A stretch of 64,000 nucleotides of DNA from Fistulifera solaris (lineage: Eukaryota > Bacillariophyta > Bacillariophyceae > Naviculales > Stauroneidaceae). The stretch is taken from positions 312,501 through 376,500 of the forward strand of contig AP026145.1 of NCBI GenBank assembly GCA_030295235.1. Direction: 5' to 3'. Below the pieces are notes generated by a model. That model saw only the letters and a list, made by a program, of their open reading frames with translations. It made no database searches and was not told the DNA's origin. The number at the start of each line of letters is the position of its first letter. The first letter of the stretch is position 1. Made by a program: the position numbers and the translations under genes. Positions 1 through 64,000 of the stretch are shown here, piece after piece.

Positions 1-314
1 AATTCAAATCCTTTTCTACTGGAGAAATCTTGGGTTTTCCAGCTTATTCGGCTCACCGACAAATCGTTGGTTTCTTTCGTGAAATCGGAAATGGGTCGCG
101 TCAATTTAGCTCAATCCGCAAACATTACTTCAATGCCTTTGAACGACAGCAAGCTTCGGAAGTCTTGCTGCAGGAGATTTCGAAGAAGAGTCCCGCTGTG
201 CATGCTTTGAAAGATTGGGGTTCCTTGCCCAGTTTACTCGACCACGCGCTGGTCTACGATTGGAGCAAGGACCTTAAAAATCCATCTGGACGTTCCTCCA
301 GGTCGGAAATATAA
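1..314 (+). CDS. 3' end of an unrecognised protein gene (start lies before the window)
   Basis: The frame is open from base 3 to a TAA at 312-314, giving about 103 residues with no in-frame stop, so the window cuts into the last exon of a longer gene. The apparent TTG start at base 30 is not a credible initiator. The fragment is mixed polar and aromatic, with FFREIGNG and VYDWSKDL as distinctive stretches and a basic Ser/Arg tail. There is no membrane segment, signal or recognisable domain. It runs tail to tail with PAM16, 272 bp away. I do not recognise the family. It could be noise, but uninterrupted coding to the edge makes a real 3' end more likely. Confidence 0.5.
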   Translation, partial: FKSFSTGEILGFPAYSAHRQIVGFFREIGNGSRQFSSIRKHYFNAFERQQASEVLLQEISKKSPAVHALKDWGSLPSLLDHALVYDWSKDLKNPSGRSSRSEI

Positions 315-586
315 GAAACTAACAATGTAGCATATCGTATACTAGCATGCATTCCTGATTGTCTTCTTGTAAACTTTTTCTCGGTGATTTTTTAGGTACG
401 TGTATAGTATTTACTATTGCTACAGAGTGCACCTATTTCCTCTTGACACAATAATGCGTTCCAATGACATCTCTCGGCTGCAAAGTCTATTAACCCTGAC
501 AACCAGCATCGATCACTAAAGGTCAACGTCTTGTAATGCAAGTCGGCAAACGAGGTTCTTATGTACAAAATCCTCATCATGAAGTC

Positions 587-1050
587 TTATTGTTCGGGCG
601 ATTTTGCCTTTGTTTGTTGTTCTTCCTTCTTCTCGTCAATGAATTCGTCTAGTAATTCTTTAGCGCGATAAACTTTAGATTGCAAATAAAAGCTTCCGCC
701 GCCTCCTCGTTTCACTTCGTTGGCACTCATGTACTTTTCAAATTGCTTTGTTTTCAAAGAAACGATGAGATTTAAATGCCTAAGATTTTCGTTAAGGACG
801 ACAGCGTATGACAATTTCGTACCTTTTGTATTGCTTCTGCGGTCAGTTTTTCTTCTTGATGTAGATTCAGTATCTGAAGCGCTTCTTCTTTCGACATGGC
901 CTTTCGTGTGACGGCTTGCGCGGCGGTGACTCCGCCTTTTTTCGCATTTCCCAGTGCCTGCGCATAAGCCGCCGGCAGTGCGCGCACTAACACTGCTATG
1001 GCAGGGACTATGACTTGTGCAATGATGCGAGCCAGAGGACCGACTGCCAT
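587..1050 (-). CDS. PAM16: PAM16/TIM16, subunit of the mitochondrial presequence-translocase motor
   Basis: PAM16 is the J-like partner that holds PAM18 and controls mtHsp70 at the TIM23 import channel, on the matrix side of the inner membrane. Two exons are seen: 1050-823 and 745-587, separated by a 77-bp intron (donor GTACGA, acceptor ACAAAG). Joined, they give 128 residues, the usual family size. The N-terminus has the conserved RIIAQVIVPA segment and the AQALGNAKKGG stretch. The J-like part reads AMSKEEALQILN, then across the splice AIQKQFEKYM, then GGSFYLQSKVYRAKELLDE. It lacks the catalytic HPD of true J proteins, as expected for PAM16. The start is the ATG at 1050. Splice sites are inferred from homology and the GT-AG rule. 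Confidence 0.92.
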
Positions 1051-1509
1051 TTCTCTTTGCTATGTTGTTGTTATAAAGCAATGGTGTGTTTTGTCGGAAC
1101 AATTTTTTTGTGATAAAGTCGCAATCCTCATGGTCGTCGACGGAGGTGCCGGAAGAAGGCCAGTCGTCAGTCATGGCTAGCAATCGTGAATCGTGACTCG
1201 TGACCGTGACCCATAAATTTTCGTTTCTTGCTGGCGCCGTAAACCAACATTTTAACTGACACTCAGAGTACCGGTCCTTGATTATTTACACATAATTAGG
1301 CCATAAAGCAGCCGTTGTGAGCTCAACGGACAGCGTGACGACTTCGCGGTTTGCGGGCAACGCAAAAACTCCTCCGCTTCGACATCAAGTCACAACACAA
1401 GGCCCGTCGTGACCGTGACCTGTCAATAGGAACAAGACACCCAACAGCAACCACACTTTCAGTGTCAAGGAAAAAGGTTCTTTCCACATCTCTTTGCTGA
1501 TTCTTGCAC
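1051..1509. other. Intergenic, divergent promoter region between PAM16 and the kinase gene
   Basis: The two genes are transcribed away from each other, so both promoters should lie here. Short open frames on both strands show no conserved sequence. No clear TATA box or repeat is seen. Confidence 0.4.
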
Positions 1510-3298
1510 ATGGGTTGCGGATCATCGACTGCTTCAAAAGGGCGGGTAAGAAATATTATTTGTCGTTTCACCGAGCGAAGAGCGCTGTCGCTGTCCGCCA
1601 TCGTGCTTCACGATTCTCTCCCAGCCTCGTGCTGTTCGTCCCGCTTCGAAATGACTCTGCATGTCCCACTCGCATTCATATTCTGATTTCTAGTTATACT
1701 AACACGTTTTGAGCGATATAGGAATCCACAAAGGTACCTAGTGCGACATCTCCTACCCGCGATTTTTTCCCATCCCCCAACGAGCCAAAGAATCCACCGA
1801 AACTCCATTCCGAGACTTCGCCGAGTGTTTCCGACAAACCTTCTATTCCCAAAGTCACTCCAGAAACAAAAGAGAGCCCCAATAAAGTCAAGAAAGACAC
1901 TACAAATACACTAAATAAGGAAACAATGGTATCCCCCATCTCCCCGAAGAAGAAATCAACGTACGTTCCGCCGGCTCCGATTACGGTCATGTCGGCTCCG
2001 ACGAAATCCGATTCGACGAAAAGAAGAGCGGATCGAGTAAACCGACTGTAACGAAGAAGACTTCGAAAACATCCGCACCTGTAGAAGACACGAGTGAAGG
2101 ATCGGTCGAACCGTTCGGCGGCAACTCGTCGCATTCCGGCGATCCATTGAGTCTACGGGACGACAGTGAAGATGACTTTGGCGAAAAAGCTTTGGGAAGA
2201 GATGAGTTTGAACCGGCCGTTCCGTTGAAAGCGGCGGAAAAGTCCAAGCCGGTACAGCAATACAATCACGCCACGCATTCGACTCCGGAGCCCAGCTCCG
2301 AATCGGGGATGCGATTTGATGAGCTCTATCGATTGAAGGGCGTTCTCGGAACGGGTGCCTTTTCGACCGTCCGGGAAGGCTTTCATCGATCGAATGCCGA
2401 TTTCTCGTACGCTGTGAAGTGTATCAATCGAAAGAAGATGAGTGAAGAAGACGAGGCGGCTCTGTTGGATGAAGTTGGCATTCTCAAGGAACTACGACAT
2501 GCGCATATCATCCGCTTGTATGATTTTTTTGTCGAGCCGTCGACTTACTATTTGGTGATGGAACGGATGCGAGGAGGTGAACTGTTTGATCGCATTGTGG
2601 CAAAAGCGTATTACAACGAGAAGGAGGCACGAGATACATGCTTGATTGTCTTGCAGGCCGTTGGTTACTGTCATAAGAACAGGGTTGCACACAGGGACTT
2701 GAAGCCGGAGAATCTTTTGCTGTTGAGTGAAGACGATGACACCTCCGTCAAGATCGCCGATTTTGGATTTGCCAAGCGGGTGCTAGAGCCTAATTCCTTG
2801 TCCACGCAATGCGGAACACCCGGCTATGTGGCTCCCGAAATTTTAGAAGGAACACTGTACGACGAGCGAGCGGACATGTGGAGCGTGGGAGTTATTCTGT
2901 ATATTCTGTTGGGTGGATATCCCCCATTCATTGAGTCGACCCAGCGTGACTTGTTCCGAAAGATTAGAAAGGGCGAGTATGAATTTCATGAAGAGTACTG
3001 GGGCACGGTCAGTTCCGAAGCAAAGGATTTGATTCGAAACCTTTTAATGGTCAACATTAAGAAGCGTTTAACAGCAGAACAAGCTTTGAAGAACGCTTGG
3101 ATATTAGGCGACGACGCGAAACTCGCCAATCGTGATTTGGGTGTGAATCTTGACAAGCTGCGAAGTTTCAACGGTAAGCGAAAATTCCGTGCCGCTGTTG
3201 CGACCGTGATGGCAGTCAACAAGTTGAACAGCCTCGGTCTAGCATTCATGGAAAAGCCGTTTTCACATATCAGTGATGACGGAGGAAAGTCAAATTAA
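1510..3298 (+). CDS. N-acylated CaMK-group serine/threonine kinase with a CaMKII-like regulatory segment
   Basis: Exon 1 (1510-1545) encodes MGCGSSTASKGR, a strong N-myristoylation signal (Gly2, Ser6) with Cys3 for palmitoylation, followed by donor GTAAGA. The intron holds a perfect TACTAAC branch site (1698-1704) and ends at 1721. Exon 2 encodes a Ser/Thr/Pro/Lys-rich linker and then the kinase: GTGAFSTV glycine loop, AVKCI lysine, HRDLKPEN, DFGFA, APE and DMWSVG. All catalytic residues are present. After the kinase, SFNGKRKFRAAVATVM resembles the autoinhibitory/calmodulin-binding helix of CaMKII. There is no EF-hand, so it is not a CDPK. The frame changes once between 1961 and 2048: either a one-base loss in the A run at 2019-2022 or a 68-bp intron (1961-2028). 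It is probably a membrane-anchored, Ca2+/calmodulin-regulated kinase; the regulation is inference. Confidence 0.85.
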
Positions 3299-3873
3299 CG
3301 TTATGGCTTTCTGGCATACTTCCCGCTTCCATGGTACGGTTTATAGGTTTCTCTGAGACTGGAATCGTTCTTTTCCTGCTCTTTTATAATTTCTAATTGC
3401 ACCCATTTGCCGCTGCGCAGGGAGATATCAGTCACGGTGTATTGCAATGTAGCACAATCAATGAATTCTTTTACTTCCTTCGTTCACCGGTGTCACTAAT
3501 ACTTCTTGAAGGAATTGTATAGATGTGATTTCTCGAGCGTCCTCTTAATTGACCTCTTCATACTTCGTTCCTGAGCCTTACCGTTTCAATAAACTTTTTA
3601 TTCTGTGAATGTTGCCTTGAAACAGAGAGGTATGCTCAAAAATGAGACCGACAATTATTAACCCTAGATGTCACGTGACTGAAACCGGCTGACTCCTCAC
3701 GGGTGTGTGTCCCCACAGTTTTGTAAACAGTATAACCTTAAACCTTAAATCGATTGCGGTCTGTCATCTACCGCGGAAAACTCGAGACGACGAAAAAAAA
3801 AATTGTGCCTTCCCGTATTTTGACGGATGGCGATGGTGAATGTGAGTGTTATTAACACAAAGCGGTAGGCAAC
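3299..3873. other. Intergenic
   Basis: Holds the 3' flank of the kinase gene and the 5' flank of the DUF1764 gene. I see an isolated CACGTG at about 3673 and an A run at about 3794, but no coding sequence or repeat. Confidence 0.4.
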
Positions 3874-4258
3874 ATGAAGACTGCAAACGACAAAACATCG
3901 AAAGCATCACCTGCTAAGCCAGAGGAGACTGCGGCGGAGAAAGAATCATCTGGGTGGAGCGAGATTGAGGGTCTTTTGAACAGTGGCAAAAGAAGAAGAA
4001 AGAACAAAAAGAGGAGATAGAAGAGCTGGAGCGGAACCGGAAGAAAAAGAAAAAAGAACCATTCATCGAGTACTTCTACAGTGTCAGGGAAGTCGAACAC
4101 AAAGTGGATAGATGACGGCCTGGGGGGTGTTTACAATTCAGAAGGGTTCACCGGACGAGTCGAAGATGGTGTGAAAGTTTTCAAAGCGCATATCCTGCAA
4201 AGAAAATGCAGGTCAATCTCCCGATTGCCCTTTTGACTGCGACTGCTGCTTCATATAA
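3874..4258 (+). pseudogene. DUF1764-family small basic protein, reading frame broken three times
   Basis: No long frame is open here, yet three frames read in turn give a complete DUF1764 protein of about 128 residues. It has an N-terminal Lys/Glu-rich part (SEIEGLLNSGK, then EQKEEIEELERNRKKKKK), a middle with KWIDDGLGGVYNSEG and a VKVFKAHIL stretch, and the hallmark C-terminus PDCPFDCDCCFI ending at TAA 4256-4258. The frame changes sit at A runs 3988-3991, 4050-4055 and 4203-4206, each needing one A more or fewer. The Cys-rich end and the stop codon are intact, and the same error type hits many conserved genes here. I therefore think it is a living gene with sequencing errors, not a decayed copy. 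DUF1764 function is unknown; the basic middle suggests nuclear or nucleolar location. Confidence 0.72.
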
Positions 4259-4605
4259 CAGATTGAACGTTTTTTAAAAAGAGAAGAGGCGTCGGCTGCA
4301 ATGAACAAAGATTTGACGTTGATTTTTATGCTCTCAATCTGTGCCTTTACATTCTCGCACTCAAAAGACTGAGGCAAGTCTGGAGCAAAGTGAGCACGAA
4401 TTTAGCAGCGGAAGCTACTATTTGCCTTGATAAAAAGGACAATTGCTGTCAATTGTCGATTTGTGAAAGTGGAAACGTAATGAGGCTTAAAAGGGGCTTC
4501 CTTGTTATACCATTAATAAAGTTATGACCACATTATTCTAGTTTCTATGAATTTCTAATTCTTTTCTGTTCATCAAAACTTTGATTCGGACAAAACATGC
4601 AAAGT
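4259..4605. other. Intergenic (convergent 3' flanks)
   Basis: AT-rich tail-to-tail spacer between the DUF1764 gene and the carrier gene. Nothing recognisable is seen in it. Confidence 0.4.
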
Positions 4606-6015
4606 TTAAAGCTCGGAACTTTCCTCATCTGGAAGCGTGATCCATAAGCCGAGAGCAGTCCAGGCGGCGATTGAGATAACACTCAACACGTAAGACGGAA
4701 GGTAGACACCCGCCACTGTTTGAGCACTGGAAAGGCCCTGAGATTTGAGTAGAACTACAACAATCAGTGCTCCAGGCAGTGCAGCATTGACAATGACTAC
4801 CAAGAGTGCCATTGGCGGAACACTAATGGGTAAGAAGGCCAGCAGGAGAATCACTAGGGCCGGAGTAACGAAAAGACGCGATGCTATGTACCAGAACAAA
4901 TATCGAGCGTGTTCGCCTTGATGTTGCTTCGATTCGTCTGAAGAGGTTAGGTTCGAAGAAGAGAACCACCGCCTCCAAAATGGAAGGCTAGTAGCACTGT
5001 CGTCTGTAGCTAAACATCTCGGTTCCCCTGACGCTTCACTGTCGCGCTGTCGTTCGGGCGTTTCCGCCATCCACGCTAGAGGAACCAGACTGGCGGCCAC
5101 AACAATAGTGCTGACACTTGACGAGGCAATTCCCATTGTGTGGATAGCATCGCCAATGAATCGCAGTGGAGCGCCGGGTTCAAACAGCGCATCACGGAGA
5201 GGGCCAATGCATCCGGTTACAATTCCTGCAGCCATTGCTAAAAATCCCGGCGATGAGAAAGTTTGCTTGATCACATTTGTTACTGTCTGAAGAAATGTGG
5301 AAGACTTGTTTGTTGAGCGCGCATTGCTCGAACGTTCAGCGTTGCCTTGAAGAACCTCAGTGCCAAGGCTCTCGTCCATTCGAGATAAAGAAATTTCCGC
5401 CGTTTGGTCCTCACTTTGTTGCTTGGCTTCTGCCGCTCGCATTAATTCGGGGAGACCAAATGTAAAGAAACAGAAACTCCATCCAAAAAAGTAAACGAAA
5501 ATCATGCTATTCGCATCGGCTGTGCATGCTTCGATGGGACTTAAGCTTGTGCTATCCGAAGACGTTCGATTGATCGTAAAATTTTCGTAAACAACGGCGT
5601 GTTCGCAAAGACTCGGAAAAATCAAAATCGGCAAAGCAACAATATTTGGGTATGTCGCCGCAATCCGCAATGCTTTGAAGTCTTCCTCTAAACGCGGCAA
5701 CATCATGTACCCTAAGACTGTCGCGACGACATAACTGAGGCCTAGACTGGAAAAGGCGGCAACGACAATGAACCAGTAGTCTCCTATTGACTCTGGACTG
5801 ATGCTCTGTGCTGTTGTACTGTAAATCAGTGACAATGTCAAAGTGTGAAAGGAGAATCGCGCAATGGTGGAAACGGAAGTGCTCGGCATCAAAGGTTGTG
5901 TTCGCGGATACAGAACGGAAGCAAAACCGACAGCCCCGATCAAGAAAACCTTAGATACGCTCTGAGCGGAAGCCGCTATAACGGAAGTGATTTGCGAAGT
6001 GGAAGCGGATGCCAT
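4606..6015 (-). CDS. Auxin efflux carrier family (PIN/PILS-like) membrane transporter
   Basis: The gene is a single exon of 469 residues with an ATG at 6015. It belongs to the Mem_trans family of secondary carriers, which in plants includes PIN and ER-located PILS proteins. Hydrophobic segments fill the N-terminal half (residues about 20-200) and the last 110 residues. Between them lies a long hydrophilic Ser/Glu/Arg-rich loop, as in PILS/PIN proteins. The family-typical ATYPNIVALPILIFPSLC and the aromatic FFGWSFCFFTFGLPEL segment are clear. NFTINRTS is a possible N-glycosylation site in the loop between them. Substrate and membrane cannot be read from the sequence, and diatom members are not shown to move auxin. 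The frame is intact. Confidence 0.85.
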   Translation of the reverse strand: MASASTSQITSVIAASAQSVSKVFLIGAVGFASVLYPRTQPLMPSTSVSTIARFSFHTLTLSLIYSTTAQSISPESIGDYWFIVVAAFSSLGLSYVVATVLGYMMLPRLEEDFKALRIAATYPNIVALPILIFPSLCEHAVVYENFTINRTSSDSTSLSPIEACTADANSMIFVYFFGWSFCFFTFGLPELMRAAEAKQQSEDQTAEISLSRMDESLGTEVLQGNAERSSNARSTNKSSTFLQTVTNVIKQTFSSPGFLAMAAGIVTGCIGPLRDALFEPGAPLRFIGDAIHTMGIASSSVSTIVVAASLVPLAWMAETPERQRDSEASGEPRCLATDDSATSLPFWRRWFSSSNLTSSDESKQHQGEHARYLFWYIASRLFVTPALVILLLAFLPISVPPMALLVVIVNAALPGALIVVVLLKSQGLSSAQTVAGVYLPSYVLSVISIAAWTALGLWITLPDEESSEL

Positions 6016-6780
6016 TCTTTGCGAGAACTGCTAATCGTGCGGCTGAATGCTTGTTGTCACTCAGATGACGACAAATAATAATAATGCGGTGTATTTCGGA
6101 GTAATTCTGCACAGGCCTAAGAACCCGCGATAATTGCTTGAAAGAAAGCTCTTTTTTTCTTTTTGATGGATATCGAAATGTATGTCGTCAAACAGCAATC
6201 GTTCTCCTTTTCTTTCAATTTCCAGACCCGTTGTCCTGTTTTTCGCTTTGTCGAAGTGTTCGTTGTCGTTCGGCGTCGTCGGCGGCCGGCGGCGTTTCGA
6301 TTTCGAGGGAGGGTTTCGTGCAAAAGGGTTTCGAGTTCTTCGCATCCGGGTCTTTTTTCTTGTTAAGCGGAAGTGCCAAGTCCTAAGAAAGAATACCGGA
6401 GTGAAAAATATCCCTTAAGTGACGACCATCAACGACAATTAATATCAGGAATAGAGTAGAGTATTCTTATAGTGACAACGTCACCCTGAAATATTCTTTC
6501 TAAGCAAAATACAAGTAAATAGGAAATAGAGTATCAGTTACTGTATACTTGAATAAAAATTTTGATACTGCGCATAAACGTCAAACGGTGCAAACTACGC
6601 GCCAGCCGAAGAGTTCAAAGACAGCTTCATCGTTTGAAGCTCAGCTTGGCTTTATTGACTTTCTTTCACCTGTTTCTTTGTCTTTGCAAACCCAATTAAC
6701 GACTGTATTTCAAAGCATCGTCATCTTTTTGGACCTGTCACAGAAGGGTTCTCAAATACATCTACCCCTGACATAATATC
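6016..6780. other. Intergenic, divergent promoter region
   Basis: Head-to-head spacer between the carrier and formin genes. It is T-rich and rich in CGTCGTCGGCGGC-like triplets around 6260-6300. The open frame at 6549-6776 ends just before the formin ATG and has no conserved features, so I treat it as 5' flank. Confidence 0.4.
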
Positions 6781-9700
6781 ATGATGCGACGACGACAGAG
6801 TCAGCTTGAGCCTCCGGCGGAAGGAGAGGCTGCTCATGCATACGGCAACACCAGTGGGCGGTCTTCCGATCAAACAATGAGAAACGATCCTCCGGATCAT
6901 CGAGCAATTGAACCTTTTGTGAGCGAAGGGAGAGATTTTGCGGGTGGTCGCGATCCATCGGTCATCAATCAAGGAACGCGGCCGACGAAAAGTAAAACCT
7001 CGTCTTGGTCGGCGGCTGCTATGCGCTCCGCCATGCGCTTGTCTCAGGAAAACTATCAGCAAGCACGTGACCCATCTGTCGTGAATGAGCAAGCTATCTC
7101 AATCAACAAAACGAAAAGCCGTGATCCGCCTCCAGATAGCAGAGAGTCGTCAAAGAAAGATACTGCTGTCAACCGTACAGTTCATGCCAGCTTGGGCTTG
7201 CCGCCATCGGGGAGTTATTCGTCGACTGTGGGCAGCTCATCAAGTGGGAGTCCCAATTCGCAGCAGAGAGTCTTTCTGAGGAACTTTTTGAAAAAGAAAG
7301 GTGAAAAAGCGAATGTGCCGACGAAGACGATGGCCACTGCCAAACAAAAACTGCTGAGAAATGTCTTGCAAAAGAGCCAAGGGGGCGTACTGAAATCCAG
7401 TCTTTCCGCGGAAGAGGCCCAAATCTATCGTTCAAGCTCTGGTTCGCCCACGAATGGTAGCTTGCGAGAAAAGTGGAAGCGCAAGGCAGCGGCGAACGCA
7501 TCTCGAACGGGGCAGCGACCGAGTCATGATCCGCCAAAAGAGGAAACTGCAAAGAGTACACACCAGCAATTAGCCAAACCGAACTTGAGCATTGATTCTG
7601 ACGTTTCTGCGGGGACAAAGGCCAGAAATAGGGAGAACTCCGACGAAGTGCGGAAACAAGTGAAAGGAGGTTCGACGGGGATGAGCATTCGAAAACGATA
7701 CGAAGAGACACTTCGTGAGAAGACATTTCAAAAGTCGGTCACGGACGGGCCAAAGGCTGTACAGATTGAATTCGGTGATGTACAGAAAGATGAATATGAT
7801 GATTTCCTCGACATTCTCCATGAAGAAGTCATGGGGCAACACGCTCAGGTACGTCAACTTTTCCTTTGCAACGGGCACGCGCCGTTTACATGCCACTCTA
7901 ACAAAATGTTGTCAGTTATGGGAAAATTTTCGGGCGACCATGACGAACACGCCTGCATTTACAGTCGAGCTCAAATCTCCAGCAAAAGCATTCAAATTCG
8001 ACTCTGAGACAAAAGAGCTTCTTATGCAAATGAATCTTTACTTGAAAAATGTTTCCACTGTCGAGCATCTTGGTGTGACGCAACTCGTCAAGGATAAGAA
8101 ATATCGGAAAGAAATCTCACGTCTGAGCATGTTGGCTGGCGGTGGTGCCGATAATAGTCGTCGATCATCCGTTCTTCCTCCTATTCTGGCTGAACGGGTC
8201 CAACGACGAAAAAGCGATGGACATGAGGTGATGGTTAGCAGATCGGTGAACATGGAAAACAATGATAGCAGGGGTGAGGTTGCTTCTAGACGAGAGAGCG
8301 TCAAAGGTGAACGACGTGCATCAGCGGCACAACATAGCTCATCAAAACCTTTCAATAACAAGTATGACGTCAATGAAGCAGCAGAAGATAGATCGCACAG
8401 AAAGACTTCAGAAGTTTCAGCCATTCAGACAGCCTTGAGTGACGATAGTTCCGTGAGTCTCAACCGATATGACGTTCCGTCTCGAATCGAGCAAGAGTAT
8501 GACCCTGTAACGGCACAGCGAAGCAATGATGATACTGAAAATCAGTCGCAACTGGAAAAGCGGAAGTTCGATACAATTCTCTCCACGCGAACTCTTTCGT
8601 CCGCCATTGACCAGGATTTCTCTAAACGTATGCCTCCTGAGGTGACGAAAAGCCATTCTGCTTTCCATAACAACTCAACAAACAGACCAGGCCACCAAAA
8701 GCGCGTTCCTACTGACGACGATAAGATAACACCAAAGCAACTTCTCACCACACCGAAATCAGATTTTGGTTTTGAAGTAACATTGGGTCAATTTGAATCA
8801 AAAATGCTCCCGTCGTGTCCAGGCTCCGATCACTCTAAATCTATGCCAGGGTCCGCTGTTCCTTGGAAAGACGTCCGCCTAAAATCAGTGTCCTCTTGTT
8901 CGCCTGGAAGTCAAGGCGAAGTATCGAAGTTGTCCCCTGCATTCGCGCAGTTGCAGCTTCGACGTGTAGATTCATCTACTGTTTCGCCTTCGTCCGCGGC
9001 TATGGAGTCCCAGCTCAGATATAGTTTTGATTCTCAAAGCTTTGCCACAAACGAGGTCACGAGTATCATCAGTCCAAGTACCACTCAACAGAATTACCCT
9101 GGAGCCGGCGATCCTTCGGAACGCACACCTCCAATTCAGAACTCCAAACATGTACGACAAAATACGATCGATTCAGCATCGAGCTATTCCGTCGAAAGTT
9201 CTGGTATCACCAATGCAGATGCATGCATATACTTGAAACATCGGGAAGACGGTGTAGAAAAGGTTTTTGTATCCAAGGAACGCTTAAGAAAGACATTTCA
9301 GATATCGGAAGACTCACCTCCGCAACTAGTGTGGGTTCTCGAGCGTTCCATGATTAAGTCGTTAAGTCTAGACATGGCAGACAATCAGGCAATCTTATTC
9401 CTTGATGAAGGAGGAAAAAAAGAAACTCTTGCATTCGCTAACGCTGAGGACTGTCTCCGGTTTGCAAATAGCTTCTATCAGTTCTCAGCGCCATCCACAC
9501 AGCCAAGCACAGATAGTGGAATACCAAATAGCGTTAACCAGCAAGATGAAGAAGACGACGAGGTATCTCTGCTTGACACACTAAACGAGGAAGAACAGAA
9601 GGTCCTGGAAATGTATAGAAGGTTAAGAAAGACCAAGGCAGCCGAAGATGCCATGCAGGAAAGTATATCACAAGAGGCTACCCGAGCGGATGACCAAGTT

Positions 9701-12700
9701 TCCCTCACAAGCCAAGAAGAAGAGCTGGCGGAAAAGTATCGAGGTATGCTGCGGATGTCCTTTCCATTGGCTGTAGTCAAAAACAAAATGACTAGGGACG
9801 GAGCTAGCCCGAAGATTTTTGCTGCGATTGAATCAATAGCCAATGACTTTCCTCCTGCCTTCATTTCAGCTCAAAGGATGCCTGGGAGTCCCGTCTCTAC
9901 CTTCTCAAGTTCATTCGGCCTCTCGACTACAGAACAAGAGACTGCCGAGGCTTATCGAAAACTTTTAGACAAGCTAGGGAATCCCGAGTCGGTACGGAAG
10001 AAAATGGACGATGCTAAGGTTGACCCAAAAATTGTTGCCCAAGTTTTGGGGGAGGATAACTCAAAGCCGAATTGCCGTTGACTCCCGCGGAGGAAGCTCT
10101 TGTCCAAAGCTATCTGAGAATGTTAAAGATGTCGGTGCCTGAAGAAGCAGTTCGACATAAGATGATCAAGGATGGAGCATCGGAAGCTGTTTCTCGGGCT
10201 GTTTTTAACGTGACGAAGCAAGCTACCAGTACAAACGAATTGAACGCAGAAGAAAAAAGCTATTGCGGAAAAGTTCAAGAAGATGCTTTCGATGGGAGTT
10301 CCCAAAGAAGGAGTTCATCACAAAATGATACGCGAACAAATTTCCCAAAAAGTTATGGATGCGGTGCTGGAAGTGACAAACGAGAGCAAACCGGACGAAC
10401 AAAACACTCCTCCTCTTCCATTTAGTCGGGATACGACTTTGAGCGAAGAAGAGACGTCTCTTGTATCGCAGTATAAGAAGATGCTCAAGCTTCAGATTCC
10501 GAGAGAGCAAGTTCTAGCTAGGATGCAAAAGAGGGTGTCACGGAAAAAGTGATCATTGCTGTCATGGGGAAAAGATTCGGGTCATCTGAATCGACGAAGA
10601 CATTAGATTCAAAAGCATCGGAAGGAACGAGCAGTAATCTTGTGTCATTGCATTGGACACCTTTATCTGGGAAGGATCTTGATGACAGCATCTGGAGTAG
10701 AACAAGTAAGAAGCGTGAAATATCGGCTAAAGTTGTCGGACCAGAGAAAACAGAATTTAACGACCTGATGGAGCTATTTCAAAAGAAGGCGAATACGGGC
10801 AAAATCCGTTCGACGAAAAAGGCTGATGCGGGCAGTGGGTCTGATAAAGCGAAACTTCTTGATATCACCAGATCAAACAACGTGGCTATCAGCTTGAAAG
10901 CATTCAAGGCATTCCCTTTTGAAGAGCTCGCAGAGATTATTTCGTTCTTAGATCCCTTGCGGAAGATACGTGGTGAAAAATGTCAGTTCATTCGTGACAT
11001 TTTGCCGACCAGTACCGAGATCAGAGTTATAAAAGATTACGACGGATGCGATGATCGTCTCGAACCCGCTGAGTTGTGGTTTCGCCATCTGGTCAATATC
11101 CCTCGTCTTGAAGTCAAGGCTCAGATTTTGCGTACTATGGAAATGTTTAACGCTGAAGCCACACTTCTGATGGAATCTTTCGTCATTTTGGACGAAGTGT
11201 GTCATCAGGTCATGAAGAGCGAGAAACTACAGGAGTTACTTGAAATGGTTTTGAACATTGGAAACATAATGAACCAAGGTACTAGAACAGGCGGGGCATC
11301 GGGGTTTAAATTTGACTCTTTGTTGAAACTGACCCAGACCAAGAGTTCAGACGGGAAAACGACAGTACTGGACTTCTTGGTTAACGTCTTCGTATCAAAA
11401 AACCAAAGAGAAGTACTTGATCTTACCTCCGATTTTCCTCGTTGCCGTATTGCAAGCAAAATGATGATTTCTGACTTGTTGAAAGAAGTAAAGAATCTTG
11501 GCGATTCGCTCGAGCAATGCAAGGACGAGCTCGAATCACTCATCAACGAAGAAGAAGGAGACGATGGGACTGAAAATGACGTCGTTGATTTGACCGCAGT
11601 TAATTCTTCCGATCTAGACGACCCCCGGAGTGCATTGCTGTCTGCGATCAAGGCGAAAGGAAACAATGTACCGAAGAAGCCCAAGCGATTTGCTCAGCGA
11701 GATCTTTTTCTTGCGGTTGTTGAAGACAAGAAACCAAAAGACAAGGTCGTCTTGGATGAAATTACTATGAATCGGGAGACTGGAATGAATAGATTACGCC
11801 GTTTCATCGCAGAGGAGACTGAAACTTACGCTAGTCTCATCCAAAAACGAGATCTGGCCCTCAACGCGTGTCGTGACATGTCCAAATACTGCGGCGAAGG
11901 AGGCGGTCATGGTTCAACAGCTCCACTATTGGGTGTGCTTGCTCAATTTGCAGACAACCTTGAAGAGGCTGTCAAAAAATACGACCAACGATTACAAAGA
12001 GAAATGCGTTCCAAAAAGCAAAATAGCGACCAATCCTGCGCATCAAGCGTTCAAACTGTCTCAACTGGGCAAACGGAAGCCAAGAACGCAAAGCGATCTC
12101 TGATTTTGATGGTGAACGAAATGTTAAAAGATGCCAATGAAAGAACAAAAGAGGACTTTACGAAAGGAAGAGTCTACGGAAATCCCAGCAAATCCCTTCA
12201 AGCCATTTACGAGCTAGAAAGTGTTTTGCTTCCTTCGGACAATAGTCCGATACAAGAAGACTCAGGTTCCACTAAGTCAGAAAAAGGCGTTGTAAATAAT
12301 ACAGTCCGTGAGGTTCTTGTGAGGTCGACAGCTACCAATGGAACTTCTCCCAAGAGAACGACTGAAATATCGAGGACGGAAGTCGCACAGGTCAACACAA
12401 CGGCCTCAGCCATCGCTGATTTCTGGAAAAGAAGGAAGTGGTCTCGATGCAAAAGTCTCTGGAGTCTGTACAGCAACGTGAAAGGAATCAAGACGCAACG
12501 GAGACAGACAATGCTTTAAAGCGCAAAGCTTCGCTCGTTTCATCAGCGCTGCAAACACAACCTAGCGAAGACGCGAATGTAGACGAACGGCAGTGCTTAT
12601 CACCGAAGTCACCAAAACAATTGCCATCCGTTGCCGATTCTGTACGAACATTTAGCGGCGTTAAAGAGCAGCCGACAAGAGAGGAAAGCGATGAGACGAT

Positions 12701-13320
12701 GGAAAAGTCAATGCACGTAGAGGATACCCCTCCGCACGAAGAGGCTTTGGTAGAGAAGAAAAAACGATGTCGTTGAAGATTCTCCAGATGACCTTTTGTG
12801 CGAGGGTACAGAGGCAAAGGAGGCAATTCCCGTTTTACCAGATCCTGAAATGAGCAAGGAGTCAACCGGCGTCAGCATTGATGTGAACAAACGTTCTTCT
12901 TCTTCCACTTTAGTTGATCAAGAGCTAGCTAGAATATCTGTATCACCGGAACAGAAAGAAAACGTTGTCCTGCATCCAACAAGAGGGAATGAGAAGACAT
13001 CGGAGACCAAGCCACCTCTCAGTGCCCACCAAAGTTCAAATGAAGTTCTCAAAACAGTGCAGGGCCCTAACATGCCGATGGGCTCACCGACAATAGCGTC
13101 CGAAAAGGGGGAATCGGCCATGATCCGTCTAGCGCGTTTGAAACGAGAGGAGAAAACAAAGATCCGAAAGTCCTTGTCTGAATCACCTCATATCATAAAG
13201 TCACCATTACCGCCGTCAATCAACGAAGGTTCCGCACAACAGGAGAGCGCAATGGTACAATTGGCTCGGCAAATGAGAAAAGACAGGCGATTGAGCGCCA
13301 ACAAACAGGGGAACAAATGA
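6781..13320 (+). CDS. Giant formin (FH2) with PH-like domain and WASH-CCDC53-like helical repeats
   Basis: Formins nucleate and elongate unbranched actin filaments through a dimeric FH2 ring. Exon 1 is 6781-7848 and exon 2 runs 7916-13320 (67-bp intron, GTACGT...GTCAG), for about 2,150 residues. In order: a long basic/Ser-rich disordered N-terminus; a PH-like segment near 9215-9490 (YLKHREDGVEKVF to FANSFYQF); six copies of a ~45-residue helical motif (9580-10565, for example MLKMSVPEEAVRHKM); FH2 from about 10645 (SLHWTPLSG, GNIMNQGTRTGGASGFKFD, KTTVLDFLV); and a Lys/Ser-rich tail ending in paired R/K-rich motifs (SAMIRLARLKRE, SAMVQLARQMRK) that may be DAD-like. No proline-rich FH1 is present. 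Five one-base frame breaks lie at runs 10063-10065, 10253-10258, 10527-10530, 12427-12430 and 12759-12764; each fix restores conserved motifs. Confidence 0.88.
9580..10565 (+). repeat. Six tandem ~45-residue CCDC53-like motifs inside the formin
   Basis: The copies start near 9583 (degenerate), 9715, 9927, 10081, 10240 and 10438. The shared core is an acidic EEE, Y/F-K-K-MLK, a V/I-P turn, and V-hydrophobic-KM followed by a short second helix. It resembles the C-terminal motif of WASH-complex subunit CCDC53. Three of the five formin frame breaks lie in this block, probably because it is A-rich. Confidence 0.7.
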
Positions 13321-13605
13321 ATTGAATAATGAAGTAGTAGGATTTTTGATCAAGTGATTCTTCTTTAGCGTTTATCGATTGAAAGCTAGTGCTACGTTCG
13401 TAGCTTCGTCGATGGCAAAATGGCAAAATAATGGACCTATAGCTGCCTAAGTCATGTCACGAGCATCACACTATCAGTCACGGACGCTCATAAACGTCTC
13501 GTCGACATCTTCATTATTTCGCAGCAAACGATGAACCGAGAAGCAAATCAAGTCATTTATTTCCTTGTAATATCTTGTCTTACTCGTTGATAGGTTCGCA
13601 AATGG

Positions 13606-14442
13606 ATGCTAAGCCTGCTGATGGATTTGCTGGACGATTACGATGACAGCGATAGCAGCGAACCAGAAACCCGTCAAGAAACACGTCTCTCTCACAATGC
13701 GTCGATGATCAATCCGAATGCACCCTGTAAGAAACAGAAAAGAGGACAAGTGACTTTTGTATTGCCCCATGAGCTGTCAAAGCAACAGTTATTTGAGCGC
13801 CAGCAACCGCATGTGTCCGGAAATTGGGCCGGTCATGTGTTTATTACCATCCCCAAAAACATCGACCTCGAGCATGAGCAGCAACGTGCGGCAGATGCGT
13901 GGAAAGAACGCCTCGAAAGGGAGGGATGGACAGGTCCTATGCTTCTTCACAAAGACGAAGAAGGAAAATTGCGGAAAGGAATGCACTTGTCGCTCTCGCG
14001 ACCGTTCTATTTGCAGCGCGGATCGATCGAATCGTTTGTGGAGTCGCTACGTGAACGCTTGAAATATACCGAGAAAGGATGGGTTCGACTCGACTATTCA
14101 GATGAAGGAACAAAACTATTTACAAACGATGATAATAGTCGCACGTTCTTAGTATGGCGAATTGAGGATGTGGAGAACTTCCTGACGTCGCTCGTCAACG
14201 ATATCGATAAGGTCTTAGAGCGTTACGGAGCCGCTCCTTACTATCACCCGCCTCAATTTCATGTGAGTGTAGCGTCAATTCCTGATACTTGTTCTGCAAT
14301 TAAGTTACTCGATAGAAAGTCAGACGAGGACGGCCCAGGAGTAATGGCGATACCGGTGTCAGACATTCATTGCACGTTCGGAACCACAGAACACTTTGTC
14401 ATTCCGCTCGGTACAGTTAAATTATCGGTAGGCCACAGATGA
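13606..14442 (+). CDS. USB1: USB1, U6 snRNA 3'-5' phosphodiesterase
   Basis: USB1 trims the oligo(U) tail of U6 snRNA and leaves a protected 3' end, in the nucleus. The protein is of the 2H phosphodiesterase type. Both catalytic HxS motifs are visible: LHLSLSRP (about residue 126) and FHVSVAS (about residue 222), at the spacing expected for two lobes. GHVFITIP opens the fold. The N-terminus is acidic and disordered. The open frame starts at 13606, but the ATG at 13621 gives MDLLDDYDDSDSSE, the usual acidic USB1-type start, and I prefer it (273 residues). The frame is intact in a single exon. It follows the formin by about 300 bp in the same direction. Confidence 0.9.
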   Translation: MLSLLMDLLDDYDDSDSSEPETRQETRLSHNASMINPNAPCKKQKRGQVTFVLPHELSKQQLFERQQPHVSGNWAGHVFITIPKNIDLEHEQQRAADAWKERLEREGWTGPMLLHKDEEGKLRKGMHLSLSRPFYLQRGSIESFVESLRERLKYTEKGWVRLDYSDEGTKLFTNDDNSRTFLVWRIEDVENFLTSLVNDIDKVLERYGAAPYYHPPQFHVSVASIPDTCSAIKLLDRKSDEDGPGVMAIPVSDIHCTFGTTEHFVIPLGTVKLSVGHR

Positions 14443-14480
14443 CCTTTGAATGATTGCTTCTATCAATTGTAGCGTAAATT

Positions 14481-15329
14481 TCAGTGCGAGAGAGTATTGA
14501 ATGGTCGATGCAAACAGAATGCTGGGGAAGGCAAAGGAGAGAGAATGAGCACGTCTACGTGAGAACGAATGACGCGGCAAGAAAACGTTTTCAATCGCTG
14601 ATTACTTACGCGATCCATTGTACATTCCCCCTGACCATCCCATACTACCGATTCCAATCAGAACGCATTCTCCATTCGCACAATCAATGAGTCGAATTTC
14701 ATCGACCATGCTCATCCACAGCAAGCTGGTCCAACCACCGGAACGAATTTTTTGATAGTTGTTATATCGAAGTACTAGTGATTTCTGATCTTTGCGCAGA
14801 GCCGATGTCTCGATTTGATAATCAAAGGCATGATCGAACTCCGTTGTCGATGTTTTGGTTGTAAACTGATTGATGCCTCGATTTTGATCATCTTGAAATG
14901 CCTTTCCGTTCCACCGTCGGCCTTTACTAAACAGTTTATGCGTCAAGAACTGCGATACTTCTGTCTAAGTAACAAAAGAAGGTGATGAGTGTGTCAAATT
15001 CGTTGTCACTTGATTCCTTCCTTCTATTTCATGCCTACCATGATCCATCCATTGTTTTCTAAAAGAACACCATCCCATGCACCCTCAATTTCTGGAATCA
15101 ATGGAACACGAGCCGCTTGTAAAAACAAACTGAGCGATTCCTTGCGCGAGCATTGTTGCAATTGCTGCAGTGCTTCGGCCGCCGTGGCAAATGATACAGA
15201 CAATGATTCCGGAGGAGTCGATCGACAGGCGTGAAATGTACTCCACATATTAAGCGCGGACGATACCGACAATGTAGCAGTTACCGCAAATGCGGCAGTA
15301 ATAAACGCATTGGGAAGAACAAGTAACAT
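14481..15329 (-). CDS. Secreted or plastid-targeted unknown protein, three exons
   Basis: Three exons join into 228 residues: 15329-15039, 14964-14610 and 14521-14481, with introns of 74 and 88 bp (donors GTAGGC and GTAAGT, pyrimidine-rich acceptors). The ATG at 15329 follows an in-frame stop and gives a hydrophobic signal-like N-terminus (MLLVLPNAFITAAFAV). The mature part has EGAWDGVLLENNGWIM across to the second exon, RRWNGKAFQDDQNRGIN, a VLRYNN strand, a DEIRLID turn and GIGSMGWSGGMYNGSPF. The order W-x-G...GKxF...GxN...DExR...LIGxGS is a repeated-strand pattern I associate with uncharacterised algal proteins with a lipocalin-like beta fold. The function is unknown. The last exon is only 41 nt and inferred. 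Confidence 0.65.
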
Positions 15330-15832
15330 GACACGCAATGTCTATCGAGTGAAGGGATCGATTATAGCAAGTAATAATATTGTTAAATGCAAGAGAATGC
15401 GAGAAATATGAGGGCGGAGAATGTGGCGTGTCAATCAAGCCAAGTCACAGTGTTAGTTGTAATTCGTAATAATCTAATGCTAATAAGTAACGGGTAGCTT
15501 ACACTAACAGGTAAAGTAGACCGTCCGTATGACATCCGTGTATGGGCGTGGCTTTCGCTTTTTCGCTGCATTTCCAACATTTTTTTTCACTCCACACAAA
15601 CGTTTATTTACAATAAACTTCTTGTGGGAACGGAGACATTCCTGTACTTGTGATAAACAGTTGTTCATCAAGCTTTGATTTTCATAACAATTCACTCGTT
15701 CACTTTTCTGTCCCTTGACTTGGTTTCTTCACGAAAAACGACGTTTTCTGTTGCAAACGACGCTATCATGCGTCCTGGTGTTGGGTGTCGCTAAATTGTT
15801 ATTATTGTTGTTTTTATATACATATCACTACC
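15330..15832. other. Intergenic, divergent promoter region
   Basis: AT-rich spacer upstream of both the secreted unknown and the VPS72 gene. The minus-strand frame at 15504-15695 shows no family features. A T-rich tract lies just upstream of the VPS72 ATG. Confidence 0.4.
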
Positions 15833-17334
15833 ATGCCGGTACTCGACCGAGAACGCCGTTCGACGGCGGGAAAACGCATGACCGAATTGGGCGGTCAAGA
15901 AGCCGAGGATGATGCCGCATTTTGGGGACACGAAACGTGGAATGAGGATTCCGACAATGAGTCGTTTCATTCGTCCGATGAGGACTCGGAAATCAAGAAA
16001 GATGTCTTTGACTCGGATTTTGATGAGAGTGAAAGTGATCGGGAAGAAGAGGATGTCGCTGCGGGTGATGAAGAAGACAAAGAAATTGCTCGTGTTGACA
16101 GGAAACGAAAAGAGTCCAAGTCGACGTATTCGGATGTTGTCGTAGGAAAGTTGGCGAGAGGAAAACGAATGAAAGGTGTGAAGCGAATTATTGGTGATGG
16201 TTTAAACGCTGGAATTGTTCTCAATGCTCCGGGTGTCACTCCTTCTGTTGCTACGCTGGGTCCTGTGGTCACTTCTTCGACAGCGGTGCCAACGGGCAGT
16301 TTATCAACGACGGTAGCATCTTCATTCAAGCCGAAAGTCACTCTGGCGTCGACACGCCCTCGAAGGGCCGACCAGCTTCCGACATCCAGTAAACGAACGA
16401 GAGCAGCGCGAATTGACGCAACGGCAGCCGCAGGTCATGCTTCACTTGCGGCACAACCTCCATTGACGACATCATTATCGTCATCCAGTCCGCAAACGAA
16501 CAACAACAAGAAAAAGAAGCGTCACCGTCATACACAGGAAGAGCTGCTTCTCGAAGCGGCACACGAAACAGAAGGTGAAAATATTCGATGGTTACTTGCA
16601 CGGAAACGATATCAGGAAGAGCAAAAAGACAACGAAGGACGAATGGAAGGCAGAGGGAGAGGGCCCGCGGGGAAACTCATTATGCAATACACTTCGCGGA
16701 GGGGTTATCTGAATACCATTACCTTCCCCGAAATGGACCATGTGCCAGAAATTTTGACTCGTCAGGACTCGCAGGCTACAAAGTATCCGAAACCAACCTA
16801 TTGCGTGATCACTGGGCAAAAGCTCGCTACAAAGACCCACGCACGGGACTGGGTTATTACGATCTGGCAGCTTTCAAGGAACTGCGGAGACGAAGTGACG
16901 CCGGAGAACCACTGGATCAACGAAAACCAAAAGCGCGAGACTCTACCAATGGTAGCAAAGCAAATTCCATTCCAGCGAACGAATCCAAGCCATCCAAATT
17001 AGATACGACCGTCAAGGGTGCCACAGGACCAAACAGTTCAGGATTACACAAAGAGAGCAGCTCTCTTGAAACTGACGCAAAGATTGATAGCTCGCCAAAA
17101 CCATCATCTATTTCAGACGCGATTCGTGCTAATGACCCAGGTACATCGGTTGCCGAACCAGCTGCATCTTCAAATGTTTCTCGACAGCCTGCACCCCGTC
17201 GCCGAAAGCCATCAGCCAAAGTTCGGGCCGCTAAAGACGTCGAGATTGTGACGAATGCTTTTCGAAGTCCATCTCCCGCCACAATCTCTCCATCGATACC
17301 ATCTCAAGTCCCTCAAGAGAACCTTGTGGAGTAA
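15833..17334 (+). CDS. VPS72: VPS72/YL1 (Swc2-like) histone H2A.Z chaperone subunit
   Basis: YL1/Swc2 is the SWR1/SRCAP (and TIP60) subunit that binds H2A.Z-H2B and helps deposit H2A.Z. The ATG at 15833 starts MPVLDRERRSTAGKRMTEL, a typical YL1 opening with the R-RSTAG motif. A Glu/Asp/Ser stretch (FWGHETWNEDSDNESF) follows, the expected H2A.Z-binding acidic region. Then come a basic Lys/Arg segment (KKKKRHRHTQEELLLEA), an AARKRYQEE-like helix, and the YL1_C domain: CVITGQ, then ARYKDPRTGLGYYDLAAFKELR. The frame breaks once inside YL1_C, at the A run 16818-16821. Adding one A joins CVITGQKARYKDP exactly as in the family. The tail is Ser/Pro-rich and disordered. About 500 residues. Confidence 0.9.
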
Positions 17335-17566
17335 TTCAATATTAGCTAATAAAAAGTTACAAAAATTACAGTGCTATCAGCTCCCACTAGCCACTTTTGT
17401 CATAAACGTATATCTATATAATTTATTAAGAATTATCGGATCACCCATCATTTCTAAAACAAGTTTACGAGAGACTCGATCCGAGTATCCTTGCAATAGC
17501 TTATAAGTACAAAAGACTGCCATAATCAACGAATGTTCAAAATTGACACCAAAGTGAATGGAACAA

Positions 17567-18688
17567 TCATGCGAATCTCGGTCGTTTCCGTTCTGAATCC
17601 GCAATTTTCTCAGATGTCTCTATTGAAGTCTGCGTAGACGAAGACTCTGGGTTTATCGTGGAAATGTCAAATGACAGCTTTCGTTGATTGCTTCCTATAG
17701 GGGCATCCTCGGCATCCGTTACGAGCACATCCTCGTTGATTTGAGCGATCAAATTGATAAACAGACGCTCGTCCTCTTGTAAGTTACTTCTCCCGGCTTT
17801 TTCTAGTTCTATGGATGCTTCTTTGTATTTCAATAAACTCATTTGAATCATTCCCTGCAGTGGCGCCGTATCACTAAAGTTTGCTTTGCTGACCATGGTG
17901 TTCATAAAAGCCGCTCTCGTGTTTCGACCCGTCATTTTGTCGTGTTTCTTTAATATTTTCGAAAAGCCGCAGTACGTCATGATCGCGTAGGTTTCGAGTA
18001 AAACAAGGTCTCGATAGACTTTGAAGGCCGCTCTCGCCATTACTAACCATTTGTCCTCTACTAATGAAAAACCTGATCTTTTCAATATAACAGTACCTTC
18101 CTTCAGTCGGTTCGCTCGAATACGATATTCCTCACATGTGCGACCGTAAAAATGTATGGATTTGCGGAGCTCGGAATGCAGAAACTTGAAAAATTTGACT
18201 TCGGTAGGATGTTTTCCTAGCACATCCGGTGAAGAATGTGCGCTATTCTTTCCGTCTTCACCTTCTATATCCACAGCGACTTTTGAAGCACTTTCAGAGC
18301 TTGATTCGCTTGTTAAACGCGCAAGGCGTGTAGATTCTGAGGGCATAAAAGGAAGATTCGATGGTTGTTGTTCGTTTCCATTATCACCTGCATCTGGGAC
18401 GGGCACATTTGCCGGTAATACAGAAGGCAATGTTTTAATTGTTTTCTGAATTCATAAGGAAAAAGAAAAATCGTTAGCTTCAGTAATGACGAGCATACGA
18501 CGAACACATTATCGGTCTTGTCTCTCTACAGTTGCAACGGCATGACGTCGAAGGAGTTCGTATCAATGCAACAGATTGCACTCTTGCTCTGCAACACGGA
18601 CCTTCAGTAATTTGTATTCCATCCAAAATGGAGCCCATGAGGGATCAGACAATTCTATCACACGCAACAGATTCTTGCAAAACTTCAT
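17567..18688 (-). CDS. SPX-domain protein (inositol-pyrophosphate phosphate sensor)
   Basis: SPX domains bind inositol pyrophosphates and report phosphate status. A short first exon (18688-18602) encodes MKFCKNLLRVIEL and WAPFWMEYKLLK, the classic SPX opening. It is joined through a 156-bp intron (18446-18601; acceptor AATTCAG; CTAAC branch site) to exon 2 (18445-17567) at KTIKTLP. Exon 2 carries an acidic/Ser linker, FFKFLHSELRKSIHFY and the lysine-rich signature FSKILKKHDKMTGRN, whose lysines form the ligand surface. The protein is 321 residues with no membrane or RING part, so it is an SPX-only protein. The donor GTCCGT is weak. SPX-only proteins in plants restrain phosphate-response MYB factors; that role here is inference. 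Confidence 0.88.
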
Positions 18689-19133
18689 CGCCCCTTTTGT
18701 TTTCTGTTTATGATGACTTTGTTGCTATTGTCGTTGCTGTCTACAAAATGAAGTCGGAGCAGCGACGGAAAAATTGTCTTTTCCATTTTCCACAGAAAAG
18801 TATTGCCGAGAGAACAAGGAGGCGTTTCTGTATACAAAATTAGGAATTAGTACTGTCGATACATACGCAAACCGACAGGTGACGTATTAGCTATGACTGA
18901 AACGGGATTTCCGGTTTCATAAGATGTTAGGCAAAAGACTAGAACGCCCCTAAAAAGGCATCCAGTTTTCAGCCGAGATAATTTCAAACTGTTATAGCTA
19001 TACAGGGCTTCTTGAATAAAACAAGCAATGAAGAAGTGAAATGAAATTTGATTAATGCTCTTAAATATACGTGACATCTGAATGTTTGTAAAGCACAAAT
19101 TATTGCAAAAGCTTGAAGGGTACGATTTACCGC
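18689..19133. other. Intergenic
   Basis: Lies upstream of the SPX gene and downstream of the plastid unknown. Open frames on either strand (for example 18847-19137, minus) have no conserved features and a coding-unlike composition. Confidence 0.35.
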
Positions 19134-19927
19134 TCAAGCAACCGCCGTGTTGATATTATCGGGAGAAACAGTCCAGTATTGTCCGTCTACAAAATACACC
19201 TCGCCATTCGCTAAAGATTTCTGGGCTCCGGATAGACCCCCGATGTATTCTCTTCGCCAAGACCTACCACAGTGATGGTGGTTTGACCCAACGGCAAAGA
19301 GCCATGGCTCATGGAATTGAAGGTTATAACGGACTTGGTGACAGCATCGAGCCCTAATACTAGCTTTTCTGCCGCTTCCAGTACTTCCAAAACTTGTAAA
19401 TCATCCCCGCCCGCAAAGTTAACCACAATGCGAGCACAGTCCGAGGCAGCTCCGGCCGCTGACAAGGCGTCCCGTACAGCATCGAGTGGTGCATAAATAA
19501 TGACCTTATCGGTTGTTTCACCGGGATCCTTGTAAAGCTCTTTGCCCCGTCCCGTAGCGATGATCTTAAAGTTGTCCTTGGGCAGATCCGCTTCGTTGAC
19601 TAACGTCAATTCCGTGTACCTTAATAAATCTTTGACTTGTGGTTCGGCTTTTCCCGGTGCGTGTTTGATGTTTCCAGTCAATTTAATGACAGACTCTTCG
19701 GCCAACCGAACTCCTCCTCGACCGACATCCAGGTCAAAATCCGTGTCATCGGCGGTGATGACGGGCCCGAGTGGACGAAAGTGTTCTCCGCGAAACGTTC
19801 TGTGTAAAGGCTGGAATGCCCGAATCGGACTGACCAGGAAGGTCAACAGTAATAAGGTAGCGATCATTAGTGCACACAAAGGAAGAGAATGAATTATTGT
19901 CCTCTTTGTCGATGTCTTTCTACGCAT
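19134..19927 (-). CDS. Plastid-targeted unknown protein with signal and transit peptide
   Basis: The ATG at 19927 gives MRRKTSTKR, a strong hydrophobic segment and then SPIRAFQPLHR. The Phe after Ala at the predicted cleavage point is the diatom plastid-import signal. The mature part has an acidic start, then repeated short strands, with VIKLTGNIKH, GRGKELYKDPG, KVIIYAPLDAVRDALS and VVNFAGGDDLQVLEVLEAAEKL. No family is recognised. The frame appears to stop at 19211, but the next 26 codons in another frame read NGEVYFVDGQYWTVSP and end at 19134. The switch falls on the C run 19237-19241 (G run in the gene), so one base is missing there and the protein has about 264 residues. The stromal location is inferred from the targeting signal. 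Confidence 0.7.
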
Positions 19928-20373
19928 GCACTTGTTGCGTGTTATCGCGTCACAAACGTTGCGCGATGATGCGATGATAGAAAACGACAACAACGCGTGG
20001 AAGCTTCTAGCAACGGTCGTCTAGCAGACGGATCTGTGGACAGTACTCAACATTAGACTATGCGTGTCTTACGACACTATTACTATGATCGGTAGAGTAG
20101 ATTACTTTTTTCCAACTGATATTTCCGCTTCGGATCATGTACAGACGACCCTTTCGCTGCCAACCGATGCATTTTTGGAACAAAATGCGCCCCCCCTCGC
20201 TCGTTTTTTCTTTTTTCGCTCGCTTCTCGTCGTCTTTGTGCATTTTCTTTGAAACAAGAAAACAAGGGCAACAACCTTATTATCTCCTACTCTGTGCTTT
20301 CTTGCTGTCATATCCTTGATCGAAGTTAGATCGAGACATTTCGTTCCCTTTTATCAAAGTGTTGCACCTCAGA
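19928..20373. other. Intergenic, divergent promoter region
   Basis: Head-to-head spacer of the plastid unknown and helicase genes. It has a T/C-rich tract at about 20190-20260 and no coding features. Confidence 0.4.
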
Positions 20374-22144
20374 ATGCCGTTATCCGATACCGAAGCCGTC
20401 AAGGCGGCCAAGAAATTACTCAAAAAGCAGACGGAACCTATGAAATTGAGGACATTGGCCAAAGCTGTCATCGAGAAAGTAGATAATGGTACTGATTCGT
20501 CCGTGAAAGAAGTACAGGCTTGGATTCAAAAGAGTGAGAAATTCATTGTGGACGACAAGAAGATTGTATCGCTCAAGCGAAAACGTTCCGAATCTCCCAA
20601 AGACCCACAAGAGGAATGCGAGAAAGCTTCGAAGCACGCTAAAATGGAAACCAGTCAAAAAGCCAGCAGTACAGGATCTGCCGCTTTACTGCAAGATGCT
20701 ACTAGTGTCGCGGGTTGGCGCAAACAGAACAAAATTGTCGTCATGCATACCAAAGACAACGAAGAAGGAAAAGAACAAACGGCACTTCTCGTCAAGGCCA
20801 AAATGTACTTTCCTTACACGTCGTTTGAGCATCCCGATTGCGTGGCGTCAATTGTTGCTCCCCCTCTTGGAACAGTGCGTGTCGGTCAATAAATTCAAAG
20901 CGCCATCGCCGATTCAAGCGCAATCGTGGCCTATTTTAACACAGCCGTCGGACTCGACCGGTCGGAAACGCGATATTGTCGGCATTGCCGAAACGGGAAG
21001 TGGAAAGACTTTGGCGTTTTCGTTACCCATTCTATCCGCCATGTCCGAAAAGAAAGTGTCGGGTCGCCGCTTACCTCGACTGTTGGTCTTGTCGCCGACT
21101 CGCGAATTGGCTATGCAATCCGACCAAGTGTTGCAAGAATTTGGTGAGGTCGTGGGGCTCAAGTCGTTGGTCGTTTACGGAGGAGTGCCAAAGCCGACGC
21201 AGACGTCCGTGTTGAAGAAAGGATACGTGGACTGCATCGTTGCAACTCCGGGTCGCTTGAAAGATCTCATCCACGAAGGATCTTGTGATCTTAGCGCGGT
21301 TGACTTTTTGGTTTTAGATGAAGCTGACCGTATGTTGGATATGGGGTTCGAAGAAGATGTCCGTGAGATCATTTCGTATTGCAAAAGCAAAGACGAAGGC
21401 CGCCAAACTGCCATGTTTTCTGCTACGTGGCCGGCCGCCATTCAAAACATCGCATTAGAGTACATGGTGGATCCCGTTCGGGTCTATGTAGGCTTTGAAT
21501 CCATTGTGGGAAGCAATGGTGACAACGCCGTTGATGATTCGCTGTCAGCCAACAAACGTGTCACCCAAACCGTCGAAGTGATTGAGGACCGCCAGCGTGA
21601 GGCTAGATTACAACAGATCCTTGAAAAGGTCCACGGCAAACGCAACAATCGCGTTTTGATCTTTGCATTATACAAGAAAGAAGCCGAACGTCTCGAGAAT
21701 TCACTACGGCGACAGGGCTGGAATTGCTGTTCGATTCACGGCAACAAAACCCAGGCCGCTCGAACGGCCGCGTTGGCCGAATTCAAAGACGGCACTTGTC
21801 CACTGTTGGTCGCGACCGATGTTGCCGCACGAGGTTTGGATATTCCGAATGTAGAGGCTGTGATCAATTACACATTTCCGTTGACGATTGAAGACTACGT
21901 TCACCGCATCGGCCGAACGGGCCGTGCAGGCAAGCACGGAGTGAGTTACACGTTCTTCCAACCGACCGACAAGTCGCACGCGGGGGAACTCCAGCAAGTC
22001 ATGAAACAAGCTGGACAAGAAGTCCCCGAAGAATTGTTGAAGTTTGGGAGCACCATCAAGAAGAAAGAACACAAGCTATATGGCAACTTCGGTCCCAAGG
22101 ATGCTTCGACGATGAAGAAAGCGACCCGAATTGTTTTCGATTAA
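20374..22144 (+). CDS. DEAD-box RNA helicase, DBP3-like (ribosome assembly)
   Basis: The protein is an ATP-dependent RNA helicase. The ATG at 20374 starts a charged N-terminal extension with KRKRSESPK. The core has the Q motif (FKAPSPIQAQSWP), motif I AETGSGKT, Ia PTRELA, Ib TPGRL, II VLDEADRMLD, III SATWP, then IV-VI including ARGLDIPNVEAV and HRIGRTGRAGK. SATWP instead of SAT-F/M and a short lysine-rich tail match yeast Dbp3, which acts in pre-60S rRNA processing in the nucleolus; a DDX5/DBP2-type assignment is possible. One frame break occurs at the C run 20860-20864. Removing one C joins IVAPLLEQCVSVNKFKAP. About 590 residues, no intron. Confidence 0.88.
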
Positions 22145-22215
22145 AACACTCTTGTTCACTAAGAACTGTATTTGTTGAGCGACCATGAAATTTTCTCTTA
22201 ACACAACCGCATAAT

Positions 22216-22626
22216 CTACTTTTTATCCTTGACATCACCTTTTAAGAATGATTCATCCTGCTTCAGAGGTCCACGCAGACCTCGTCTTTTCGCTTCCAAT
22301 TTCCGATACGCTTCTTGCGCCTTCAACGCATCGGAAGGCATGAGGGATTCACCCTGATATTTCCTATACGCAATGTATCCGACACCTCCCAGTAACACAA
22401 CGGCTCCCAGAAAAACAATTCGGTTCTCTGATGTCGAATGGTAGAGGCGTGTTTGTTGACTTTTCATCGATGGCATTGTCATGCAGGTCATATTCACCCG
22501 AGAAAAATGCTCGTGGCGCCTCCTCTCATCGTCTCCCGGAAGTGCCAAATGAGAAACCAGGACTTTTCGATCGGATAACCGAGAAAATCTGAATTTAGCA
22601 TGGCAAATACGAGAAAACCGACTCAT
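22216..22626 (-). CDS. Small single-pass membrane protein, probably mitochondrial
   Basis: 136 residues from the ATG at 22626. The first 60 residues are rich in Arg, Ser and His with almost no acidic residues (MSRFSRICHAKFRFSRLSDR), like a mitochondrial presequence. One membrane helix follows (IVFLGAVVLLGGVGYIAY), then a charged helix (EAYRKLEAKRRGLRG) and a lysine-rich end. I do not recognise a family. It is convergent with the helicase gene (71 bp apart), and its 5' side faces the satellite array. Confidence rests on frame length and a credible targeting plus anchor layout. Confidence 0.6.
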   Translation of the reverse strand: MSRFSRICHAKFRFSRLSDRKVLVSHLALPGDDERRRHEHFSRVNMTCMTMPSMKSQQTRLYHSTSENRIVFLGAVVLLGGVGYIAYRKYQGESLMPSDALKAQEAYRKLEAKRRGLRGPLKQDESFLKGDVKDKK

Positions 22627-22699
22627 ATTTCATGCATTCGATTCATTGAAATACAATATTTTAACATGACTTTTGTAATGTGTTGTGGATCATACTGGT

Positions 22700-23790
22700 A
22701 ACGAAGAACGAAGCAAAGTGCACTTTCCAGAAATTCTGGAATCTTGATTTCAGGTCATACAGAAATTCTGTGGTGGTCCAGAAATTCTGGACCAGTTTGT
22801 TCGATCCGACCGACACGCTGCGCTAGTTCCAGAAATTTTGGAAACGCTGTTTCGGATCACAACGAAAGAAAATGCGCGTTCAAGAAATTCTGGAAACGGT
22901 GTTTTGGATCGTAACGAAGCAAAGTGCACTTTCCAGAAATTCTGGAATCTTGATTTCAGGTCATATAGAAATTCTGTGGTGGTCCAGAAATTCTGGACCA
23001 GTTTGTTCGATCCGACCGAAACGGCGCACGTTCCAGAAATTTTGGAAACGCTGTTTCGGATCACAACGAAAGAAAATGCGCGTTCAAGAAATTCTGGAAA
23101 CGGTGTTTTGGATCGTAACGAAGCAAAGTGCACTTTCCAGAAATTCTGGAATATTGATTTCAGGTCATATAGAAATTCTGTGGTGGTCCAGAAATTCTGG
23201 ACCAGTTTGTTCGATCCGACCGAAACGGCGCACGTTCCAGAAATTTTGGAAACGCTGTTTCGGATCACAACGAAAGAAAATGCGCGTTCAAGAAATTCTG
23301 GAAACGGTGTTTTGGATCGTAACGAAGCAAAGTGCACTTTCCAGAAATTCTGGAATATTGATTTCAGGTCATATAGAAATTCTGTGGTGGTCCAGAAATT
23401 CTGGACCAGTTTGTTCGATCCGACCGAAACGCTGCGCACGTTCCAGAAATTTTGGAAACGGTGTTTCGGATCACAACGAAAGAAAATGCGCGTTCAAGAA
23501 ATTCTGGAAACGGTGTTTTGGATCGTAACGAAGCAAAGTGCACTTTCCAGAAATTCTGGAATAATTCTGGACCAATATTTATTTCTTCGATCCGACCGAA
23601 ACCGAAGCGCGAAACGCTGTGCAGAATTCTGCGGACCAGTGCGGACGTTCCAGAATTTTTGAACTAAGACAGAAATTCTGTGGACGTTCCAGATATTCTG
23701 AACTGGTAAGGTTTAGACTAGACTCCTCCAGAAATTTTGGGGACGGTGTGATCGACACAACAGAAATTCTGTCTGTTAAATCGTATTTCC
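22700..23790. repeat. Satellite array A: higher-order repeat of four ~51-bp palindrome monomers
   Basis: Units of 204-206 bp start at about 22707, 22913, 23117, 23321 and 23527. Each unit contains four near-palindromes about 51, 49, 52 and 52 bp apart: TTCCAGAAATTCTGGAA, GGTCCAGAAATTCTGGACC, TTCCAGAAATTTTGGAA and TTCAAGAAATTCTGGAA. Copies 2-4 are almost identical, while the edges (after about 23560) decay into shorter pieces. Because 204 is divisible by three, long open frames appear on both strands; I read them as by-products of the repeat. Confidence 0.95.
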
Positions 23791-23973
23791 GTAAACCAAC
23801 ATTCGCAAGGCTTTATTCGCATTGCGAATGCTGCTTATTCTCTCTCATCTCTCATCGGCAGCGCATTTGTTTGTTACCCCTCAGCATTTAAACGGCCTTC
23901 GCCCTTTTCCTCGTTTTAACCACTCATATATCTTTTACCGTATTGGAAATCGAGTTGGCGGCGACAAAAAGCG

Positions 23974-26390
23974 ATGGCAATGACGACAAACTCGACAGGA
24001 TCGGTAGCCTTGCCGGTGCTCGATGTGAATAGAGAATGCTTGCCTGCCAGCATTGTACAAGAAGAAACTATGCTGATTCGAGAATGCTTTTATTCGCTAC
24101 AAGGTATTAGCGGCGATCGAATACAATTTATCTCCTCGAATGGAGGAAAGGCTACCGTTCATTCGCCGGTGCTAGCACAAGCAGGTTATTCAGCCATCAT
24201 CCCTCCACATCTACGTCCGCAATCCAGGCTCGGAAGTGGAGCCAAGCAAGCCTTATTGATTTGCGCCGAAGCCGGATGGCTTTTGCGCGGATCAAAGAAT
24301 ATGTCGACACCGTAATTCAGCCTTCGAGTCATCAACGCACTCGAACACAACCACAACAACCAGTAGGATCGATCCAGCGTGCCTTGGCGAGTGCTCTTCA
24401 ACTCGAACTTCAATCGTATCAGTGCTTTCTTTCTGAGCTAGAGCCCCAAATATCCAGTTTATCGATACGGCAACTCTTGGTACAAATGCAACCACCCCTC
24501 GTCCGACTCGAACATCTCGCGTCCCTCACGGATGGCGCAGCGCACGCCGCACTGCCTGGTCCGCAAATTTTACATTCCCTCCGCCTGGCCTTGCAGCACG
24601 GTGATTCGCGAAAACGGACGTTGGTGCAGTCGCTGTTGACACGGGCGTGTACTCCGTGGTTTGATATGCTTTATTTGTGGACGACCGAAGGCATCTTGTC
24701 GGATCCAGCGCACGAGTTTTTCGTGGTGGACACCAAGGGCAATGCCGATGATCGGCATTTGTGGAAGGAACAGTATCGACTGGACTTTGATAAGGTTCCT
24801 TTTGGGATATTGGATGAAGATCTCATTCAACCCGCGTTCGTGGTGGGGAAGGCCATCAATTACATTCGAAAGTGTCTGCAAGATGGAGGATGGAGTCTGG
24901 AATTACTCGTTGACGAAGAAGAAACGACAGATGATTCCCATTCGGTCGCGATGGTGGATCAAAATGCTAAAAAAGCTTTGGGATTTGTTTACACACCGAA
25001 CGACGTCGGGTCAGCCAGGGCAACAGTGGCTCCCATTCGTCAGACACTAACACGTGCAGCTACCTTGGTCCATTCGCACATCCTGAAGTCCTTGCATGAA
25101 AAACATTCTCTTTTTCAACATCTGTTTGCATTGAAACAGTTTCTGCTGCTGGGACAAGGTGACTTTTTCGCCACTTTGATGATCGGAATACACAACGAAT
25201 TTGAAGGATTCTCGGGTTTGTCGGGCGTTTACCGTCATACGCTTGCCGCGATCGTCGATTCGGCGCTTCGGAATACCAACGCCACTGGCTTTCCTACCGA
25301 TATTTTGGCTCGTTTACATGTGGAGTTGAATCTGAAGCTAAATGATGATGCTCGTTTTCAATTTGCAGCTCCCAAGGGTGTCGGATCTTTGAAGGACACG
25401 AGGACCGTTTGGGACATTTTCGAATTGGAATACCAAGTCCCGGACCCGTTGTTGGTTATAGTTCATCCGGATGCAATGACTTTGTACAAAACCATGTTTC
25501 ACTTGTTATTTGATATTCGTCGACTAGAATTCATGCTGAATTTGACTTGGCGACAAAGCGCGACGCTTCAGCATTCGTTACAAAAAATGGTGCAGCGAAA
25601 TGGAGTCACGGTGAATAAAAGGTACGACAATTATGTGACACAGCCTTATCTTCATGATTGCCTCTGACGTTTTTGCAGCCCCGAGTATGCACAATGTACC
25701 ATTTTGCTTCGAAAAGTTTCCATGATTCGGCAAGCCATGACCCACTTTGTTACGAATCTGAAAAGTTACTTGATGTTTGAAGTGTTGGAAGGGGAATGGA
25801 AGAAGCTTGTTCGAACAATGCATGTTGCTGAGACTTTGGATGAAGCCATCAAAGCACACGACGACTATCTTGGTGGGATCAATCGAAAAAGCTTCTTACA
25901 TTATGAAGACAAAACAAAGGAAGATACTACACTGGGCAATCAGCTTCGATCCTGTCTGTCTCTAGCTACCGACTTTTGTTCATATCAAGAAGATTTGTTC
26001 AAAGAAGCCATCGAAAAGGCTGAAATTGCGAACTTAAAAAAGAAAGAAGCTGCGTTGCGTCTTGGACAAGGTGACTGGGGTATATCTGACGCTGTTACCG
26101 AGTTGTTGGAGGAGGAGACCATGTTTTTCGGGCTGGCAGACAAATCTAAGATGACCGAACTCGACGAACTTGCTGTGGAGTTCAACGACCATGTCGAGAC
26201 TTTGCTTCGGGCGTTTGACGCTAAATTAAATGGCCGACCGATCTTTTCAAAGAACTCGATTGCAACGCCAGTGACGAGCCCGTCACAGCTGCATTATGAT
26301 CAGGACGGAGACAAAGTTCACGACGATCTCAACTCTTTGCGTTTCTTAGCCTTCCAGCTGAACTGTAATAAATACTATAATGCCTACTAA
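23974..26390 (+). CDS. Gamma-tubulin complex component (GCP3-like)
   Basis: GCP proteins hold gamma-tubulin in the microtubule-nucleating complex. The ATG at 23974 starts a protein of about 787 residues. The N-terminal GRIP1 part has ETMLIRECFYSLQGISGDRI and ICAEAGWLL; the middle has TRACTPWFDMLYLWTTEG and DPAHEFFVV; the GRIP2 part has FALKQFLLLGQGDFF, then IRQAMTHFVTNLKSYLMFEVLE. The end, LRFLAFQLNCNKYY, matches GCP3 better than GCP2. A 57-bp intron lies at 25622-25678 (GTACGA...TTGCAG), joining NKS and PEYAQCTILLRK. One frame break lies at 24289-24290: the sequence needs one more base to read GWLLRRIKEYV. The first intron-free 2.3 kb and credible start suggest a full gene, shorter than animal GCP3. 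Confidence 0.9.
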
Positions 26391-26488
26391 TAGAAGGCGC
26401 TTACGTAACCTCAGACGCGTATATATACTAATGCTTTTAAAATCTTTTTCACCTTCCTCCATGTGCATACGCAGCTCCCAGCTGCATC

Positions 26489-28974
26489 TTACTGTTTCGC
26501 CTCAAGAGCCTCTACATCTCCAGCATCCCTATTTTCAAAATCATCTTCCATATCCCCCTCCGCGTCCACATTACTATCACTGCGCATTCGTTGACGTTTA
26601 GACGGAGTACCCTCCGTTAAATCCTCGTCGTGGAGCGATCCAGAGTAGGAGGCAAGGATTGCAGTTGCCTGTTCCTCGGAGACTCCAAGTTCGCGAATCT
26701 CCTCACTCAGCCGCATTTTTAAACTTTTTAAATCCGATCGCATCTCTAGAACAAATGACTCTACTTTAGCTGCTCTCTCTTGTGTCGATCCAAGAGTTCG
26801 CTCGTTCATCACGCGGATGCGCCGTTGACGTTGCAGTTTGTTCCTCAAATGGTTCACCTTGGCTTGGAGCAGAATCTTGTCCTCGCTCAGACTTTCCATC
26901 ACGGCCATCTCTTTGGGTAGGCTACGATTGTTGCGAATCCCAACGACTCCGTGGCCGTCGAATAAGGGATGCTCTATGGCTTTCTCTAATTCTTCGACAC
27001 TTTTCGATAGTACAAGATTGCCACGGCCATGAGCAGAAGGCAAAAGTTCTGCACCAAAAGGCAAAAGTCGACGTTTTCTGAGAACCGATGACACCTCTTT
27101 CTCATCACTTTCGTCTGTTTCCATGATTGACTCTGCACGCTTGTCATCATCTTCGTCAAAAATGCACGCCATAGCCGCGAGATCAAGAACGGGCGCCACT
27201 GCTTTTGCTGTCTCGTGCATTTCTTTCCATCGAGCTGCAAGACGTTCATCAGAAAACAGTGCAGGGTCTTCCGTAATCTTGAGTGTTTCCAAAGGGAAGT
27301 AAGCAACGCCGTACGGGAGCTGAACACCAATACGCGGAGAACGAACCCCTTGAACTCCAGACTTGTCTTTCACTTTTGCAGCAGGCGACTTCTTCTTGTT
27401 TACCTCTGGAGCAGAATCAATTTTCGAAGTGTTGTCCATTTCGCCAGCGGGGATGAGGAATCAATATCCATGGCTTCGCCATCGGACTCTTTGGTATTAC
27501 CCTCTGTGGATGGAGATTTCTTTTCCGTGAGAGGGTCCGACGGATGGAACACCACAACGTTGCCTTCTCCGTACGGGGAAACAACCTTTTCTCCAGGTAC
27601 GATCCACGCACTCGCAATCTTTTCGGGTTGAATCAGTGTCGAGCTATCCCAATTCGCAAAATTGGCCGCACCGACACCACCGGCCCCTTTGGCTAATTTC
27701 GCTTCTTCTACGACATACGACTGGAAAGTATATCCTTTGGCTCTCAGTTCATCGCCGCGTGCCTTCAAAACATTCAATACATCGCGCATCGCAACATTTC
27801 CTTTTCCTCCACCACGATTGCGAGTCCGAGTACTTAAGAGATCAGCTTCTTTCACGCATTCTTGTTGAACAACCGCAAGTTCTTGATTCAAAGCATTCAT
27901 TTCTTCATTGACATTCCGCAAATAATGTAGAAAATGACCCCGAAGGTGATTCTCCACCGTTTGGATGCGATCCAATTCCTCTTGTGTGTTTCGAAGCTCT
28001 TGTTGGGTCCTTTGCACCGTCTTTCGATAGTTGTTCAGATCAACTTCAATGTCCGAAGGCGAGCGCTCCCATCGAAGCAATCTGTGCTTTTTCTTGGCCC
28101 CAACGGATTCCGGTGGACGAGGCGGATCGAACGCCGTCACATATTCGACTTCGCGAGGAGAGCGTCTCGGGGCTTTGCTGTCCTTGGTGGGCGCTTTCTC
28201 TGCGGGTGGAGCCACAAACACGGACGAAGGAAGACTATAATCCGTTGTCCCCAAACGGATCGTCCTACCACCCAAACGGATGATATCCGGCATGCGTTCG
28301 TCTTCCGAAGGCGGGACGGATCCGCCGGTACCGACGTCGTCCACGGACATGGCCGCATCACCGTCATTGTCCCCATTCGCCCCATCATCGGAGCCTCGTC
28401 GGCTCGCGGTTTTTCTCTTGTTGGTCGCGACACCACTGGCCAGAGCACGTGCCAAACTGAGATCGCCTTTGACTTCGTGTTTGCGGAGAGCATGCATGCC
28501 GCTGACATTCGGTATATACCGTGTCCGCGTGCGACGTTCTTCCTCCGTCAACGAGTCCGATAAGAAGGATTCACGGAGACTGGCCGACGAAATCGCCAAA
28601 TCCATCCCCGCATCATCCGTTCCGGCCATACTTTCGTTGGCCAAGCGATCCAGCGGATCCGTAAAATTCTCCGCCGCTCGACCTCGCGTACTGTAAGTCA
28701 CTTCCAACTTTTGATCTGGCTCTTTTGCTTTCGTCGCTGGTTCTTTCGTAGCTTCCGTTAAATTCGCGTCCTCTGGACCTTCCACGTCAACATCCATTTC
28801 TGTATCGTCTTGTGATTCTTCTTCCTCATCATTGGCTGGAGATGATTTCGCGTCGATGCGTGCATCCGGATTGATTTCTTCTTCTTGCACTTCTCCTTCG
28901 TCGTCGTCAGCAATTTCTCCTTCTTCAAAGACTTCACCTTCTTCGGCCTCTGCGGCGGGATAATCAGGTTCCAT
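26489..28974 (-). CDS. Large acidic coiled-coil protein with paired PYG motifs, function unknown
   Basis: The ATG at 28974 opens a Glu/Asp-rich N-terminus (EEGEVFEEGEIADDDEGE). The middle has basic patches, a RLGGRTIRLGTTDYSLPSS segment and a coiled coil (RKTVQRTQQELRNTQEELDR). Then come two related motifs: VVSPYGEGNVVVF and, about 60 residues on, RIGVQLPYGVAYFPLE. A second coiled coil (LRNKLQRQRRIRVMNE) and an acidic tail with KRQRMR follow. The apparent stop at 27400 is followed by the same gene in another frame. One base is missing in the C run (gene strand) at 27449-27452, and adding it joins the halves into about 828 residues. Composition suggests a nuclear protein. I do not recognise a named family. 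Confidence 0.7.
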
Positions 28975-29672
28975 ATTCTTTGAAAGAGATCAAAGGTGAG
29001 TGCTAAAAGGTGTACTGGCAAGAAAAGTGCAGCCGGAGGAATGATACCTTCGGTGACTATAACAGCATGAAGCGACGTCAATGTTTGACGACTTGTGACA
29101 CTGTCTCCGTCATCGCTGCGCAGTCTAGAGAAAAAACTTACTCTGGTCGTCTCAATCTGACTCGTTTCTGTCCAACGCAACGAACGAAATGATAGATTCT
29201 ATTAGTTGACTGCAACGAATGCAGTTGTCTCGTTTTGTTATTGTTATGTGTTCGTTCGGCATGCGGTTCAATGTCGATGCCGGAAAATGCGGAGACGCGC
29301 GCGAAAATCGCGCAGAAGGGTGTTGTTGTTGCAATCAATGAGGTGTATAGGAGTAAAGAGTAGTCGCGTCCGACGTTGATTTTATTCCGATGGCCAATCT
29401 GTCCGTCCACCGACGGACTGATCGTCTGCCGCCTCCCGCACCCATCAGTTCAAACCGCACCATATCACGCAAACCTCGTCAGAGAAGAACGACAATAGAA
29501 CTTCCGTCCTTCCTATTGTTTTATCATCGAAACGACTTGCAGCTAGCAATTCAAGCTAATTGAAGTAAATTCAGAGCTCTTGAAAGAACATATCGCCCTG
29601 CTACAAAGGTCAATTGCTATTATCCTGTCTCTCTCTCTTTGATATATTTCGTTGTCACATCAATTCTCAACG
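28975..29672. other. Intergenic, divergent promoter region
   Basis: Spacer of 698 bp between the coiled-coil gene and the MiaB gene, both transcribed outward. A CTCTCTCTCTTT tract sits just upstream of the MiaB ATG (about 29629-29640). Nothing else is seen. Confidence 0.4.
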
Positions 29673-31688
29673 ATGAAATTCATCATCCAGTTTCTGTGGG
29701 TGACAGGCGTATCTTCCTTTTGTTTGAATCCCCGTTCTACCAATCGACAACAACACACGCAACTACAAGCAACGATATCGACACCGCTGCCCAAATATCC
29801 GACGGCACGAGGAGACGATGTCGATGCCCGTCGAATTATTGCCACGGGCGCCGGTCGGTTGCATTTAACGGCCGTGCGATTGCATCATATATTGCTCGCG
29901 ACCGAAGAAATGGCGGCCGCCAGCTTACATGAATTGCGAAGTGGATCCGTGTCGTTTGCGGAACTGGCGGAACAAGTGAGTGCATGCGCGGTGACACGGT
30001 CGAAACAAGGAGAACTCGGTTGGGTTTCCGTCACCGAAGAACCTTCCACTCCCAATAATACAGACGATCCACCCGTATCTCCGAATGCCCATTTGGATGA
30101 ATTCTTTCCTAAAGAAGCTCGAGAAAAGTTGCTTCTCATTACCACCAAGCCCGGTGATGTCGTCATGGTACCCTCACATTTGGGGTATCATTTGGTACAA
30201 GTCGTTGATGTCATGGCCAATGTTCGAAAAATGGCGAGTCAACGCAAGCGGCGAACGAATGGATCCAACCTGTTGGAAGCACTCCGTCGTGACACGGATT
30301 TGACCTATAAAATGGAAACGATGGGTTGTCAAATGAACACGGCCGATTCGGAACGTATGGAAGGTCAGTTGCAAGATTTGGGATTGCGACCGTCGGAAGA
30401 AGGACAAAATCCAGATGTCATTGTATTAAATACTTGTTCGATTCGTGATCACGCCGAACAGAAAGTATATTCGTACTTGGGACCGCACGCGAAACGAAAA
30501 CGAAATGGTGAAGATGTCACCATTGTCGTGGCGGGCTGTGTCGCGCAACAAGAAGGAGAGGCTTTGTTACGAAAAGCACCGGAAATCGATCTAGTCATGG
30601 GACCCCAATATGCGAATCGCATCGGAGACTTGCTGGAGGATGTCGCCAATGGGAATCAGGTGGTCGCCACGGAAGCCACTCACATTATGGAAGACTCCAC
30701 CAAGCCGCGTCGGCAGTCATCCGTCGCCGCGTGGGTCAATGTCATTTACGGTTGCAATGAGCGTTGTGCATTCTGTATTGTTCCGACGACACGCGGAGTG
30801 GAACAATCGCGCCCGTAGAAAGTATTGTTGCCGAAGTGGAAGAGTTGGTCGCGCAAGGGTTCAAAGAGGTGACACTTTTGGGTCAAAATATTGATGCCTA
30901 CGGTCGTGACATGATACCCAAACGCAAATTTTCGGATTTAATTCGGATTGTGGGAGGCATACCTGGTTTGGAACGTCTGCGGTTTGTGACATCTCATCCT
31001 CGGTACATGTCTTTGGGTGTGGTGGATGCGGTCGCCGAAACTCCCACGGCCTGTGAAAGTTTCCACATTCCTTTTCAAAGCGGATCAAATCGAATTTTGG
31101 CCGCCATGGGACGTGGTCACACCCGCGAGAAGTATCTCTATATTGTGGAAAGGATTCGATCGGTAAGTTCTTTGTGCGGTGTCGTTTTTGCTGCGGCCCA
31201 TTAAATCGAAGACAAATCTCACCGCGCATTCCCTTTCGTTGCAGGTAATACCCGACGCTTCCATCACCGCAGATGTTATCGTTGGTTTTCCGGGAGAGAC
31301 CGAAGAAGATTTTCAAGACTCATTGGCACTCATGGAGGAAGTGAGATTTGACAACGTTCACACCGCCGCGTACTCACCACGACCGAACACCCCGGCCGCC
31401 ACCATGGAAGACCAAGTTCCAGATCATGTGAAGAAAGATCGTCTCAGTCGAATCAATGACGTGAACAAGCGTATTGCTGTAGAGCGACGAGCGGCATTGG
31501 TGGGTAAAACTTTGGAAATTTTGGTAGAGGAGCGCAACATCCGCAATCCCATTCAAGTTCTGGGACGGACTCGTCAAGGATTCACTTGCTATATGACTGG
31601 GGATATTGATGAATTACGCGGAAAGACGGTGCAAGCGGAGATAACTTCCGCCAAGAACTTTCATCTTGTGGGTAGAATAGTTGGTTAA
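29673..31688 (+). CDS. miaB: Plastid MiaB-type tRNA methylthiotransferase fused to a parvulin prolyl isomerase
   Basis: MiaB is a radical-SAM enzyme that adds the 2-methylthio group to i6A37 of tRNA. The ATG at 29673 gives a signal peptide ending VSSFCLNP, a diatom plastid signal with Phe at the cut. Residues about 50-185 form a parvulin-like PPIase domain: [33 protein letters not shown], then [20 protein letters not shown]. MiaB follows: [29 protein letters not shown] and [12 protein letters not shown] bear the three N-terminal cluster cysteines; [15 protein letters not shown] is the radical-SAM CxxxCxxC. The C-terminal TRAM part ends [13 protein letters not shown] frame break at 30815 needs one G to read [11 protein letters not shown]. 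An 82-bp intron lies at 31163-31244 (GTAAGT...TTGCAG). Confidence 0.88.
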
Positions 31689-31815
31689 TAATTGCTTTGT
31701 TTTCCACATTTATGTTGCTTCATTATAATTCTAATGGGTTTAACACCCTTTGTTCTCGCTAATTTCTGTACAAGTGGTACGATGTGTTTGTTCATAAAAT
31801 AGTCATGACCGCTCC

Positions 31816-32677
31816 TTACACGGGCAAGTCCCCATAATGCGCCGTCCACAATTGTGGCGTGGGCAGTGCCCCGAGCGGCTGCAGCGGATGAGAGGTTCCC
31901 GCCGCAAAGAACGAAGCCGCCAGAGCAGACGGCAACGCGACGGCAGTCGGATCGTACACTTCGGATTTCGTCGGAGGTCTCGTCGGAGCCGCCAATTGAC
32001 ATAGCGCCGATGCTGCAATGATGTGCTCTCGTCCTTCCGGAACAGTCGTCTTTCGACGTTTGCGACGAGTTTGAGATGGCTCGGGGTTCGTATCCAATAC
32101 ACCGGCTTGTATAATTTTTGGGTCCAAGACTTCATTGAACCCGGCCAGAAGCATTTGCAGTCGACTACCATTTTCTTCTAATCGACGAAACACGTGTTCT
32201 CCTTCTTTCAGACGTTTGAGGACTTTTTTGAGCGTGTGATTTGATTTGCACCAGTGATCTGTAAGGAAAAGGACATGACTGTTTATGAGAAAGTGAATGA
32301 TACAAGAACATGAATGAAGCAAACGTTTGACGACAGCATCAAGCTTTTGCTAGCCAAGATGACTTACCGATCGGGTAGATAATCACTCATCTTCTTCCAT
32401 CTAAAAGAGAAAGAAAAGCAGCAGCAACATGTCAGTTTCTTCACACCATAACCAGTTAGAACAAATAACAACACTCTTTCTAAACATACCGCCCCTTGCC
32501 ATATTTGCGCAAACCATACAAAAACAATATCTTTTCATCCAACGTCCAGCGACCGGTGCGTTTGGCCGCCTTGTTATGCTCCATCAAGGAAGCCGACAAG
32601 GCTTCAATGGTAGAAATGGGCGTGTCTTTTTCTATTTTCGACAAGGCTATCGCCGAATACGAATTCGGATTGAACAT
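31816..32677 (-). CDS. SHAQKYF-class single-MYB (SANT) transcription factor
   Basis: Three exons: 32677-32490, a 33-nt microexon 32400-32368, and 32258-31816, with introns of 89 and 109 bp. Together they read RWTLDEKILFLYGLRKYGKGRW, then KKMSDYLPDR, then SLVQIKSHAQKVLKRL, the complete SHAQKYF-type MYB repeat with its three Trp/hydrophobic core positions. In plants this class includes circadian and light-response factors (CCA1/RVE type). The third exon needs one A fewer at the T run 32224-32229 to stay in frame just after SHAQK. The C-terminal half has an NLS-like RRKRRK and Ala/Pro-rich sequence. About 220 residues. It is divergent from ChlM, with starts 779 bp apart. The target genes are unknown. 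Confidence 0.85.
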
Positions 32678-33456
32678 GTTGTTATGAATCGGCGTTTTGA
32701 CAAAGGATGAAGGTCAATCGTTCAAAATTGTGAAGTGAATGCTCGGATTGTCGTTCCGTCGGAAGATGACTGATTGAAATCACCTTTACTGCACACGCAA
32801 AGTGTCTAAAACCCGTTGATGTGAAATGATGAGATGGCTTGTTTGTCAAAGCTTTGTTGGCTTGGCAAATGAATGAATTAGGCAATCGTAGTTAATTGTT
32901 GATGTGTGCGCCTCAATGGCAAAGGATACCTTCCTCATCATGGCGGCCTGAGGTATCTTTCTCTCTCCCGTTGGAGGAGAACGGCCGAGGACTATCATGT
33001 CGAAAGTACACTACAGGAGTGACTCAGTCGAAAACATCCTTCCGCGGAGCCCAAGTACCTTTTGAGCCTATACAATGAGTCAGTTCCGACGCGGGGCTCG
33101 GAATTTGCAGCCGATGCCGTCAGCTTCGGGAACATCCGTACGTCATTTCGAAGAAACGAAGGTTGTTGTACTGTTTGGAGTAGAGTGAGGACTGTCATTG
33201 CCAACGTCATTACCACGTCACCAAGAAAGCGAAGACCGAAAGAAATGCGGCTGCCATTCATTCACGGTTGTTGCATCATAAGTCCCGTGTATGACATCAT
33301 CGGAGGATTCATCAAGTTGAAGTTTGCGAGCGGTCTCTCTTCGACATCGTCGTCAGGACAATCGAGACGATGAACCATTCCTTCATTCAAATCATTCTCT
33401 AGAGAAGCACTCATTCACTCCCAAACGACAATTTGCATTCACACACAGCAAGCATC
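32678..33456. promoter_or_regulatory. Shared divergent promoter region of the MYB factor and ChlM
   Basis: The 779-bp spacer separates two outward genes, so it must contain both promoters. Open frames at 32896-33373 are short and show no family features. I do not see a clear E-box, evening element or TATA box. Co-regulation is a guess from position only. Confidence 0.4.
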
Positions 33457-34233
33457 ATGAGAGTTATTCTAGCATTCAGTCTGTTCTACAGCGTCGCCGC
33501 GTTCGTTCCTACACAACGGTCGGCCTTCGGCGTCACACACTTGGCATCGACGACCCAAGACGACAAAACCGAAGTCCGTGAGTATTTCAACACGGAAGGT
33601 TTCAATCGATGGAATAAGATTTATTCCGATTCCGATGATGTCAACAAAGTACAGCTCGATATTCGCAACGGACACGATCAAACCATTCAAAAGATTTTGA
33701 ATTGGTTGCAAGCGGACGGTACCGTGCAACAACAGACTTTTTGCGATTGCGGATGCGGTGTCGGTAGTCTCGCCATTCCGTTGGCACAAATGGGAGCCAA
33801 GAAAGTATCCGCGAGTGATATTTCCGATTCCATGGCGAATGAAGCCAAACGACGTGCACAAGCTTTGGGGATTCAAAATGCTGAATTTTACACGTCCGAC
33901 TTGGAGTCGGTTACGGGTCAATACGATACCGTGACGTGTGTCGATGTTGCCATTCATTATCCGGATGAAAAAATGGTCGAAATGATTGAACATTTGTGCA
34001 GTTTGTCCAAGGACCGTGTCATGATCAGTTTTGCGCCCAAGACGTGGTATTATGTCTTTTTGAAGAAAATTGGCGAATTGTTTCCGGGACCCAGCAAGAC
34101 GACGCGAGCGTATTTGCACGAAGAATCCATCATTCGGGATGCATTGACCAAGTGCGGCTTTGCAGTGCAAAGAGAAGAAATGACGGCGACGAACTTTTAC
34201 TTTTCGCGACTGCTCGAAGCCAAGCGAGTTTAA
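33457..34233 (+). CDS. chlM: Magnesium-protoporphyrin IX O-methyltransferase (ChlM)
   Basis: ChlM uses S-adenosylmethionine to methylate Mg-protoporphyrin IX, an early step specific to chlorophyll synthesis, at plastid membranes. The ATG at 33457 gives MRVILAFSLFYSVAAFVPTQ, a signal peptide whose cut precedes Phe (AA|FVP), the diatom plastid-import signal. The mature enzyme opens with VREYFNTEGFNRWNKIYSD, a ChlM hallmark. The SAM-binding motif is FCDCGCGVGSLAIPLAQMG. VTCVDVAIHYPDEKM and MISFAPKTWYYVFLKKIGELFPGPSKTTRAY match the family throughout. 258 residues including the presequence, single exon, frame intact. Confidence 0.95.
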   Translation: MRVILAFSLFYSVAAFVPTQRSAFGVTHLASTTQDDKTEVREYFNTEGFNRWNKIYSDSDDVNKVQLDIRNGHDQTIQKILNWLQADGTVQQQTFCDCGCGVGSLAIPLAQMGAKKVSASDISDSMANEAKRRAQALGIQNAEFYTSDLESVTGQYDTVTCVDVAIHYPDEKMVEMIEHLCSLSKDRVMISFAPKTWYYVFLKKIGELFPGPSKTTRAYLHEESIIRDALTKCGFAVQREEMTATNFYFSRLLEAKRV

Positions 34234-34325
34234 GTCAGCAATTCAAAAGCAACTAAACATACTACATTTTCTGCGTATATATCATTCTTATTATATCTTC
34301 TCTAGAATCGAAACTATCCCCTTCC

Positions 34326-35308
34326 TTACACCGGTGGAGGCAATGCTAGATGCTGACCTCGAAAGTGAAAGAGTCCGACGGCACCAAAGAAAATGAGATA
34401 ATTTTTGGCAATGGGAAACGTACGGCGCAGCAACGAATCCGGTCCGAGCGTCCTGTTATACCATTGCGTCATTTTCGACAGCACGCCCTTCGGTTTTTCA
34501 GGCGAACGGCTGTTCAAGAATCCGGACGAGACGGCCGGGGGCTTTTGCACAACGCCACCCTGTTGCATTTGCTGTCGACTCGCCGCCAAGGCCACTTGGC
34601 GCAATTCTTCCACAGCGGCTGCCTTCTGGCGTGTCTCAACATTGAGTTTCTCGTACAAATGATCTCTTTGATCTTTTACGGAAGGCTGGAAAGAGAGACG
34701 CAACGTCAATGTACACACGGGTTCCGTTACCACGTCTCCTTCTTGGGCATTCGCGGGCAAAATAGCGACGGGTAACTCCACTTCGACGGGATTCCCGGAC
34801 GCATTGTCAACAGCTATAATGGTCGATAGATCATAAGATATCGAAGATCCCAAGGGAATATCGGCGTCGACGGCCGAAACCGTCAATGTCGATGTGGAAG
34901 TATCCACGGCATGAAAGACAATATGGGTAGTATTTTCAGCTCTTTCACCGGCGGACGGATCAAAGATCTGATTCAACTCCTTTTCTTCGACAGGAGAGGA
35001 GAGTTGTATCTTTAACGCCGGCTGTGCTGCTTCCGGAAGTCCTTCGGTCTGTAGAGGTAAGATAGGACGGGTTGAGAATGAGAACGTCACAGAGATTCCG
35101 TACGAGAGTCAAAGGATCATCCTAGTAATAAACAAAAACCATTAGTTGTTGCGCTCACCTGCAACCACGCCACGACGAGCGAATTCGCTGGAGCATTATC
35201 ATCCGGTGGACCCAAAGATCGCAATTGTCCCCGGATCTCGGCAATATTCCTTTCGTGAAGCATAATCTGTGCTTTGGCTCGCTCGGCGCTTGCTGAAGGA
35301 TCACTCAT
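34326..35308 (-). CDS. Unknown protein with C-terminal membrane anchor, microexon gene
   Basis: Exons 35308-35159, 35121-35104 and 35048-34326 join into 296 residues. The middle exon is 18 nt (DDPLTL), flanked by a 37-bp intron (GTGAGC...TACTAG, containing ACTAAT) and a 55-bp intron (GTACGG...CTACAG). The N-terminus is a charged helix (ERAKAQIMLHERNIAEIRGQL). The centre looks beta-rich: VDTSTSTLTVSAVDADIPLGS, then VEVELPVAIL and CTLTLRLSF. A coiled coil (HLYEKLNVETRQKAAAVEEL) follows, then a Pro/Ser linker and a membrane helix near the end (YLIFFGAVGLFHF). I do not recognise the family. Tail anchoring and a possible C2-like beta domain are inference. The exon structure is the weakest part. 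Confidence 0.62.
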
Positions 35309-36044
35309 GATTTTCGTGTAAGTTGACAAGAATGTTTAAAGTATATAACTAGTTGGTGTTGATGAGTCTATTTTGGAATGAGTAGTAACTTATTCATTTC
35401 GTAAACAACTTTCGAGCGCTCTCATCATGGTGTGTAAAATAATAATGTCGTCCGTCCTTTTGCATTCGATCGGTGAGACGAACAGACACGTGCATCCATT
35501 TTCCATTTTCCATCCATCAATGAGCACATTCATTGCTCATTGCCATCCATGACCTCATGACTAATGCAGTCGTGGTTTCCTTAAACCATCACTTTGAGTC
35601 TATAGTAAAAACGGAAGACAACGTTTCGCAAGGCTCTTCGACCTAAAACGTGATGATATGTACCTGGTAATGTAAACCTTACTAAAACCTATTTCATTGC
35701 AACAACGATAAATGGAGCTGAAGATTCTCATGCTGAACGAACGAGTTGCACGCAGCATTGTCGTTCGAAAGAGTATTGCTTCGTGACTGAAGTGGCGAAA
35801 TACGGATAACACTATTTGTACGAAATCCTTTATAGACGGACGACGATGGACGTTATTCGTGATTGAAAATGTACCAGGTACTTGACTGAAAAAGGATGAG
35901 CGTCAACGATGGGAAGTGTCACATTTCGTTCCGACGCGATCCTTTTTTCGATTATCGTGTTGTCGTTTTCTCCCTCTTTCGCCCCGCACGAAAAAAGGTG
36001 TCACGTCGAAAACGAAAACAGCAAGACGCAAAAGCATTCCTTCC
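35309..36044. other. Intergenic, divergent promoter region
   Basis: Head-to-head spacer between the anchored unknown and the carnitine carrier. It is AT-rich, with a repeated CATTCATTGCTCATTG-like stretch near 35525-35545. No coding features are seen. Confidence 0.4.
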
Positions 36045-37123
36045 ATGGCTCCTCACAAGTCATCATCGTCCAGCGTACCATTCACAGCGAACAGCAACAA
36101 TACAATGAGTGACTTTCAATCGGAAGCAAGCGATTTGCTTCCATCGATGTCTTCCAATGTCGCGGGCGAGCCATCACGTACCGTCAAGCCGCAACCCAAA
36201 CGTAAGACATTGACTTTTTCGTTTCCGTTTCTGGTCGCTTGCACTCACAAACGCACGTTTCCTTCTCTCTAGCCGACTCGATGCTCAAAAGTTTTCTGGC
36301 GGGCGGTGTGGGTGGTGTATGCGTCGTGCTCGTCGGACATCCCCTCGATTTGATTAAAGTGCGCATGCAAACGGGTGTCGGAGGATCGGTTCTGGGCATG
36401 TTTGCCGACACCTTTCGACAACACGGTATTCGAGGGTTGTATCGCGGTGTTTCGGCTCCGCTGATTGGTGTCAGTCCCATCTTTGCGCTCAGTTTCTGGG
36501 GTTACGATGTCGGACAACGATTCGTGCGATGGTCGACGGGTCATGAAGGAGAATTGACTTTGACACACAAATGCATTGCCGGTGGGCTTTCGGCCATTCC
36601 CACTACCATTGTCATGGCTCCTGTCGAACGAATCAAATGTTTGTTGCAGACCAGCTCGGCGGGACAATACAAGGGCTTTTCCGATTGCGCCGCGTCGGTG
36701 TATCGATCGGGTGGTGTGACCAGTTTGTACCGTGGAACGATATTGACTCTATTGCGAGATGGGCCCGGCAGTGTGGCTTGGTTTGGCATGTACGAGTTCA
36801 CGAAAAAAGCCATGATGCAGGCACAAGGCATGGAGGATACGTCCCAGTTGTCCCCCATTGCCGTCTTGACGGCCGGAGGTTTAGCCGGTATTGCCAACTG
36901 GTCCATTGCTATTCCACCCGATGTACTGAAAAGTCGTTTTCAATCGGCTCCCGATGGTACGTATAAGAACATTGCCGACGTGTACCGTCAGTTGGTGCAG
37001 AAGGAAGGACACGGAGCATTGTTTGCGGGCCTCCGACCGGCCATGTTGAGAGCTTTCCCGGCGAATGCGGCATGTTTCATGGGAATGGAAGTCGCACGAA
37101 AGGCTCTTAGTTTCATGGACTAA
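36045..37123 (+). CDS. Mitochondrial carnitine/acylcarnitine carrier (SLC25A20-like)
   Basis: This six-helix carrier of the mitochondrial inner membrane exchanges acylcarnitine for carnitine to feed beta-oxidation. Exon 1 (36045-36201) encodes a Ser-rich N-terminal extension; the inner ATG at 36105 is a possible start. A 71-bp intron (GTAAGA...CTCTAG) leads to exon 2 at 36273. The three repeats carry the P-x-D/E-x-x-K/R signatures HPLDLIKVRMQT, APVERIKCLLQ and PPDVLKSRFQ. SFLAGGVGGVCVVLVGHP, LTLLRDGPGSVAWFGMYEF and RAFPANAACFMGMEVA are close to animal CACT. The glutamate in the second signature and the Asp-Val-Leu-Lys-Ser-Arg-Phe-Gln block point to the carnitine subfamily rather than ornithine carriers. 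The frame is intact; about 335 residues. Confidence 0.9.
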
Positions 37124-37322
37124 CGAATCTGAGTAGATTTGAATGAAAGAAATGATGAAACACACAAAGTACAAAAGAGAACCGTCAAGAGCCGTTCATT
37201 CCGTAGCATTCACATCCGTATTGTGAACGGTCGATACCATACAACACACTGGAATCGTCATAAAATGATAGATGCATTTGAACTATGAAACCTTTTGTCT
37301 TTTTTATGCTACAAAAAGCTGT

Positions 37323-37598
37323 TTAGCGGAGTGTCGATTGTTCTTGCGCTAATTGCCGGTGCGTCCGCCGGACGGCACGAAAGCATTCCTTGACCGCCGC
37401 AAATTCACTCGCACAAGCATCTTTCAAAAGAACGCCTTCGTCCTCATTCTTCTTTAGAACACAGGCGGCATAGGCGTGAATAGCATCCGGACACGCTTCT
37501 TCTTTCATGATGCTGTAGTACTTTGTGAACCGATTGGGGAGTTGTTGGCTTGTGCGTTGCGGCACGCTCGACGCAAACGTTCGTATGGATCGATTCAT
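37323..37598 (-). CDS. Twin-CX9C mitochondrial protein (NDUFAF8-like)
   Basis: 91 residues from the ATG at 37598. Two CX9C motifs are exact: CPDAIHAYAAC and CASEFAAVKEC, each helix followed by basic residues (VRRTHR). Such helix-turn-helix proteins are oxidised by the MIA40 relay in the intermembrane space. The pattern AYxxC...C-A-x-E-F-x-A-x-x-x-C-F resembles complex I assembly factor NDUFAF8 (C17orf89). The N-terminus (MNRSIRTFASSVPQRTS) could be a mitochondrial presequence. It is convergent with the carnitine carrier. The NDUFAF8 label is a tentative match on spacing and a few residues; the CX9C class itself is clear. Confidence 0.75.
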   Translation of the reverse strand: MNRSIRTFASSVPQRTSQQLPNRFTKYYSIMKEEACPDAIHAYAACVLKKNEDEGVLLKDACASEFAAVKECFRAVRRTHRQLAQEQSTLR

Positions 37599-37685
37599 GA
37601 GAAAAGAAGATCAGTTGATGCAATACAATCAAAAATTACGAACAAACAAGATGAACACAAGCTTCATCTTCCTCCATTTGACGCG

Positions 37686-38057
37686 AAAAGGCATTCGACA
37701 AAAACTCTCATTTTTGCCTCACAATCCCCTTGCAAAATGTTAGGGATTTTACTTAGCAAAATGCGACGTATTCTAGATAAGAATCGAAAACCACTTTAGA
37801 AGTATAGTTGTTTGTGTACCCGGAAATCCATAAGCAAACAAGATGCTTTGAGTTTTTATTAAGGGTTATCCAACGTTTAGTGTGATAACCTTAATCGATT
37901 GAGTTATTGCTTAAGATTTCCTACTACACAAACAGATATACTTCATAGATGGTAATGAAAGCCTATTTAGAATCCGTCGCTTTTTCTAAGTATAAACCGT
38001 AACTTTCAGCAAGGGGATTGCAAGGCAAAAATAAGACTTTTTGTTGATCGCCTTGTA
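37686..38057. repeat. Long imperfect inverted repeat (~370 bp foldback, MITE-like)
   Basis: The left half (37686-37870) matches the reverse complement of the right half (about 37880-38057). Matching blocks include ATTTTTGCCT/CAATCCCCTTGC against GCAAGGGGATTG/AGGCAAAAAT, GCGACG-ATTCTA, and TGTTTGTGTA. The centre is GGGTTATC...GATAACC around 37865-37893. Arms differ by scattered substitutions and small gaps. I see no clear target-site duplication. No transposase is present. Confidence 0.75.
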
Positions 38058-38092
38058 ACAATAACAATTTATTTGAGATTATATTTTAAGTC

Positions 38093-38430
38093 CTATCCAC
38101 GTTGTAGGGATTTACTCTTGTCGAAGTAGACCGCTAGAACTGATTGTATATTCCCCTTGGCCTTGTCGTAATCATCGAAGGCAACTTTATACGCAATATT
38201 CTTTGTCAAACAGCTATGCGTGACAAAGTTCTCATGAAATACAAGCTATGAAGTGCTTCGATAGTTACAGGCTCTTCTACAGTTGTTAGCCAGTGAAAAG
38301 CACGAATATAGGGAGAGGGGAATCGCTCGCGAGACAGCGTGTTGAAAGAGGATTCACGGAGCTCGGGGTCACCTTGAGCGATTGGAAAGGAAACCGCTGC
38401 ACCGAGGGCCTTTGTCGAGAACAGGCGCAT
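38093..38430 (-). CDS. Small hypothetical protein beside the inverted repeat
   Basis: The ATG at 38430 follows an in-frame stop. The frame reads MRLFSTKALGAAVSFPIAQG, SSFNTLSRERFPSPYIRAFHW and EALHSLYFMR, then loses frame at the TT 38229-38230. With one base added (AAC to AAAC on the gene strand) it continues NFVTHSCLTKNIAYK, FDDYDKAKGNIQSVLAVYF and ends at TAG 38093. That gives 112 residues with good coding character on both sides of the break. No family is recognised. It starts with a possible short organelle-targeting sequence. It lies 36 bp from the inverted repeat. It may be a real gene or part of a decayed one. Confidence 0.45.
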
Positions 38431-39873
38431 TTATGGTCCGGTTGTTGCGTTTAATTGAAAGTTTCACACTAGAAGAGGTGAAATACATTCATCTGCCCAT
38501 TCGTCACAAGCCAGACATTGCTTCATACGCTCCATTGAGGTCGGCTTGTTACACAAGCATGACGACTTCCTCTCTAGCAACAATTCGGCCAGCATAAAAA
38601 CCAAACAACCTACACAAGGAATGCCCGAATTTTCAAGACGACGAGCACTTGCTACGAACGACGATCATTTCAGTTCCGAGATGAGACCGCAACAGGGAAT
38701 TCTTGACGGCCACTTACCCTTAAAATACAATGGAACACATGTCTTTAGGGTTTTGACTTCTTCCTAGTATTGATGTGCTACAAATCAACAAGTTCAAACG
38801 TTTTTGGAAAGGATGCCTGCAAAGACCAGCCTGCATGTTGAAATCTGCGTATTCTATTCTTGTTGAATGATGAAATAATGTGCAAACAATTTAGTGGTGA
38901 CCAACTCGTCGCAACGACTTTCGCAAGTCACGAAAAACTCACTGGCCGAAGGACCTATCTATCCGACCGTTCTGCTATTACTGAATCAGTCGCCACAGCG
39001 AAACATTTCTGGCGATCCTTTCAAGTTATATTTATCGGCCTTTGCGTTGCTCGATAGGCGGGCCTCCTTGTGACTGTTTTCTGTGCTTATCGAAACGACG
39101 CAGGAATAGATAGGTTGTGGATCCAATGGATAGTTTGATGGTTTACAATGTTCAGACCACCTTCAGCATTCACTGGCAACTCTTACAAAGTGTTTAAATG
39201 AGTAGACGGCATTAAGCTCATTCAGGGAAAATCGGGCACTGCAATCCCGAGCTTGTGAAGCTGTATTCGTTTTTCTCAAATTGTCTTTCTACGCGTTTGA
39301 GGGGGTCAAAGTTGTATAGCCAGTCGCTTTTGCGTTTATATGGATTGAATGACGCCTGGTTTTAGTGGCGTTGCGGTAACAAACGTCATACCAGTTGATC
39401 AATGCACAAGCTGCCGCGAAATCGACTACCGGCTTTCCTCGTCGCTTGGCAGACTTAACACCGCCCATTGGGACCGCAATGACATCGTAGTAGAGCATCT
39501 GTTCGAGGTTAACACAAAGATTGTGATACAGTCATCGATCGCATTTTTAAGTTGTCGTGTTTTCGCGTCATAATCATAGAAGCAATACCCTCGCGATGGT
39601 GTTACCAGGGACTAGGAAACAGGAGACGACCTTTTCAAAGGCCTCAAACTTCGTGCCTTTCTGACCAATTAAATACGTAATTTGATAACACACCGCCCAC
39701 AGCCAACATGCTAGATCAGTGGCACCGTCTTGTTTTCATAAGAGAAAGCGCACAGAGTTGATGATTTCCCATATTGTTTTCCAGTCGATGACAAGCCGTA
39801 AGAGTTTTCGGTCACTTCCGACAAAGCCCGAGAATTCCTCACAACCAGTTGACAGCGCTGATTACAAATCTTA
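38431..39873. other. Gene-poor tract with a possible broken coding remnant
   Basis: No convincing gene is seen from 38431 to 39290. On the minus strand, about 39660 to 39290, three frames in succession read protein-like stretches (KFEAFEKVVSCFLVPG; then YCFYDYDAKTRQLKNAIDDC; then MLYYDVIAVPMGGVKSAKRR and DFAAACALINWYDVC). This may be a decayed gene or one with several sequencing errors. The family is unknown and no element boundaries are visible. Confidence 0.35.
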
Positions 39874-40179
39874 CTACTTCTGATACTTTGAAGAAGAAGC
39901 AGCACGGAGTTGTGCAATCTGCGATCTTACTTCGTTCCGGACCTTCTTGAGATGACCAAGGTGTTGCGCTAGCTCATCGCGGGCCTCTTTACGGCGGCGG
40001 GCTGCCTGGAAAATATCTTGCACGTCCTCCATGTCGACAGATTCGTCCCGCGTCTTTCCACCTTTACGACGTGCCACGAAAAATAAAACAATCAGAAGGG
40101 TCGCAACGTATGCGCCGAAAATTGCAAGGAATGGGTTTCCGCTCGCGTAAAAATAAGCACCCGATGCTGCCTCGCCCAT
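39874..40179 (-). CDS. Small single-pass membrane protein with coiled-coil tail
   Basis: 101 residues from the ATG at 40179. A membrane helix (FLAIFGAYVATLLIVLFFVA) near the N-terminus is followed by positive residues RRKGGK, then an acidic stretch (DESVDMEDVQDIF) and a long charged helix (RRRKEARDELAQHLGHLKKVRNEVR). The positive-inside pattern puts the helix-rich tail in the cytosol or matrix. No signal-peptide cleavage site is evident, so it is probably anchored. I do not recognise the family. The frame is intact. Its 5' end is about 100 bp from satellite array B. Confidence 0.6.
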   Translation of the reverse strand: MGEAASGAYFYASGNPFLAIFGAYVATLLIVLFFVARRKGGKTRDESVDMEDVQDIFQAARRRKEARDELAQHLGHLKKVRNEVRSQIAQLRAASSSKYQK

Positions 40180-40274
40180 CCTTCTCGAATTCAGGCTTAT
40201 TGACAGCGTGATTCTTTCATCGAAGTTTACGTCAATTGTTGTTTACTGGTAATAGTGGCATTTGTGGCCAACAA

Positions 40275-41680
40275 AACCAGATTTTCAGAAAAGTCCGGGG
40301 CGGTCCTATAATTCTGGACCTGTTGAATTCCAATAGTACAGAAAATCTGGGGAAGTCCAGAAATTCTGGACCAAGTGAATTTCGTTCATACAGAAAATCT
40401 GGGGTGGTCCAGAAATTCTGGACCAGTTGTATTTCATTCATACAGAAAATCTGGGGCATTCCAGAAATTCTGGACAAGTAGGATTCAATTCATACAGAAA
40501 TTTTTGAACTCTGGACCAGGTGTATTTTATTCTGGAAAAGCTGTATTCATTCATACAGAACATCTGGATTGGTCCAGAAATACTGGACCAGGTGTATTTC
40601 ATATAACAGAAAATCTGGACTTGTCCAGAAATTCTGAAGCAGGTGTATTTCATTCAAACAGAATATCTGGACTAGTCCAGAAATTCTGGAGCAAGTGTAT
40701 TTCATTCATACAGAAAATCTGGGCTGGTCCAGAAATTCTGGACCAGTTGTATTTCATTCATAAAGAAGATCTGGACTGGTCCAGAAATTCTAAACCAGGT
40801 GTATTTCTTTCATACAGAAAATCTGGGCTGGTCCAGAAATTCTAGACCAGTGGGATTTCATTCATACAGAAAATCTGGGGTGGTCCAGAAATTCTGGACC
40901 ATTAGGATTTCATTCATACAGAACATCTGGATTGGTCCAGAAATACTGGACCAAGTGTATTTCATTCATACAGAAGATCTCCAGAAATCCTGAACCAGGT
41001 GTATTTCATTCATACAGAAAACCTGGGCTGGTCCAGAAATTCTGGACCAGTTGTATTTCATTCCTACAGAAGATCTGGGCTGGTCCAGAAATTCTGGACC
41101 ACTTGTGTTTCATTCATACAAAGATCATGGCTGGTCCAGAAAATCTGGCCCACTTGTATTTCATTCGTACAGTACAGAAAATCGGGGGCTGGTACAGAAA
41201 TTCAGGACCAATTGTATTTCATTCAAACAGAAAATCTGGGCTGGTCCAGAAATTCTGGACCAGTTGTTTTTCAATCATACAGAAATTCTGGACCAATTCC
41301 ATTTCTTTCATATAGAAAATGTGGGCTGGTTCAGAAATTCTAGACCAGTGGGATTTCATTCATACAGAAAATTTGGGGTGGTCCAGAAATTCTGGATAGA
41401 TTTGGTGAAGTTCTTTCATACAGAATATCTGGGGCGGTCCAGAAATTCTGGACCATTAGGATTTCATTCATACAGATAATCTGGGGCGGTCCAGAAATTC
41501 TGGACCAGGTGTATTAGATTTTCTGGAAACGTGGAAGCACCACACTCGCAGAGTTTCTGGACAAGTGATTTTCCCACTCACTCACATTTTCTGGAGACGT
41601 GGAAACACCACACTCCCAGTTTTCTGGAAGGGTGAAAACACCACTCGCCCATTTTTTCTGGGGGCGTCAAAGTTCCACAC
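40275..41680. repeat. Satellite array B: ~52-bp palindrome monomers
   Basis: About 24 monomers with a dominant 52-bp period (for example cores at 40357, 40409 and 40461). Each has the palindrome core TCCAGAAATTCTGGA, usually extended to GGTCCAGAAATTCTGGACC, plus a second element ACAGAAAATCTGGG about 26 bp away and a spacer TTTCATTCATA. From about 41515 to 41680 the repeats decay into TTTTCTGGA pieces with GTGGAA(A)CACCACAC spacers. The monomer is clearly homologous to array A. Open frames through the array shift frame each unit and are not judged coding. Confidence 0.95.
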
Positions 41681-41833
41681 GCCCGTGACAGAAGAGGAAA
41701 ACTGCTCTCGACGTTGCGGTACTTGATTCGTTTATAAACAAAACGTCGTTTCGCGTCCATCGAAAAACGAAACATGCCTTGAATTTTTTTCACGGAAAGA
41801 ACCATGTGATGTGAGATTCTCTTCAGCATAGCA

Positions 41834-42912
41834 ATGCCTAACGGATTGCGAAGGCAAGGCAACGAGGTGTCTTCACATCGATCATCCCGCCCAGAAGAGA
41901 ATATGACGAAAGAAGCTATGAAGTCCGGAGACAAGAAAAAGAGCAGTAATAGGAAGTACGACGACTCTTCCAAGCGTCCCCACAAAGGACCTGTTACGCA
42001 CAACAAGAAACAACAAAAGTCACCCGGCAACAAGCAGGAGAAAAGCAACGAACCAGTATGGAGTAAAAGTAAAAGAAGCGTATGCGTGGATTGAAGGCCA
42101 AGCAAGCGAAACGAGACGCTTCTGCTTCGGCTCCTTCGGAATCCCCACACGTGACCAATATCCAGGAAGACAATACGACCGAACCAAACAAACAAAGCCA
42201 GACGATGTCAACATTGCAAAAATCATTTCAGGATCGATTATCGGGTTCACGTTTTCGTGTACTGAATGAAGAACTGTATACACAACCCTCGTGGGAAGCT
42301 TTTCAAAAATTTCAAGCCAACCCGGAACTCTTTGATCAGTATCATGCCGGATATCGCAAACAAACGGAACAATGGCCAACCAATCCGGTCCACGTCATTT
42401 TGCAGAAAATACAAAGTTACTCATCTCAGTCGAAATCAAAGACCCCCTTGGTGATTGCCGATTTTGGTTGTGGTGATGCCGAAATTGCGCAGCGCTTACG
42501 GGATGACACAACGTTTCGTGTGCATTCGTTTGATTTGGTGGCGAAAAGTGAGCTTGTGACGGCATGTGACATGTCCAAAGTTCCCTTGGAGTCACAGACG
42601 GTCGATCTTGCGGTATTTTGTTTGTCTCTCATGGGAACGAATTTGGCCGATTTTGTTCGAGAAGCCTTCCGTGTATTGGAAACCAACGGGACAGTTGTTT
42701 GTGGCCGAAGTCCGATCACGTTTCGAATCGAAAGAGTCCAAAGACGATTTATTAGAGCACTTTTACAAGCCATGGAGAAATTGGGATTTACTTGTCGTAA
42801 AACTGATCGAAAGAATAAAATGTTCTTCTTGATGGAATTCGAGAAGAATGGCAAGAAACCCGATCCGAAACTCGAATATACCGCCAAGGCATGTATCTAC
42901 AAACGTAGATAG
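41834..42912 (+). CDS. RRP8: RRP8, nucleolar rRNA m1A methyltransferase
   Basis: RRP8 methylates N1 of an adenine in large-subunit rRNA (25S A645 in yeast). The ATG at 41834 starts a Lys/Ser-rich nucleolar-type N-terminus, then MRGLKAKQAKRDA. The catalytic part has SGSRFRVLNEELYTQPS, FDQYHAGYRKQTEQWP, the SAM loop VIADFGCGDAEIA, FDLVAKSELVTACDM, AVFCLSLMGTNLADF and, near the end, KMFFLMEFEK. Three one-base errors lie here: A run 42071-42074 (needs one A), GGG 42688-42690 (one G too many) and TTT 42748-42750 (one T short). The last two cancel, so the frame stays open but the intervening 20 codons are wrong. The family-conserved LFVAEVRSRFESKESK appears when they are corrected. About 360 residues. 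Confidence 0.92.
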
Positions 42913-43003
42913 GTAAGAATAATACGTCTAGGATCTAACATCGACTATACACACGGGATCTATTAAGCGTATTCTTCAAGCGTATTCTTTGATCGCCGGT
43001 CCT

Positions 43004-44774
43004 TCATGTCCACATCTTGATCACTCCATCCCATCCGCACGTAAAAACTGTCGAGGGTTCGAGTGGATGCCACGCGCAGCAAATAGCAGGACCTCTGCTG
43101 TGCGCTTTGTATCGTTGCAGAATCCGGTGCTTCTTCCAGTCCCAAATGAACAAGCTCCCCGTTCCATCCCCACTTACGAGAAATTGTCCATCGGTACTAA
43201 ACGCCATCTCACAAGCATATCCCGACACGACGTGACCGGAGAACTTGCGTTTCTTTTGCAGCGAGAACCGATTACCCGCTTGAAAAACAGTGATCGTATT
43301 GTCCAGACTTTGACCCACAAAGAATGGCTCAGTGGGGTGCAACACCAGACAGGGCATGGAATGCACGGTGGGATCCGAAATGTACTTGACTGGCACACCA
43401 ATATCCCATTCCCAAACCAAAATCTTTTTTATCATCACTGCTCGTGACCATTTTGGTCGTTCCTTGATCTTCGACAAAGACGATAGCATTGACCGGAGCC
43501 AAGTGATGGTTGTACTCTTGTGTTATCTGGCCCGTTGTCGCATCATACGTGACGATCTTGTTGTCACTGCAACCGACGACAAAATAGTTATCATCGTGAG
43601 GATAAAACTGTACCACGTACGGAACTTTCTTGTTGGTAAAGGTGTTGAGAACTTGACCACTTTCCGTGTCCCACAAACGCAAGTAACGATCAAAGGATGC
43701 CGAAACGAATTTATTACCACTGTGATTGAATTGAACATCCCGAACTCCCGCCGAATGACCTTCATACGTTCTCATTAATTGTTTTTCGGTAACCGACCAT
43801 ACCATGCATTTTCCATCCAGACCGGCCGAAAGAAGCAAATGTCCCGTTTTCGGAAACAAGCGTACACGGTGCACGCCTTTGCTGTGTCCCATAAATCGAT
43901 GCGAACATTTTTTCGGCACAAAGCACCGCGGTGCATCGGACGTACTCTGCCCCGCCGGTGGAGCGATCCAAGATCGTCCCTTATAATCGTATTCTTGTGC
44001 CGCATGAAACGTCGTTGACGGTTCGAAAGGTGTTTCTTGAAATTTTTGCGGAGGCAACAAATGCGCCATTTTGCGTTCTACCAATCGCTCAAATGCATTC
44101 GTAGTGTCTTCGGCTTCTTCTTCTAAGCCGCGTTGTCGATTTCGTTCTTGAATATAAGCACGTTCCGCCAATTGCTGTGGTGCCAACGGTTCTCCCTTGG
44201 CCATATCCGACAATTGATGCTCGGTCATCCATTCTTCTTCGACCCCCGGCGGTCCCCATACACCATATTCCGCTTCATCATCGGATCCTTGCACTAACGC
44301 ATCTTCTTGTTTGGTGGCAATTTTGGGACGTTTCGCGGTTTGTTCCTGTTGCACCCATTGTTCGAGACGATGCGCATCGTATCCCAGTGTGGTGCGAACC
44401 ATGACGTGACCCTCCGGAGCGAGTGCCTGACCCGTTCGAGCAAATGTCGTGCGCTGTTGTTGAAAGGCCGTGTCATCAAATGCGACGGTCGTCTTGTCGT
44501 TAACTTGTTGTTGCTTGTGAGAAGAAGCAGGATCGATCGGTCCTTGTAAAGGTTGATACAGAACTGATTTCTGTGGATTGTCGTAAAGTATTAATTCACT
44601 TTTCTTTCGTTTGTTCGTAGTGCTATTATCAGTGCGAAGATGAGGCACTGTGAGAGCCGTAGATTGTACAGAGGGAGCCGCATTCAAGTAACGACGATCG
44701 GGTCGTTGCAACGACGGTCGATCGGTTGTTTCGGAATCTTCTTCGACAGAAGAAGCATCATCCAGTAAGTCCAT
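43004..44774 (-). CDS. CDC40: PRP17/CDC40, second-step pre-mRNA splicing factor (WD40)
   Basis: PRP17 joins the spliceosome for the second catalytic step. The ATG at 44774 starts an acidic N-terminus (MDLLDDASSVEEDSE). The region before the propeller has DDEAEYGVWGPPGVEEEW and FHAAQEYDYKGRSWIAPP, a PRP17-specific block. The WD40 propeller then reads HRFMGHSKGVHRVRLFP, SAGLDGKCMVWSV, YEGHSAGVRDVQFN, SASFDRYLRLWDT, VVGCSDNKIVTYDA and, after the break, KILVWEWDIG, SGHVVSGYACEMAFS and the last GWDGVIKMW. The frame breaks at the T run 43425-43430 (A run in the gene): with one A fewer it reads SDDKKILVWEWD. About 590 residues, no intron. The frame-restored propeller is complete. Confidence 0.92.
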
Positions 44775-45425
44775 TGAGTCGTTTTCAGTTCAGTATGAAA
44801 GAGAAATTGAGGCAAATGTAAGAGACTGCTGCAGTTGGTTTATAAGGAAATGATAAAGACGATTGACAAGTCGTCGAATGTAGAATGCAACGAAATGTTT
44901 TGGGCCATCGTCGCGACGCTCTCACACGGTCGATGACGGACGACATCAGTAAGTCATGTACGTGTCATCGTAGTTCACGAGATCCTGGAGAACAAAATGG
45001 GTGCGTTGCAACTAATTAGTCGGTTGTTAGCCTCTCTTCTTTGACAGTATCGACTTCAACATGAGACTAAAGCTAGCCTGGCGAAAACTGATTTATCATT
45101 TTTTTAGAGACGGATTCCACCATTGTCAATAATTATCCACAAGAATTGGGCTCGTGACTGTAATCTGTAATCCAGTCTCGGCAAAGTTGCTTTACACTCC
45201 CCGTCTACAGTGAACCAAAGAAGGTCAGACAGTCACTTGAGTCATGTGACGACAAATTCAATTCATTCACGAATGAACGGAACATTCGATGGCGACGATG
45301 ACAATAATGACGATGACGATGACCGCATCATTTCCTTTTATGACAACCAACATAACAACTACTCCGTAGCTTCTAAGAATCATTATAGAATGAGAAGAGC
45401 CTTTGCTCTCTCTTTTTAGTAAAGA
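44775..45425. other. Intergenic, divergent promoter region
   Basis: Head-to-head spacer of PRP17 and the DUF218 gene. It contains a GATGACAATAATGACGATGACGATGAC simple-sequence stretch at about 45293-45320. No gene is seen. Confidence 0.4.
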
Positions 45426-46555
45426 ATGAAAATACAACGACGCAAACAATTCTCACCGTATGCAACCCATTGTACACGACAACAAAGGCGCATCTTTGGC
45501 TCTTTATTAACCATTTTGGCATTCGTCGCCTACACGACAACTGTGTGGGCGCCCATGGTGGCACAAGAACATGCCTGGGTCGGACTTCGAACCATACAAC
45601 GAAAAAATGGATCTCAAATTCGGCGCAGCCCTTTGTACGTGTTCCCAGTGTCCTCTTTTTCATTATAAATTCTCTTCAATCATCTCACATCCCATCATTT
45701 CGGCTTTTCTGCGTTTATAGAATACCAACGGCGTCGCAAGTGCCGCTAAAAATCTTATCATCGTGGCAGGTCATTCCGTCACCATATCGGGGCATTTGGA
45801 AGATGCGAATCAAGATGAGAATGACTGGTTTCTGCTCGACTATCAACGACACCGAGGATTGCCGGAAGCGATTGTAGGGCACATTCGCGCCGGTATCGCG
45901 GCGGCACAAAAGGATCCGACCAGTTTGTTGGTATTCAGTGGTGGTGAAACACGGGCGGCGACGGGTCCCGAAACGGAAGGAGCGAGTTATTATCGAGTGA
46001 CGGATGCCATGCAATTGTGGCCATCGCCATCGACCGTGCGGGCGAGAACAATTACCGAAGATTTTGCGACGGATTCGTTTGAAAATTTGTACGTCTTGTA
46101 TTGGATGGATCGTTTGCTGTCTGTGTGTCATACTCACCCATTCCACTCTTTAGAATGTTCTCGATATGCCGCTTTCGAGAAGTCACCGGGTCGTATCCGA
46201 ACACTATTACCGTAGTATCCTTCTCATTTAAACAAACGCGATTCCAGACTATGCATGCGAAAGCATTGCGGTGGCCACCGAATCGATTTCAATACATTGG
46301 TGTCGATCCTCCGGCATCCACCGGATTTAAATTGGAAGAAGCCACGAAAGGCGAGCTCGAAAACTCGGTCAAACCCTTCCAATCCGACCCGTACGGGTGT
46401 CACTCCAAAATTTTGCAAGAGAAGCGGAAGCAGCGAAACCCCTTTTCGCGCACTCCGCCCTATACCTGTCGTGTCCGGAAATGAGTGACCTGCTCCGATT
46501 CTGTGGGTCCGATCTGATACCTTTGGACAAAGTGCCGTGGGGCAAAAGGAAATAA
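45426..46555 (+). CDS. DUF218-family membrane-anchored protein (YdcF-like)
   Basis: The protein belongs to the DUF218 alpha/beta family, related to bacterial YdcF/SanA and to uncharacterised fungal proteins; its reaction is unknown. Exons are 45426-45634, 45721-46088 and 46154-46555, with introns of 86 and 65 bp. The N-terminus has one membrane helix (FGSLLTILAFVAYTTTVWAP). The fold shows NLIIVAGHSVTI, SLLVFSGGETRA, ITEDFATDSFENL, TVVSFSFKQTRFQTMHAKAL and FQYIGVDPP. The end reads SCPEMSDLLRFCGSDLIPLDKVPWGKR. Two one-base losses are needed to explain the frame: the A run 45602-45607 (phase of the first splice) and CC 46465-46466 (before SCPEMSD). The HxxxxxG and SGGE loops are where bacterial homologues are conserved. 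About 325 residues. Confidence 0.8.
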
Positions 46556-48022
46556 TGTTTGTCATTCTTGCATTTTGATGGCAGTTTTGTACATAATATG
46601 GCTATTAATGAGCATGCTGACAAAGCAATTTAATGTTAGACTAGGCTAGGATTGCTCAGCTAGCCATTCTCTTGGAAATATTATTCAAAGCATTGCCAAC
46701 TTTTTCGTTTTTAGAGGTTCTTTTTAGAGCCATGTCTAGCCTATCAGTTCTCTAAATCTAAAATATCGAGATGTTTACATTTGCTTGCACCATCGGAGCA
46801 CCATCAATGCGGGAACAATTCAGCTAAAGCTAATGGCGAATTTGTTTGTTGCGAAGATCTTCGAATCATCTCCTGATTTGAATTTTGGATTATTCTTCAA
46901 TCAAGCATGGCGCAGTCGGTTAGGCGATGCTGGAAGGAGTTAGGAGTTAGGACCCATCACATCATAGTTGTAGTCGTGGGACGATCGCCGCTTCTGTGTT
47001 GTTGTTGCTGGTTGCTAATTTCTGTCTTGATTGTGACCACACAATTCAGTACTCGCAAAGACAGCAGCGTGAATTAATACACTTTTGCCCATAGAGGACA
47101 GATTGCAGTTTGATTACAGTAGCGTTCAACATGGCGTGGGCGCGGAATGGGGAATGCTCTGATTCAAAAAGTAGGACGAACGTGGAATTTTACTTTTACC
47201 AGTAAAATGATGGAGCTTTCAATTAGTGGCTAGTAACTATCAAGCTTCTTGTAGAACATTTTTAGAGAATTCCTTATACCTTTACGATTCTACACTGTAC
47301 TCGGTACTCAAAAAATTATCGTTTTGAAACGCTGACATCATTTCTACATTTACTTTCAGACTCAAGCAGCGAACAGCATTCTACGTGATTTCGTTGCTTC
47401 TATCTGTGTTCTACACTATGTGCGGCAAGCGGCGTCTTCATTTACTACTGAAAATCTTACGGCGCCGAATACATTCCGCACTGACGTGGTCGTCCACGTA
47501 AGCACAAAATCGAGAAAATTAGCTACGTTCGCAAGACTTCCGGAATCAGAGTCCCAGATTCAGTTCTGAATGGAAATCGCACTATCCAAGTTTCCTACTG
47601 TTTCCTAGTGGGATTTGTCCCATGTCTACTTTTTATTTCTAGTCAATATCCCTTAATCTGGCGTTGAATGTAGTCTTCCAACCGCCCTCCTATAGCCCAC
47701 TTGTAGCCGCCGATGTCGCCGTCTTCCCTCTTCATTCGTTATTTATGCTACACAAACGTAGATTTCAACGTAGTGAAAGTACCGGAAAACGAGTTGTCTG
47801 CGTTGTTGCTGCAGTCGGAGACAAAGGTCAGTTGCCTTTACTGCTCGCAGTTTTTTCGTGCTCAACCTGGATGGAAGCGTTGTTTGCGAGATTGGATTAG
47901 GTTGTATAAAGGGGCGTTGACTACATTTACTCTGCCCATACTCCTTCCAGTTTCTCTACATTTGATTAGACCCGCCCCGCCGATTGGACTTGCGTTGTGA
48001 AGCTCGAGGTAACGCGCTCACA
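46556..48022. other. Long intergenic region (1.47 kb)
   Basis: No gene is recognised on either strand. A tRNA A-box-like TGGCGCAGTCGGTTAGG lies at 46909-46925 without a convincing B box. TATAAAGG lies at about 47904, some 120 bp upstream of the next ATG, and could be a core promoter. Confidence 0.4.
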
Positions 48023-48831
48023 ATGACCGAAATGAGTCTCAACTCAAGATCCAACGAGTCCGCTCCGATATCGCCTACCGCCAGCGGACAAAGCGATCTT
48101 CCCTTTTGAATCTCAAGAAGCGATCGAATAAGAACGACTCGAAACGTGTTGTCCTTGCCTCGGTAAACTCTGCTTTCTTGGACGGCTTGTTTGCGGATGT
48201 CGCCCAGGCACAAGGAGATTCATTTTCAGATGAATCCAACTGCTTTTGCTTTGATGAATGCGATACGCGCAGTGATCCCTCAAAGTCTTTTAAGAAAACT
48301 CGTCTTTCGAAAACAAAGTCGATGACGCGATGCGGGAAGTCATATCTACAGCTAAATATGCCAGAGGCATCGACTGTCTCGAGCGAGTTCGATTCGATGT
48401 TCTCTTCCACCGTTTCTCCTTACGCAGCACCAAGAAGCGACTCTCTTGAGTTTCAGCTCAGTTGTGTGTCTGAATCCTCTTGTGATAACGTTGCTGCTCG
48501 CAACAAGGCAATCTCTACAACCGCTAAGCTTGCATTTCCGAGACTTCTTTCGGTATCTACGTGTGCTAACTCCTCTAGCACTCTGCTACCTCGAAAGGTA
48601 TCCGATCTACAATCACTTGTTACTGAAGACTCGTCTCCTAAAGAGAGCTACGGATGGTTTGTTGAAATGGACGATGACCACTACAATAATTCATCGGACC
48701 TCTACAAAGCCTCCACCGGCACTCTTGCATTTTCTGCACCTACCGCGCCCAAAGCTGCTAATTTCGACGCCGAAGTCGAATGGGCAAAGGCCGCCGATAC
48801 GGTCGATGATGTTCTCGGGGACTTCTTCTAA
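48023..48831 (+). CDS. Ser-rich acidic unknown protein, probably diatom-specific
   Basis: The ATG at 48023 starts MTEMSLNSRSNESAPIS. The frame stops at the T run 48104-48107; one T more joins it to NLKKRSNKNDSKRVVLAS and AFLDGLFADVAQAQG. The protein then has about 269 residues. It contains SKTKSMTRCGKSYLQLNM, a long Ser/Thr stretch, KESYGWFVEMDDD and the closing AADTVDDVLGDFF. There is no signal peptide, membrane segment or known domain. The conserved-looking ends (CGKSY, SYGWFVEMD, DDVLGDFF) against a disordered middle suggest a regulatory or scaffold protein in the cytosol or nucleus. Function unknown. Confidence 0.6.
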
Positions 48832-49880
48832 AAGTTTCCACGCTTTCACGTCTTCCATCTACGCGCTACGCTACATACATTTATCTATCCTTCCTACTAC
48901 CATCAATTTCACACCACCTGTGATCAAACCTTTTCATTGAATACATTCTTTGGATTTTAAGATATCAGACATAAGTTTTGTTCTGAAATCAACGCCGACA
49001 GATTGCACCCAAGACTTTTTAGCTCTTAGGATAAATTAGCACTCAGTCTTTTCACAATCAAATGCCTTTTGCTCGATTGCCGATGTCGTCAGCCCATGTT
49101 CGTTACGGGTTGTATTTAGATTGTATGAAAGCTTTCATATAAGTATAAGGAGAATCGATGAAACAAGCAAGCCACAGCTAGACCCCTTGAGATTTGGTTT
49201 CGTTTCGAGAGATCTTAGTTTTTCGGTCACGGAGTACGGAGTATCTTTTGCGAGCGAAATCGAGAATGCTAAAGAAGCCAATTCGCGAAAGGTCGCTGAC
49301 GTACACCGTACATCCGCTATCCGTCCATTTCACCTTTCTTCCGCCTTCCTGGCCGCGTTGTACTTTATTGAATGAAAACGTGAAACCGCAACGGTACACA
49401 CACCACGAAATCCGATCACGTGGAAAACAGAAACTCGTGGCTGACGTACGTGATCTCATTAGCCCTCACCCTGGTGAAATTGTAAATGCTAGGATACTCT
49501 TCCGCGAGACGCATTGTAGATTGATATTGTTCGATCGCAGGACTAGTAAATTGCTTTACATCGTTTAGCACCCTTGCTCCTTGTGTGTTGCTGTTTTTGC
49601 CACGAATAACGGCAGGAAGCGAGTAACGATATTGTAAAGTTCATGATAGTGTTCTTAACCAGGTACGGCGACGCCCAGTCATTTCTTTTCAACTCTTCTG
49701 GCAGTCTCTCATTGCAAAGTTGTGGCTACTTATAGAAGTGTTGATTGCTGATTGTCATTATTTCCATCCCATCAGGTATCGTTCTCGAGTATGGAGCATG
49801 GGTCATGTGGATTGAGATGTTGACAGGACATAACAAGTCTGCGTCGATATCAAACAGCGTGTTGATGATTTGAAGATTCA
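48832..49880. other. Intergenic region (1.05 kb)
   Basis: Open frames at 49121-49568 are short and lack conserved features. I see no repeat or RNA gene. Confidence 0.35.
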
Positions 49881-50310
49881 ATGACAGTGGCATCGGAGAT
49901 AGATGACTCTAATCTGAACACACCTAGCTCACCTAAAACGATCAGAGCTTTCAAAGGAAGCGCCGCGTCGATCGCTGCCTTTACCACCGCGTGCCCATAT
50001 CGACGGGTGTTTAATTTTTGCTTGCGAAGGTCATCAAGCGCTGCTATCGACGTTGTTCGGAAAAGCTATGCTACGAGGAGTAGTCGACTATGGAGAAATC
50101 GTGGAAAGTGACAAACAGACGAGCCCTTCGACTAAAAGTCCTTCAGTAGATTGGATCAAAACCGAACTCATGTGCGATGGCGACAGCATTTTAGTGCCTA
50201 CCAGGTATTCGGTACACGTATCGCACATTCCTGTTCACCCTTTCGAAAAAATTAGAAATAGGCCGTCTATCGACCGGAAAGACTTCACCGGAAAAGCATT
50301 TGATTCATGA
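49881..50310 (+). CDS. Possible small unknown protein, frame broken once
   Basis: The ATG at 49881 starts MTVASEIDDSNLNTPSS and runs with good coding character to SSAAIDVV. It then appears to continue in another frame from about 50050: FGKAMLRGVVDYGEIVESDK, PSVDWIKTELMCDGDS and IDRKDFTGKAFDS, ending at TGA 50308-50310. The second half has the layout V-x-FG...L-R-x-V-x-Y...P-x-V-x-W that I have seen in small diatom-specific proteins, but I am not sure. The break lies in CGTTGTTCGG and is not an obvious homopolymer, so an unrecognised intron or two separate frames remain possible. About 143 residues if joined. No function can be proposed. Confidence 0.38.
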
Positions 50311-50725
50311 AAATGAACTCTTCGCATTAGGATGGACGAGATTGTGAACAAAAAGTGAATCATTTTTGTTGTGATGGCGATCGGCATTCTTCGAATTTTC
50401 CTACGGGTATCTTTACGTAGCATTTGTACTGGTGAATAAGAACCCTTGAAGTTCACCTTTCAAGTAAAGATCGAAGAAAGTCGCGCGCCTGGCCAGGTTC
50501 TAGTTGCTCGATACTAGTCTACCGGTACGACGCAATGCAGTTGTCACGCTTCATGTGCACCACGACTTTCTGACTTCGTCATCTTTCTTTTGCAGTGATG
50601 CTGTTGCAACCACGTTTTCGTTTCGGCTTTTTCTTCTTCTACCAACATGTCATAAATTCGAAACGAAAGAATTAGAGTCAGACTGTTTCCGCTTTCCATA
50701 TTCATCAACATCTATTAAAGCCACG
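50311..50725. other. Intergenic
   Basis: 5' flank of the thioredoxin-like gene. The frame is open upstream of its ATG from 50504, but that part (HVHHDFLTSSSFFC) is not conserved-looking and precedes a clean signal peptide, so I leave it untranslated. Confidence 0.4.
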
Positions 50726-51313
50726 ATGAAGCGCTCACTTCATTTTACCGCCGTCCTTCTTCTAGGGACATTTTCCCTTTCTTGCTCATTCGGTGTCTCG
50801 CCGAACGTGCCGACACGAGTACGCCAATCCGTGTCGGCCAGATCCGCCGTTTCGACGCCAGATACTGCTCGACGTGATCACTTAGAGTCAAACGAAAACA
50901 CCACCAATTCGTGGATCCCCACTGAGGAAGGAAACTTTCTTCCCAATATTGCAAGAAACCGAATCACCCAAGTGACTACTTTGGAAGAATACAAGCGCCA
51001 CGTCGGCGAAGAACAACATCGCATGGTCTGTGTTCGCTTCTTCTCGCAAACGTGTCGGGCCTGCAAGGCAGCTGAGCCCATGTTCCGACGTATGACACTG
51101 GAATATCCCTCGATCAAGTTTGTCGAAGTTCCCTTGCTGGAAGACAATGCGTACATGCTGAAAGGATTGGGTGTCCCGTCGTTCCCTTATGTGCATCTAT
51201 ATTATCCGGGTGCTGGATTGGTGGAAGAGAGTCGGCTCAACCGCAAAGTGTTTGCCGAGTTTCAAGCCGTCTTGCAACAGTATGTAGACGGATACTGTCT
51301 CGCCGAACTCTAG
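50726..51313 (+). CDS. Plastid-targeted thioredoxin-like protein with CRAC site
   Basis: The ATG at 50726 gives MKRSLHFTAVLLLGTFSLSCSFGVSP, a signal peptide ending before Phe (CS|FGV), the plastid signal. 195 residues with the presequence. The thioredoxin fold is recognised by VTTLEEYKRHV, MVCVRFFSQTCRACKAAEPMF, FVEVPLLEDNAYMLKGLGV and the cis-proline loop VPSFPYVHLY. The active site is C-R-A-C instead of CGPC, so a redox role is possible but the potential will differ from classical thioredoxins. It may belong with plant CDSP32/ACHT-like or thioredoxin-like plastid proteins (ACHT have CGSC/CGGC); I cannot place it more closely. The frame is intact. Confidence 0.82.
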   Translation: MKRSLHFTAVLLLGTFSLSCSFGVSPNVPTRVRQSVSARSAVSTPDTARRDHLESNENTTNSWIPTEEGNFLPNIARNRITQVTTLEEYKRHVGEEQHRMVCVRFFSQTCRACKAAEPMFRRMTLEYPSIKFVEVPLLEDNAYMLKGLGVPSFPYVHLYYPGAGLVEESRLNRKVFAEFQAVLQQYVDGYCLAEL

Positions 51314-51415
51314 TCGAGCTCACAACAGCTCATCTATTCTTCGCTTTGCACAATGTACACTACTGTAACATAGAAATAAAAGATTTCATATCGGCTTATC
51401 ATGTTACATTGCTAT

Positions 51416-52754
51416 TCACTCAACACGAGCTTTCTTATTGGCTGACTCGGTAACTTCCGCTGGTAGATCGAGCGGAGGGACCGCGCGGACCGCTTCGGGT
51501 AGATGAAACGACACGCATAACATATTCTTCGTCGGCGAGACATCCCGGACAATGTGTATATCGGCTTCTTGTAGAGTACAACCCAGTGCTTCCTCACAAC
51601 GTGTAATGGCTTCTTGGTGGTCGTCGGATTCGGACGATTTGGGACAGAAGCAATGAACGTGCACAACAGGGCATTTGGAAAGTTTCCATCCACGGAATGC
51701 ATCGAGAAACTCGGGTGCCGAAGCGGGTAGATTCATAATGACATGGTCTACTTGTTCGATTTGATTTTGAATTTCCTGTACCAACAAACGCGCGTCTTTA
51801 TTGAAACAAACTAGATTCGCACACTTGTTGTCTGTAGCATTGATTTGCAGATACCAAAAGGATTCTGGATTCAAATCATTGGCAAAGACGCGAATGTTGA
51901 CATGCGATGAAGCTTTGGATTTGCTGCCTTGATGCATATGGGCTGTCAAAGGAACCGCAAGGGGCCGACACCGGCCATGAGATCCAGTACGGTGGTTGTC
52001 TCACGCTGGGAATCCCTGGCTTCTTTTCGAATGACATTCACGAGTCGTCGATGCTCTCCTCCCAGTCGACTGTTCCAGTACACGGTTTGAAAATCCAGCC
52101 GAAACGTGCAGTTTTCTTCCTTGACGGTGACTTCGGACCATCCCTTTGCACTACTTCCTGCAATGACTTCCATTCCGAACGTACGATATTCTGTTTCAAT
52201 GGTACCGACTTTGTTCACGACTGTTTTGATTCTCGGCTGATGCTTGTCGAGTAGTACTTTTCCAATCCAGTATTTGTACGGCAAGAGTTCGTCGCGTAAA
52301 TTGATGTGAATGAGCGACCCGACCGTTTCGAATGCGGAAGGTATTTCTTTCGTGTCCGAGGGCAGAATTTTCCGCAACAACTCATCGGCATCCAGATCAT
52401 CGTACGTGATTCGAACCGTATGGCTTATTTGGCGGGCGTCATTATTCGCATCGGCTAGAAAGGATTGGACCAATTCATGTTCAAAAACATCCGTGTCAGA
52501 ATTCTTTTGCAGAAGGAGGATCCGACGACTCGAATCTTCCGGATCTTCCAAAACGGTCTTCATTTTGGGTCGATAAAACAATACAGAACTCAGCAGACGT
52601 CTTGTTTCGGCTGTCTTTTGGCCGGAATCGAGAGAGCGGGAAAATCGGATGTTTCGTCAAACGTTGTTCGAGACGGAAAGGCATCCAGTGGGTAACAGGT
52701 TTGTGGCTTGCCTTCTTGTTTGTCATGATTCTCAGAAACTGATGTTTCGTGCAT
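51416..52754 (-). CDS. TRM5: TRM5, tRNA (guanine37-N1)-methyltransferase
   Basis: TRM5 makes m1G37 next to the anticodon, which prevents +1 frameshifting on the ribosome. The ATG at 52754 starts MHETSVSENHD, then YPLDAFPSRTTFDETSDFPA and LSIPAKRQPK. After a break at TTT 52605-52607 it continues RRLLSSVLFYRPKMKTVLED. The middle has VGSLIHINLRDELLPYKYWI, TVVNKVGTIETEYRTFGMEV, NCTFRLDFQTVYWNSRLGGEH and VLDLMAGVGPF, the SAM motif. A second break at AA 51959-51960 (one T short in the gene) leads on to NDLNPESFWYLQINA, DHVIMNLPASAPEFLDAFRG and VHVHCFCP. NLP is the catalytic-site motif of the family. About 445 residues; no obvious targeting peptide, so cytosolic/nuclear by default. Confidence 0.92.
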
Positions 52755-53325
52755 ATTGTATACGAGAAAAAAATACTACGTAATATCTCAACTGAATTCT
52801 CACTGCTTTTGTTATAAAGTGATGGTCAAAGTATCTTAGTTATGATCTGCTATCGTCGCCAACGAAAAAAGTTGGAAAATGAAATGAACGATCGGCGGAT
52901 CGCGGACGAGAGGAAAAACGTGCCAATCGTATCCGGTACTCGAGCGACGGACAGAGCAGAGAGCTTAGGTGCGCGCGCGCTGGATGCGCTTTCGTTATTT
53001 ACTATGACTTTGAATGTAGACAACATTTGGCATCCGAATATGTGACACAGTGAAACTAGCCGTTGATGAGACTCCGATTAAGAACGAAACGAGAACTATT
53101 GTTTGATTATATTAAAACTTTTAGATAAAATATAAAATGTGTTTAGAGCCGTGTTGACGTTGAGTTCTCGTTGTCATCGTTGCAAAGCGCACGTCGCATT
53201 TGAATGCATATTTGAGCCGGAAAAAGAAGCGCCACTCTAGAATGCTTTCATTGTCAACAAACCTTTGTTTATTCCAATTCATCAAACAAATACCTCGAAG
53301 AAGTATTCATAGAGAGCACAAAAGA
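52755..53325. other. Intergenic, divergent promoter region
   Basis: Spacer between TRM5 and the first membrane-protein paralog. A GCGCGCGC tract sits at about 52971-52978. The open frame at 52842-53045 has no family features. Confidence 0.4.
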
Positions 53326-55572
53326 ATGCGGGGTCTGCTTTACTCTCGTTATTATGTCTACTGCACGCTGTTATTTCTAGCTTCGACCACCACCGGTTTC
53401 CCGGACATGACACAACGGCAAGAATTCATTGCCGCCATGCAACGGATCGACGATGAGCAAATTGTAAATCAAGAACAACAGGAAATACAGCAGAGACTGA
53501 GAAGTGCCGCGGTACGAGTCACTCCGGAAATGAATCGCGAACTATACAATCAAAATGGATACAATGGAGCAAACGAATACGCCAACAAATACTACAATTA
53601 CCAAGGAGGACAAAATAATTATTACGAACAAGTGGATTTGTCGGAATTCGCCTTCAAGTACGTCGGCTGTCAAGATATCGCTACCTGGAGTGACAATCGC
53701 GCGTCGGCGGGTCAGACTCCCACCGCCATGCGGCGCTTCGTCACCTTTCGTCTCTGTGAAGCCAATGCGTGCTCGACGTACAACAAATATGGCTGCAACA
53801 GTCACTATGGAGAGTACGTAATCCCCATGGAAGATTATCTGGATATTATGACAACCTATCATTTCAAGCAATACAGTCGCTACTGCCAAACATGTGAGGC
53901 GTGCAGCAAGTTTGACTACACGTTGTATCTCAATAAAGTGGCCGCCTATCAGTCGTATGTGAATCAAATGAACAAAAGAAACCAAAATAATAGCAACAAC
54001 AAGTCCAACAATAGTAACGGTAGCAGTTCGAGCAGTTCCACCAACGATGATACCACCACCGACGATGCATCGACGAACGCCGATGATGCGGTCACCACCG
54101 ACGATGCCGCGGCGACGGATGATGTCACAACCGATGACTCGATTGAAGAAGCTCCCAGCGATGATGGTCATGTGACGTACGATGATGCACTCGGATACAA
54201 ATACGGGGCTTACGGATACAACTTTTACGATGATGCCTTCAAGTCTTACGCCGGGTCGGATGACGATACTTCGAATCAAATCGAAGATGATTTTTGGAAT
54301 CAATATGTCTGGCATTACGGAGGGGCGAGCAGCAACGACAACAATAATGGAGACAGGAGGCTTTCTTATTCGTCGAATAGTTATTCCAGCAATGGAGCAT
54401 CTGTTTACAACAAAAATTTTGGAAACTACGTGAGCGGAGGTTATTACGGCGGTAACATCCCAGCGCCGAAATTACCCTGGTACATTGCGTCGGACGGAAC
54501 CTGCTTATTCAAGTCAACATGTCAAAATTTCAAGGGTGCGTGTCGAGCGTATAACGCAAATGCCACCAACTACATACCCTACTTTTCCTGTCGGGCGTTC
54601 CAAATGGGAAACGCGGTAAGCTATGTTGGTCCACATTGCCGCAGTGATGGACACACGATCGGAATCGCGTTGTACAAGGATCAGTATTGCAGCTCTTATG
54701 TGGGAGACGTGTCGGAAATCGAGAAGTACACCGGCAAAAGTTTGACGATAGCGAGCTATCCCTATTCTACGACAAGTCATGTATATCGTGCAAAGCGTCG
54801 GAAAGTTATGCACTCACTACGTCAACAAGCAGCAGCAACAGTGGGAGTAGTAGTTCAACGGCACACGAAACATACCCTTTTTGTACGGTGGCGTATGATT
54901 CCAGTGCAAAGTGCAACAGGAATTTTAAATCAAGCAATGCACTGGTAGGTACTTCTTATGTTGCGTTTGGGTGTCAAGATATAGCCTAACAACATCTTTG
55001 CTGTTCTCTAGTACGAAGACGACGAATCTCAAACTAAAGTGTGCACATTCATAGACACACTCATCGAAAATCACTACAATGAGCGCGGTCAGATTGTGGT
55101 GAAAGAGGATTTCCGATTTTCAAAGTGGAATTCTGGAGCCGAGTATATCACCCTCGCTCAAAAAGCCTCGCCACTACAACTCATATCGTTGATAGCAAGT
55201 ATGGCGATTTCATTAAGCCTGCTGATTTACTCCGCTTATTTATACAAGAAGTTAATGTACCGCATGCCATGGAGACCGCCCAAGAGTGTCCATTCTCCGA
55301 CTTCGGGTGGACAGTCTGTTGCCGGCGACTACGATTTCGATACACGGGTAGAAGCAGGCAGGTTATCTCGAATAAACTCCGGCATCACCGCCCTTCGATC
55401 TATCAGCTACGATGGGCACTCCGTCTCTGCATTCTCTCAATTTCCCGCTGGCCCTCTTACCGGCCAAGCCACAAATGCACCCGGTGGGATTCTACACGGA
55501 GATTTAAGTTACAGTGGCCGCTCAAGGCACGGTAATGAGGACACAGCACCTTCTGCCGGAGAATTCGCCTAG
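53326..55572 (+). CDS. Diatom type I membrane protein, Cys-rich ectodomain (paralog 1)
   Basis: The ATG at 53326 gives a signal peptide (RYYVYCTLLFLASTTTGFP). The ectodomain has module A: FKYVGCQDIATWSDN, RFVTFRLCEANACSTY, GCNSHYGEYVIPMEDYL and YCQTCEAC. A long Asn/Ser/Thr/Asp-rich low-complexity spacer follows (53960-54200), then module B: YVGPHCRSDGHTIGIALYKDQYCSSY and a CISCKAS cysteine pair. Exon 1 ends at 54944; a 67-bp intron precedes exon 2 (55012-55572) with VCTFIDTLIENHYNERG, a membrane helix (LIASMAISLSLLIYSAYLY) and a cytosolic tail with MPWRPPKS and SRINSGI. The frame breaks at 54737-54743 (one base missing before FDDSELSLFYDKSCISC). Function unknown. A secreted-pathway surface or vacuolar protein is inferred. 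Confidence 0.78.
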
Positions 55573-56070
55573 ATCTTATGTAATCAATAGTATCATTTTC
55601 ACTCTAATCAAGAAATACTATAGTTTTTGTCACACTGCGACATTTCGTTCATGAATCGAAACGAATCTTATGTGTACATCAACTACCCATAGCGAGGAAT
55701 CGCACTATTTTCGAGAGTACAAGGACACTCTAGAAAAAGAGAAATCGGACATCGCCGGATCGCATCATAAATTCAAAACGCATTAAACACAATCCGTAAT
55801 ACATGATTACTATCATCAACTAATCCGTTGACCGATGATTATCTACACCCCAACTGACAAGATTTTTCGCCGAATCCTTAAGTAATCAGGATAATTCTGT
55901 CGCACTCCACAGGATACGCACCCTCTTCGGCGAGATATCGCATTTGATGGCGAAAGGAAGCAAGTTTTGTCATCGCATTGGATACAAACTGTGGACACGG
56001 AATACAATATCCGATTGTTTGAGCCATACCCTTCCTTTGGCTCCCAGACAACAAGAAAAGTGAATTGGAC
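55573..56070. other. Intergenic between the tandem paralogs
   Basis: 498 bp between the stop of paralog 1 and the ATG of paralog 2, same strand. No repeat or RNA gene is seen. Confidence 0.4.
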
Positions 56071-58474
56071 ATGGCCAAGTTTGCACTTGCACTGGCTTTC
56101 TTGCTGGCCGGTGGAGCAACTGCTGCGAAGCCGGCTTTCCCTGCCAGTTTGGTTCAAGATGCCCGAAAGACTATTGCTTTGAACCCAAAGTTGCGCGCGG
56201 AAGAGAAGAAGCGCCAACTTGCGCTTTCTGATAAGATTCGTTCCTTAGCGAAGCCCCGTATTCTGCAGAACAATTACAACTACAACAACTTTTACAGCTA
56301 CGAACAGAATGCCGATGGCTATGCGAACGACTTCGACATGTGGGCGAACGAATACAACTGGAATAATGAGATGGATGAATCAGAGTTTGGATTTCAGATT
56401 TCGAACTATGCTATCAAGTTCACTCAATGTGCGACGGTAGAAACTTTCAGCGATGAACTTGCCGATGACGAGTTTTCCGACACCGTTCTTGCTGCCCAAC
56501 GCTTCGCGATCTTCCGACTTTGCCCCAAAGACCAGTGTTCCAGTTACTCTACAAATGGCTGCACAAGTAACTACGGAGAGTACATTGTGGCGATGGACCA
56601 GTATCTCGCTGCGATTTTAGACCAAGAAGAATCTCGTGTTGTGAATTACTGCACGTACTGTCAATCTTGCGCAGACCTCCAGGCCTACAAGGCCTTTTGG
56701 GCGGAAGTTGACTACCGTCGCCAGGCTGCTCTCGCACAAGCGCAAGCAAACTACGAGTACTGGTACCAGACTTACATCACGAACGGTCAGCAGCAGAATC
56801 AATATCAAAACATGTACAATGGAAACCAGAATGGCAACAACGGCAACAACGCGAATAACGCAAACAACGGCAACAACAATCAAAACGCGAACATTGCCCA
56901 GCGTTATTATCAGTACATTCGAAACAAGTCCAACTATGCCAACAACTACTATCAGAACAACTACGGAGCCAATGGTGGATACTCGAATCAGAATCAAGTT
57001 CAGTATAAGTGGACCAACGAAGACTTTTGGATGATGCAGAACAATTATCAGAATTCCTACCAGGAGATGCAGAACTGGCAGGTGGTGGGAAGTGCAACGA
57101 ACACCCGCTTCTATGGCAAGCCGGTTTACAACGGATACTTTGATGGCAACGGAGACTTCATTCAAGGATACGGATATTTTAATGATCGTGGAACTTATAC
57201 CTCCCTAGAAACTGAACTTGACAATACTCAATGGGACGCATCGCTGTGGGGAGAGTTTCCGGCCACTTGGCAAAACGTCGACCTTCAATCCGAGGACTGC
57301 AGCGGTGAATACGCCTCATCGTGCTCCAATCAGTACGACGCATGCATGGTCATCCTCCAAGACGGTGATTACATGGGATACCAACAAAGTATGCACGGAT
57401 ATGGTTCGTACTCGGAGAACATGCGTGGCAGCAACGGTCAAACGACCTACTCCTTGAAAGATTTTGTGGCTTGTACCGAAATTGAAATGTTTCAAGACGG
57501 TAACGACTACGCAAACCAGCAGTATTACGAGCAACAGTACATGAACAAGCAGCAGTATTTCGAGGAGCAATACAACTGTTACGACGGCGATGAGAATTGC
57601 GCACAAAAACGAGAATACGCTATGAACCAATACAACTACGAAATGCAGCAGTACATGAACCGACAGTATTTCATCGGACCACATTGCTCTGGCGATGGTC
57701 GAACTATTACTTTGGCCGTTTACAAGGATCAATACTGCTCCGTCTTGGACTCTGACACCACTGTCAAGGAGTTGATTGGCTACGACCCTGTCCAACAAGT
57801 CGAGCTTGTTCCCGAGGAGTGCATTTCTTGCGGTGTAAATGCGAACGTAAGTACTCACCAAACATTCTTCCTTTGCTTCCCTTGCACCTATATTCTCACC
57901 TCTTCTATTTGTTTCATCTCGACAGAACATGGAAAGCTTCCAATGGTACGAGAACGAAGACCCTGATGCGTTCCAGGTTGAACCGATGTGCTCTATGCTT
58001 TACCAACTGTCCGGTAAATGCAACAAGCAACTTACGCTCCCCACTACGAGTGCAAATCAGTATCAGGAAGCACAAGATTGGGAGCAGATTTACCAATCTC
58101 AGCAACAGGAGAAGAACGAGGAAGCCGTCTGTGCTTTTGTCGAGTCCTTGAAGTCGAAGTCGTACAACGAATACGGGCAGGTGATTTTCGGCGGCAGTTC
58201 GTGGACCGCCCAGTGGTCTTCGGAGCTCAAAGCTGAATCCAGTATGCTTTCCGGCGGAAAGAAGTTAGCCATTACCATTCTCTGCTTCGGTGTTGCCGTC
58301 ATGGCAGTCTGGGCTTGCTTTTTGCACAGCACTCTCGCTCGCAAGAACATTCCTTGGCGTCCACGACGCAAGCCCGGTGACTTCAACCTCGATCCGACGC
58401 ACATTGCTCGTCAGAACTCGGGTATCGTCTTGGGGCGTTCTCGCAGCGGTCCTGGAAGTGCACCTTTCCTCTAA
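56071..58474 (+). CDS. Diatom type I membrane protein, Cys-rich ectodomain (paralog 2)
   Basis: The ATG at 56071 gives a signal peptide (FALALAFLLAGGATAA). Module A: IKFTQCATVETFSDE, RFAIFRLCPKDQCSSY, GCTSNYGEYIVAMDQYL and YCTYCQSC. The spacer is Asn/Gln/Tyr-rich (56750-57020 and again near 57500-57660) and would be aggregation-prone. Module B: FIGPHCSGDGRTITLAVYKDQYCS and ECISCGVNAN. A 79-bp intron (57847-57925) leads to exon 2 with CSMLYQLSGKCNK, VCAFVESLKSKSYNEYG, a membrane helix (LAITILCFGVAVMAVWACFL) and the tail IPWRPRRKPG, ARQNSGIVLGRSRSG. The frame is intact (774 residues), which makes it the reference for paralog 1. Cysteine spacing is shared between the two; the spacers are not. 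Function unknown. Confidence 0.82.
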
Positions 58475-58615
58475 TTGTACATTTCAGTTCTGGAGCGGGA
58501 CGTTTTGACAAGGTTTTGGTGGAGAACCGTTCGTGAGAGCTGTGTCTCACTTTTATCAACTACTATACTTGTAATTAAAATTGAATGAAGTAATGAAAAA
58601 GGAACTTCTATTTGT

Positions 58616-59794
58616 CTAATCAGCAGAACTCTCTTGTAAACAGACTAAGTCTGCGGCCATTAAAATATGGTCACTCGGTTCCGACACGTCAAAATTGGGG
58701 AACGGACCTCCCGCTTGCTCACGGTCCACAAACGGCGTCATATTTTCCACTTTCCATTGACCTTGTGACAAGAAGATGTAATCCAGCGTATCAATAAATG
58801 GATCGTCTTCTTTGACTCGTGCATAATTGGTGAAGTCAGGTTCTTTGGAGAGATAGGCTACACTGGCGCTATCCATCGGCCGACAAGTGGGTGTCCATTC
58901 CACGCCATTTTTCGAAACCGGATAGCAAGGATCGGCATTTTCCAGTTGCCCGGTAGTCAAGAACTTATAAGATGAGTCCGCTGGTTTAATATTGAAATCG
59001 CCAGCAATGATACACGGCACATTTTGGCGTGTGGCTAACTCTTGTACGTGCCGAAAGCACATCTGATAAGAGCAATGGTACATGAGACACAACTTTACCA
59101 AAAGACAGCTGGTACTGTACGAAAACAACTTACATCCGCATGTATTGTCATAACTTGTGGGGCAAAGTAAGCACACGGCATGTGGTATGTTCCGATGCAG
59201 AACGCTGTCCCCGACGTCCGGTCCTTCAACGTGACACTCGTCATGACATTCATTCGCTGCTCCGCATAATCCCAGGGGTCTCTTTCTTCCTTCTTTCCCA
59301 AAAGTTTGAGTGGAAACGCGACGGCGGTATCCAAAATATTCGACCAGAACGACTTTTCGTCCTTCGGTGGCCAACTTCGCGTATCGCTGAGTCGGGAAAT
59401 ATCGACATCGACCGTTTCAAACTCTTCGGTCGGCCAAGCTAAAGCGACTCCCATGTACCCATTGAATTTCCTTCCGTAGAGTCCAGTGACCATGTGGAAT
59501 CCCCTGAGAGTGGCAACGACTGAGACGAAAGAATGTTGATTTTTGCAAAGGAGAGCTGTTGTTGTGTTCGTACCTTTGTGCGAAAAAAGCGTGAAAAGTA
59601 CCAGCCCAATCGTACGATACTTCTTGAAGACAGAAAACAGATCGTTTTTCTTCCTGGAGTTGACTTTCCAGTTTCTGGAGTACGACCGGTAAGCGCCTCA
59701 ATGGATCTAAATGATCCGGATTCAACGTGGTGTAATGATTGGGCGACGACAAATGAGACGACAGAACATTGTAAGTGACGACGCGGAGTTTCAT
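58616..59794 (-). CDS. Endonuclease/exonuclease/phosphatase (EEP)-fold hydrolase
   Basis: Three exons, 59794-59574, 59503-59134 and 59062-58616 (introns 70 and 71 bp), join into 345 residues. The EEP fold covers Mg2+-dependent phosphodiesterases such as CCR4-type deadenylases, 2'-phosphodiesterase and sphingomyelinase. Motifs in order: RVVTYNVLSSHL, VFCLQEVS (metal Glu), GLYGRKFNGYMGVALAWP, FCIGTYHMPC (His), IAGDFNIKP (Asp/Asn), DTLDYIFLS and PSDHILMAADL (catalytic Asp-His). All expected residues are there. There is no signal or membrane part. The substrate cannot be named; a short, repeat-free layout argues against CCR4 proper, which has LRRs. The first acceptor used (TCTCAG before GGGATT) was chosen because it joins FFAQRGFHMVTG in frame. 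Confidence 0.85.
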
Positions 59795-60439
59795 ATTGTT
59801 GATCTAACTTCTCTGAAATATCAATTAGCGCGAGCTTATTGATGAGAAGGCGGTAAATAATAGACTAATGGAACATCAACGAATGAATGAATGAATGAAT
59901 GAATGAATAACAACAATCACAAAAGCCAAAGCAAAAATGGCGCGCATACTTCGCATTGCCGGGAAATGACTTACCGGTAATACCTATCCCTAAAAGACCC
60001 GATCCAGGAGATCATTGTTACAATATCACGAGTCACGACTACCCTTTACTCTTTGTCCCATACATAGTAAGCGTCCACGTCCAGGACACTTTCAATCAAA
60101 GACTCAAGACATCATCGACACAAAAACCTACATGACAAAATTCTGGGTCGCAGACACTGGATTACGGAGTACACCATCCTACTGAACTGCTTGAAACGGT
60201 ACTAACACTCTTTCGAAGGATTGTACTTTTCACTATCTTGAAGCGATTACGCCATAACCGACGACCGACGACTGACACTCTGAAAACAGTGCATCGTTGA
60301 TCGTGCACTCTTGTCGTGCACCCCACGAACTTTTGCGAGCTCTCACCGAAATGGCACAGCGCGGGCAAGATTCGTGCGAAAGAAAGCTCCTCCTCCCATT
60401 TGCCTATTCATTCCTTTCTTTCTTTTATGATCCTTCAAT
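59795..60439. other. Intergenic, divergent promoter region
   Basis: Spacer between the EEP hydrolase and the diatom-family gene. It contains the (GAAT)7 microsatellite at 59881-59908 and a TTTCTTTCTTTT tract just before the next ATG. Confidence 0.4.
59881..59908. repeat. (GAAT)7 microsatellite
   Basis: Seven perfect GAAT units, in the 5' flank of two divergent genes. Confidence 0.97.
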
Positions 60440-61262
60440 ATGGTGATTATATCTTCCAATACTATAAATAATGCGAACGCCATGTGTAGTACGGAAAACA
60501 TCGATTTCGATTGCGAGAAACTAATTCATGTGTTTGCACCACTCAATCGAGGAGAAATCAGCCCACCCCATAAACGCGGCAAGGTGCGCTTTCGATCGAA
60601 TGAAGCGGACATTGTCGGAACTGTACCCTTACGCAAGGATATCACGGAAGACGAAAAACGACAAATTTGGTGGACGGCGGCCGAGTATCACGGAATACGA
60701 TTGGGAGCCAAGTTTATTACGAAAGACTTGCGCCAGCGAGAAAAGTCCCTCGTCCGGGGAATTGAAGAAGCGTACGCTCGAGCGTTGCATTTGGCGTGTA
60801 CTCTCTCCGATGGCGAGTACGAGGGACTCATGAGGAATTGTGCGTCGCAAGCGCTTTGTATGAAATCATGGTGTGCTCGAGAGTTGTCGGCGAGAGGCCT
60901 GGAATGTTATACGTCTCACAAACATCGATACGAACGAGCGGAATTCGCCGAGGAGACCCGAGTTGCTGTGCTGAAATTGGCAAGGACCAAAACAGCTACC
61001 GAAGATCAACTTTCTGTCTTTTTACAAAGAGTATGCCCGTTCGGCGGCTATTTTTGCTCGATTCTGTGGCGAAGTCGATTCGCAAGTCAGCTCGAATCAT
61101 CGTCACCCTGAGACGAGCAGGAAAGAGTCTCCTGCTGTGGGCAACAGTGAGACTATTCAGAAACCGCCAAGCCCTCCGAATAGTCAAGAATCACTGGAAC
61201 ATGTTCTCAAAACACCGTCGCAAGGAAGGTTGATGGTTCAGCAATTAACGCAACGAGATTAA
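60440..61262 (+). CDS. Unknown protein of a diatom-expanded family
   Basis: The ATG at 60440 or the one at 60482 (MCSTENIDFD) starts the frame. It reads KRGKVRFRSNEADIVGTVPL, EDEKRQIWWTAAEYHGIRLG, SLVRGIEEAYARAL and CARELSARGLECYTSHKHRYE. The pattern VxF...WWT/SxxEY...RGLE is common in small uncharacterised diatom proteins. The frame appears to end at 61111, but removing one T from the run 61019-61023 continues it as FYKEYARSAAIFARFCGEVD and a Ser/Pro/Gln-rich tail to TAA 61260-61262. About 273 residues. No signal or membrane segment. The function is unknown; the basic, helical core suggests a nucleic-acid or protein interaction role, which is only a guess. Confidence 0.72.
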
Positions 61263-61740
61263 ACTACACCGACTTGCAGGGGAGCCCTTTCGTCAAACTT
61301 ATTGCAAGTTCGAATGCAAGTTCGAATGCAAGCTCTCTTACAACTCTCTTCGATCAGTTTTGTTCCCAACATTCTATTCAATCGGTAACAGTCGCAGCTA
61401 TCATCTTACAATCACATGGAAACACCGAAAAACATTCTAATCACCCTGAGTAGAATGATCGTTTCATTCAGCTATAAATTATATTTAAATTTTAAAACAG
61501 CTTTTAGTGCTTTGGTTCAGTGACTCCCTTTCGTTTCAGTTTGAAAGGTTCCTCGCTTAACAATTTGGTGCAGGCGATCAATCTCGCAAAGGTCTGAAGG
61601 ATTCAAAATACGGTCAAACGAATGTATGCGAAACGGATGTATGCGAAATAAAACAGACTCTTAGAATATTATTACTTTTCGTTTGCTATTAAGGAGTCCC
61701 TTGAACGATCATAATATATGGAAAGGATTGGCCCACTTGC
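61263..61740. other. Intergenic (convergent 3' flanks)
   Basis: AT-rich spacer. AAGTTCGAATGC occurs twice in a row near 61306-61330. Nothing else is seen. Confidence 0.4.
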
Positions 61741-62944
61741 CTACATGGCATCCGCATTTGCCGCAGCTTCCTCTTCTTCCTGCTGCTTCATGACCGACGC
61801 CGCATACTGATCGGAAACCTTGCACTGCACACCGACAAAGTTGGTGACATTGCCGGATCCATCGCGAAGAGCCGCGATAAAGAACTGATTCCAGAAGGTG
61901 GTTCCGTCGGCACGGTAGTTGAGCAAGCACACGGACATGTCGTTGCCCTGCTCGATTGCCTTGCGGATGCGCTCGACGTGCTTGGGATCGGTTTCCGGAC
62001 CTTGCAAGAAACGACAGTTTCGTCCCAAAATCTGGTCCAACGAGTAACCCGTCAAGTTCAAAAAACCTTGACTGGCGTACACAATGGGGTTGTCCGGGAG
62101 AGACGGGTCGGTGACCACAAAGTTCTGCTGGGCCGTTTGTAGAGCCTTGATGAAGGAAAAGTCCGGATCGTCCAAGACTTTGTTGGCGATACCTTGGGAA
62201 CTCGCCAAAAGACCGTCGATGCTCGGGCCGTTGTCTTTTTCGTTCAACAACTGTTGGGCCTTGTCGGGTCCCAAGTGAGAACGAATCGACTGGCGGAGTT
62301 TCTCATTCTCTTCCTTGAGAAGAGCCACCGACTGCTGAAGCGACTCGAGCAAGAACTTCTTGCGGATACGAGAGCGCTTGGCATGCTCACGATTGCGTTC
62401 ACTGAAGAAGAGAAAGAGAAATATGAGTCAATGGCTTTTCAAAAGTATACTAGTTCATGCAACACATATTTTTTTCGTACCGTCGCTCGGACTTTTGCTG
62501 CTCACTCATTTTGCGATCCGAAGACTTCTTTTTCTTCGGGACCGCGTATTGCAACTGGTGACTCGCTTGCGGGTTGTGATGGAACGGAATGGCCGCCGTG
62601 GTGCCTCCGCTACCACGTCCCATGGTCAGCGCCGGCTTGCCCTGTTCGATCAACTGCGTGGTAGCAATACCGCCCGCGTTTTGCACCGCTTCCGCCGTGC
62701 CATCATCACGAAGACGAGTGGCGTGAGTGGCGACGCGATCACCCTCACCCGAGTTCAAAATACCGCCGTCGACGGTCTCTTCCGAGGCGAAGACGGTATC
62801 ACCGTCGGGCGTAAACATGACGTCTCCGAAGATATCATCGAGGTTGAGAGCGACCGCGTTGGCGCGAGGTACCGAACGACTCGGTGCGCTATTTCCTCCT
62901 CCAACCGAGGTGAAGAGAGGTGGGGCAACATTAGCATCCGTCAT
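61741..62944 (-). CDS. AUREO1a: Aureochrome (bZIP-LOV blue-light receptor transcription factor), AUREO1a-like
   Basis: Aureochromes are blue-light-sensing transcription factors found only in photosynthetic stramenopiles. Exons 62944-62481 and 62401-61741 (79-bp intron, GTACGA...TTCAG) give 374 residues. The N-terminus is disordered with an LNLDDIFGDVMF stretch. The bZIP basic region, RERNREHAKRSRIRKKF at about residues 155-171, has the N-x7-R signature and leads into a leucine zipper (LESLQQSVALLKEENEKL). The LOV domain (about 250-353) contains NFVVTDPSLPDNPIVYASQG, GRNCRFLQG with the photoactive Cys at about 285, and FWNQFFIAALRD. The frame is intact. In Phaeodactylum, AUREO1a represses high-light responses and takes part in cell-cycle entry after light; the paralog label (1a) is from memory of length and sequence, not an alignment. 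Confidence 0.94.
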
Positions 62945-64000
62945 CTTGGTAATGTAAGAAAGAGGAATGTATTATTCTTTCAATGAGAAAGAAAGGATCC
63001 GCAGCTTTTGGAAAGGGTGTCAACAGCACGAGTACGTGAAAAATCACGGCAGTGACCCTATCGAGCGCGGAGAATGACTCGATAAAGGAGCCGGTCATAG
63101 TCATTCGAAGAGAGAACGCAGAAAGAAACCGAAAAGATCCGCTGGCTTCAAGGTGTGGTTGAGCGCGCAAACAAAGCGCGGTCTGTTCGACGTTCGACGA
63201 GCATCGTCAAAAACAATGTCCGCAGATGTTCTTTGCGATTTTTATAGAACTGATTTAAAACGCGATGTCCGCAGAGTATCGTAGTTAGTGTTGTCTCAGC
63301 ATATGATTTCCACAACACAAATGTATCAAACCAGTAATGCCTGACAGTATGACGTCACGGTCATAGTAACAAATCTTGACCCGTGATTGCATTTTAGTCT
63401 TGAATTGTTAGATTTTTTCGTTGCTTTCATTCTTTGAAGCAGTAACTCACGAAACACAAAAGCACCTTGACAAGCACTTGTCTAAGCACATGGTTAGGGT
63501 GCTATGTCAACGAGCTGAAACAAATTTCTCTTGTGTATGAAATTAGCATCTTTGATTAAGGCGTCTTCAAAGGATTCATAGCACGACGACTTTGATTCGA
63601 GTAAAAAGTCAAAATTTTGATTTATTAAAGGTCAATTGTCTCGATTATCAAAAAATTTTCTCGGAAATAGATCTTACGGTAGCCAAACGATCGCGTTGCG
63701 CGGGTCCCGAATGAGTTTTTCCAGTCCCGAGATACATTTCCCTCACTTTTCACGACACTCTCGTCCACTGATTTCGTTCGAAGATTTCAATGCCAGTCCA
63801 TGACGAATGACCGCGCGAGACAAATCTGAGTATACATATTTATGTAGTCTGGGACTCTGAAGACGTTTCGTGCTTAAGCCCCCTCCATCGAACCGGGTTG
63901 AAACGTTTGAAAGCCGCGCACCGCGCTGGTCCGACGACGAGACAAGACAAACAACAAACGAACATAGCAAAGGATAATTATCATCATTTGTGGCCTTTTT
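62945..64000. promoter_or_regulatory. Upstream region of aureochrome; no gene seen to the window end
   Basis: The first few hundred bases should hold the aureochrome promoter. CATTCTTTCAATGAGAAAGAAAGG near 62974-62995 is a weak inverted repeat. The minus-strand frame 63743-63970 has no family features. Confidence 0.4.

What the first reader, a model, noticed from the sequence alone, without database searches (positions are those of the whole stretch)
22700..23790. Satellite array A is a four-monomer higher-order repeat of near-palindromes at ~51-bp spacing
Each 204-206 bp unit contains four diverged ~51-bp monomers in fixed order, each centred on a 6-9 bp-arm palindrome with a single central base (CCAGAA-A-TTCTGG). 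The unit as a whole, rather than the monomer, was amplified, which is how centromeric alpha-satellite behaves. Palindromes every 49-52 bp sit about five helical turns apart, so all face the same side of the DNA. That favours cooperative binding by a dimeric protein, or regular hairpin extrusion. I know of no described element of this kind in diatoms.
Basis: partly seen in the sequence, partly recalled or inferred. Interest (0 to 1): 0.82.

Follow-up and report, generated by a model that had tools for sequence, protein, structure and literature searches.

The report
Palindrome satellite confined to one subgenome
A short tandem-repeat family built of paired mirror-image DNA motifs is scattered between genes of a diatom that carries two parental genomes, and in the parts examined it is abundant in one parental genome and nearly absent from the other, which makes it a natural test of how satellite DNA spreads and what its motifs bind.

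Summary
The array is real: window 22707-23563 is a 204-206 bp unit of four diverged 49-52 bp monomers, each centred on CCAGAAATTCTGG or a near variant. It is not a one-off and not centromere-like in what was seen. The core TCCAGAAATTCTGGA occurs 2327 times in the 51.7 Mb genome (reversed control 0). A 174 kb stretch holds six short arrays between genes; 90 kb of its homeologue holds none. The four-monomer order recurs in phase at 3 of 3 other loci tested, so the higher-order unit itself was dispersed. The genome is an allodiploid diatom, probably Fistulifera solaris. Of the first 100 of 318 palindrome pairs, 66 lie on C1+C3 and 1 on C2+C4. Palindromes change about half as fast as spacers between loci, and 7 of 11 loci keep a near-perfect partner 20-22 bp away: suggestive, not proof, of a dimeric DNA-binding protein. 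No common flanking element, no significant promoter preference and no strict helical phasing were found. Verdict: a dispersed satellite family, a new variant of a known kind; function open.

The parts
22707..23563 (+). Array A: 4.2 copies of a 204-206 bp unit of four monomers
   Evidence: TRF; sequence; genome-wide relatives
23564..23772 (+). Decayed tail of array A with five further palindrome sites (for example ACAGAAATTCTGT at 23669 and 23760)
22915..23118 (+). One reference unit; palindrome centres at unit offsets 24, 56, 75, 124 and 176
   Evidence: in-phase matches in C15, C17 and C3
40300..41515 (+). Array B: 52-bp monomers with two palindromes each, P1 CCAGAAATTCTGG and P2 ACAGAAAATCTGG, mostly alternating at 19 and 33 bp
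41519..41661 (+). 34-bp subfamily at the end of array B (TTTTCTGGAAACGTGGAAACACCACACTCCCAG)
   Evidence: a similar array at C21:301505-301651
22216..22626 (-). Neighbouring ORF (136 aa) whose start faces array A; a similar stretch is present at C22:301.7k
23974..25667 (+). Neighbouring gene whose start faces array A, seen as two overlapping ORFs (23974-24315 and 24276-25667); start region conserved in C22

Best explanation
This is one locus of a dispersed satellite DNA family. SHOWN: the basic monomer is about 52 bp and typically carries two 13-bp palindromes, P2 then P1, with centres 19-23 bp apart and the next pair about 32 bp on. Four monomers form a 204-218 bp higher-order unit, and this unit, in the same phase, sits at other loci in gaps between genes. 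On the contig pairs examined the family is abundant in one subgenome of an allodiploid diatom and rare and decayed in the other. INFERRED: the family amplified in one parental lineage before the hybridisation. Multi-monomer pieces were inserted at new sites, perhaps as extrachromosomal circles or by break repair, because no carrier element is seen. Each array was then homogenised locally by unequal exchange or conversion. INFERRED, weaker (about 0.35, lowered from 0.4): the palindromes are held by a dimeric, possibly paired, DNA-binding protein, as the CENP-B box is held in otherwise diverging satellites (recalled).
For: 2327 exact 15-mers against 0 for the reversed control; 0.12 expected from base composition. 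Six arrays in 174 kb of C21; in 90 kb of its homeologue C22 no core with up to 1 mismatch and no cluster at 2. Of the first 100 of 318 P2-P1 pairs, 23 on C1, 1 on C2, 43 on C3, 0 on C4 and 33 on the listed part of C5; that is 27 loci on C1+C3 against 1 on C2+C4 (loci grouped by eye). In-phase identity 0.79-0.80 against 0.65-0.68 for rotated units at 3 of 3 loci. Units of array A are 97-100% identical to the reference unit, those of other loci 75-84% over most of the unit in most hits. Palindrome columns 174/194 identical against spacers 321/402 between loci (p = 0.0024), and 942/992 against 835/971 in three B-type arrays. In 11 loci fetched for one exact P2, the core match at +20 averages 6.7 of 11 against 2.8 at other displacements; 7 of 11 have a match of at least 9 at +20 to +22. 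No element common to the flanks of 26 loci.
Against: The B-type p-value treats related monomers as independent. Shared ancestry alone can explain the kept 20/32 spacing. Inside the core there is little covariation beyond the consensus (z at most 2.7); only positions 6-8 clearly covary. One B spacer stretch (TATTTCATTCAT) is about as conserved as the palindromes. Only 5 of 11 loci have the partner at exactly +20; 2 have it at +22, one weaker at +21, 3 lack it. Circles are unproven: no clean empty site or target duplication was seen. B-like arrays on C4, C6, C10, C16 soften the subgenome restriction.
Confidence: 0.6

Rival explanations
1. Neutral satellite: the palindromes are only the ancestral sequence of the monomer, and the slower change reflects conversion or slippage bias, not a bound protein.
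For: Arrays are not at homeologous positions: 3 of 3 C21 arrays in the aligned part have no array in C22, and the one C2 array tested has none in the 1 kb read from C1. Little covariation inside the core.
Against: Palindrome columns change less than spacers in both array types; 7 of 11 loci keep a partner at 20-22 bp; a lone P2-P1 pair stands at C1:711.8k.
Confidence: 0.35
2. Cis-regulatory arrays: clustered transcription-factor sites that drive the genes on both sides.
For: Arrays end 74-217 bp from ORF starts at several loci; both window arrays lie between divergent ORFs. 8 of 15 callable loci outside C2 lie between divergent ORFs.
Against: Divergent gaps make 35% of intergenic length, p = 0.11, or 0.18 without one doubtful case; the last five loci fetched held no clear divergent case. 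The C22 homeologues lack the arrays. 5 of the 20 loci outside C2 were not callable; of the 6 C2 loci one is divergent, two tandem, one convergent, two unclear (by eye).
Confidence: 0.12
3. Cargo or remains of a transposable element (Helentron/HINE, MITE or LTR element).
For: Satellite arrays carried by HINEs are known (PMC7492417, passages). One array (C21:301k) lies about 100 bp from a MITE end, and a C4 array match starts 7 bp from a listed MITE end.
Against: Flanks of 26 loci share no common element, only a few pairwise matches; the MITE end is present at 1 of 26 loci; the LTR that carries ACAGAAATTCTGT has it as a single copy.
Confidence: 0.1
4. Centromeric or kinetochore satellite, as alpha satellite.
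For: Higher-order units and a conserved palindromic motif.
Against: Many short arrays along each array-rich contig in the listed places; none in 90 kb of a homeologous chromosome, though that stretch need not hold its centromere.
Confidence: 0.03
5. Coding repeat or structured RNA gene.
For: 218-aa ORF in array A; the unit folds better than 200 shuffles as RNA (z -4.8).
Against: Unit steps of 205 and 206 bp break the frame at other loci; no Rfam match in the window at the gathering scores; palindrome arrays fold well as such, and array B does so with DNA parameters (z -6.4).
Confidence: 0.04

Closest known systems
Dispersed euchromatic satellite arrays (TCAST1 of Tribolium; PMC4537270 abstract and outline; PMC3411249 listing)
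   Same: Short arrays near genes, copies also present as single units
   Different: TCAST1 also fills pericentromeres; here no large block was seen in what was listed, and the monomer is short (about 52 bp) with two palindromes
HINE/Helentron-borne satellite-like arrays of Crassostrea gigas (PMC7492417, passages)
   Same: Many short arrays scattered in a genome
   Different: There each array has conserved left and right flanks with subterminal inverted repeats and a 3' palindrome; here no common flanks
Mollusc satellites with junctions in palindromes (phBglII400; PMC5139131, passages)
   Same: Palindromes inside the monomer, flanks of anonymous DNA
   Different: Junction positions could not be mapped well here
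Alpha satellite with CENP-B box (recalled)
   Same: Higher-order repeat; a short motif more conserved than the rest
   Different: Not concentrated at one site per chromosome in what was seen; monomer 52 not 171 bp; motif unrelated
Subgenome-specific satellites of allopolyploid plants (PMC10809672 and PMC10827815, listings only)
   Same: Satellite content differs between parental genomes
   Different: Here in a microalga and scattered in gene-rich DNA
Baculovirus homologous regions (recalled; works-like only)
   Same: Dispersed short tandem arrays with a central palindrome
   Different: Viral, with enhancer and origin function that is untested here

Membership tests
Satellite/minisatellite DNA | Non-coding tandem repeats, homogenised within arrays | tested here: met
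   TRF; 97-100% within array A, 75-84% to other loci; frame not kept elsewhere
Higher-order repeat | Multi-monomer unit repeated as a whole | tested here: met
   In-phase identity exceeds rotated at 3 of 3 loci
Centromeric alpha-like satellite | Dominant block at one site per chromosome | tested here: not met
   Short arrays spread along contigs in the listed places; the listings were capped, so a large block elsewhere is not excluded
Centromeric alpha-like satellite | CENH3 binding | not testable with these tools
   No ChIP data
HINE/Helentron-borne array | Conserved flanks with subterminal repeats | tested here: not met
   All-against-all flanks of 26 loci
MITE | Terminal inverted repeats and target duplications at the ends | tested here: inconclusive
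   No shared ends seen by eye in 26 loci; homeologous gaps too diverged for clean empty sites
Heat-shock element (HSF site) | nGAAn units at 5-bp steps (GAAnnTTCnnGAA; definition recalled) | tested here: not met
   The palindrome has GAA-n-TTC with one centre base; in 174 kb of C21 GAAnnTTCnnGAA occurs 0 times and its complement 2 times, neither in an array
Subgenome-specific repeat | Present in one parental genome only | tested here: inconclusive
   Strong bias on C1/C2 and C3/C4 and C21/C22, but decayed arrays exist on C2 and B-like arrays on C4, C6, C10, C16

The most novel reading that the evidence does not exclude
The paired palindromes, two dyads about two helical turns apart, are the binding platform of an unknown paired-dimer protein. 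The array network marks the chromosomes of one parental subgenome at about one site per 30 kb and sets their chromatin, replication or expression apart from the other subgenome in the same nucleus.
Probability: 0.12. Interest if true: 0.8.

Novelty: new variant of a known kind. Interest (0 to 1): 0.5.

Why it matters
Satellite spread is usually studied by comparing species. Here two parental genomes, 80-91% alike in aligned blocks of the pair C21/C22, share one nucleus, one dense with the family and the other nearly bare on the pairs examined. This lets one ask directly whether spread is still active, whether it crosses between subgenomes, what the palindromes bind, and whether arrays beside one gene copy but not the other bias expression. 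The arrays would also serve as a marker of subgenome origin. Six literature searches aimed at diatom genomes, diatom repeats or dispersed and subgenome-specific satellites, one on F. solaris subgenomes and one for the core letters listed, by title and start of abstract, no paper describing such a family in a diatom. The listings were capped, subscription journals are mostly not held, and two F. solaris genome papers asked for by recalled identifiers were not held.

Tried and rejected
Seed hypothesis: a single ACAGAAATTCTGT at C22:318016, opposite array B, looked like an ancestral site from which the array grew. It lies in a repeat of about 453 bp that is about 99% identical to four C2 copies standing in two pairs about 6.65 kb apart, so it is most likely a solo LTR; rejected.

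Promoter preference: 8 of 15 callable loci, p = 0.11; not claimed. MITE origin of the arrays: 1 of 26 loci; rejected. Helically phased AA/TT as a general rule: 3 of 17 arrays; rejected. Compensatory change inside the core: little beyond consensus. Spread outside this genome: no match in viral contigs. The prokaryote collection gave 9 loci, 5 of them Tannerellaceae or Tannerella; these look like bacterial arrays with the same palindrome but other spacers and a 41-bp period where measured. A paper on two other diatom genomes gave no occurrence of 'satellite' in its main text (PMC8147415, passages).

Selection effects to bear in mind: the C1 and C2 loci were fetched because they hold an exact palindrome; A-type loci were picked as best BLAST matches to the unit; gene orientation was read by eye from ORFs, 5 of 20 loci outside C2 and the 6 C2 loci were left out of the count, and the subgenome of C34 (one of the 20) was not tested. 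My first conservation count (p = 0.00025) counted missing ends as mismatches; one search corrects it to p = 0.0024. My first partner test used 8 of the 11 loci fetched for an exact P2 and gave 7.9 of 11 at +20; one search uses all 11 and gives 6.7.

Full report
What is there. Array A is as described: a 204-206 bp unit, 4.2 copies, 98% matches, four P1 palindromes 49-52 bp apart and one P2 palindrome 19 bp before the second of them. A second array of the same family, B, lies at 40300-41661; its 52-bp monomer holds both palindromes. In the window there are 94 matches to the 13-mer with up to two mismatches, both strands counted, against a shuffle mean of 1.9.

Where it lives. The window is part of a 51.7 Mb genome with 61 contigs. 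It is a diatom: the silicon transporter family gives 23 matches over its cut-off (silicon transporters as a diatom mark is recalled). Contigs come in homeologous pairs where tested: a window gene matches C22 at 91%, about 80 kb of C21 and C22 align in order in blocks of 80-91% identity, and a C2 flank matches C1 at 94%. This fits the allodiploid Fistulifera solaris (PMC5935921, passages); that name is an inference. In 25 ORF pairs C21 has the higher third-position GC (mean 49.8% against 48.7%; higher in 15 of 25; p = 0.045), close to the values published for the high- and low-GC subgenomes (49.2% and 47.9%).

Distribution. The 15-mer core occurs 1154 and 1173 times on the two strands. In 174 contiguous kb of C21 I find six arrays. 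In 90 kb of C22 there is no core with up to one mismatch, and the five hits with two form no cluster. Of the first 100 of 318 exact P2-P1 pairs, 23 lie on C1, 1 on C2, 43 on C3, 0 on C4 and 33 on the listed part of C5. Of the A-like matches listed (the listing is cut short of the 231 found), those on contigs 1-24 are all on odd numbers (read by eye). Array-B-like matches also occur on C4, C6, C10, C16 and on C26 and other contigs above 24. C2 holds six short decayed arrays among its ten ACAGAAATTCTGT sites; the other four sites are copies of one LTR. To which parent the contigs beyond these pairs belong was not tested.

Anatomy. In 17 of 21 loci a palindrome step of 19-23 bp stands next to one of 29-34 bp. 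Reduced by eye to 42 locus entries, the 100 listed pairs have centre distances of 19 (20 entries), 20 (11), 21 (3), 22 (3) and 23 (5); the pattern allowed 15 to 45. In the 11 loci fetched for one exact P2, the core match at +20 averages 6.7 of 11 against 2.8 over other displacements; 5 of 11 have at least 9 matches at exactly +20 and 2 more at +22. A lone P2-P1 pair stands at C1:711.8k. Four-monomer order is shared: in-phase identity 0.79-0.80 at C15, C17 and C3 against 0.65-0.68 rotated. Unit steps of about 204-218 bp recur at many loci (read). Related arrays with other periods exist: 34 bp and 57 bp (steps).

Constraint. Between loci palindrome columns agree in 174 of 194 cells, spacers in 321 of 402 (p = 0.0024; three loci against one unit); in three B-type arrays 942 of 992 against 835 of 971 (monomers are related, so that p-value is too small). 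In 355 distinct sites symmetry covaries at positions 6-8 from the centre (z about 7) and little inside the core (z at most 2.7). This supports two palindrome types, each symmetric, and is compatible with a dimeric protein; it does not prove one.

Setting. 20 array loci outside C2 were examined for neighbours; 15 were callable, 8 divergent, 6 tandem, 1 convergent. By length 35% of intergenic DNA is divergent; p = 0.11. Flanks of 26 loci share no common element; C1:2125k and C21:226k share an unrelated repeat of about 240 bp, and C1:207k and C3:1136k a 70-bp match. The three C21 arrays within the aligned part have no counterpart in C22, where the gaps are shorter (402 against 191, 1463 against 913, 1607 against 1092 bp including an LTR of about 453 bp). 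The one C2 array tested has no counterpart in the 1 kb read from C1.

Reading. The family amplified and scattered in one parental lineage, is old and decayed in the other, and has not refilled it, on the pairs examined, since the two met. That argues for spread that has stopped, acts in cis, or a young hybrid. Gene-by-gene regulation is not favoured, because the C22 homeologues lack the arrays. The slower change of the palindromes and the often kept partner at 20-22 bp leave a bound protein as the most interesting open possibility.

Noticed in passing
C22:299172-299236, 316538-316601 and others; C21:301385: A tiny MITE of about 80 bp with inverted ends GGGAACGGCGTTAAAATTCTGCCTC...GAGGCAGAATTTTAACGTCCTTCCC; 557 exact matches to its 17-bp end genome-wide (two ends per full element), listed on C1, C2, C3 and C4.
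   Followed up: partly
C2:148.9k/155.5k and 2175.8k/2182.5k; C22:318.0k: A likely LTR element of about 6.65 kb whose repeat of about 453 bp carries ACAGAAATTCTGT some 22 bp from one end; a solo copy sits opposite array B.
   Followed up: partly
L060:2129-2551, L062:304-620, L065:7402-7618: Tannerellaceae MAG contigs hold arrays, 41-bp period by TRF in L060 and L062, of the very same palindrome TCCAGAAATTCTGGA with TCCGGAAATTCCGGA variants; the spacers look unlike the diatom's, so probably convergence.
   Followed up: partly
C1:2124.7k-2125.8k and C21:226.2k-226.5k: A second repeat family, unit about 240 bp, next to palindrome arrays at two loci.
   Followed up: no
C4:500543-501139: A B-like array match on an even contig begins 7 bp from a MITE end; possible later invasion or homeologous exchange.
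   Followed up: no
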